Shown here: one piece after another, positions 1-40,518 of the stretch
How the letters are laid out: every line of letters starts with the position of its first letter
How positions within the stretch are numbered: position 1 is the first letter of the stretch
Assembly: GCA_017557405.1 (NCBI GenBank)
Contig: JAFYYV010000054.1
Span: 1 to 40,518, forward strand
From: Prevotella sp.
Lineage (GTDB): Bacteria; Bacteroidota; Bacteroidia; Bacteroidales; Bacteroidaceae
Direction: 5' to 3'
DNA: 40,518 nucleotides
Notes under the pieces: generated by a model
Database searches by the model: none
What the model was told of the DNA's origin: nothing
The model's input: only the letters and a program-made list of their open reading frames with translations
Position numbers and translations under genes: made by a program

Positions 1-103
1 ATTATAATAAAATCACTATTATTACACTCCATTAATTTTTACCCCATCAAATCTGTTAATTTAAAATGCAAATCTCGTCTCGGAAAAATGGAAACTACCT
101 TAA

Positions 104-138
104 TGTAGCATGTAGCATGTAGCATGTAGCATGTAGCG
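104..138. repeat. five-copy 7-bp tandem repeat (TGTAGCA)
   Basis: Five head-to-tail copies of TGTAGCA; the last ends in G. The array lies about 80 nt upstream of the -33 box of the next promoter and is not in a gene. The rest of 1-216 is AT-rich with nothing else recognised. A heptamer array can change length by slippage, but whether this alters expression cannot be judged from one sequence. Confidence 0.9.
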
Positions 139-216
139 TTTTTGGGTGTTTCCTCAAAATTTTCGTAAAATAGTGTCTTTTCTTAACAAATTTTCACGCT
201 CTAGCGGGGGTCGAAA

Positions 217-248
217 TTTGGTGGTTTCGTTTTTTCTTTGTATCTTTG
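217..248 (+). promoter_or_regulatory. Bacteroidota-type promoter for the 291 gene
   Basis: A TTTG -33 box (217-220) and a TATCTTTG -7 box (241-248) are separated by 20 nt, matching the Bacteroidota primary-sigma consensus. The start codon follows about 42 nt later. Confidence 0.75.
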
Positions 249-290
249 CAATAGAAAAATTAACCAATTACCACTAACAAACAAAGCATT

Positions 291-920
291 ATGAAAAGAG
301 TAACATTAGCTATCATTTTTGCCAGTTTCACGCTGGTGCTCGCTGCGCAGGATGCCATCAGAGTGAATTACAAGGGTGCACAACCTACGATCAGCGACTT
401 TGTGTCGGCATTGGTCGACCACAACCTAAATGCCGTTGACGAGGAAGAGTGCTGCAACGAGTCGTTCGATGCCGCCAGTCGGGCCTGGGACCGGCATCGC
501 AAGGGGCTGCCTCTGGAGGAGGGCGAGACGGTCACTGTGGACGAGAAGAACGGCTACGTGGTGTATGAGTACAGATCGGAGTATGAATCGACAGAAAACG
601 TGTTGAGGGTCGAGATGTGCTACTGGAACGAGGCCGACAAGAAACACAAGTTGTTCGCCTGCAACACGGTGGCCTTCACGAATGGCAAATACGACCCCGG
701 TCAATACGACGCACTGATTTTCTACCGCTACGACATTGCCACGAAGAAGATGAAGCAATGGGACGACACAGGTGTCGATTTCGTCTATCGCTCGGACGAT
801 GATGTAATGGGCTCGTACGCTCTGCCCCGCGCCGGCAAGGACATCACTGTCACGTTGTGGTATAAGAGTGGAAAGAAGCAGAAAACGCTGAAGTGGAATG
901 GGAGGAGGTTTGTGCATTGA
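291..920 (+). CDS. secreted protein of unknown function
   Basis: A 209-residue protein with a clear signal peptide: KR, a hydrophobic core over about residues 5-18, and a likely cut after LAAQ near residue 20. There is no lipobox cysteine, so it is predicted to be a soluble periplasmic or secreted protein. The mature part is rich in acidic and aromatic residues, with a DEEECC cysteine pair near residue 53. I recognise no family. It has its own promoter and is followed by a hairpin, so it is probably monocistronic. Its stop codon lies inside the first unit of a heptamer repeat array. The start is fixed by the signal peptide and by the promoter 42 nt upstream. Confidence 0.8.
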   Translation: MKRVTLAIIFASFTLVLAAQDAIRVNYKGAQPTISDFVSALVDHNLNAVDEEECCNESFDAASRAWDRHRKGLPLEEGETVTVDEKNGYVVYEYRSEYESTENVLRVEMCYWNEADKKHKLFACNTVAFTNGKYDPGQYDALIFYRYDIATKKMKQWDDTGVDFVYRSDDDVMGSYALPRAGKDITVTLWYKSGKKQKTLKWNGRRFVH

Positions 921-950
921 AGATTGAACATTGAACATTGAACATTGAAG
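916..950. repeat. five-copy 7-bp tandem repeat (ATTGAAC/G)
   Basis: Five consecutive units: ATTGAAG, ATTGAAC three times, then ATTGAAG. The first unit overlaps the stop codon of the preceding gene. A further ATTGAA fragment follows near 1001. Confidence 0.9.
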
Positions 951-953
951 ATT

Positions 954-987
954 CTTACACCTAAAGGTATAAGCGTTTTAAAAAACG
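954..987 (+). terminator. possible terminator hairpin pair
   Basis: CTTACACCT (954-962) pairs with AGGTATAAG (965-973) at 8 of 9 positions. The short palindrome CGTTTTAAAAAACG follows directly. There is no long T tract, so the call is tentative. The remaining bases to 1128 are AT-rich and no consensus promoter was found for the next gene. Confidence 0.4.
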
Positions 988-1128
988 ATTAGAACGTTGA
1001 AGATTGAAAAAAAAATGATGGTTTGCAACTTTTGTTTCTTTGTTTACGTCAAAAGGATGAAGCAGAATGGAATTCTTTGAAACGTATAAAAAAATAAATA
1101 GTAAAAACCGTCAAATTGAAATTGAATT

Positions 1129-1836
1129 ATGAAGAAAGTACTTTTTCTAGTGTCGTTGCTCGTTGTGGGCTTGTTGGTTACTTCGTGCCATATCAATGTG
1201 AAGAAGAGCATTTCGGTGGACGAGCCGACGATTACGGTGGAGAATGAATTGAAGGACTACGAGCGTGTGGTGGTGGAAGCCGCTTGCAACGTGAAGTTCA
1301 TCCAGAGCGACGTGTCTAAGTTGAAGATGAAGGGTGCCCAAAGCGACTTGAAGCGTGTGAGCTACGATGTGGAGGACGGCGTGTTGTACGTCCGCTATGG
1401 TGAGCGCAAGGGTGTGCGCATGCTGAAATTGAGAGACATGGGTGCGGTTGATGTGGAATTGTATTCGCCCGACCTGATTGGCATAGAACTGCGTGGAGCC
1501 GGTGAGGTGAATGTGGAGGATCTGGACACCGATACGCTCACATTGGACATGCGTGGCGCTGGCAACATAAGGATGAAGAACATCATCTGCGACCGCATAG
1601 AAGCCCAACTGAAGGGCGCTGGCGAGATATCGATTGACGAATTGGAGACAGAGTGGGCCGACATACAGCTGAAAGGCGTGGGCAATGTTGACGTGGGCTT
1701 CGTGAATAGTGGCTACGCAAAATGCAGCCTTCAGGGCGTGGGCAACGTGAAACTCCACGGACAGGTGCGCAAACTGGATCGTGAATCGAAAGGCACAGGA
1801 AATGTTGACGTGAGTGAGTTGAAGGTTGGAGAGTAG
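1129..1836 (+). CDS. GIN-domain (DUF2807) lipoprotein
   Basis: A 235-residue lipoprotein: the signal peptide ends in the lipobox LVTSC with the lipidated Cys at about residue 20. The mature protein shows the repeating pattern of the head-GIN / DUF2807 family. GAG or GVG turns recur about every 20 residues between residues 125 and 230 (GAGEVNV, GAGNIRM, GAGEISI, GVGNVDV, GVGNVKL, GTGNVDV), as expected for a right-handed beta-helix. The family was named as a putative auto-transporter adhesin, but its function in Bacteroidota is unproven. The next gene, also a lipoprotein, starts 6 nt after the stop, so the two are very likely co-transcribed. Confidence 0.8.
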   Translation: MKKVLFLVSLLVVGLLVTSCHINVKKSISVDEPTITVENELKDYERVVVEAACNVKFIQSDVSKLKMKGAQSDLKRVSYDVEDGVLYVRYGERKGVRMLKLRDMGAVDVELYSPDLIGIELRGAGEVNVEDLDTDTLTLDMRGAGNIRMKNIICDRIEAQLKGAGEISIDELETEWADIQLKGVGNVDVGFVNSGYAKCSLQGVGNVKLHGQVRKLDRESKGTGNVDVSELKVGE

Positions 1837-1842
1837 ACCATT

Positions 1843-2379
1843 ATGAGAAAGTTTTTTATATTGCTTTGTAGTGTGATGGTGTTGGGTGGCTTGTTCACCG
1901 CCTGCCAACAGACGGAGAGGCCGACACAAGCTGACGAAACAAGCAAAGAAAGCCTGATTGCCATAGACGACCAAATGGCTGAGGCCATCAACATCTATCT
2001 GCATGACTCGCTCCGCTCCGATCTCCTGTATGATGCGTATATCCCCCTACTCAACATTGTGGACACCGTGAAGACGGACGAGGGTTGGAACGTGTGGGGC
2101 GATTTTTGGGTGTATTATTATAATCAGAAAGGCGACACATCGATGAAATTGGAAACAATCCACAATTATTCAGGGGTCATCAAGCTGAACCAGCTCCCTG
2201 ACGGCACCTATAAGGTGGTTGACATCATCACGGTGGCTCGTGGTCCTGAGGGGGAAATCTATGCACGTCGTGTCTTCGGTGAGCGCTATGAGAAGTTCCA
2301 TGAGATGGTTTCCAATCCGGCATATTTTGACTCTAATCTTTCCAAAAAGGCAAATGGAAAGGTGTATAAGATAAAATGA
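1843..2379 (+). CDS. lipoprotein of unknown function
   Basis: A 178-residue protein with a lipoprotein signal (hydrophobic stretch then LFTAC, lipidated Cys near residue 21) followed by a polar linker rich in T, E and Q. The C-terminal part, about residues 45-175, is a compact domain with alternating beta-like segments (WNVWGDFWVYYYNQKGD, GTYKVVDIITVARG). Its size and pattern would suit an NTF2-like or small beta-sandwich fold, but no family is recognised. It follows the GIN-domain lipoprotein by 6 nt and probably works at the same envelope site. A hairpin with a T run follows, so this is the last gene of the pair. Confidence 0.75.
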   Translation: MRKFFILLCSVMVLGGLFTACQQTERPTQADETSKESLIAIDDQMAEAINIYLHDSLRSDLLYDAYIPLLNIVDTVKTDEGWNVWGDFWVYYYNQKGDTSMKLETIHNYSGVIKLNQLPDGTYKVVDIITVARGPEGEIYARRVFGERYEKFHEMVSNPAYFDSNLSKKANGKVYKIK

Positions 2380-2410
2380 AGCGAGGGTTATTAAGAATTT
2401 AAGGTAAAGA

Positions 2411-2452
2411 AAGGGAAATGTTCAAAGAAATTTGGCATTTCTCTTTTTTTTT
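2411..2452 (+). terminator. terminator overlapping the next promoter
   Basis: AAGGGAAATG (2411-2420) pairs with CATTTCTCTT (2436-2445) with one G-T wobble, and the right arm runs into a T tract to 2452. The loop contains the TTTG -33 box of the downstream promoter, so terminator and promoter occupy the same 50 bp. Confidence 0.6.
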
Positions 2453-2461
2453 GTAATTTTG
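2431..2461 (+). promoter_or_regulatory. promoter for a probably leaderless mRNA
   Basis: TTTG (2431-2434), a 19-nt spacer and TAATTTTG (2454-2461) fit the Bacteroidota consensus. The ATG of the next gene begins only 4 nt after the -7 box, so transcription should start at or next to the start codon. Confidence 0.75.
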
Positions 2462-2465
2462 CATC

Positions 2466-3176
2466 ATGAAATACGCCATCATAGCGGCGGGCGAGGGTCA
2501 ACGTCTGAACAAAGAGGGTGTTGACACGCCGAAACCGCTTGTCAAGATAAAAGGCGAACACTTGATTGACCGTCTCATCCGCATCTTTGCCGACAACGAT
2601 GCGGATGATATTTGCGTGATATGCAATGCGGCGATGCCCGAGGTGGTGAGCCATCTGGAGGAGGTGAGTCGGCAGGTTCCTTTGCGCTATGTGGCTCGAC
2701 AAACGCCCAGTTCGATGCATAGCCTCGATGTGTTGCGTCCGCTGATAGGGCGTGAGCCTTTTGTGTTGACAACGGTGGATACGGTGTTTCGCGAGGAGGA
2801 GTTCGCGCGCTATGTGAAGGACTTCAAGCGCGTGGTGGCCGATGGTGGCGGATTGATGGGAGTGACCGATTTCGTAGACGATGAAAAACCGCTCTACGTG
2901 GCGTGTGAAGGCAAGGCAGGTATGTCGGCCATCACGGGATTCTTCGACGAGCCTTGCGGTTGCCATTATGTCTCTGCCGGCATCTATGGACTCCCGCCTT
3001 TGGCGTTCGATACATTGACGGCTTGTGTGGCAAGGGGTGAGAGCCGCATGCGGAACTTCCAACGCGCGTTGGTGGCCGATGGAGTGGATTTGAAGGCGTG
3101 GCCTTTCACGCATGTGTTCGACATCGACCATGCTTCGGATATCGCCAAGGCGGAGGTTTTCTTAAACAATGAATGA
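2466..3176 (+). CDS. sugar/inositol-phosphate nucleotidyltransferase-like protein
   Basis: A 236-residue nucleotidyltransferase of the GT-A fold. The N terminus carries the nucleotide-binding signature AIIAAGEGQRLN (residues 4-15), followed by KPLVKIKGEHLIDR (about 28-41). TTVDTVF near residue 100 supplies the metal-binding Asp. Relatives make NDP-sugars, CDP-inositol or molybdopterin cytosine dinucleotide. The start cannot be further downstream because the signature begins at residue 4. It heads a four-gene operon with an ATP-grasp protein (3-nt gap), a CDP-alcohol phosphatidyltransferase and a HAD protein. From that context I infer activation of a phosphorylated polyol head group, possibly inositol phosphate to CDP-inositol. 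The substrate is not shown by the sequence. Confidence 0.75.
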   Translation: MKYAIIAAGEGQRLNKEGVDTPKPLVKIKGEHLIDRLIRIFADNDADDICVICNAAMPEVVSHLEEVSRQVPLRYVARQTPSSMHSLDVLRPLIGREPFVLTTVDTVFREEEFARYVKDFKRVVADGGGLMGVTDFVDDEKPLYVACEGKAGMSAITGFFDEPCGCHYVSAGIYGLPPLAFDTLTACVARGESRMRNFQRALVADGVDLKAWPFTHVFDIDHASDIAKAEVFLNNE

Positions 3177-3179
3177 GAA

Positions 3180-4022
3180 ATGGGAATTGAGAACAACATA
3201 ATTTTGGCCATCCAACGAGCCGAATGCTATTCACCAAACTCGGTGGAAAAAGATTTTGCTATCCTGCATGCCGTGGGAGAGCGATTGAAGGCGCTCGGAT
3301 GGATGGTGGAATATGTCTCTGAAGATAGTCTGACCGATGGCGAACTGCCTGTGGCGTCGGCTTATCTGTCGATGGCTCGTTCGCCTCATGTGCTTGAGAT
3401 GCTGAAACAAGCCGAGGTCGATGGTAGGTTGGTGCTGAACAGTCCGCAGGGTGTGGAATCGTGTACGCGAAGCCGTGTGGAGAAGGCCTTGCGAGGGCTT
3501 TCCAAGCCTCTTGTTCCACCTCGTCAGGGGGGGAACGGCTATTGGCTGAAACGTGGTGATGCATCGGCGCAGACAGAGGGCGACGTGGTGTATTGCAAGA
3601 ACGAGCAAGAGTTGGAGGAGGCCAAGCAGACGTTTGCGCGTAGGGGTATCAACGATTATGTGGTGAGCGCCCACGTGGAGGGCGATCTTGTGAAGTTCTA
3701 TGGTGTGCGTGGCTCGAAAGGATTCTTCTTCTATTGCTACCCCAACGAGAACGGCACGATGAAGTTTGGCGATGAGCGGCGCAATGGGAAGCCTCACCAT
3801 TATCCTTTTGATGTGGAGCAGTTGCGCGAGGACGCTTTCCGTGTGGCTGAGGTGACCTCGACCGACTTCTTTGGAGGCGATGTCATAGTACGCCCCGATG
3901 GCTCGTATGTGATGATTGACTTCAACGACTGGCCCAGCTATTCGAGTTGTTGTGAGGAGGCGGCAGAGGCAATAGCCAAGCGTTTCGAGGAAAAGCTTTT
4001 AAGGAAGAAGGATGAGGGATGA
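3180..4022 (+). CDS. ATP-grasp family protein, possibly a head-group kinase
   Basis: A 280-residue protein with ATP-grasp features. A lysine strand (YWLKRGDA, about residues 122-129) follows a basic loop. VSAHVEGDLVKFYGVRG (about 162-178) matches the hinge and phosphate-contact region. The C-terminal magnesium site reads DVIVRPDGSYVMIDFNDWPSY (about 234-254), with the D-x-N pair typical of the fold. That last segment resembles the DINxFPGY ending of inositol polyphosphate 5/6-kinases, but the similarity is short. Known ATP-grasp enzymes are carboxylate-amine ligases or kinases. In this operon, 3 nt after a nucleotidyltransferase, a small-molecule kinase that phosphorylates inositol or a similar polyol is an attractive inference. 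The 3' end runs into a repeat shared with the following gap. Confidence 0.65.
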   Translation: MGIENNIILAIQRAECYSPNSVEKDFAILHAVGERLKALGWMVEYVSEDSLTDGELPVASAYLSMARSPHVLEMLKQAEVDGRLVLNSPQGVESCTRSRVEKALRGLSKPLVPPRQGGNGYWLKRGDASAQTEGDVVYCKNEQELEEAKQTFARRGINDYVVSAHVEGDLVKFYGVRGSKGFFFYCYPNENGTMKFGDERRNGKPHHYPFDVEQLREDAFRVAEVTSTDFFGGDVIVRPDGSYVMIDFNDWPSYSSCCEEAAEAIAKRFEEKLLRKKDEG

Positions 4023-4150
4023 AGGAAGAAAGATGAGGGATGAAGGATTATATCCTTTTCCAAACCCTCATTCGTTTACTTCTCATCCAAAACGACAAAT
4101 AAAACCTCATCCCTAATTGCAAATAAACGTTCATCTTTCATCCTTCATCC
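4011..4150. repeat. direct and inverted GATGAGGGATGAAGGA repeats
   Basis: The 16-mer GATGAGGGATGAAGGA occurs at 4011-4026 and 4032-4047. A 20-bp arm at 4017-4036 has an inverted partner at 4131-4150 with 19 of 20 matches, and CTCATCC fragments lie between. The first copy overlaps the stop codon of the ATP-grasp gene. The mRNA could fold into a long hairpin between the second and third genes of the operon. Confidence 0.85.
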
Positions 4151-4168
4151 ATCAACTATTATATAAAA

Positions 4169-5176
4169 ATGCTTAACGGTAGGAGTTTCAAGGAGTTGTT
4201 GCATTCGACATTCAAGTCGAACGACACGGAGGAGTGGCTGGATGTTCATTTTACCCGCCCCATTGGCTTGGTGTTCGCCCTGTTCTGGATTCGTCTGGGC
4301 GTGCATCCCAATGCCATCACCATCTTGTCGATATTCCTTGGGTTGGGTGCTGCCTACAACTTCTATTTCACCGACCTGACGCACAATCTCATAGGTGTGG
4401 CGCTGCTGATGTTGGCCAACTTCTGCGACTCCACCGATGGGCAGATGGCTCGACTGACCAACCAGAAGACCATTGTAGGTAGGGTGCTCGATGGATTCTC
4501 GGGCGATGTGTGGTTCTTCAGCATCTACTTGGCCATCTGTCTGCGCACGATGCCTCAAACGATGCCTTTCTGTAATCAGCCGTGGGGCATTTGGATATGG
4601 GTGTTGGCGGCTTTCACGGGGTTGGTGCTCCATCTGCCTCAGAGCTCCACGAGCGATTATTATCGCCAGATTCATCTTTTCTTCCTGAAGGGTCGTGAAG
4701 GGAGCGAATTGGATAGTTATGCCAGTCAGCGGGCGATTTATGACAACTTGCCGCGCAAGGGTGCTTTTTGGGAGCGGTTGTTCTATTCCAATTATGCCAA
4801 CTATTGTCGTGGGCAGGAAAAACGTACGCCTCAATTCCAACGTTTCTTTGCGCTCTGGAAGGAGAAAACGGCAACGGCGGAAGGATTGCCAGCCGATGGA
4901 AAAACAGACCTTCCAACGGATGGAAAAGGTCGATTGGCAGAGTTGCGCGAGGCGTTTCTCGATGGCAGTAGGCCCTTGATGAAATACACGAATCTGCTGA
5001 CTTTCAACCTTCGAGCCATTTGCATCTATGTGACCTGCCTGCTGGGTTGTCCGTGGGTGTACTTCGTCTTCGAAATGACCGTGCTTCAGGGCATGTACAT
5101 GTATATGCATCGCTCGCATGAGCGGCTCTCAAAGCGGCTGTATGACGAATTGAATCAATCTTGTGAAACCTTGTAA
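4169..5176 (+). CDS. CDP-alcohol phosphatidyltransferase, variant motif
   Basis: A 335-residue membrane protein of the CDP-alcohol phosphatidyltransferase family, which joins a CDP-activated alcohol to a second alcohol at the membrane. The signature is present as D87-S-T-D90-G-Q-M-A-R95, then eight residues, G104 and D108. The last catalytic Asp, normally at +4 from D108, is a Gly (G112), and an Asp follows at 113 (LDGFSGD). Hydrophobic segments near residues 30-65, 72-88, 115-150 and at the C terminus fit membrane helices. A polar stretch around residues 175-270 makes it longer than most members, which are about 200 residues. Its neighbours suggest it uses a CDP-activated head group, perhaps CDP-inositol, to make phosphatidylinositol in one step. 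Confidence 0.8.
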   Translation: MLNGRSFKELLHSTFKSNDTEEWLDVHFTRPIGLVFALFWIRLGVHPNAITILSIFLGLGAAYNFYFTDLTHNLIGVALLMLANFCDSTDGQMARLTNQKTIVGRVLDGFSGDVWFFSIYLAICLRTMPQTMPFCNQPWGIWIWVLAAFTGLVLHLPQSSTSDYYRQIHLFFLKGREGSELDSYASQRAIYDNLPRKGAFWERLFYSNYANYCRGQEKRTPQFQRFFALWKEKTATAEGLPADGKTDLPTDGKGRLAELREAFLDGSRPLMKYTNLLTFNLRAICIYVTCLLGCPWVYFVFEMTVLQGMYMYMHRSHERLSKRLYDELNQSCETL

Positions 5177-5189
5177 ACGCTTGTTTTTC

Positions 5190-5927
5190 ATGGAAGCACA
5201 ATACTCAATCGACAACATCTTGGATGGCATTCGTGGCGTTGTATTCGACTACGGAGGCACCATCGACACCGATGGGCAGCATTGGGGCATGAAGATTTGG
5301 CATGCTTACGAACGACAGGGTATTCCCGTTGCGGAGGCCGACTATCGTGATGCGTATGTGGCGGCTGAGCGTATGTTGGGAAGTCATCCTCTCATCCAAC
5401 CCGATTACACGTTTCGGAAGACGCTTGAGATAAAACTCCGAATCCAATTGGAGCATCTGTGCATGAATGGCCATTGGGATGCTGATGAAGAGACGTTCAG
5501 GAAAACACATGCCGCCCTGCTCGACGATTTGTATGAGGACACGAAAGCGGTGGTGGCACGAAACAAGGTGGTGTTGGAAAAGATGAACCAACGTTTTCCT
5601 TTGGTGTTGGTGAGCAACTTCTATGGAAACCTCAATGCCGTGCTTCGTGAGTTCGCCCTCAATGGTCTTTTCAAACAAGTGGTGGAATCGGCGGTGGTTG
5701 GAGTTCGCAAACCTGATGCTCGCATCTATCAGTTGGGTGTCGATGCCTTGCAGATTCCCGCCTCACAAGTACTCTCCATCGGCGATAGTTTCTACAAGGA
5801 TGTGGAACCCTCGCACAAATGTGGAATGAGAACCGTTTGGTTGAAAGGGGAGGGGTGGACGGCTGCGGAATATGATGAAACGCTGCCAGACGTCATCATC
5901 CATAGTTTGAGGGAAATGATACAATAA
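5190..5927 (+). CDS. HAD-superfamily hydrolase-like protein
   Basis: A 245-residue HAD protein. Motif I is VVFDYGGTID, motif II LVLVSNF, motif III GVRKPDARIY (Lys), and motif IV SIGDSFYKDVEPS. The cap lies between motifs I and II. In motif I the residue two after the nucleophilic Asp is Gly, where most HAD phosphatases have the general-acid Asp. Activity may therefore be altered, or a phosphatase of unusual mechanism. A longer frame opens with GTG at 5163 inside the preceding gene, but the ATG at 5190, 13 nt after that gene's stop, is the better start. As the last gene of the head-group operon it may dephosphorylate an intermediate; this is inference. Confidence 0.75.
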   Translation: MEAQYSIDNILDGIRGVVFDYGGTIDTDGQHWGMKIWHAYERQGIPVAEADYRDAYVAAERMLGSHPLIQPDYTFRKTLEIKLRIQLEHLCMNGHWDADEETFRKTHAALLDDLYEDTKAVVARNKVVLEKMNQRFPLVLVSNFYGNLNAVLREFALNGLFKQVVESAVVGVRKPDARIYQLGVDALQIPASQVLSIGDSFYKDVEPSHKCGMRTVWLKGEGWTAAEYDETLPDVIIHSLREMIQ

Positions 5928-5948
5928 TTTTGTGGGAAATAAAATAAT

Positions 5949-5987
5949 AAAATGGGAAAAGTAAAACATTACAATTCCCATTTTTTT
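5949..5987. terminator. bidirectional terminator between convergent operons
   Basis: AAAATGGGAA (5949-5958) and TTCCCATTTT (5975-5984) form a perfect 10-bp stem with a 16-nt loop. The T tract on + and the A-rich left flank (T-rich on -) suit termination from both sides, between the converging HAD and Aur1-like genes. Confidence 0.75.
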
Positions 5988-6018
5988 AATATTTTAATTT
6001 TATAATTTTTCAATTACA

Positions 6019-6849
6019 CTAAATCGCCTCCACATACTTGTCAATAAATCTCTCAACAGCAGGAATCTTCATGATGACTTTCTCCAAGAGCAGCAATCCA
6101 AGGATGGCTGTAATGATGCCCAAGATGACATCGATGATGTAATGGTGGGTGCTATAGACGGCTGTCCACCAGATGCCCACACAGATGAAGGCGAAGATGG
6201 CTACAGTCCACTTGTTCTGCTTGCTCAGCACCGCATAGACGGTTGTGATGAGCATGTAGGCGGCATGAAGCGAGGGAACGGCTGCAAACACGTTGGAGTT
6301 GCCCGAATAGATGGATTGGAACACAGGGAAGTGCATCATGTTGTCAAAACGAATGAGGCCTGCCACGCTTCCAGGAGTGTTCAATACGGGTTCGAATCCG
6401 TGGTTGATGACATACCAAGGTGGAGCGGCAGGGTAGATGTAATAGCCAACGAATCCCAACAAGTTGATGAAAAGGAAGGCGATGGAGAAATGGATGAAAT
6501 GCCGCTTCTCGCCTTTCAGATAGAGATAGATGGCAAACCCCAATGGAACGGGCACCCAACAGAGATAGAAGAAGCCTGCCCAGAAGTCGGCGAACGCCGA
6601 GTTGTGAAGGTTGAAATACTCGCCAGGGATGAGTGTGGAGCCATTGGCCACCGTGATGCCAAAGAGTGATTTCTCGGCCTCGTAGATGCCACGTACATCG
6701 ATGGGGTTGACCTCGTAGTTGGGAAGCAGCCGCATCCAGTCGTAGGAGCAGGCGAAGATGAGCCAAGGCGTCAGGGCAATGGCAATCTTGCGCGAAGGTT
6801 TCCACGCCACGAGAATCAAATAAAGAAGGATGATGTATATGCTGTACAT
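6019..6849 (-). CDS. Aur1/PAP2-type inositolphosphorylceramide synthase-like
   Basis: A 276-residue polytopic membrane protein of the PAP2 / Aur1 group. Catalytic motifs are PSLHAAY (residues 192-198, His195) and STHHYIIDVILG (233-244, with His235/236 and Asp240). These match the C2 and C3 motifs of lipid phosphotransferases, where a His nucleophile is assisted by a His-Asp pair. Several hydrophobic helices flank them. The corresponding gene of the B. thetaiotaomicron inositol-lipid cluster is proposed to move phosphoinositol to dihydroceramide. The ATG shares one base with the stop of the upstream phosphatidyltransferase (TAATG), indicating translational coupling. Substrate is inferred from gene order. 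Confidence 0.75.
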   Translation of the reverse strand: MYSIYIILLYLILVAWKPSRKIAIALTPWLIFACSYDWMRLLPNYEVNPIDVRGIYEAEKSLFGITVANGSTLIPGEYFNLHNSAFADFWAGFFYLCWVPVPLGFAIYLYLKGEKRHFIHFSIAFLFINLLGFVGYYIYPAAPPWYVINHGFEPVLNTPGSVAGLIRFDNMMHFPVFQSIYSGNSNVFAAVPSLHAAYMLITTVYAVLSKQNKWTVAIFAFICVGIWWTAVYSTHHYIIDVILGIITAILGLLLLEKVIMKIPAVERFIDKYVEAI

Positions 6850-7487
6850 TATTTACCTTTCAGTTGGTTGTAGCAATGCAGAATGCGCCAGAAGGCGGTG
6901 ATGTTGGCCAACACGGCGATGAGAATCATTCCTCCTGCCAACCACCACAGATTGCCCGTTGCTCCGCTGATAATGGCTGTAATGGCTGTCACCACCACTC
7001 GTTCGGGGCGTTGCATCAATCCCACCTTGCATTCTATGCCGAGTCCTTCAGCACGCGCTCTCACATAACTCACCATCACCGAACCTATCATGGCGGCGAA
7101 GGTGACTACGCTAAGCCAGAACCAGTCGCGTTTGACAAACACCAGACAGATGCCCGCCAAGGTGATGAGTTCGCTATAGCGGTCGAGCGTGGAATCCCAC
7201 ATGGCGCCGAATACCGATGACATGTTGCCCATGCGAGCCAAACGACCATCCATCATGTCGAAGAGACCTGCGAAAAGAATCATGCCACCTCCCCATCCAA
7301 TGAGTTCGTAGGGGCAACTCTCCGAAGTTGTCATAGCCGCTTTGACGAACATGCCAGCGGCGACAATGTTGAGCAGAAGCCCTATGGTTGTGATGATGTT
7401 GGGCGTGAGACCAATCTTAATCATCCCTTTGATGAGCGGGTTGATGATTTGGTATATGATTTTTTGTAAATAATCTCGATAGTTCAT
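6849..7487 (-). CDS. CDP-alcohol phosphatidyltransferase, PI-phosphate synthase-like
   Basis: A 212-residue membrane protein with the full family signature: D77-x2-D80-G-R-L-A-R85, eight residues, G94-x3-D98-x3-D102, followed by Arg103. Length and motif are canonical, unlike the second family member in this window at 4169-5176. The DSTLDRYSE sequence resembles phosphatidylinositol-phosphate synthases, which join CDP-diacylglycerol and inositol-1-phosphate. Other head groups are possible. It overlaps the preceding GtrA-like gene by 4 nt (ATGA) and the following Aur1-like gene by 1 nt, so the operon is tightly coupled. Position and neighbours correspond to the phosphatidyltransferase of the B. 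thetaiotaomicron inositol-lipid cluster. Confidence 0.8.
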
Positions 7488-7927
7488 TTCTTGTTTTTAT
7501 TCTTTATTTTTTTAATCAAATCCGTGAGGTGTATGTCGCGATAGACAAAATTCTTTTGCATCAGGTAGTTCCAAAGGAGTGCTACCAATACGGCCACGAT
7601 GATCTTGGAATAGACGAAATGGGTCTTCGACCACTCGGTGAGCAGGTAGGTTCCGCCTGTGTTCAGCAAGATGCTGCCCGACCATACCATGAAGTATTTC
7701 AAAGCCACATATTTCTTCTTCAATCCGATGGCGTTGAACACCCATCGGTAGTTGACCACGCAGTTGAAGACACCACCGCTCAATGCGCCAATGAAGGTGG
7801 AATAAAGATACCAGATACCCAACACCTCCGCCATGAAAAGCGAAACCGCAAAGTCAATGATCGTGGCTGCTTGTGCCGACAATTGCGCTTTGCAGAAGGT
7901 CCATATCTGGTGTCTCAGAGAATCCAT
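7484..7927 (-). CDS. GtrA-like four-helix membrane protein
   Basis: A 147-residue protein with four hydrophobic segments (near [48 protein letters not shown] and [21 protein letters not shown]). The spacing and the closing N-Y-x-M-x-K-x-F-V-Y pattern are typical of GtrA-family proteins. These are linked to moving polyprenyl-linked sugars or to other envelope glycan steps. A TTG-started frame opens at 7936, but the ATG at 7927 is preferred. This start lies inside the end of the PgpA-like gene (13-nt overlap). In the inositol-lipid context it could help move a lipid or head group across the membrane; no direct evidence. Confidence 0.75.
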
Positions 7928-8385
7928 TGTGCGCAAATGATGATCAATAAACTATAGATGCCAGCCAATATGTCGTCGGCCATGACTCCGATTCCACCAG
8001 GAAAACGTTCCATCTGTCGGATGCCCAAAGGCTTTGCGATGTCGAAGAAACGAAACAAGACGAACGATGCCAGCGCATACCAGATGTTGCCCACAGGGGC
8101 GGCAATCAAGGGTATCCATACGCCCACCATCTCATCGACCACCACACGGCGAGGGTCTTCACCCCAGAAGGGAATCATCTTGTTGGTCGACCAGATGCCC
8201 AGCAAGGTGAACAACACAGTCAACACGATGGTCAACACTATGCAGGCGGTCGGGGTGAGAATCGTTGAGTAGCCCAACCAGATGAGGGTAGCCAACAATG
8301 CTCCCGCCGTGCCTGGTGCGACAGGGCAGAATCCCGAACCGAAGCCCGTAGACAATATGACGGGTATAAGCGGCTTTTTCCCCAT
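7915..8385 (-). CDS. PgpA-type lipid-phosphate phosphatase
   Basis: A 156-residue membrane protein of the phosphatidylglycerophosphatase A family. Diagnostic parts are the N-terminal GFGSGFCPVAPGTAGALLA (about residues 15-33) and the acidic block EDPRRVVVDEMVGVW (about 75-89). Hydrophobic helices follow each. PgpA removes phosphate from phosphatidylglycerol phosphate. In B. thetaiotaomicron the homologue within the inositol-lipid cluster is reported to act on phosphatidylinositol phosphate instead. It is the first gene of the - operon, and its neighbours favour the second role. The ATG follows a -7 box by only 8 nt, so the transcript has almost no leader. Confidence 0.8.
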   Translation of the reverse strand: MGKKPLIPVILSTGFGSGFCPVAPGTAGALLATLIWLGYSTILTPTACIVLTIVLTVLFTLLGIWSTNKMIPFWGEDPRRVVVDEMVGVWIPLIAAPVGNIWYALASFVLFRFFDIAKPLGIRQMERFPGGIGVMADDILAGIYSLLIIICAQWIL

Positions 8386-8393
8386 AATGGTTG

Positions 8394-8401
8394 CAAAATT
8401 A
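8394..8401 (-). promoter_or_regulatory. -7 box for the PgpA-led operon
   Basis: The - strand reads TAATTTTG at 8401-8394, a perfect TAnnTTTG. No convincing TTTG lies at the -33 position; AATG at 8424-8421 is a poor match. The start codon begins at 8385, so the leader should be only a few bases. Confidence 0.5.
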
Positions 8402-8485
8402 ACGAATTTCTTTAAAACTACATTAATTTCAATGTAAAAAATCTAAAAAGGCGTAAAGTTTTCTTATAGATTCATAACTAATCAC

Positions 8486-8493
8486 TAACTTTG
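8486..8493 (+). promoter_or_regulatory. -7 box for the DUF5686 gene
   Basis: TAACTTTG matches TAnnTTTG and lies 23 nt before the GTG start. The -33 region has only T-rich sequence (TTTC at 8460-8463), so the promoter is supported by one box. With the - strand box at 8394-8401 it forms a divergent promoter pair. Confidence 0.5.
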
Positions 8494-8515
8494 CACTTTG
8501 AAACCATAAAGGATT

Positions 8516-11068
8516 GTGACATTGAAAAGATTATTCGCTTTTTTATTTGTATTCTCGATATATGCAGATTGGGCATGCGCCCAAATCACCGGTGAGATTC
8601 TTGATGCCACCGACAATTATCCTATCCCTTATGCCAGCGCTTCGTATAACGGACACAAGATTGCCGTGTCGAGTGATGGCAATGGACGATTCAACATTGA
8701 ACGACACAACGGATGGCGACTGACGTTCTCTTCTGTGGGCTATCAGCCGCAGATTGTGAATGTGACCGCGAACACTCCCAACAACTTGACGATTCGACTG
8801 AAACCCGAAACCAAGAAAATCAGTGAGGTGGAGGTCGTATCGAAGCGCAATGGAAGATACAGCCGAAAGAACAATCCTGCCGTGGAGTTCATGAGGAAGG
8901 TGATTGCCGCCAAGAAACGCACCGACCTGAAGAAGCACGACTATTATCAGTATAACAACTATCAGAAGATCATGCTGGGAATGAACGACCTCACTCCCCC
9001 TGATCTCGAGTCGGGTATGTTCAAGCGCCATTCGTGGTTGCTCGACCACATTGAGGTGTGCCCCTACAACGGCAAACTCATTCTTCCCATCTCGGTCGAT
9101 GAGACGGTCACCCAGAAGCTATATCGCAAAGACCCACACACAGAAAAGAGCATCATCAAGGGTGAGAACTCGACGGGTGTGAACGAGTTGTTCCAAACAG
9201 GCGACATCATCAATGTCATCTTGAAAGACGTCTTCACCGATGTGGACATCTACGAGGATGAGGTGCGTATGTTCCAATATCCTTTCACCAGTCCTATCGG
9301 CAAGGATGCCATCGCATTCTATCGCTTCTACATTACCGATACGGTGTATGTGGGCAAGGACCGTTGCGTTCATCTCGATTTCATACCCAACAACCAGCAG
9401 GACTTCGGCTTCCGTGGGCAGCTCTTCGTGCTCGACGACTCTTCCTACCAAGTGAAACGATGCGAGCTCTCCATCCCCAAGAAGAGTGGTGTGAACTGGG
9501 TTGACAACATGCAATGCACACAGGAGTACATGCAGTTGGAGAATGGTGAATGGGTGCTGTCGGTGGATGATATGATGGTCGAACTTTCGGCTATGAAGTC
9601 GTTGGCAAAGGCCATTGTGGTGCGCACAACACGCCGTTCCGACTATGCGTTCGATGAACTCCCCAAGGCACTTCTACGTGGCAGCAAGGGCGTCAGGAAG
9701 GACGCCTATGCCCAGATGCAGGATGATGAGTTCTGGAACAAATACCGACAGGTGGAGCTCACGAAAGGTGAGAGCTCGATGGATCAGTTCATCCATCGGT
9801 TGGAGAACCTGAAGGGTTTCAAATATGTGATTTTCGGTATGAAGGCGCTCATCGAGAACTTCGTGGAGACAGGTTCGAAGGAGCATCCCAGCTTGGTCGA
9901 CATAGGTCCTATCAACACCATCGTCTCCCACAACTTCTACGATGGTCTTCGCTTGCGTGGTAGTGCCCAGACGACCGCCAACCTGAATCCCCATTTCTTC
10001 CTGAAGGGGTACTATGCGCACGGTTTCGATACCAAGAACAACTATTACGGAGCCGATGTCATCTACTCGTTCAACAAGAAGGAATACTTGCCGCGAGAGT
10101 TCCCCAAACAGACACTTTCGTTCTCGATGTCGCACGATGTGGCGTTGCCTTCCGACAAGTTCATCCAAACCGACAAGGACAACGTTTTCACCTCGTTCAA
10201 GGTGGCTGAAATCGACAAGATGTTCCTTTACACCAAGCAGGAGCTTGCTTTCGAGTTCGAGCAGGAATGGGGCTTCAAGGTGTTTGCTTCGGCAAAGGCC
10301 GAGAAAGCCCAACCTGTTGGCAACATCGCCTTCAAACAACTCGATGGTCAGACCCAGCCTTACGTTCGTTATACCGAGGCGACAGCAGGACTCCGCTATG
10401 CGCCCGGAGAGACGTTCATCAACACCAAGCAGCACCGATGGCCCATCAACCTCGATGCCCCCGTCTTCCGCTTGCAACACACGATGGGCTTCGACCGCGT
10501 GTTCGGAGGTCAATACAACTACAATTTCACCGAAGCCGAGTTCTACAAGCGTCTTTGGATGCCCATGAACTGGGGAAAGATAGATACTCGCATAAAAGCT
10601 GGAGCACAATGGAACCAAGTGCCATACCCGTTGCTCATCATGCCGGTGGCCAACCTTTCCTACATTCTTGAAGACCAGACGTTCAACCTCATCAACAACA
10701 TGGAGTTCTTGAACGACCGCTATGCCTCGCTCGAAATGTCGTGGGACATGAACGGAAAACTGCTCAACCGCATACCGCTCATCAAGAAGCTGAAGTGGCG
10801 CGAGTTCATTGGCGTGAAGTGCCTGTGGGGTGCCTTGACCGACAAGAACAACCCTTATCTGGCGCAGAACGAAGGCAGCAGCGTGCTCATGGAGTTCCCC
10901 GAGGGTTGTTACGTCATGGACAAGAAAAAGCCTTACGTGGAGATTTGTGCCGGCGTGCACAACATCTTCAACATCCTTCACATCGAGTATGTGCGCCGAC
11001 TCAATTATCTTGAGTTGCCCACGGCCAACAAACACGGTGTGCGCTTCATGTTCCGAACGACATTCTAA
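8516..11068 (+). CDS. DUF5686 / carboxypeptidase-regulatory-like outer-membrane protein
   Basis: An 850-residue outer-membrane protein. After a signal peptide (cut near CAQ, residue 22) comes a carboxypeptidase-D regulatory-like beta-sandwich (about residues 23-105, ITGEILDATDNYPIPYASASYN through LKPETKKISEVEVVSK). The long remainder has the DUF5686 pattern and ends in beta-barrel strands and a C-terminal Phe (FMFRTTF), as expected for an outer-membrane barrel. Function is not established for the family. No ATG is available. GTG at 8516 gives the longest frame; TTG at 8522 would put AAAGGA at a better ribosome-binding distance. The signal peptide works with either. Confidence 0.8.
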   Translation: MTLKRLFAFLFVFSIYADWACAQITGEILDATDNYPIPYASASYNGHKIAVSSDGNGRFNIERHNGWRLTFSSVGYQPQIVNVTANTPNNLTIRLKPETKKISEVEVVSKRNGRYSRKNNPAVEFMRKVIAAKKRTDLKKHDYYQYNNYQKIMLGMNDLTPPDLESGMFKRHSWLLDHIEVCPYNGKLILPISVDETVTQKLYRKDPHTEKSIIKGENSTGVNELFQTGDIINVILKDVFTDVDIYEDEVRMFQYPFTSPIGKDAIAFYRFYITDTVYVGKDRCVHLDFIPNNQQDFGFRGQLFVLDDSSYQVKRCELSIPKKSGVNWVDNMQCTQEYMQLENGEWVLSVDDMMVELSAMKSLAKAIVVRTTRRSDYAFDELPKALLRGSKGVRKDAYAQMQDDEFWNKYRQVELTKGESSMDQFIHRLENLKGFKYVIFGMKALIENFVETGSKEHPSLVDIGPINTIVSHNFYDGLRLRGSAQTTANLNPHFFLKGYYAHGFDTKNNYYGADVIYSFNKKEYLPREFPKQTLSFSMSHDVALPSDKFIQTDKDNVFTSFKVAEIDKMFLYTKQELAFEFEQEWGFKVFASAKAEKAQPVGNIAFKQLDGQTQPYVRYTEATAGLRYAPGETFINTKQHRWPINLDAPVFRLQHTMGFDRVFGGQYNYNFTEAEFYKRLWMPMNWGKIDTRIKAGAQWNQVPYPLLIMPVANLSYILEDQTFNLINNMEFLNDRYASLEMSWDMNGKLLNRIPLIKKLKWREFIGVKCLWGALTDKNNPYLAQNEGSSVLMEFPEGCYVMDKKKPYVEICAGVHNIFNILHIEYVRRLNYLELPTANKHGVRFMFRTTF

Positions 11069-11106
11069 CTCCTTGCGAGGCAATATACATAATACCATGA
11101 TAGCCG

Positions 11107-11778
11107 ATGAAAAGCGGAATTGACATTCATTCGGGTGCGCAGTTGGCTGCGTTCGTGCAAGAGATTGGTTTTCTGCCCTTGCTCGATAGCGGCATTATTG
11201 GTTATTCGGCTGAAGACATCGTGGCCGACGACTGCCGCTATGTGATGCTGGCCGATGGTGGCTGGGATTGGCCTTTGTGGAAGTGGAAGGGACCTGTGGT
11301 GACCGATGGCGGTTGCGTGTACGGCAAGTTTTTCGCTTCGAAGGCCGGGTTCATCAGCAAGGCGTGGTGGCCCGATTTTTGCAATTACCGCCGTAGCACT
11401 CATCCTGCTCCCGTTGAGGGCTCCATCGAGGACGCCATCCTGATGACATTGCGCGAACAGGGAAGTTTGATCACGCGCGAGTTGCGAGCCGCATGTGGCT
11501 TTACAGGGCCGAAGATGCGCAGTCGTTTCGATGGCTATATCACTCGATTGCAGATGGGATGCCACATTGTGACCGAGGATTTTGTCTATCCGCGCGACAA
11601 GCACAACCGCGAGTATGGATGGGGATGGTCGCTGCTGACCACTCCTGAGCAGCTCTATGGTCGTGATGCCTGCCGTTGCGAGCGTACGCCAGAAGAGTCG
11701 TTCCAGCGATTGTTGGAGCATTTCAAGTCGATTCTTCCTGAAGCGCGAGAAGAGCAATTATTGAGATTGATTAAGTAA
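11107..11778 (+). CDS. AlkZ-related winged-helix protein (tentative)
   Basis: A 223-residue cytoplasmic protein without signal peptide or membrane segment. The first half is rich in Trp and Gly (DGGWDWPLWKWKGPVV, CVYGKFFASKAGFISK, WWPDFCNYRR). The second has a helix-turn-helix-like stretch (DAILMTLREQGSLITRELRAACGF, about residues 105-129). This layout recalls Bacteroidota proteins annotated as AlkZ-related, which are distant relatives of the YcaQ/AlkZ winged-helix DNA glycosylases. I am only moderately sure and see no proven catalytic motif. It starts 38 nt after the DUF5686 gene on the same strand and ends at a shared terminator. Confidence 0.65.
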   Translation: MKSGIDIHSGAQLAAFVQEIGFLPLLDSGIIGYSAEDIVADDCRYVMLADGGWDWPLWKWKGPVVTDGGCVYGKFFASKAGFISKAWWPDFCNYRRSTHPAPVEGSIEDAILMTLREQGSLITRELRAACGFTGPKMRSRFDGYITRLQMGCHIVTEDFVYPRDKHNREYGWGWSLLTTPEQLYGRDACRCERTPEESFQRLLEHFKSILPEAREEQLLRLIK

Positions 11779-11799
11779 AGACCACATCTGACATAACAA

Positions 11800-11829
11800 A
11801 AACAGAGGACACTTGAGTGCCCTCTGTTT
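11800..11829. terminator. bidirectional terminator
   Basis: AAACAGAGGACAC (11800-11812) pairs with GTGCCCTCTGTTT (11817-11829) at 12 of 13 positions around a TTGA loop. A runs on the left and T on the right serve both the + gene ending at 11778 and the converging regulator gene. Confidence 0.85.
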
Positions 11830-11859
11830 GATGTATAGAAAGGAGTCTCGTAGCTCGGT

Positions 11860-14800
11860 TTATCGATCGCTGTGCTCCTTCATATAGTCTCTTGGTGAAA
11901 CGCCATAGAACTTCTTGAACACGGTGGAGAACGATGTCGGGTTCGAGAATCCGCAGGCGTACATCACTTCGGTGATGTTCATTCCTTGGTTGCCCAACAG
12001 GTTGGCAGCCTTCTTCAGTCGGATGTTTCGGATGAAGTTGTGAGGCGTCTGACCTGTCAGTTCCTTCATCTTTCGATGCAGGTGAACGCGGCTGATTCCC
12101 ACTTCGTCGGCAATCATGTCGACACTTAGCTCCGAGTCGTTCAGATGCTGGTTGACGGCTTTGATGATGCGCTCGAGGAGTTTCTCATCGGGCGATTTCA
12201 TTTGGATGTCGTCCACTTTCTCCTCCAATTCGTCGTTGCGAGCATATTTCAATCTCAGCAATCGATGTGTGTTGATGAGGTTGACGATGGTTTGTCTCAA
12301 GATGTCCATGTTGAAGGGCTTCACGATGTAGGCATCGGCGCCCGTTTCGAGACCTTGCAACTTGTCTTCATCCAAGTTCTTGGCAGTCAACAAAACGACG
12401 GGAATGTGGTTGGTGCTGGGGTTCGACTTGATTTTCGAACATAGCGTGTTTCCATCCATTTCAGGCATCATGATATCGCTCAACACGAGGTCGGGGAGGG
12501 TTCCCAATGTCTCTGAGAATGCTTCGCGTCCGTTGGGGCAGGCTTTGATTTCGTAGTCTTGTCCCAGATGGCTGATGAGGAAGTCGCGAATCTCGTCATC
12601 GTCTTCAGCAATGACGATGGATAATTTCTTGCGCAGGGTGTCAGGAACCGCTGGTTGTGGAGTGGGGGCTGTCCATTCAACGTCTTGAAGTGCATCGATG
12701 GCTTCAGGCTCGCTGGATGTGGCTTCCACCATCTCTTCAGGTTTGAGGTGCTCGTTTCCTAATGGAATGGAGACAATGAATTCGCATCCCTTCTCCAGGT
12801 TGCGTGCTTGGATGGTTCCATGATGCAGTTCGACGAGCGAACGTGTGAGGTCGAGACCTATGCCTGTTCCCACATTGCGGTCGTTTGCCGTTGTGGGCGT
12901 TTGGTAGAAGCGCTCGAAGATCTTTGCCAATTGCTCCTCGGGGATTTTCTCTCCGTTGTCGCTGATGGCGATGGATGCCTTTTCATCATCATGTGTGACC
13001 TTGATGTTGATTTCCCCTCCATTGGGCGTGTATTTGAACGCATTGGAGAGGATGTTCATGACAATCTTGTCAAAGTTGCCGCGGTCGATCCAAACAGGCA
13101 GCCTGTCGATGTCGTGTTCGTAAGACAGATTGACGTGTTTGGTCTTGGCTTGTGTCTCGAAGAGTGCATAGATATCACCCACAAACTCCACGAGGTCGGT
13201 CTCCTTCATCCTCATCTGCATCATGCCCTTATCAATCTTCCGGAGGTCCATCATCTGGTTGATGAGATGCAGGATTCGCTCGGCATTGCGCTTGATGGTC
13301 TTGTAGATGTCGCGGCGATGTGGGTCGGCATCTTCTTTCATCAGCGAGAGCAAAGGCGTGATGATGAGCGTCATTGGGGTGCGTATCTCGTGGCTGATAT
13401 TCATGAAGAACCTCAGCTTGGCTTCGCCCATTTCCTCGGCGTGGATGTGCTCTTGCAGACGCAGACGGTCTTGCTGTTTGCGTTTTTGCAGGCGCAGGTA
13501 TTGCCAGAGGCCTAATCCCAAAAGCAGCAGGTAGAAGAGGTATGCCCACGTAGAGCGATACCAAGGGCTATGCACCACAACGGTGAACTCTCTGGTGGGT
13601 GTCTCCATGTTGTTGCGTTCGGCCTTCACTTTGAACTTATAGGTGCCGGGAGACATGTGTGAGAAGGTGATTTCGTTGAGACCTGGTTGAAGTCTCACAA
13701 ATGGCTCGCCGTTGATGCTATATAAATAAGTAATGTGTTCGGGATTGTCGTAGGTGAGTGTTGACAACTGCAAAGCGAATGAGTTGTCGTGATAACCCAA
13801 CTGGAAATGTTTGCTGGCAATGACCGTCGTGTCGGTCACTTGGTATCCTTCTGAGCGTGTGGATGAGCTGATGGGTTCTCCGTTGATGGTGAAGGCCGTC
13901 AGTTCGACCGTAGCATCCCATTGCACCTGACGGATGTCATCGGGGTTGAACAAGGTGACTCCACTTACTCCTCCGAAGAGCATGTCGCCAGATGGTGTTG
14001 ACCACGAGGCGCCATCAGAGAACTCGTTGGATTGTAGTCCGTTGTCGATGAAATAGTTGTTGGTGAGCCCTGTTTTGGGGTCATAGCAATAAAGACCATG
14101 ATCGGATGAAATCCATAGCCGTCCTTTCTTGTCTTGCTCGATGGAAGCGATGCCATTGTTGGCAAGACCTTTTTCTGATGAGCAAGACTTCAATTCCTTC
14201 GTCTTGAGATCGTAGCTATAGAGTTCGTCGTTGGTTCCAATCCAAAGCTTCCCACCATATTCACGTGCTATGCGCACCGCAGTACCATAGTTTAAGCAGT
14301 TCTTCCCGAAGAACTTTGTCCAACTCCTCGTTTCAAGATCAAGGCAGCAGACGCCCATCGTCGTGGCGACATAGATGCGTTTGCCGTCGGGTGAAATGGA
14401 GACTTGCGAGAGATAGTCGTTGGTGATGGCATTGATTTTCTCGTTGACCGATGCTTCAGGCTTCGTCGTGTAAGCCACCACTCTTTTCTCTTTGTCGTCC
14501 ACTCTCAAAAGTCCGTTGCCCATTGTCGCCATCCACAGGTTGTTGTTGCTGTCGACTTCGATGTCGAAGATGCTGAGGTTGGGAGATTGTGTCAAGGGGT
14601 AGGAGTGGTATTGTTCGCCAGCAGGGTCTATCCATCCACCGCCTTCGTTGTAGGAACCAATCCAAATGCGACCGTTGTGGTCTTCGGTGATGGTGAGGAT
14701 GCTGGCAGGGAAGTTGTCTTTGTAGTGTTTCAGAAGTTGTCCGTTGCCGTCAAGGCAATACAGACCGTCTCTGTCGGTTCCAATCCATGTCCGTCCTCGC

Positions 14801-15852
14801 TTGTCGATAAAGGTGCTGGTGACACATGCGTTTCCGATTTTGTTCTGCGTACCGAGTTTATAACCCATGTATCCGAATCCAGTGGGTCGACCGGGTTGCA
14901 TATACAATCCTTTCTGAAGTATTCCGAGCCAGATGTTACCGCTCTTGTCTTCGGTAATGGAGTATATCTTGCTTTTAGGGAGGTCGATTTCCTGACTGTA
15001 ATATGGATTATCTATGAGTTGGTCTTTTGCAGGGTCATAGACGGCGATACCACCACCATCGTATCCAATGAAAAGTTTTGCCTGCCGAGGACTGAAGTAG
15101 AGTGCGGAGATGGGTTTGTTTCCCATGTTTCCCACTTTCTTGAACTCCTTGCCAACAAGTTTGAGCAATCCTTCTTGTGAGGTTCCCAAATAGATGTTGC
15201 CTTTGTTGTCCTCACACACCTTGCTCAAATGGTTGCACAAAGGACTCTCGGCGCAATGCACATGAGTGATGTTTCCGTTAACGTGAATGAGTCCTTTGTC
15301 GCGTGTCACTATCCAAAGCGACCCGCGCTGGTCTTCAATCATGTCCTCTACGGTATGGATGTTCTTGAGTGTGCCTTCAATTTGCTTTGCATGTTGTGGG
15401 TCGTCGAACTTCAACACGCCGACTCCTGATGTACCAGCCCACATCTCACCATTTCGTCTTTCCACAAAACATGTGACATAGGGGTTGACTTGTTGTCCGT
15501 TGAGAGCGGTGACTGTGACATCGTGGAATTTGCTACCATCATAGGTTTGGAGTGCTCCCCACATACCCATATAGAAAAGACCGTTGCGGTCTTGCTTGAT
15601 GCAGTTGACATAGTTGCTGGCCATTCCGCTTTGTTGCTCGTTCTCTTTCTTGAGGATGCGGAATTGGTAGCCATCGTATTTGTTAAGTCCGTTTCTGGTA
15701 GCTGCCCAGATGAATCCGTCATTGTCGAGGTACACTTGACTGGTAAAACTGCTAGATAGTTGCTGGTTGGCGTCAAAAAGTTTTCCCATCTGTGCCATTG
15801 CTGGCGACAGGACAAGACATAATAAAAGCGAAGCTATTATTTCACGTTTCAT
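11860..15852 (-). CDS. hybrid two-component system regulator for xylan genes
   Basis: A 1330-residue one-protein sensor and regulator. Order: signal peptide (1-20); periplasmic two-component propeller repeats (about 25-660, recurring GLWIGT/GRLWISS-like blades); Y_Y_Y domain (about 690-760); transmembrane helix (about 764-785); histidine kinase with FFMNISHEIRTP, phosphorylated His821; ATPase boxes NILSNAFKYTP, DNGEKIP and GTGIGL; receiver domain with SDIMMPEMDG, phosphorylated Asp1126; and a C-terminal AraC helix-turn-helix (about 1225-1327). All catalytic residues are intact. Such regulators bind an oligosaccharide in the periplasm and activate the adjacent utilisation locus. It lies divergent from the xylan operons and is comparable to XynR of ruminal Prevotella; the xylan ligand is inferred from neighbours. 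Confidence 0.93.
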   Translation of the reverse strand: MKREIIASLLLCLVLSPAMAQMGKLFDANQQLSSSFTSQVYLDNDGFIWAATRNGLNKYDGYQFRILKKENEQQSGMASNYVNCIKQDRNGLFYMGMWGALQTYDGSKFHDVTVTALNGQQVNPYVTCFVERRNGEMWAGTSGVGVLKFDDPQHAKQIEGTLKNIHTVEDMIEDQRGSLWIVTRDKGLIHVNGNITHVHCAESPLCNHLSKVCEDNKGNIYLGTSQEGLLKLVGKEFKKVGNMGNKPISALYFSPRQAKLFIGYDGGGIAVYDPAKDQLIDNPYYSQEIDLPKSKIYSITEDKSGNIWLGILQKGLYMQPGRPTGFGYMGYKLGTQNKIGNACVTSTFIDKRGRTWIGTDRDGLYCLDGNGQLLKHYKDNFPASILTITEDHNGRIWIGSYNEGGGWIDPAGEQYHSYPLTQSPNLSIFDIEVDSNNNLWMATMGNGLLRVDDKEKRVVAYTTKPEASVNEKINAITNDYLSQVSISPDGKRIYVATTMGVCCLDLETRSWTKFFGKNCLNYGTAVRIAREYGGKLWIGTNDELYSYDLKTKELKSCSSEKGLANNGIASIEQDKKGRLWISSDHGLYCYDPKTGLTNNYFIDNGLQSNEFSDGASWSTPSGDMLFGGVSGVTLFNPDDIRQVQWDATVELTAFTINGEPISSSTRSEGYQVTDTTVIASKHFQLGYHDNSFALQLSTLTYDNPEHITYLYSINGEPFVRLQPGLNEITFSHMSPGTYKFKVKAERNNMETPTREFTVVVHSPWYRSTWAYLFYLLLLGLGLWQYLRLQKRKQQDRLRLQEHIHAEEMGEAKLRFFMNISHEIRTPMTLIITPLLSLMKEDADPHRRDIYKTIKRNAERILHLINQMMDLRKIDKGMMQMRMKETDLVEFVGDIYALFETQAKTKHVNLSYEHDIDRLPVWIDRGNFDKIVMNILSNAFKYTPNGGEINIKVTHDDEKASIAISDNGEKIPEEQLAKIFERFYQTPTTANDRNVGTGIGLDLTRSLVELHHGTIQARNLEKGCEFIVSIPLGNEHLKPEEMVEATSSEPEAIDALQDVEWTAPTPQPAVPDTLRKKLSIVIAEDDDEIRDFLISHLGQDYEIKACPNGREAFSETLGTLPDLVLSDIMMPEMDGNTLCSKIKSNPSTNHIPVVLLTAKNLDEDKLQGLETGADAYIVKPFNMDILRQTIVNLINTHRLLRLKYARNDELEEKVDDIQMKSPDEKLLERIIKAVNQHLNDSELSVDMIADEVGISRVHLHRKMKELTGQTPHNFIRNIRLKKAANLLGNQGMNITEVMYACGFSNPTSFSTVFKKFYGVSPRDYMKEHSDR

Positions 15853-15888
15853 TACTTAGATAGTTTGTAGGTTTTTACAAATACGGTG

Positions 15889-15920
15889 CAAAGATAGCAT
15901 ATTTGTTTGAAACCACCAAG
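15889..15920 (-). promoter_or_regulatory. promoter of the hybrid regulator
   Basis: On the - strand the -7 box TATCTTTG is at 15896-15889. A CTTG close to the TTTG -33 consensus is at 15920-15917, with a 20-nt spacer. The leader to the ATG at 15852 is about 35 nt. The rest of the divergent gap (15921-16022) is AT-rich with a GTTACAT at 15926 resembling part of the candidate operator. Confidence 0.6.
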
Positions 15921-16022
15921 TAAATGTTACATGAAAAAAAGTCGTAGTTGAAAAATTGTTAATTTCGAGGTATGATGATAGGGTAGAGAGCCACTTTTGT
16001 CGGTAGTTTCACTCGTTATTGT

Positions 16023-16038
16023 GTGTGAGGTTACATTT
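16023..16038 (+). promoter_or_regulatory. candidate xylan-regulon operator, copy 1
   Basis: GTGTGAGGTTACATTT. It agrees at 15 of 16 bases with the copy at 22465 and begins 64 nt upstream of the -7 box of the CE6-CE1 operon. The spacing and sharing suggest a binding site for the AraC domain of the nearby hybrid regulator; this is inference. Confidence 0.55.
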
Positions 16039-16079
16039 GAAAATGTTGTTGCAACATAAGGATATGGATATATGTGTAA

Positions 16080-18104
<2,025 letters not shown>

Positions 18105-18150
18105 TTAGCTATTCTTCAAAAATAATAACTATTCACAAAAACAATTTACT

Positions 18151-19785
18151 ATGCGAATCAAAAAAAGACTGATGCTGATGGCTTGCATGGCGTTTTTCGC
18201 CATGAGCCTTTCAGCAGCTGAGGGTGACAGCACGAAGATTCAGAATCCAATGCTGTGGGCTGATGTGCCCGATCCAGATGTCATTCGTGTGGGCGACACT
18301 TTCTATCTGGTGTCAACCACGATGCACCTGATGCCAGGCGCACCAGTTATGGCCTCTAAGGATTTGAAGAACTGGGAGACCGTTGGCTATATCTTCGATA
18401 AACTGACAGACTCTCCCAAGTATGATTTGTTGGAAGGTACTGTTTACGGACGTGGACAGTGGGCCACCTCACTGAAATACCACAATGGCAAGTTCTATGC
18501 TTTATTGGCTCCCAACGAGCAGGGTGCAATGGGTGATACCTATATCTTCTCTGCCCCGAAGGCTGAAGGACCTTGGACCATTGTCTCCCGTATGCGTCAT
18601 TTCCATGATTGTTCGTTGTTCTTCGATGATGACGATCGTGTCTATGTTGTCTATGGTACAGGTGAGATGATGGAGTTGAAGAAGGACTTGAGTGATGTCA
18701 TTGAGGGTACTTACAAGCGTATCTTCCAGCGTGAAGCCGATGAGACAGGTCTGTTGGAAGGATCACGTGTTATCAAACATAACGGCAAGTACTATCTGCT
18801 CATGATCTCACAATCCTACGCTCCTGGGCGTCATCGTCGTGAAGTATGTTATCGCGCTGATGACATTCATGGTCCTTATGAGAAGAATGTCATTCTGGAG
18901 AGCGACTTCGGTGGCTTCCCCTATGTGGGGCAAGGAACGATAGTCGATACGGAAGACGGTGATTGGTACGGCATTATCTTCCAGGATCGTGGTGGTGTAG
19001 GCCGCGTACTGACACTCTCGCCTGTTCGCTGGATTGATGGTTGGCCGATGATTGGCGATGAGAATGGCAAGGTTCCTGAGACGATGCGTCCTTATAAGAG
19101 CGGACAGCCTGTGAAGTCAATCGTGTGTAGCGATGATTTTGAGAATACGAAGTTGGGACTTCATTGGCAGTGGAACCATAATCCCATTGACAATGCTTGG
19201 AGTCTCTCGGAGCATCCTGGTTTCCTGCGTTTGAAGACCAATCGTGTGGTGGAAAACCTTTATCTGGCTCCCAACACTATCACCCAGCGAATGGAAGGTC
19301 CGAAATGCAGTGCTGTCGTGAAACTCGATTATTCTCATTTGAAGGATGGAGACCGTGCTGGTTTTGCTGCTTTCAATAGTGAAACGGGTGCGTTGACCAT
19401 CAAGCGTGTTGGCAAGACGGTGTATTTGGAGATGGAAGAGCTGGCTGCTCAATTGTCAGATCGCGAAAAAGCCATCACTAAGTATGACGAGAAGATGATT
19501 GCAAGTGTCTCGCTCACGAAATTATCGCCAAAATCCACCAAGATATGGTTGCGTATTGATGGCGATTTCCGTGCTGGTCAGCGTGGTGGACGTGATGCTG
19601 CCAATTTCTACTATAGCCTTGATGGTGAGCAGTGGACGAAGATTGGAACCGATGATTATAGGATGCGTTTCGATTGGCGTCGTTTCTTCATGGGTTCGAA
19701 ATTCGCAGTGTTCTGCTATGCTACGAAGAAGGCTGGTGGTTGGCTGGATGTAGATAGTTTCAATTACAAGAAGATAACTGAATAA
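18151..19785 (+). CDS. GH43 beta-xylosidase/arabinofuranosidase
   Basis: A 544-residue secreted glycoside hydrolase of family 43. The signal peptide ends near SLSAAEG (residue 24). The five-bladed propeller carries the catalytic base Asp41 (VPDPDVIRVG), the pKa-modulating Asp153 (FHDCSLFFDDD) and the acid Glu203 (LLEGSRV). A C-terminal beta-sandwich (about residues 325-540, LHWQWNHNPIDNAWSL onwards) is of the kind often attached to xylan-active GH43 enzymes. Family members release xylose or arabinose from xylo-oligosaccharides or arabinoxylan; which one cannot be told from the motifs. It lies 46 nt after the esterase gene and 4 nt before the GH31 gene, so it is the middle gene of the operon. 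Confidence 0.9.
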   Translation: MRIKKRLMLMACMAFFAMSLSAAEGDSTKIQNPMLWADVPDPDVIRVGDTFYLVSTTMHLMPGAPVMASKDLKNWETVGYIFDKLTDSPKYDLLEGTVYGRGQWATSLKYHNGKFYALLAPNEQGAMGDTYIFSAPKAEGPWTIVSRMRHFHDCSLFFDDDDRVYVVYGTGEMMELKKDLSDVIEGTYKRIFQREADETGLLEGSRVIKHNGKYYLLMISQSYAPGRHRREVCYRADDIHGPYEKNVILESDFGGFPYVGQGTIVDTEDGDWYGIIFQDRGGVGRVLTLSPVRWIDGWPMIGDENGKVPETMRPYKSGQPVKSIVCSDDFENTKLGLHWQWNHNPIDNAWSLSEHPGFLRLKTNRVVENLYLAPNTITQRMEGPKCSAVVKLDYSHLKDGDRAGFAAFNSETGALTIKRVGKTVYLEMEELAAQLSDREKAITKYDEKMIASVSLTKLSPKSTKIWLRIDGDFRAGQRGGRDAANFYYSLDGEQWTKIGTDDYRMRFDWRRFFMGSKFAVFCYATKKAGGWLDVDSFNYKKITE

Positions 19786-19789
19786 TGTG

Positions 19790-22321
19790 ATGAAACGTGG
19801 ATTGTTCTTGTTGTTGCTGTCAATAGATTTCATGACGGCGACTGCTCAGACTTTTTTATTGGGAGATGGGCGATTGACGGTGGAGCCTTTGGCAAAGAAT
19901 GCCATTCGCATTCGATATGTGGAGGACAATCAACAAGCAATCTCCTCGAAGGCGGAATCGTTGCCTGAGTGGATTTATGTATCGGAAGAAGGTGGGAAAG
20001 CATCTTCTTCCGATATTTCCGTTAATGTCGATGGGCAGACATTGGTTGTCAAAGACAAAGCAGGAAACGTGGTTTTCAAAGCCGTTGAACATCGATTGAC
20101 TCCCTCCGAGGTTGCTGGCCAACCCACCCATGAAGCCCGTTTGTCATTTAGTTCACCCGAGGACGAATTCCTTTTTGGGCTTGGACAGTTTCAAGATGGA
20201 TATAATAATGTTCGTGGATTGTCGCGTAGGCTGACTCAAGTGAACACGCAGATATCCATTCCGATGCTGTTGTCAAGCAAGGGTTATGGCATTTTGTGGA
20301 ATAATTACGGATTGGTTGATTTCAATCCAGCCGACCATCATGTGGAATTGGTGAGAGGTGCTGCAACAGGAACAAGTGAAGTGGTAAACGTCACTTCAAC
20401 CGAAGGCGGAAGGAGGGAAGTGCGCGAACGCAATATCTTTGAAGCCGCTATCGACATTGAAGAGTCTGGAGATTATTCTTTGATGCTTGATGTCGGTCAG
20501 TCAATGGCGCGCCGGCATAATCTTTCCATCGATGGGCAAACCGTCATTGAGATGCAGAACATGTGGCTTCCTCCCACAGCATCGAAGATTGTGAGGTTGG
20601 AAAAAGGTCATCATGTGTTGAAAGCCGAACTTTCCAGGGGAGACAAACCTGTGCTATATTATAAGAAGGTAAACAATGAAACGGTTTTCCGTTCACCAGT
20701 TGCCAATGCGGTGGATTATACGGTTTTCGTTGGAACTCCCGATGAGATTATCGCTACTTACCGCGAATTGACGGGCAATGCACCGCTGATGCCGCAATGG
20801 GCTCTTGGTTATATTCATTGCCGTGAGCGATTCCATTCGCAAGATGAGATTCTCTCAACCGCTCAGCGTTTTCGTAAAGAGCAATTGCCTGTGGACGTTT
20901 TGGTGCAAGATTGGCAATATTGGGGGCGTTATGGATGGAATTCCATGAAGTTTGACGAGGCCGATTACCCAAATCCGCGCCAATTGACTGACAGCTTGCA
21001 TGCACAAAACATTCGTTTGATGGTGTCGGTGTGGTCGAAGATTGACAAAGCGTCAGAAGTGGGGCGGCAGATGGAGCAAGATGACCATTATATCGCTGGA
21101 ACCGATTGGATAGACTTCTTCTCTTCAGATGCGGCTTCGGCTTATTGGCGGAACTTCAGCAAGAGGCTCGTACCGCTTGGAATTGATGCTTGGTGGCAAG
21201 ATGCTACTGAGCCCGAGAACGATGACCTTGTTGGTCGCCGTGTGAATAATGGTAAATGGGTGGGTGAACTGGTTCGAAATGTTTATCCGTTGATGGTCAA
21301 CAAGACGGTATATGAAGGCTTGTTGGCCGATACTTCCACTCGTCCCATGATACTCACTCGTTCAGGTTTTTCGGGCATTCAACGATACGGAGCAGCCTTG
21401 TGGAGCGGTGATGTTGGCAACGATTGGGAGACATTGCGTAGGCAAATCACGGCAGGACTTGGTCTGCAAGCGGCTGGAATCCCTTGGTGGACCTACGATG
21501 CAGGAGGCTTTTTCCGCCCAAACAATCAATATTCCAATCCCGATTACATCGAGCGGATGTTGCGTTGGATAGAGACAAGTGTCTATCTGCCGTTGATGCG
21601 CGTTCATGGCTACATGAGCAACACAGAACCTTGGAACTATGGAGCTGAGGCCCAATCCGTCATTGCCGAGTGTTTGAAAGAGCGCTATCGGCTGATGCCC
21701 TATATCTATAGCAACGCGGCTGATGTTTCCTTCAATGGCTCCACCTTGATGCGCCCGTTGGTGTTCGATTTCTATAACGATGCAGAGGCACTTGCACAAA
21801 AGGGTGAGTACATGTTTGGTCGTTCGCTCCTTGTGAATCCCATTACTGAACCCAATGTCAGCCAATGGTCGACATATTTGCCGAAAACCATAGGAGGTTG
21901 GTTTGATTATCGTACTAACAAGCGTTATGCTGGTGGGCAGATGGTGGATGTTGCTGCCGACAAGGCTCATATTCCTGTGTTTGTGCGGGGTGGAAGCATT
22001 CTGCCGTTAGGTCCCGAAAGCCAATATGTGGGTGAGCATCCTGATGCAATATTGACCATTCGGGTGTATCCTGGTGCTGATGGCAATTTTGTCCTGTATG
22101 AAGATGATGGAACCACAAGAGCCTACGAACAAGGAGAATGCTCGCGAATCTCATTCAAGTGGGATGAAACCAAACGGCAACTCATGATCGGCAAACGTGA
22201 GGGAAGCTTTGCTGGAATGCAGAAAAAACGACAAATCTCGATTACAATGCCCGATGGCCGTCAAACAACCATCAATTATGCAGGAAAGAAGGTCGTTGTG
22301 AAAGAGCAGCAATTGAAGTGA
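19790..22321 (+). CDS. GH31 alpha-xylosidase-like enzyme with PA14 insert
   Basis: An 843-residue secreted GH31 enzyme. After the signal peptide (near TATAQ, residue 20) comes the N-terminal beta-sandwich. A PA14-like domain (about residues 215-305, RNIFEAAIDIEESGDYSLMLD onward) is inserted before the catalytic barrel. The barrel has nucleophile Asp471 (WWQDATEPEND) and acid/base Asp541 (LWSGDVGNDW), then C-terminal beta domains. A PA14 insert at this place is known in alpha-xylosidases such as Xyl31A of Cellvibrio. Alpha-xylosyl removal from xyloglucan or from complex cereal xylan is therefore likely; alpha-glucosidase activity is the alternative. The ATG at 19790 is preferred over GTG at 19787. 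Last gene of the first unit. Confidence 0.88.
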   Translation: MKRGLFLLLLSIDFMTATAQTFLLGDGRLTVEPLAKNAIRIRYVEDNQQAISSKAESLPEWIYVSEEGGKASSSDISVNVDGQTLVVKDKAGNVVFKAVEHRLTPSEVAGQPTHEARLSFSSPEDEFLFGLGQFQDGYNNVRGLSRRLTQVNTQISIPMLLSSKGYGILWNNYGLVDFNPADHHVELVRGAATGTSEVVNVTSTEGGRREVRERNIFEAAIDIEESGDYSLMLDVGQSMARRHNLSIDGQTVIEMQNMWLPPTASKIVRLEKGHHVLKAELSRGDKPVLYYKKVNNETVFRSPVANAVDYTVFVGTPDEIIATYRELTGNAPLMPQWALGYIHCRERFHSQDEILSTAQRFRKEQLPVDVLVQDWQYWGRYGWNSMKFDEADYPNPRQLTDSLHAQNIRLMVSVWSKIDKASEVGRQMEQDDHYIAGTDWIDFFSSDAASAYWRNFSKRLVPLGIDAWWQDATEPENDDLVGRRVNNGKWVGELVRNVYPLMVNKTVYEGLLADTSTRPMILTRSGFSGIQRYGAALWSGDVGNDWETLRRQITAGLGLQAAGIPWWTYDAGGFFRPNNQYSNPDYIERMLRWIETSVYLPLMRVHGYMSNTEPWNYGAEAQSVIAECLKERYRLMPYIYSNAADVSFNGSTLMRPLVFDFYNDAEALAQKGEYMFGRSLLVNPITEPNVSQWSTYLPKTIGGWFDYRTNKRYAGGQMVDVAADKAHIPVFVRGGSILPLGPESQYVGEHPDAILTIRVYPGADGNFVLYEDDGTTRAYEQGECSRISFKWDETKRQLMIGKREGSFAGMQKKRQISITMPDGRQTTINYAGKKVVVKEQQLK

Positions 22322-22340
22322 TTCTCATCAAATTCTCATT

Positions 22341-22457
22341 GAGCATCTTTGAGTTTGTCATTTGTGGCTTTTGACCTTGTCATTGCATAGCTTTGACCGC
22401 CTCATTGCATAGCTTTGACAGTGTCATTTGTGGTCTTTGACAAATTCAAAGATGCTC
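22341..22457. repeat. four 22-bp repeats (A-B-B-A) inside a 20-bp inverted repeat
   Basis: Four contiguous 22-bp units fill 22355-22442. Units one and four carry TCATTTGTGG (type A); two and three carry TCATTGCATAGCTTTGAC (type B, identical 18-mers at 22380 and 22402). The array is enclosed by GAGCATCTTTGAGTTTGTCA (22341-22360) and its inverted partner (22438-22457) with 19 of 20 matches. The same units recur at 40266-40343. It is not a CRISPR, as there are no spacers. Confidence 0.9.
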
Positions 22458-22464
22458 ATTCGAT

Positions 22465-22480
22465 GTGTCAGGTTACATTT
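22465..22480 (+). promoter_or_regulatory. candidate xylan-regulon operator, copy 2
   Basis: GTGTCAGGTTACATTT, 15 of 16 identical to copy 1. It begins 65 nt upstream of the -7 box of the GH97 operon, against 64 nt at copy 1. It lies directly after the inverted repeat. Confidence 0.55.
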
Positions 22481-22506
22481 AGTGGAGTTTATGAAACAAT
22501 CATGGA

Positions 22507-22537
22507 ATTGAGATATGCTATTTTTTTTGTAACTTTG
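22507..22537 (+). promoter_or_regulatory. promoter of the GH97/GH10-CE1 operon
   Basis: ATTG (22507-22510), a 19-nt spacer and TAACTTTG (22530-22537) fit the Bacteroidota pattern with one mismatch in the -33 box. The leader is about 100 nt. Confidence 0.65.
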
Positions 22538-22639
22538 TAGCGAAATACAACTAGATTTATAATCTGTGGTGACGTTTTTGCTAAAATGAATCCTGTAGCA
22601 GATTGTTGTTGTGATTTGAAGAGAAAGATTAAACGAACT

Positions 22640-24649
22640 ATGATACGAAAACTATTTTTATGTTTGGCTTTGCTGTCTTCGATGGCGGCAAATGCCAGTA
22701 ATGAAGTCGTGAGCCCCGATGGTCGCTTACGTGTGGAATTGGATGTTAAAGATGCGGGAGCAGCAAGTGGAAGCCTTTTCTATCGCGTTATTTACGATGG
22801 CGATGTGGTTTTGGAAGACTCTCCTTTAGGGCTTCTGACGAACATAGGTGATTTCCGCAACGGTCTTTCGTTGAAGGAAGTCCGTACGGAACAAATCAAA
22901 GAGAATTATTCGGTTCGTAATATCAAGCAGAAGGATGTTTCTTATGAAGCTAATGAGTTGGTGGCCGAATTGAATCAAGGTGGCCGTCATGTGATGGACG
23001 TCGAGTTTCGGGTGAGCAATCGCGATGTGGCTTTCCGTTATCGGCTCTTCCCCCCACGTTCGGCTCGTGTGTGTGTCGTGCAGGAGGAGGCTTCAGGTTT
23101 CTCATTTGTAGATGGTACGACAACATTCCTTTGCCCACAATCAAAACCGATGGGTGGATTTGCTCGCACATCACCCAGTTATGAGACTTCCTACTCGCTC
23201 GACGAGGCTGTCGGAAAGAACGGATGGGGTGAAGGTTATTCATTCCCCTGTCTTTTCAAGGTGGAGGCTGCCAATCAAAAACAGGAAACAAAAGCCAAAG
23301 GCAAAGCCAAGAAGGTGGTGAAGCAACCTTATTGGGTGCTACTGAGTGAGACAGGAACCGATGGAGACTATGTGGGTTGCCGATTGTTGAACGTTGATGG
23401 CGGCAACTATCGCATTGGATTCCCCCAAGCTGGCGAACAGAATGGAATGGGTTCTACGGGTGCCGCTTTGCATTTGCCGTCAGCTACTCCTTGGCGAACG
23501 ATAACAGTTGGCGAGGGTTTGGCAAATATCGTTGAGACGACAGCTGCTTGGGATTTGGTTTCGCAGAAGTATGAGCCTTCCCAGGAGTATGTCTATGGAA
23601 AGGGCTCGTGGTCGTGGATTATCGGAATGGATTCAAGTTGCAATTTCGATGAGCAGAAGCGATATATTGATTTCTCGGCCGCAATGGGTTTCCAAACCGT
23701 GCTGATTGATGCCTTGTGGGATGTGCAGATTGGTTATGAGAAAATTGCCGAGTTGGCTCGTTATGGACGTGAACGTGGAGTAGGGCTATTCTTGTGGTAC
23801 AACAGCAATGGTGCCTGGAACGATGCTCCGCAGAGTCCTATCGGGAAGATGAACAATTCTCGTATTCGCCGTCAGGAGATGAAGTGGATGCAAAGCGTTG
23901 GCATTCGTGGCATCAAGGTCGATTTCTTCGGTGGAGACAAGCAGGGAATGATGCAGTTGTATGAGGACATTCTGTCCGATGCCAACGATTTCGGTTTGTT
24001 GGTGATATTCCACGGTTGCACCTTGCCTCGTGGTTGGGAACGTATGTATCCCAATTATGCCGCTTCAGAGGCTGTGTTGGCTTCCGAGAACCTCCACTTT
24101 GGTCAGGGTGCTTGTGATGCTGAGGCTCACAATGCTTGCATTCATCCCTTTGTGAGAAACACGGTGGGTTCGATGGACTTCGGTGGTTCTGCTCTGAACA
24201 AATATTATAATGCAGACAACGCACATGGTACGCAACGAAAGACGAGTGATGTCTTTGCTTTGGCAACTGCTGTGCTTTTCCAGAGTGCTGTCCAGCATTT
24301 CGCTTTGGCACCCAACAATTTGACGGATGCTCCCGCTTGGGCAATTGATTTCATGAAGGAAGTCCCGACTACATGGGATGAAGTTCGCTTTATTGATGGT
24401 TATCCTGGTCGCTACGTGATATTGGCTCGTCGTAGTGGTTCGAAATGGTATGTGGTTGGCATCAATGCAGAGGCTGAGCCGCTGACAAAGACGATTTCAT
24501 TGCCAATGATTGGTGCGGGCAAGTCTTTGAGAATGTATTCGGACAATGCCGAATTGCAAGGAAGCGTGAAGACGATTTCTCAAAACAAGAAGCAACAGAT
24601 TTCTATTGTCATTCCGCAAAATGGTGGGGTGGTGATAGTGAATGATTGA
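22640..24649 (+). CDS. GH97 alpha-galactosidase-like enzyme
   Basis: A 669-residue secreted GH97 enzyme. The signal peptide ends near AANAS (residue 19). An N-terminal beta-sandwich (about residues 20-290) precedes the catalytic barrel and a small C-terminal beta domain. The barrel has GIKVDFF, with Asp428 at the position used as nucleophile by the retaining alpha-galactosidase branch of GH97; the inverting, SusB-like branch lacks it. GKGSWSWI and FHGCTLPRGWER also fit the family. It probably removes terminal alpha-galactose from xylan side chains. The frame extends to an earlier ATG (22586), but that puts 18 polar residues before the signal peptide, so 22640 is chosen. First gene of the second xylan unit. 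Confidence 0.87.
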   Translation: MIRKLFLCLALLSSMAANASNEVVSPDGRLRVELDVKDAGAASGSLFYRVIYDGDVVLEDSPLGLLTNIGDFRNGLSLKEVRTEQIKENYSVRNIKQKDVSYEANELVAELNQGGRHVMDVEFRVSNRDVAFRYRLFPPRSARVCVVQEEASGFSFVDGTTTFLCPQSKPMGGFARTSPSYETSYSLDEAVGKNGWGEGYSFPCLFKVEAANQKQETKAKGKAKKVVKQPYWVLLSETGTDGDYVGCRLLNVDGGNYRIGFPQAGEQNGMGSTGAALHLPSATPWRTITVGEGLANIVETTAAWDLVSQKYEPSQEYVYGKGSWSWIIGMDSSCNFDEQKRYIDFSAAMGFQTVLIDALWDVQIGYEKIAELARYGRERGVGLFLWYNSNGAWNDAPQSPIGKMNNSRIRRQEMKWMQSVGIRGIKVDFFGGDKQGMMQLYEDILSDANDFGLLVIFHGCTLPRGWERMYPNYAASEAVLASENLHFGQGACDAEAHNACIHPFVRNTVGSMDFGGSALNKYYNADNAHGTQRKTSDVFALATAVLFQSAVQHFALAPNNLTDAPAWAIDFMKEVPTTWDEVRFIDGYPGRYVILARRSGSKWYVVGINAEAEPLTKTISLPMIGAGKSLRMYSDNAELQGSVKTISQNKKQQISIVIPQNGGVVIVND

Positions 24650-24707
24650 TATCAACGATACCTCGTGGTGGATTTTAATGATCATCGAAACTAACATTAT
24701 CAATTAA

Positions 24708-27062
<2,355 letters not shown>

Positions 27063-27124
27063 AAACAGACTAGAATAGAAAAGGCAGTTTCCGATGAGAA
27101 GGATTTGCTAATTCTAAATAACAT

Positions 27125-27161
27125 GAGTGCCACTTCGGATTTCCGAGGTGGCGCTCTTTTT
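27125..27161 (+). terminator. strong intrinsic terminator
   Basis: GAGTGCCACTTCGG (27125-27138) pairs with CCGAGGTGGCGCTC (27143-27156) along all 14 positions, two of them G-T, around an ATTT loop. Five T follow. It ends the GH97/GH10-CE1 unit. Confidence 0.9.
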
Positions 27162-27180
27162 GTAGATTGTTGCAAAATTT

Positions 27181-27211
27181 TTTCCAATAGCCGTAGTTTT
27201 TTGTATCTTTG
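27181..27211 (+). promoter_or_regulatory. promoter of the ECF sigma factor gene
   Basis: TTTC (27181-27184), a 19-nt spacer and TATCTTTG (27204-27211). One mismatch from the TTTG consensus. The leader is about 35 nt. No copy of the candidate xylan operator lies upstream. Confidence 0.65.
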
Positions 27212-27251
27212 TGCGTCTAATGGGTAAAAAAACAATTGAACAGACAAGACA

Positions 27252-27734
27252 ATGACAACATTAGAACAGCAATTTTCGCAAATGACTCGCGAACACAAGA
27301 GTACCATCTACACCGTGTGCTATATGTTTTCGCAAGATGCCGACGAGGTGAATGACCTGTTCCAAGAGGTACTAGTCAATCTTTGGAAAGGCTTCGATAA
27401 CTTCGAGCATCGTAGTGACATCAAGACGTGGATCTATCGTGTCGCCCTTAACACCTGTATCTCTATTGACAGAAAAAAGAAGCGGCGCTCATCCGAAGTC
27501 CGCCTGACGATGGACATTAACCTCTTTGAAGACCGTGACGAGGACACCAAGCAAGTGGACATGCTCCACAAGCGCATCTCCAAACTCCAGCCCTTCGATC
27601 GTGCGATTGTCCTGCTTTGGCTTGAGAACCTCAGTTATGAGGAAATAGGACAGATTGTTGGTATCACGGCTAAGAATGTCAGCGTCCGCCTGTTCAGAAT
27701 TAGAGAGCAATTAAAGAAAATGTCTAACGAATAA
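27252..27734 (+). CDS. ECF-type RNA polymerase sigma factor
   Basis: A 160-residue sigma-70 family protein of the extracytoplasmic-function type. Region 2 reads NDLFQEVLVNLWKGFDNFEHRSDIKTWIYRVA (about residues 36-67), with the Trp/Tyr-rich core for -10 melting. Region 4 reads LSYEEIGQIVGITAKNVSVRLFRIREQL (about 127-154), a helix-turn-helix for -35 recognition. No extra domain. The membrane protein starting 12 nt downstream is probably co-transcribed and may control the factor. It lies between two xylan units, behind its own promoter, so it could be an independent pair or a further regulator. Nothing in the sequence identifies its target promoters. Confidence 0.88.
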   Translation: MTTLEQQFSQMTREHKSTIYTVCYMFSQDADEVNDLFQEVLVNLWKGFDNFEHRSDIKTWIYRVALNTCISIDRKKKRRSSEVRLTMDINLFEDRDEDTKQVDMLHKRISKLQPFDRAIVLLWLENLSYEEIGQIVGITAKNVSVRLFRIREQLKKMSNE

Positions 27735-27746
27735 AACTTACCCATT

Positions 27747-28358
27747 ATGAACAACGATTTTGAAAACAACATGAACGAGACTCAGTTCGAGGACATGCGC
27801 CAGCAGATGAATACGCTGAAGAATAAACTCAATCAGCAAGAGATTGTGAACGACCGCATCATCCGCCGTTCCATGAAGAAGACGGTGAGCAACATCACCC
27901 GCCGCTACTATATGATCATAGCCCTCGGAATACTTATGATTCCCTATGGCTATTGGGTTTTCGTCAAGTTGTGTGGTTTGTCCATGGCTTTCTGGATTGG
28001 CACGAGCATCTTTATGCTGGTATGTGCCGGTGCCACCTATTACAACTCTCTTAATCTCTGCGATTCTGGGATGATGAGCCACAGCCTCGTAGAGGCACAC
28101 AGGAAGGTCGCACGCGCTAAGAAGTTCGACAGCAACTGGCTTCTCGTCGGTATTCCAGCATTAATCCTATGGCTTGGATGGCTTTGCTATGAAGTTTATC
28201 TGAAGGAGAATCAGGCCGAGACCGATTATTTCTTCTGGGGAGGTTTCATCGTAGGTACCATCCTCGGTACGTTCCTTGGCCTCACGACTCACTTCAAGAC
28301 CCAACGCCAATATCAGGAAATCATCGACCAAATCGAAGACCTGACCACAGAAAGTTGA
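27747..28358 (+). CDS. membrane protein partnered with the sigma factor
   Basis: A 203-residue protein. The first 50 residues are polar, rich in N, Q, E and M, and likely helical or coiled (MRQQMNTLKNKLNQQEIVNDRI). Four hydrophobic segments follow: about residues 54-74 (YYMIIALGILMIPYGYWVFV), 78-98, 132-148 (LLVGIPALILWLGWLCYEV) and 160-180 (YFFWGGFIVGTILGTFLGL). A cytoplasmic N-terminal domain, membrane segments and the position 12 nt behind an ECF sigma gene suggest an anti-sigma-like role. It has no zinc-binding HxxxCxxC motif, and I recognise no named family. Confidence 0.75.
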   Translation: MNNDFENNMNETQFEDMRQQMNTLKNKLNQQEIVNDRIIRRSMKKTVSNITRRYYMIIALGILMIPYGYWVFVKLCGLSMAFWIGTSIFMLVCAGATYYNSLNLCDSGMMSHSLVEAHRKVARAKKFDSNWLLVGIPALILWLGWLCYEVYLKENQAETDYFFWGGFIVGTILGTFLGLTTHFKTQRQYQEIIDQIEDLTTES

Positions 28359-28383
28359 CTTGCAGACATCGATAATAAGACAT

Positions 28384-28416
28384 ACGTCCCCTTCCCCGCA
28401 ATGGAGGAGGGGACGT
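28384..28416 (+). terminator. possible terminator hairpin
   Basis: ACGTCCCCTTC (28384-28394) pairs with GGAGGGGACGT (28406-28416), an 11-bp stem with one G-T pair. Only a weak T-rich tail follows. Confidence 0.5.
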
Positions 28417-28472
28417 TGCATTTGTGATGGTAGTTTTCTTCGCTTCGTGTTGGCAAAACGATGGTTTCCTTT

Positions 28473-28488
28473 GTGTTAGGTTAAATGG
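28473..28488 (+). promoter_or_regulatory. weak copy of the candidate xylan operator
   Basis: GTGTTAGGTTAAATGG matches GTGTnAGGTTACATTT at 12 of the 15 defined positions. It begins 73 nt upstream of the -7 box, 8-9 nt further than the two strong copies. The rest of the gap 28417-28626 shows nothing else beyond the -7 box. Confidence 0.35.
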
Positions 28489-28545
28489 TAACAAAAACGA
28501 AAGTATGTGAAACGATTTTCAGTTATAGTGTGACATTTGTTTTGT

Positions 28546-28553
28546 ATTTTTGC
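28546..28553 (+). promoter_or_regulatory. -7 box of the GH43-CBM6 unit
   Basis: TATTTTTG matches TAnnTTTG. No TTTG stands at the expected -33 position. The leader to the ATG at 28627 is about 70 nt. Confidence 0.5.
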
Positions 28554-28626
28554 AAAAAATAACTCGTCTGCTCACAGATAGTATAGACCAATTATAGATG
28601 TTTATTAGAAGAAAAAGATATAAGAG

Positions 28627-31515
28627 ATGAAAAGCAGAATAGCAAACCTTGTAATGGCTTTGTTCGCGATGGTTAGTGCGACCGCCCAAAATCCATTCGT
28701 GCAGACATGGTTTACCAGCGACCCGGCTCCCATGGTGCACGACGGCACGTTGTATGTATATACAGGACATGACGAAGACGGTGCCGACTTCTTCTGGATG
28801 CAAGAGTGGCGTGTCTATTCCACGCAGGACATGGTGAACTGGACCGATCATGGTTCTCCTTTGGCTTTGGAGAGTTTCTCATGGGCAGACGACCGTGCAT
28901 GGGCCAGCCAATGCATTGAACGCAATGGCAAGTTCTATTGGTATATTTGTGCCCACTCCCGACTTTCAAGGGGCATGGCCATCGGTGTAGCTGTTAGTGA
29001 CTCGCCTACCGGTCCCTTCCGCGATGCCATTGGGAAACCACTCTATGAAAATGGTTCTTGGGATCACATCGACCCCACGGTGATGATAGACGATGATGGT
29101 CAGGCATGGCTTTATTGGGGCAATCCCCGCATCTATTGCGTGAAACTGAAGGAGGACATGATTAGTCTCGATGGCGAAGTGTTCAACTTGGAGATGACCG
29201 AGGAAGGTTTTGGTGCGCCCGACATGAACAAGCGCGAGCGTGGCAAGAAGTATAAGGATGTCTATACGGAAGGTCCTTGGATTATGAAGAAGCCTCAGAT
29301 GGCTAATGCCGATGTTAAGAAGGGTAAGGCAACTAATGGCTATTATCTCCTCTATGCGGCAGGCGGTGTGCCTGAGCATCTCGCTTATTCGGAGGCACCT
29401 ACACCCACAGGTCCTTGGACCTACAAGGGAACCATCATGCCAGAAGGTGGCACGGGCTCGTTCACCAATCATTGTGGTTACGAAAGTTTCAAAGGTCATG
29501 ACTATTTCTTCTACCATACCGGAAAACTGCCAGGTGGTGGTGGCTTCGGTCGTAGCGTGGCTGTGGAGGAGTTCAAGTTCAATCCTGATGGCACCTTCCC
29601 AACCATCCTGCCGACAGACGAGGGAGTGAAGCCCGTAGCTGAGTTCGACCCCTTCCGCAAGGTAGAAGCCGAAACGATGGCTTTCTCAAAAGGTATAAAA
29701 ACCGAACAGAATGAACAAGTGGGAGTCTATGTGACCGATATCCACAATGGCGATTATATCAAACTGCAAAATGTCTGTTTTGGCAATAAAACACCCCGCA
29801 CATTTACAGCCCGCGTGGCTAGTGGATTGCGAGGTGGACAAATAGAGGTGCGTCTCGACAGCGTGGGAGGTCGTCTGCTTGGCACACTCGATGTTCCCGC
29901 CACAGGTGGATGGGAGAATTGGCAGACCATTACCATCGATTTGAATTACTCTACTATTACAGACCTGAACTCGCCTCACCGTACCATTTCCGGACTTAAC
30001 CTGCCTGAGGCCACAGACCTTTATTTTGTCTTCACGGGTCGCAAAGGACCGAAACTCTTCAATTTCGACTGGTGGGAGATGCGCGGATTGGAGCAGGTTA
30101 ACATGCCGTTGTTCCAAACCAAGTACACCGCGGACCCCTCACCGATGGTCGTTGGCGACACCTTATTTTTATATACTTCGCACGATGCTTCTCCTGAAGA
30201 CATTCCCGACCTGAACGAAAAGAACTCTGCTGGATTCTTCATGTACGACTGGCTTTTGTGGTCAACTACCGATATGGTCAACTGGACAGAGCATGGAGCT
30301 GTAGCTTCTTTGAAGGATTTTTCATGGCGTAGTCGTGAGAATGGCGCATGGGCCATACAGACAGTCGAGCGCAATGGTAAGTACTATCTCTATGCTCCGC
30401 TTCATGGTCATGGCATTGGAGTTCTTGTCGCTGATTCACCCTATGGACCTTTCAAGGATCCACTTGGTGAGCCATTGGTATGGCAGAAAGAACATTGGGA
30501 TGACATCGACCCCTCTGTGTTCGTCGATGATGATGGCCAGGCCTATATGTACTGGGGTAACCCCCATGTCTATTATGTTAAACTCAATGAGGATATGATC
30601 TCTACCAAGGGCGACATTTATGTACTCAATCCACAGGATGGTATCATGCGTCCTGTTAAGGAGGAAGGTGCCAAGATTAATCTTCGCGCTCCCTGGAGTC
30701 AGAAAGCCAATTGGGCCGTGCAACACTATCAAGAAGGACCTTGGTTCTACAAGCGCAACGGCCACTACTACCTCGGCTTTGCCTCTACTTGTTGTCCTGA
30801 GGCTCTGGGCTATGCCATGAGTGACTCTCCCACAGGCCCTTGGGTGGAAAAAGGTTATATCATGCGTCCTACAGAGCGCGACCGCGGTAATCATCCTGGC
30901 ATCTGCGACTTCAAGGGTCATTCCTATGTCTTCGGACAGAACTATGACCTGATGCACCTTGAGACCTTCGTGCACCATGAGCGTCGTAGTGTTTCGGCAC
31001 AAGAGATCCATTATAATGCCGACGGAACCATCCAGGAGATTCCCTATTGGCTTGACCAGCAACCCATGAAGCAACTTCAAAATCTCAATCCATACAAGCG
31101 AGTGGAGGCAGAGACTATGGCTTGGGGATTTGGATTGAAGTCGGCAAAGATGGGAATCCCCAACACAGGCGTTGTGGCTGATATGCCTGAATCGGTAGGC
31201 TATCGTAACATGTATGTGACAGACATCAACGATGGTGAATATATCAAGTTGCGTGGTGTCGATTTCGGTAAGGGCGCCAAGCAGTTCAATATTACAGCTG
31301 CAGCTACAGGAGGTGCCACCATTACATTGCATCTTGATAGTCAGGACGGACCTATTGTCGGAACAGTCGTCATATCAAAGACCTCAAATGGTCAAGACTT
31401 CAAATATCGTTCGTTTGGTTCGAAAGTAAAGAATGCCACAGGCGTTCATGACCTATATCTATGTTTCAGCAAAGCTACCGACGAGGTACGTCTCGATTGG
31501 TGGTCATTTAAATAA
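28627..31515 (+). CDS. duplicated GH43-CBM6 enzyme (two full modules)
   Basis: A 962-residue secreted protein built as two copies of GH43 plus CBM6-like domain. Signal peptide to about residue 21 (SATAQ). Copy 1: GH43 (about 24-335) with base Asp32 (TSDPAPM), modulator Asp149 (HIDPTVMIDDD) and acid Glu215 (YTEGPW); CBM6-like domain (about 345-487, KVEAETMAF, YVTDIHNGDYIKL, FDWWEM). Copy 2: GH43 (about 493-805) with Asp503 (TADPSPM), Asp628 (DIDPSVFVDDD) and Glu703 (YQEGPW); CBM6-like domain (about 818-962, RVEAETMAW, YVTDINDGEYIKL, LDWWSF). Both active sites look intact. Likely arabinofuranosidase or xylosidase on decorated xylan. The L-galactose genes follow 71 nt later. Confidence 0.9.
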   Translation: MKSRIANLVMALFAMVSATAQNPFVQTWFTSDPAPMVHDGTLYVYTGHDEDGADFFWMQEWRVYSTQDMVNWTDHGSPLALESFSWADDRAWASQCIERNGKFYWYICAHSRLSRGMAIGVAVSDSPTGPFRDAIGKPLYENGSWDHIDPTVMIDDDGQAWLYWGNPRIYCVKLKEDMISLDGEVFNLEMTEEGFGAPDMNKRERGKKYKDVYTEGPWIMKKPQMANADVKKGKATNGYYLLYAAGGVPEHLAYSEAPTPTGPWTYKGTIMPEGGTGSFTNHCGYESFKGHDYFFYHTGKLPGGGGFGRSVAVEEFKFNPDGTFPTILPTDEGVKPVAEFDPFRKVEAETMAFSKGIKTEQNEQVGVYVTDIHNGDYIKLQNVCFGNKTPRTFTARVASGLRGGQIEVRLDSVGGRLLGTLDVPATGGWENWQTITIDLNYSTITDLNSPHRTISGLNLPEATDLYFVFTGRKGPKLFNFDWWEMRGLEQVNMPLFQTKYTADPSPMVVGDTLFLYTSHDASPEDIPDLNEKNSAGFFMYDWLLWSTTDMVNWTEHGAVASLKDFSWRSRENGAWAIQTVERNGKYYLYAPLHGHGIGVLVADSPYGPFKDPLGEPLVWQKEHWDDIDPSVFVDDDGQAYMYWGNPHVYYVKLNEDMISTKGDIYVLNPQDGIMRPVKEEGAKINLRAPWSQKANWAVQHYQEGPWFYKRNGHYYLGFASTCCPEALGYAMSDSPTGPWVEKGYIMRPTERDRGNHPGICDFKGHSYVFGQNYDLMHLETFVHHERRSVSAQEIHYNADGTIQEIPYWLDQQPMKQLQNLNPYKRVEAETMAWGFGLKSAKMGIPNTGVVADMPESVGYRNMYVTDINDGEYIKLRGVDFGKGAKQFNITAAATGGATITLHLDSQDGPIVGTVVISKTSNGQDFKYRSFGSKVKNATGVHDLYLCFSKATDEVRLDWWSFK

Positions 31516-31586
31516 TAGAGTTGTTTCTAATTCTTCATCTATAATCTTTCATCTGTAGTTATAATCTTTAATTTAGCGAAGCGAAA

Positions 31587-32537
31587 ATGGTTTACAACGA
31601 AATAGGAAAAACAGGAATGCGGGTGTCCAGCCTTGGTTTTGGAGCATCATCTTTGGGGGGTGTGTTCCATAGTATCCACGAAGAAGAGGGCATTCGTGCC
31701 GTATCCGTGGCTTTGGATAACGGAATCAATTTCATTGATGTGTCACCCTACTATGGTCATTTGAAAGCGGAGATTGTTCTCGGAAAAGCGTTGAAGAATA
31801 TACCACGCGACAAGTATTTCCTCTCCACCAAGGTGGGAAGATACGGGGCTGACGGAGTCAACACTTGGGACTATTCCGCAAGTCGTGCCACAGAGAGTGT
31901 CTATGAGAGCATGAAACGACTCAACGTGGATTACATCGACCTCATCAATGTTCACGACATCGAGTTCCAAGCTGGAATGGAAGGTGGACTGCAAAAAGTG
32001 GTTGATGAGACGTTGCCTGCTTTGGTGGAGCTGCGGAAGAAAGGTGTTGTGGGGCATGTTGGTATTACCGACTTGCAACCCGAAAACCTCCGTTGGGTCA
32101 TTGAGCATGCCGAGCCAGGTACCGTGGAAAGTGTGTTGAACTTCTGTCACTATTGCCTCAACGATACCTTGCTGACGGAGTATCTCGACTTCTTCGAGCA
32201 ACATAATGTGGGCGTCATCAATGCCTCGCCTTTGTCCATGGGATTGCTCTCTATGCGTGGTGCACCTGATTGGCATCCTGCCCCCAAGGCGCTTAAGGAG
32301 GCCTGTGCGCGTGCTGCTGCCCATTGCCAACGGAAAGGCTACTCCATAGAGAAACTTGCCATTCAGTATTCTATTGGTCTTAGTCCGCGCATAGCAACGA
32401 CACTCTTCAGTAGTGCCAATCCGCAGAATGTGTTGAAGAACATTCAATATGCGAACGAACCGATGGATGAAGAACTCGTCAAAGAGGTTCAAGACATCAT
32501 AGGTGATCAAATGGGTGTGAGATGGAGAAACTCATAG
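31587..32537 (+). CDS. aldo/keto reductase, L-galactose dehydrogenase-like
   Basis: A 316-residue cytoplasmic aldo/keto reductase with the catalytic tetrad Asp51 and Tyr56 (FIDVSPYYG), Lys82 (STKVG) and His123 (INVHDIEF). It fits the L-galactose / L-fucose 1-dehydrogenase branch, which oxidises the sugar C1 to a lactone with NAD(P). The next two genes are a lactonase-type amidohydrolase and a zinc dehydrogenase. The three together match the L-galactose to D-tagaturonate pathway described in Bacteroides vulgatus (Bvu0219, Bvu0220, Bvu0222). L-fucose or D-arabinose use is the alternative. The gene overlaps the next one by 16 nt. No separate consensus promoter is visible, so it may be read from the GH43-CBM6 promoter. 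Confidence 0.85.
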   Translation: MVYNEIGKTGMRVSSLGFGASSLGGVFHSIHEEEGIRAVSVALDNGINFIDVSPYYGHLKAEIVLGKALKNIPRDKYFLSTKVGRYGADGVNTWDYSASRATESVYESMKRLNVDYIDLINVHDIEFQAGMEGGLQKVVDETLPALVELRKKGVVGHVGITDLQPENLRWVIEHAEPGTVESVLNFCHYCLNDTLLTEYLDFFEQHNVGVINASPLSMGLLSMRGAPDWHPAPKALKEACARAAAHCQRKGYSIEKLAIQYSIGLSPRIATTLFSSANPQNVLKNIQYANEPMDEELVKEVQDIIGDQMGVRWRNS

Positions 32538-33454
32538 ACGCTCATAGCCATCTCTGGCTCCGACAAGACACCTCGTGGAACGGGAAACCTATCCGGACAA
32601 CACAAAATGGCCGTTCCATCTTCCTCGGAGAAGAGGTGCAGATGCTACCGCCCTTCATGATTGATGGGCGTAACACGGCAGAGGTGTTTCTTTCTTGCAT
32701 GGACTATGCGCAGGTATCTGCTGCCGTCGTCGTGCAGGAATTCATCGACGGAATACAAAACGATTATCTTGCAGAAGTTCAGCGTCGGTATGGTGGTCGG
32801 CTTCTTGTTTGTGGTATGGCTGATTACCTGCGCCCTGGATACTACGAACAAGTCGAAACGCTCATCCAGCAAGGTTTCAAAGGTATAGCCATCCCTGGCC
32901 ATCGCCTCAATGGGGCTTCCCTCACCAGCGACGAGATGATGCGTATGTTCCATTTAATGGAACAAAACGATGTATTCCTTTCCATCACCCTTGCCGATGG
33001 TGACGAACAGGTGGCACAGATGCACGAGGTCATTACTGAATGCCCACGTTTAAGAATCGCTATCGGACATTTTGGTATGGCCAACCCTCCACAGACTCCA
33101 CCATGGGAGAACCCCAGTTGGCGCGACCAAATCCTTTTGGCTCGTAATGAAAATGTCATGATAGAGTCGGGAGGCATTACATGGCTCTACAACTCCGAGT
33201 TCTATCCGTTCCCCTCAGCCATCCGTGCCATCCGCGAAACCGCTGACCTCGTGGGAATAGAACGACTCATGTGGGGTAGTGACTATCCGCGTACCATCAC
33301 CGCCATCACCTATCGCATGTCATACGACTTTGTCTTGAAGTCGTCCGAACTTACTGAGCGTGACAAGAACCTGTTCCTCGGTGACAATGCCCGTCGTTTC
33401 TATGGCTTCACAAATCTCGTTGACCTGCCATACATCAAGAATATGAGTGAATAA
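32522..33454 (+). CDS. amidohydrolase_2 family sugar lactonase-like
   Basis: A 310-residue TIM-barrel protein of the amidohydrolase_2 group (COG3618-like). Metal ligands: DAHSHLW near the N terminus (His8, His10), a later His in IAIGHFGMANPP, and Asp in LMWGSDYPRT (about residue 258). Relatives hydrolyse sugar lactones; others are decarboxylases. Sitting between a sugar dehydrogenase and a zinc-dependent polyol dehydrogenase, it should open the lactone made by the former, giving L-galactonate in the proposed pathway. Its start lies 16 nt inside the preceding gene, a sign of coupled translation. No signal peptide. Confidence 0.82.
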   Translation: MEKLIDAHSHLWLRQDTSWNGKPIRTTQNGRSIFLGEEVQMLPPFMIDGRNTAEVFLSCMDYAQVSAAVVVQEFIDGIQNDYLAEVQRRYGGRLLVCGMADYLRPGYYEQVETLIQQGFKGIAIPGHRLNGASLTSDEMMRMFHLMEQNDVFLSITLADGDEQVAQMHEVITECPRLRIAIGHFGMANPPQTPPWENPSWRDQILLARNENVMIESGGITWLYNSEFYPFPSAIRAIRETADLVGIERLMWGSDYPRTITAITYRMSYDFVLKSSELTERDKNLFLGDNARRFYGFTNLVDLPYIKNMSE

Positions 33455-33517
33455 ACTAAGCCATTCACTCCCCTATAAACATTTTAAAATAAGTTGAGTA
33501 TACGAAATAATAATGAT

Positions 33518-34564
33518 ATGAAAGCAATACAAATTCCTGCCACTGGGCAGATGACAGTTGTCGATATTCCGTCACTATACTCCTCCCCTACGGGGGGAGG
33601 TTGGGAGGGGGCTCCTAATGAAGTTCTCCTCCGCATGCAATATGTAGGTTTCTGCGGTTCCGACCTCAGTACCTATCTCGGTAAGAACCCAATGGTGAAC
33701 ATGCCCGTCATTCCCGGCCACGAGGTCGGTGCCGTCATCGAACAGGTGGGCGAGCAGGTGCCTGAAGGGCTGAAGCCAGGTATGGTTGTCACCGTCAATC
33801 CTTATACCAATTGTGGTAAATGTGCTTCGTGTCGCAATGGGCGTGTCAATGCCTGCCAACACAATGAGACGCTTGGTGTGCAACGTAATGGCGCCATGCG
33901 CGAGCTGATGGTTCTCCCTTGGGAGAAAGTGATTCCCGCAGGCCAACTCTCACCCCGCACTTGTGCCCTCATCGAGCCTATGAGTGTGGGCTTCCATGCT
34001 GTCAGCCGTGCACAGGTTACTGATATCGATGTGGTGATGGTCATTGGATGTGGAATGGTAGGAATGGGAGCCATTGTCCGTGCTGCCCAGCGTGGTGCGA
34101 CAGTCATAGCTGCCGACATCGATGACCAGAAGCTGGCACTTGCCCAACAGATGGGAGCCGCCTATGCTGTTAACACCCTCTCAGAAGATGTTCATGCCCG
34201 ACTCCTCGACATCACGTCGGGTTTCGGACCTGATGTCATCATCGAAGCCGTAGGCAGTCCCATCACCTATCAGATGGCTGTCAACGAGGTGGCCTTCACG
34301 GGTCGCGTCATCTGCATTGGCTATGCCAAGACCGAAGTGTCGTTCCAGACAAAGTTCTTTGTGCAGAAGGAACTCGACATCCGTGGTTCGCGCAACGCAC
34401 AGCCTAGCGACTTCCGTGCAGTCATTCGTTATCTCGAGCGGGCCACCTGTCCCATCGACCAGCTCATCAGCCGTGTCGTCAAGCCCGAAGAAGCCGCCCA
34501 AGCCATGCAGCAGTGGGCAGAGCAACCCGGCAAAGTTTTCCGTATCCTCGTGGATTTCACGTAA
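33518..34564 (+). CDS. zinc alcohol dehydrogenase, L-galactonate dehydrogenase-like
   Basis: A 348-residue medium-chain dehydrogenase. Catalytic zinc region GFCGSDLSTY and PGHEVGAVIE (Cys, His, Glu); structural zinc cysteines in NCGKCASCRNGRVNAC; IEPMSVGFHAV; Rossmann fold VIGCGMVGMGA with ADID at the second strand, favouring NAD. Context suggests oxidation of L-galactonate to D-tagaturonate, the last step of the L-galactose route; L-gulonate or galactitol dehydrogenase are alternatives. A longer frame starts at a TTG (33494), but the ATG at 33518 begins the conserved MKAIQI. Residues 19-32 (about SLYSSPTGGGWEGA) are an extra peptide encoded by a G/C-rich palindromic element, placed in a surface loop before the conserved NEVLL. 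Confidence 0.85.
   Translation: MKAIQIPATGQMTVVDIPSLYSSPTGGGWEGAPNEVLLRMQYVGFCGSDLSTYLGKNPMVNMPVIPGHEVGAVIEQVGEQVPEGLKPGMVVTVNPYTNCGKCASCRNGRVNACQHNETLGVQRNGAMRELMVLPWEKVIPAGQLSPRTCALIEPMSVGFHAVSRAQVTDIDVVMVIGCGMVGMGAIVRAAQRGATVIAADIDDQKLALAQQMGAAYAVNTLSEDVHARLLDITSGFGPDVIIEAVGSPITYQMAVNEVAFTGRVICIGYAKTEVSFQTKFFVQKELDIRGSRNAQPSDFRAVIRYLERATCPIDQLISRVVKPEEAAQAMQQWAEQPGKVFRILVDFT
33572..33613. repeat. palindromic repeat inserted in frame in the dehydrogenase gene
   Basis: CCTCCCC (33582-33588) and GGGGAGG (33594-33600) form a hairpin. It is followed by TTGGGAGGGGGCT. The stretch is strongly G/C-skewed against its neighbours and adds about 14 residues to an otherwise conserved N terminus without breaking the frame. 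Confidence 0.65.
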
Positions 34565-34616
34565 TTATTGAAGTATAAGGGGCATAAAGTACCTCTAATC
34601 CCTTGGTTCCGTTTTC

Positions 34617-34678
34617 GTACATGCCACTTGTATCGTTAGTACATGTGGCATGTACTGTTAGTACAGATGGCATGTACT
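34617..34678. repeat. inverted and direct GTACATGCCAC repeats
   Basis: GTACATGCCACTTGTA (34617-34632) faces TACATGTGGCATGTAC (34640-34655) with 15 of 16 complementary positions. A 22-bp direct repeat GTTAGTACATGTGGCATGTACT (34635-34656) recurs at 34657-34678 with two changes. It lies 50 nt after the dehydrogenase and may help end that transcript. Confidence 0.85.
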
Positions 34679-34731
34679 AATTATGGTATATGTGGTATTC
34701 CTTGGTGTGTTTGTATCATCATGTTCTTCCC

Positions 34732-34788
34732 ATGTAACAAATATGGGTGCGTTACAAAAAGAAAGATTTTTGAGATATGTAACAAATA
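34732..34788. repeat. 12-bp direct repeat ATGTAACAAATA
   Basis: Perfect copies at 34732-34743 and 34777-34788, 45 bp apart, upstream of the giant secreted protein gene. Possibly paired protein-binding sites. The remainder of 34565-34994 is AT-rich with only the -7 box at 34910. Confidence 0.7.
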
Positions 34789-34909
34789 CACTTATTTTTA
34801 TGTTCATTACCTTTGTCGCCGTTAATCGTTGAGAGCCGAAAATGCTTAAAAATGACGAGGTTCTTGAATTTTTAACATACGAAAGTGACATGTTTTAATA
34901 AAATTTATG

Positions 34910-34917
34910 TAACTTTG
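34910..34917 (+). promoter_or_regulatory. -7 box of the giant surface protein gene
   Basis: TAACTTTG matches TAnnTTTG. There is no TTTG at -33. The leader to the ATG at 34995 is about 75 nt. Confidence 0.5.
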
Positions 34918-34994
34918 CACCCGATTTCCGCTATTGCTAATTCTTGTAGAATAAAATAATCAAAAAAAATAACACTTAAATACTTTAAAACGTA

Positions 34995-37900
34995 ATGAAA
35001 AGGTCTACTATTCCGTTAGGAAAAAACTTCGGCAGCAAGGCTCTGTCGAGTCTTCGTATGATTCTTTTTTCTGCATCCCACACAAGGATGCTCCTCTCGT
35101 TTGCCATGCTGGTCATGATGGTGCTATTGCCGCAAGGGGTGAAGGCTGAAACCATAACGACTTCTTATGATTTCAATTTCTCACAGAGTGACAACAAAAC
35201 TATTACTTGGTCAGAAGAAACTGAAAGTGGGTGCACTTTTTTCGAGACAGTTGGTGGCAGTACCAATTATACAAGATTTGCCACTCAGGGGACAAACTGG
35301 AACCTTACAACGAAAGCAGGTCTTTACTCCGGAGATTCTGGCGGACGTAATTTTATAGTAAAAAATTTGTATGCGGGAGATGTTGTAACTTTCAATGTTT
35401 CCACAAATGCTTCTTATGGAACAGATGTTGCAATTGTTTCTAATGGTACAAAAAACGGCAACTCATTTACCGTAACATCAAAAGGGTCGTTAGTTGTAAC
35501 CATTCCAAGAAATTCTTTTATTACTAGCATCACCATCCAGCACGAAACTAGCGAAGCATGGGGTTATGACCCTGCCATTGAGACTTATGACCTTTACTAT
35601 AATACTGACGGCATCCAGTCCAACAATCTTAAGCCTGCTGGCTTCAACTTGGACTATGACGATTATGAAGCACAATATCTGACCAATCTCAGTTCTGGCT
35701 TGGCTCTCAACGACAGAGTTGCTATCAGCCAGGTGAATAATGAAGGAAATAAGATTACTCCTTGGGAGATTGACCACGGATTTAAATCCAAGTGGGCTTG
35801 GCACAATATCAGTATCACCAACTTGGTGGAAGGTGACCGTGTTGTCATCACCTGGATGGGAAGTGCTAAATTCTCCAGCAAAGCAGAGCAAACGGCTTAC
35901 AACGGCTGTGCAGCTTTCAAAGATGTTGAGAACAATGGAGATTTTGACGAGGGGCAAGACACACAGATCAGTCTCGGAATGTCATTAGATGCAAAAACCA
36001 CTCGTTGGGATTATAATGCCAACGCAAATATTTATACCAGTTATCCATACGTCATTACAGAAGACGGCCATCTTGATATCGCACTAGCTGCAGATTCAAA
36101 AATTGTAAAGGTTGTTATCTATGCCGACCATCAGGCAGAGATGGTGGATAGGGATAATGAACTCGGTACAAGCACCTCTTATTTCAATACTACTGGACAG
36201 TTGGAGGCCAAGCACCATATCGTGCCTGGCGGCCTGCATGTGTACATTGGCAACGATAATGATGCTGAACATGCTGAGGTGGTTATGTCTGACAAAGGTC
36301 CCGTTTCTTTCATCTACGACCATATTAATGATGATTTTTCGCACCACTACAAGATGGCAAGACTGAGTGGGTGGGGTAGATTTAACGTATGGGATGACCT
36401 TCCTGCAACTGGAACCTTCTACAAGTTTGTCCCTGAAGTAAGTGGAAAAATGTGGGTGAAGTTCAAGGCTTCCAGTGTAAATTATAGAGACTATGGCAAA
36501 GCAGGTAATGCTACTGTAGACGATAATGGGACACCGAACGAAGTAACGAACACGGTCAGTTGTCCATATTATCTGATGGTGGCTAATGATAACAATAAAC
36601 CTACGCAAGTAGAGTGTCACAATTACTCAAATGGAGCTGATGGTTATTTCGGCAACGATACCGGCAATCCTACCACAGGACAAGATAAAGGTATAAACGT
36701 GGAAAGAGGGAAGACTTACTATCTGTATGGATGGTGGGATCTTAATGACAACGGAAGTGTGCTTGACGATGTTAATAATCACGCTTGCGGTATCGCCGAA
36801 CTTCTTGAAGTTACCTTCCTCCCCAACCAGATGGTAGAACCGCTTGCCAAGTGGGTGGAAACAAGAACAACTTCAGATGGTGAATTGGCTACAGTAAAAG
36901 GCTATAATACTGTTCGTGTCAAGAAAAAGTCTTCTAACATCGCTTCCTGCGAGCCTTATATTGAGGGCGGTAAACTAAAAATCAGGAACATCACCTTCGT
37001 TGATGAAAACAAGGGTGGCGGCACCATCTTGATTAAGATTGGCGACCCCAACATCGATGGTGACCCTGTATTTGCTTATACCATTGCCTACGATGCTGGT
37101 TACAACGAGCAAACATTAGGTCAAGATGGAAATGGCAAAACAATTAAGAGAAGCGAAGGCCACACATGGAACTTCTCTGAAAATCCCCTGAAAGCCTTGA
37201 AGTGGAACAACAAGAACTCAGAGGCTGACGTTGTTGATTTCGGAACCTATTTCAATGACTTTGCTAATGCTACTAAGGATGAGAATACTGGTATTCCTAC
37301 AAATGGTGTCAACGATCAATCATTCCTTTATTATGAAACAGACACAAAGGGCGACTGGACCTTCAACTACCGTGTGAAGAAAAACGGTCAGTTCCATGAT
37401 CCCCGTTTCCTCAACAACTGGGACATGGAAGGTGATAATGCCGACATGATGTGGGATACTGAGGGTATCATCATCAACGCTGGTTCTACACAGAGCTGTA
37501 TCTTTAATGAGTTTGGAGATGGAAACATCCATTCTTCTAATGCAGATCCAGACCGCTATGTTGGCTTCCTTGAAGGAGGTGAGTTCATCATCCCACAGTT
37601 GAAAAAAGACGATCGTGTGATTATCTATATGGGTAGTGGTGAAGGTAGTGGTTCTGGCGCTATGGAGTTCAATATCACCAATGCTCTTGACGCCATGCAC
37701 AATCCTATTGCCTCCACCGATAGCTATCATGCTGGTGGTTCGATGTGGAATAATGACCATAGCGATCTATACTACCGTGGCTGCTACCACTTCTTCGCTG
37801 CGGCTGACGGTGACATGAAGTTTAAGATGTCTGGTGGTTCGATGTGTAAACTCTACAGCATCAAGATTTACCGCGGTGAGCGTGAAGAAACCAATGCTGT

Positions 37901-39776
37901 GCAGGAAGATGGCAAAGGATACACCATCTTCGCTTCAAAAGACCAAGATGGAAACGTTGTCGACTCCGAGACCAATACATGGAACATTCATTACCGCGGC
38001 AAGGGTGAGACAATAGCTGACGGCAATGGAAAATTCAGTCAAGTAAACGAAATTATTGCCTCCTCAGGCAATATCACACACAATGCCAACTCTGACCTTG
38101 TCAGGATAAGCAATCAAGGTGTCTCTTATACCAATCAGGGTGAAATAGGTATGCTTCGTGTCCGTGTGAAGTGTATGGAGTATAACCACAACTATGTGAC
38201 CGACTTTGCCGACCGCAATATGACGCTGGCTCTCCATGAGACGAAGTCTTATCCTTATACATGGGACTTCATGGACATTGACGGTTTCTCTAGTCAAGCT
38301 GTCGAAGATGAGAATGATGACTACAATGAACTTCCCGATAGTGATGAGAGATCTAAGTATGATCCTAAGGGACGTGAACTTTCCATGTGGGATGAGAATG
38401 GTAGCATGGTTCTCTATGGACCGACCTGGGGATACACCAACGAGAACATGATTTTTGAGAACTCTAAGGGCATTATGGGTAACCAACTCTATGCCGGTGG
38501 CGATGTTATTCCAGAGACCAAGGGCCTATGGTGGTACTTCGACAACAATGACCCTGCATACAATGGCAGTATGAAGATTGAAGCCGATGGTCTCCACTTG
38601 GCAAACACCAAGAAAATGAAAGCTGATGGAACCAATCTTACCATGGGTTGGTGGAACTACAAGATGGTGGTTCCAGATGTACCAAAAGACGCTGCTGTCT
38701 ATCTGCGTATGAAGAGGGATCCGTCTGTTGCAGATGGAGACTATTCTCAGAAGACAGGAGAAGATCCCGTTTATTTCTTGCAAACAGCTTTCAATTTAGG
38801 AACTGATGCTAAGACATATCTGTCTACAGATACAGAAGTCAAGAATGGTACTAGTTATTCATTCTACAAGGTAGATGGTTCAACTGACGAATGGATTCTT
38901 GCAGTCAAGAACACCAAGGATGCTGCTTCTAATCTCATCTTTACCCTTAATGGTTGGATTGTTGAGAAATTGTCGGTATCACAAGATCCTAAGGCTGTGA
39001 ACACTAAGGGTTGGACTTCTGAGAGCCGCAACCATGATATTGATGCAACGCTGACGGCCTATCTTACTGGTAAGGACATGAAGACTTATTTCGCTGGTCA
39101 GCCTAACTACAAAAACCGTACATTGGTATTGACAGATGTCGGTAGCAGTGTAGATAACCACGTAATGCCTGCCAATACAGGATGTGTGATTTTCAATGCA
39201 ACCGACGAGAATAAGGCTAATATCCTTAATGATGGATTCCACCTGTTCGTTCCAGACATGCATGATACAGAGAAGCTGGCAAACGCTGCTGCTACCGTTG
39301 ACAATGCAAAGGTGAACATGCTGAAAGCTCAGCTTGGTGAGATTAAACCTCTGCCCGAATACGATGACGATGCAAAAGCTTACACCAACTATGTGCTTTC
39401 CTATAAGTATTATCAGTATGACTCAAGCGGCAACTATACCGGAACAGGTGTTGACGGTCCAGAGATGTTCTACCGCGTGGCAAACACAGGAATCGGACTG
39501 AGAGCCAACTCTGCTTATCTGCCACTCCCCACAAGCGAAGTGAAACCAGCGAACTGGGATTCTGTGACTACTCATGCGAAGTACTCATTTGTATTTGCCG
39601 ATTACGATGACCTCGTATTTGATATCTCTAGTATCGCTACAGACATTGAGGCGGTAGATACAGATGCCCATCAGGCTCAGGATGGTTGGTATAACCTCAA
39701 CGGTCAGAAACTGAAAGGCAAACCATCAGCCAATGGCCTGTACATCGTGAATGGTAAGAAAGTGTTGGTTAAATAA
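34995..39776 (+). CDS. giant secreted surface protein
   Basis: A 1593-residue protein. The N terminus has an unusually long signal peptide: about 30 polar/basic residues, then LLSFAMLVMMVLLP and a likely cut after GVKA (about residue 51). The body is rich in Asn, Asp, Gly and aromatic residues, typical of secreted beta-sandwich modules. KDVENNGDFDEGQDT (about residue 310) resembles a GEVED-like acidic loop. Blocks beginning with HTWNFSE, NTWNIHY and YTWDFMD suggest repeated modules. The C terminus, DGWYNLNGQKLKGKPSANGLYIV then NGKKVLVK, is the Prevotella-type tail resembling type IX secretion sorting domains. Function unknown; an adhesin or glycan-binding role is possible. It has its own promoter, and a 73-residue gene follows after 18 nt. 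Confidence 0.85.
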   Translation: MKRSTIPLGKNFGSKALSSLRMILFSASHTRMLLSFAMLVMMVLLPQGVKAETITTSYDFNFSQSDNKTITWSEETESGCTFFETVGGSTNYTRFATQGTNWNLTTKAGLYSGDSGGRNFIVKNLYAGDVVTFNVSTNASYGTDVAIVSNGTKNGNSFTVTSKGSLVVTIPRNSFITSITIQHETSEAWGYDPAIETYDLYYNTDGIQSNNLKPAGFNLDYDDYEAQYLTNLSSGLALNDRVAISQVNNEGNKITPWEIDHGFKSKWAWHNISITNLVEGDRVVITWMGSAKFSSKAEQTAYNGCAAFKDVENNGDFDEGQDTQISLGMSLDAKTTRWDYNANANIYTSYPYVITEDGHLDIALAADSKIVKVVIYADHQAEMVDRDNELGTSTSYFNTTGQLEAKHHIVPGGLHVYIGNDNDAEHAEVVMSDKGPVSFIYDHINDDFSHHYKMARLSGWGRFNVWDDLPATGTFYKFVPEVSGKMWVKFKASSVNYRDYGKAGNATVDDNGTPNEVTNTVSCPYYLMVANDNNKPTQVECHNYSNGADGYFGNDTGNPTTGQDKGINVERGKTYYLYGWWDLNDNGSVLDDVNNHACGIAELLEVTFLPNQMVEPLAKWVETRTTSDGELATVKGYNTVRVKKKSSNIASCEPYIEGGKLKIRNITFVDENKGGGTILIKIGDPNIDGDPVFAYTIAYDAGYNEQTLGQDGNGKTIKRSEGHTWNFSENPLKALKWNNKNSEADVVDFGTYFNDFANATKDENTGIPTNGVNDQSFLYYETDTKGDWTFNYRVKKNGQFHDPRFLNNWDMEGDNADMMWDTEGIIINAGSTQSCIFNEFGDGNIHSSNADPDRYVGFLEGGEFIIPQLKKDDRVIIYMGSGEGSGSGAMEFNITNALDAMHNPIASTDSYHAGGSMWNNDHSDLYYRGCYHFFAAADGDMKFKMSGGSMCKLYSIKIYRGEREETNAVQEDGKGYTIFASKDQDGNVVDSETNTWNIHYRGKGETIADGNGKFSQVNEIIASSGNITHNANSDLVRISNQGVSYTNQGEIGMLRVRVKCMEYNHNYVTDFADRNMTLALHETKSYPYTWDFMDIDGFSSQAVEDENDDYNELPDSDERSKYDPKGRELSMWDENGSMVLYGPTWGYTNENMIFENSKGIMGNQLYAGGDVIPETKGLWWYFDNNDPAYNGSMKIEADGLHLANTKKMKADGTNLTMGWWNYKMVVPDVPKDAAVYLRMKRDPSVADGDYSQKTGEDPVYFLQTAFNLGTDAKTYLSTDTEVKNGTSYSFYKVDGSTDEWILAVKNTKDAASNLIFTLNGWIVEKLSVSQDPKAVNTKGWTSESRNHDIDATLTAYLTGKDMKTYFAGQPNYKNRTLVLTDVGSSVDNHVMPANTGCVIFNATDENKANILNDGFHLFVPDMHDTEKLANAAATVDNAKVNMLKAQLGEIKPLPEYDDDAKAYTNYVLSYKYYQYDSSGNYTGTGVDGPEMFYRVANTGIGLRANSAYLPLPTSEVKPANWDSVTTHAKYSFVFADYDDLVFDISSIATDIEAVDTDAHQAQDGWYNLNGQKLKGKPSANGLYIVNGKKVLVK

Positions 39777-39794
39777 CGGAAGGAGGACAAAGAG

Positions 39795-40016
39795 ATGAAG
39801 AAGATATATATCAAACCTGGTACAGAGACAGTTAACGTACACCTCTTTTCGTCTGTTCTTGATGACAGTCAAGGTAATTTCGGGCCATATAGTCATGTTG
39901 CCGGTGGCGGTGATGATCCCGGATGGGGTGATGCCAAAGAAGGGAACCTTGATGACTTCAACTCCGAAGAGGATATCTGGGGTGGTCGTCAGATGAAAGA
40001 TGCTTGGGAGCGTTAA
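39795..40016 (+). CDS. small protein with KPxTE leader-like N terminus
   Basis: A 73-residue protein starting MKKIYIKPGTETVNVHLFSSVLDDSQG, followed by a Gly/Asp-rich, strongly acidic remainder (VAGGGDDPGWGDAKEG) and ending in DAWER. Small ORFs with this N-terminal pattern are common in Prevotella and Bacteroides, often behind large surface proteins. Their function is unknown to me. It starts 18 nt after the giant protein's stop, with GGAAGGAGG 6-8 nt upstream, a stronger ribosome-binding site than elsewhere in the window. No signal peptide or membrane segment. A precursor-peptide role is conceivable but unsupported by any modification enzyme in this window. Confidence 0.75.
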   Translation: MKKIYIKPGTETVNVHLFSSVLDDSQGNFGPYSHVAGGGDDPGWGDAKEGNLDDFNSEEDIWGGRQMKDAWER

Positions 40017-40069
40017 GCCCCAGACGATGAAGAGAAACCCTTTTCATTAATACATATTATGTTTGATTG

Positions 40070-40106
40070 GTGTGGGCGCTGGCCATGTGAATGGCTGCGC
40101 CCGCAC
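40070..40106 (+). terminator. long terminator-type hairpin
   Basis: GTGTGGGCGC (40070-40079) pairs with GCGCCCGCAC (40097-40106) with one G-T pair, and GCCAT/ATGGC extends the stem inside. It lies 53 nt after the small gene. The T tract is weak. Confidence 0.65.
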
Positions 40107-40186
40107 TGTTTAGACCCCCTAACATTCCCGACCTTCGGTCGCCTACCCGTAGCCTTTGACTTCCCCTTCGGCCGTCGACCGTTGGT

Positions 40187-40247
40187 TCCCCCTGTTTAGG
40201 GGGACTTTTGTTGACAGACCCTCTAGATCCCCCTGTTTAGGGGGACT
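40187..40247. repeat. two copies of TCCCCCTGTTTAGGGGGACT
   Basis: The 20-mer occurs at 40187-40206 and 40228-40247. Each copy is a hairpin (CCCCCT/AGGGGG). They lie in the gene-free end of the window (40017-40518), which contains no credible gene. Confidence 0.9.
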
Positions 40248-40265
40248 CTTATTTTCTGTAAAAGG

Positions 40266-40343
40266 CCACAAATGACGTGGTTATTGTGGGCTTTTGACCT
40301 GTTCATTGCATAGCTTTGACTTCATCATTTATGGTCTATTGCG
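40266..40343. repeat. second locus of the 22-bp A/B repeats
   Basis: CCACAAATGAC (40266-40276) is an inverted type A core. Then come an A-like unit (40278-40299), a type B unit whose 18-mer TCATTGCATAGCTTTGAC (40303-40320) is identical to those at 22380 and 22402, and a degraded A unit (40322-40343). Confidence 0.85.
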
Positions 40344-40408
40344 CAATCTAAACGAAGCCTGCGGGACATAATTTTTCCGAGTGGCTGGTGTGAAAAAAAT
40401 GAAGAAAT

Positions 40409-40477
40409 GGGCGATTTGTAACATTATAACATTATAACATTATAACAATAAGCTTTTTCGATGTGCACAAATCGCCC
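40409..40477. repeat. 8-bp tandem repeats enclosed by an 11-bp inverted repeat
   Basis: Three copies of ACATTATA (40421-40444) sit between GGGCGATTTGT (40409-40419) and its perfect inverted partner ACAAATCGCCC (40467-40477). The window then ends in AT-rich sequence with TATA runs. Confidence 0.9.
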
Positions 40478-40518
40478 TCCTATACTATGGGTTATTATAA
40501 TATATAATATATATATTA

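Follow-up and report, generated by a model that had tools for sequence, protein, structure and literature searches.

In Bacteroides thetaiotaomicron, inositol lipids are made by the products of the PIP-type cluster BT_1522-1526, in which the lipid is activated rather than the inositol, and no ATP-grasp gene has been described there. CDP-inositol was reportedly presented as the head-group donor in phospholipid synthesis by Jorge in 2015, to judge by the title of that reference, in a system said to be that of Rhodothermus marinus, in which we know of no ATP-grasp kinase. A CDP-inositol route devoid of any PIP intermediate has been proposed in the same host group as that studied here (Bacteroides vulgatus and Prevotella) for an alternative cluster encoding an NTP transferase, a CDP-alcohol transferase and a HAD protein, the latter being proposed as the phosphoinositol dihydroceramide (PI-DHC) synthase; the gene for myo-inositol-phosphate synthase (MIPS) is usually adjacent to this cluster, with some exceptions (Heaver 2022, PMC9246714). 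The CDP-head-group logic, described in the preliminary description of the present locus as opposite to the usual CDP-diacylglycerol one, is not new: it had already been proposed for the same gene set (PMC9246714) and, going by a reference title, reported in 2015.

The window analyzed here, i.e., the whole stretch of 40,518 nucleotides from Prevotella sp., carries four genes on the + strand which, on the basis of their context and of comparisons, appear to correspond to this published alternative inositol-lipid cluster. NTP (2466..3176, 236 aa; Pfam PF00483/PF12804 above cut-off) encodes a nucleotidyltransferase, probably an inositol-phosphate cytidylyltransferase; AGR (3180..4022, 280 aa) an ATP-grasp protein, probably an (amino)inositol kinase; PTR (4169..5176, 335 aa) a CDP-alcohol phosphotransferase in which Gly112 replaces the fourth Asp of the motif; and HAD (5190..5927 from the ATG, also open from a GTG at 5163; Pfam PF00702) a HAD-superfamily protein with a DYGGT motif I. 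NTP and AGR are 3 bases apart, AGR and PTR 146, and PTR and HAD either overlap or are separated by 13 bases, depending on the HAD start. A G/A-rich repeat and its inverted copies, identified by repeat matches (4017..4150, +), are predicted by RNA folding to form a strong hairpin between AGR and PTR (-43 kcal/mol, z -6.1). Four bases before the first ATG, there is a promoter-like TTTG-N19-TAnnTTTG (2431..2461, +), which we take to be a promoter consensus; this pattern match is weak on its own, with two matches in the window vs. 0.49 expected. Further genomes contain the same four-gene set, usually with the gene order unchanged, and the grouping is hence not due to chance. The four ORFs lie exactly at the positions given in the preliminary description and constitute a conserved operon, but no role was assigned there to HAD and the adjoining PIP-type cassette was missed.

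The presence of this cassette next to the operon distinguishes the window genome from the Heaver 2022 cluster. It is homologous to that of B. thetaiotaomicron, occupies positions 6019-8385 on the - strand and is convergent to the operon. It consists of a BT_1522-like homologue of the PAP2-type PI-DHC synthase (6019..6849; NF052609, 410 bits, cut-off 480), a BT_1523-like homologue of the PIP synthase (PIPS) in which the canonical fourth Asp is present (6849..7487; NF052561, 293.6 bits, cut-off 350), a GtrA-family membrane protein (7484..7936; PF04138) and a PgpA-family, BT_1525-like homologue of the PIP phosphatase (7915..8385; PF04608, 142 bits) assigned by cluster resemblance. The first two genes are clear homologues of PI-DHC synthase and PIPS, respectively, with scores that fall short of the equivalog cut-offs in NCBIfam. 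MIPS is encoded in the same genome on another contig (C29), apart from the operon.

The NTP sequence gave only matches far below cut-off in NCBIfam, including AglF (2.9e-15) and IPCT-DIPPS (2.8e-9). Among the PDB profiles, the IPCT structures 2xme (1.1e-7) and 4mnd (1e-6) were matched, several sugar nucleotidyltransferases ranking higher. CDP-inositol, the intermediate put forward previously, is favoured by the context and comparisons and is likely to be the activated form. PTR matches CDP-OH_P_transf (PF01066) with 44 bits vs. a cut-off of 22, and the residues of the motif D-x2-DG-x2-AR-x8-G-x3-D are kept in 126/126 sequences. Its closest solved folds, based on an alignment of 70 of the 75 named-locus sequences plus that of the window, are the CDP-alcohol phosphotransferases of archaeal AF2299 and IPCT-DIPPS, and the head group of DIPPS is, by its name, carried on CDP. 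PTR differs from these enzymes in that it lacks the fourth Asp, which was found in only 3/161 sequences (including a divergent second copy carried by L078), and in that it carries a conserved H-x2-Q-x4-DYYR-x2-H segment. In HAD, the nucleophile D29, the motif III K183 and the motif IV acidic pair D208 and D213 are present in 127/127 sequences; the D+2 position of motif I, at which a general acid/base is expected in HAD phosphatases, is Gly in 127/127. The idea that PTR and HAD might be dead because of the loss of the fourth Asp and of D+2 was set aside, since the other catalytic residues are invariant.

The constancy of AGR was similar to that of the rest of the operon. PTR matches occurred in 68 of 119 relatives and were split manually into 50 genomes with the cluster PTR, 12 with the PTR2 paralogue only (10 by locus context, G033 and G037 by identity alone) and 6 weak cases; AGR was present in 47 of the 50, the three exceptions being at most 81% complete. 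AGR is also fused with its neighbors: when identical sequences and matches covering less than 75-80% of the model were left out of the fusion and residue counts, there were eight NTP~AGR fused ORFs (in one of which AGR is split into two matches), two AGR~HAD, one NTP~AGR~PTR and seven PTR~HAD, the latter perhaps from six genomes, since two are on contigs of equal length. In some of the named loci (the best 80 of 572 confirmed loci, part of which come from the same genomes as the relative set), AGR, HAD and MIPS are adjacent and NTP and PTR more distant (e.g., L092, L098, L124, and L138). MIPS lies within the retrieved stretch in 28 of these best 80 of 572 loci, and the cluster is contiguous with MIPS in two classes. 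At the level of the order, MIPS was found in 44/48 genomes with AGR vs. 19/344 without it (Fisher p 2e-38, kinship ignored), 48 of 53 AGR matches (E <=2e-60) being counted. The genome lists were compiled manually; 17 of 34 PIPS matches (E <=8.5e-62) were counted, and the MIPS counts take in partial matches (e.g., G002 and G068). Eight of the 47 AGR-bearing relatives, including one single-contig genome, lack MIPS and yet keep all four genes (HAD lying apart in G006), as a salvage kinase would allow.

No match was obtained with the AGR of the window in Pfam or NCBIfam. Its AlphaFold2 model (mean pLDDT 93.5) resembles ATP-grasp structures, and among solved structures, the ITPK inositol-phosphate kinases were the top profile matches. 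ITPK and PPIP5K share with AGR the ATP-grasp fold and the metal motif D-x-N, which is E-x-N in the ligase PsnB; D247 and N249 are present in 132/133 AGR sequences, with one gap. The resemblance is distant: StITPK1 was matched by Foldseek with 14% identity, and with PF05770 the AGR of the window gave no match and four of 26 AGR members matched (best E 0.015), the gathering score not being reached. The comparison of the predicted structure with inositol kinases, suggested previously as a check, gave an ATP-grasp fold and a score of 18.3 with ITPK1, but the ligase RimK scored slightly higher, at 19.5, and fold comparisons were therefore set aside as the sole judge between kinase and ligase.

The substrates of ITPK and PPIP5K, known ATP-grasp kinases, are inositol phosphates; the kinase role is thus not new for the superfamily as such, but to our knowledge, an ATP-grasp kinase acting on unphosphorylated inositol would be. 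Since MIPS is encoded in this genome, AGR is not needed merely for obtaining inositol phosphate, and the idea that it is required only because MIPS is missing was rejected. With this reservation, the previous proposal that the ATP-grasp protein phosphorylates inositol holds in that AGR is, by context and comparison, the best candidate inositol kinase of the operon. The main text of PMC9246714 nowhere mentions an ATP-grasp protein, and no description of this protein was found among the titles and abstract openings listed in searches of the open-access PMC literature.

The best explanation for these data, which we hold with slightly more confidence than doubt, is that the operon encodes the alternative inositol-lipid pathway of Bacteroidota, in which AGR would be an overlooked core enzyme. 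MIPS, the gene for which is present elsewhere in the genome, would produce inositol 3-phosphate; HAD would strip the phosphate to give free inositol; the ITPK-like AGR would phosphorylate free inositol, whether made or imported, at the bridge position; NTP would form CDP-inositol; and PTR would attach phosphoinositol to diacylglycerol, dihydroceramide or both, CMP being released and no PIP intermediate being formed. PI-DHC has been detected in two species assigned to the alternative cluster (PMC9246714). We hypothesize that the kinase and the phosphatase may jointly swap the phosphate so as to yield the usual D-1 linkage, the enantiomer being unreadable from the sequence.

In another class, 12 clusters additionally carry an IolG-like dehydrogenase, the best NCBIfam match of which is inositol 2-dehydrogenase, far below cut-off, and a class III aminotransferase. 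All 12 have Q67 instead of Arg in AGR and D/E84 instead of Asn in PTR (one truncated PTR, that of L193, being omitted from the PTR comparison), whereas the clusters outside the order of the window without these two genes have R67 in 6/7 AGR (one exception) and N/Q84 in 7/7 PTR. Seven of the 19 clusters (four with and three without the extra genes) were retrieved after the AGR-67 rule had been set down, and all seven fit it; only two or three of the changes at residues 67 and 84 are independent. No column of the NTP, HAD and MIPS alignments, from which L225 and L226 were left out, separates the two sets. Such matching changes in charge in AGR and PTR would be expected for a substrate that has acquired an amine, and these clusters, adding the dehydrogenase and aminotransferase to the same core, probably make an aminoinositol lipid; no description of an aminoinositol phospholipid was found among the titles and abstract openings listed in searches of the open-access PMC literature. 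A broader reading, which we put forward tentatively and with rather more doubt than confidence, is that ATP-grasp kinases of unphosphorylated cyclitols are a new enzyme type at the core of CDP-head-group lipid synthesis across Bacteroidota, permitting the use of free, imported or aminated inositol; that a two-site charge code (AGR 67, PTR 84) separates inositol from aminoinositol and predicts aminoinositol phospholipids; and that PTR represents a transferase subfamily that dispenses with the usual fourth Asp and has a sister clade handling amine head groups, for example ethanolamine.

Alternatively, AGR might act on inositol monophosphate, so that a phosphorylated inositol lipid would be formed via CDP and HAD would remove the ring phosphate from a PIP-like intermediate. 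According to PMC12077091, the inositol 3-phosphate produced by MIPS is a substrate of ITPK1, and the ITPK profile matches and PTR~HAD fusions are in line with this possibility; we nevertheless regard it as unlikely, as AGR is kept in MIPS-less genomes and the clusters with a dehydrogenase and an aminotransferase indicate a free-cyclitol stage. The pathway as set out in PMC9246714, where the MIPS product would enter NTP directly, PTR would form PI-DAG and HAD would convert PI-DAG to PI-DHC, with AGR as an accessory, agrees with the PTR~HAD fusions and with the MIPS genes found in 28 of the best 80 of 572 loci. It seems quite improbable given the constancy of AGR, its fusions to NTP and PTR, the persistence of the operon without MIPS, and the HAD residues, which are those of a soluble phospho-aspartyl enzyme. 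A RimK/ArgX/Ddl-like ligase attaching an amino acid or another carboxylate to the head group was given more weight because the gap between RimK and ITPK1 exceeds the tie margin of the tool; it is still very improbable, since the metal motif is D-x-N and not E-x-N, the four-gene core has no evident carboxylate-making gene, and R67/Q67 tracks the aminotransferase and dehydrogenase genes. We likewise give very little credence to a polyol phosphate other than inositol as the head group in some or all carriers, despite the lack of MIPS in 8/47 relatives and 4/48 order-level AGR genomes and the sugar-phosphate transferases nearest to NTP, in view of the AGR-MIPS association (kinship ignored), the contiguity with MIPS in two classes and the PI-DHC detected in the two species referred to above (PMC9246714).

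In a gut Bacteroides, both fitness and the capsule are influenced by inositol lipids, and in B. thetaiotaomicron, which has the PIP-type route only, inositol in the medium does not rescue the loss of inositol synthesis (PMC9246714). Prevotella-type bacteria could make inositol lipids from environmental inositol, provided that AGR is an inositol kinase. AGR would then be a bacterial counterpart of the eukaryotic ITPK, located beside inositol synthesis, and the existence of aminoinositol lipids would be predicted.

The operon at 2466..5927 (plus strand) is the alternative inositol-lipid cluster published for B. vulgatus and Prevotella, for which it was proposed that the NTP transferase (NTP) produces CDP-inositol, the CDP-alcohol transferase (PTR) PI and the HAD-superfamily protein (HAD) PI-DHC (PMC9246714). 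A 2023 review restates this pathway as predicted and not fully characterised (PMC10191378). The preliminary description pointed to the attachment of CDP to the head group as the opposite of the usual logic; it was already known, since it forms part of this proposal and CDP-inositol was named as a donor in a report of 2015 (as judged from its title in a reference list). A search of the main text of PMC9246714 did not yield the term "ATP-grasp", and "kinase" was found there in the references only.

Convergent to the operon, on the minus strand (6019-8385), lie homologues of the PAP2-type PI-dihydroceramide synthase, PIP synthase, GtrA and PgpA. This cassette is the B. thetaiotaomicron route, and the genome therefore carries both inositol-lipid routes side by side, tail to tail; the myo-inositol-phosphate synthase (MIPS) gene is on a separate contig. 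The layout of the two routes is identical in a Prevotellaceae bacterium (L149), and both are also present, in a different gene order, at L070/L182. The PIP synthase of the cassette occurs in 17 of the 119 genomes of relatives, 4 of which also carry the ATP-grasp protein (AGR). Three genomes (G006, G029, and G046) encode both routes, and MIPS was not found in them. The large protein encoded at 8516-11068 in the window is identified by position only as carboxypeptidase-regulatory-like (BT_1527-like); 69 of the 80 named loci (the best 80 of 572 confirmed) encode a homologue close to their inositol-lipid cluster. Between the AGR and PTR genes (4017-4150), a G/A-rich repeat and its inverted copies show a strong hairpin fold (z -6.1).

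AGR is a core member of the cluster. It was identified in 47/119 relative genomes, all of them among the 50/119 carrying the cluster's own PTR, and the three PTR genomes without AGR are 61, 78, and 81% complete. At the named loci, which were picked by AGR (best 80 of 572), HAD was present within the stretch in 78/80, PTR in 77/80, NTP in 77/80, and MIPS in 28/80. Single ORFs fuse NTP with AGR (n = 8, one with AGR as two separate matches), AGR with HAD (n = 2), and PTR with HAD (n = 7, perhaps from 6 genomes, since two contigs are of equal length). An 825-aa ORF (L186:5422-7896) combines NTP, AGR, and PTR in a genome in which MIPS was not found. At L092, L098, L124, and L138, the AGR, HAD, and MIPS genes are grouped together, NTP and PTR being more distant.

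When a profile of 26 AGRs was compared with the PDB, the top matches were Arabidopsis ITPK4 (8.8e-5), the ligase PsnB (1.6e-4), and human ITPK1 (5e-4). A broader 34-sequence profile matched Entamoeba ITPK (1.7e-7), PsnB (1.5e-5), ITPK4 (1.8e-5), human ITPK1 (2e-4), ArgX (0.001), and RimK (0.0016); with 81 closer AGRs, ITPK4 reached just 0.039, beside a chance match at 0.041. Searched singly, the 26 AGRs gave weak matches to PF05770 (ITPK) in four cases (best 0.015) and to ATPgrasp_ST in four (best 0.046). The D-x-N metal motif is common to AGR and the aligned ITPKs, whereas PsnB has E-x-N, as is usual in other ligases. AGR may thus act as ITPKs do, although it is not filed as a member of that family. 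In plant ITPK4 there is a HAD-like domain in which the second Asp of motif I is missing (PMC7614388), a parallel to the AGR-HAD fusions which may be a coincidence.

Strong AGR matches were detected in 15 of the 392 genomes of a phylum-wide sample (10 of these genomes belong to classes other than the window's), and AGR was present in 13/217 and 11/79 genomes in two further samples. Nineteen clusters from beyond the window's order were studied (L216-L234); among these, L225 belongs to the window's class, and L216 and L227 to one genome. NTP, AGR, PTR, and HAD occur in all 19, MIPS and a flippase-like LPG_synthase_TM protein each in 17, and 12 have the MlaE/F/D genes for lipid transport. Twelve clusters (L216-L218, L220-L224, L228-L230, and L234), 10 of which have the MlaEFD genes, contain two added genes, for a Gfo/Idh/MocA dehydrogenase and a class III aminotransferase. 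The best NCBIfam match of the only dehydrogenase scanned (L217) was inositol 2-dehydrogenase, far below the cut-off. Since the order proposed for hygromycin A is MIPS, phosphatase, inositol dehydrogenase, and aminotransferase (PMC10949010), the two added genes suggest by analogy that the route passes through a free cyclitol, preceded by a phosphatase step and followed by a kinase step. These clusters are predicted to make an aminoinositol lipid, for which they may also encode a dedicated transporter.

Residue 67 of AGR is Arg in all 133 sequences from the window's order. Gln occurs there in 12/12 clusters with the two added genes, four of which also keep an Arg copy, and Arg in 6/7 clusters without them, the exception being L226; this rule was recorded before seven more clusters were fetched, all of which fit. 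Residue 84 of PTR, three before the first motif Asp, was picked out by a column scan of 12 clusters versus 5 (L225 and L226 left out). NTP, HAD, and MIPS had no separating column and PTR had four, of which residue 84 is the one at the motif. It is D/E in 12/12 clusters with the added genes, N/Q in 7/7 without, and N in 125/128 PTRs of the window's order (sister clade PTR2 excluded). The loss of a positive charge by the kinase and the gain of a negative one by the transferase would be expected if the substrate carried an amine. A limit of this pattern is that the tree needs just three changes for it, two of them forced by supported branches. The cluster PTRs at L231:5384-6397 and L233:4786-5706 retain the fourth motif Asp and could serve as natural comparators for the PTRs that have lost it.

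Among 392 genomes sampled at order level, 48 gave strong AGR matches, 63 had MIPS, and 44 had both. The family search detected no MIPS in 8 of the 47 near relatives with AGR, in which a protein search for MIPS gave nothing but one chance match (E 0.2). The completeness of these eight genomes ranges from 76 to 99%, four of them reaching 99%, and one (G016) consists of a single contig; all retain NTP, AGR, PTR, and HAD, with HAD apart in G006. Three of the four order-level AGR genomes without MIPS have all four genes within the stretch, and G308 shows only NTP and AGR there. Such carriers would have to obtain inositol from their surroundings and phosphorylate it with a kinase, which the kinase role first proposed for AGR predicts; alternatively, these genomes may use a head group other than inositol. 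The PTR2 clusters (L166-L181, e.g., L178:4642-8516) suggest an ethanolamine-type head group: the two fully scanned (L178 and L179) encode a HisC/CobD-like PLP enzyme, an NTP transferase, and an LPG_synthase_TM protein, and homologues of these three flank many others. Residue 84 is D in 13/14 PTR2 sequences, and the PTR2 clusters are a candidate source of dihydroceramide phosphoethanolamine.

What the analysis shows is the order, conservation, fusion, and co-occurrence of the genes, together with the residue patterns and the predicted fold; the activities of all the enzymes are inferred. In the most economical reading, MIPS, HAD, AGR, NTP, and PTR would act in this order, with a free-inositol stage; its weakest points are the PTR-HAD fusions and the HAD kept in genomes without MIPS. 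A known kind of pathway would hold, at its centre, a new enzyme activity open to testing.
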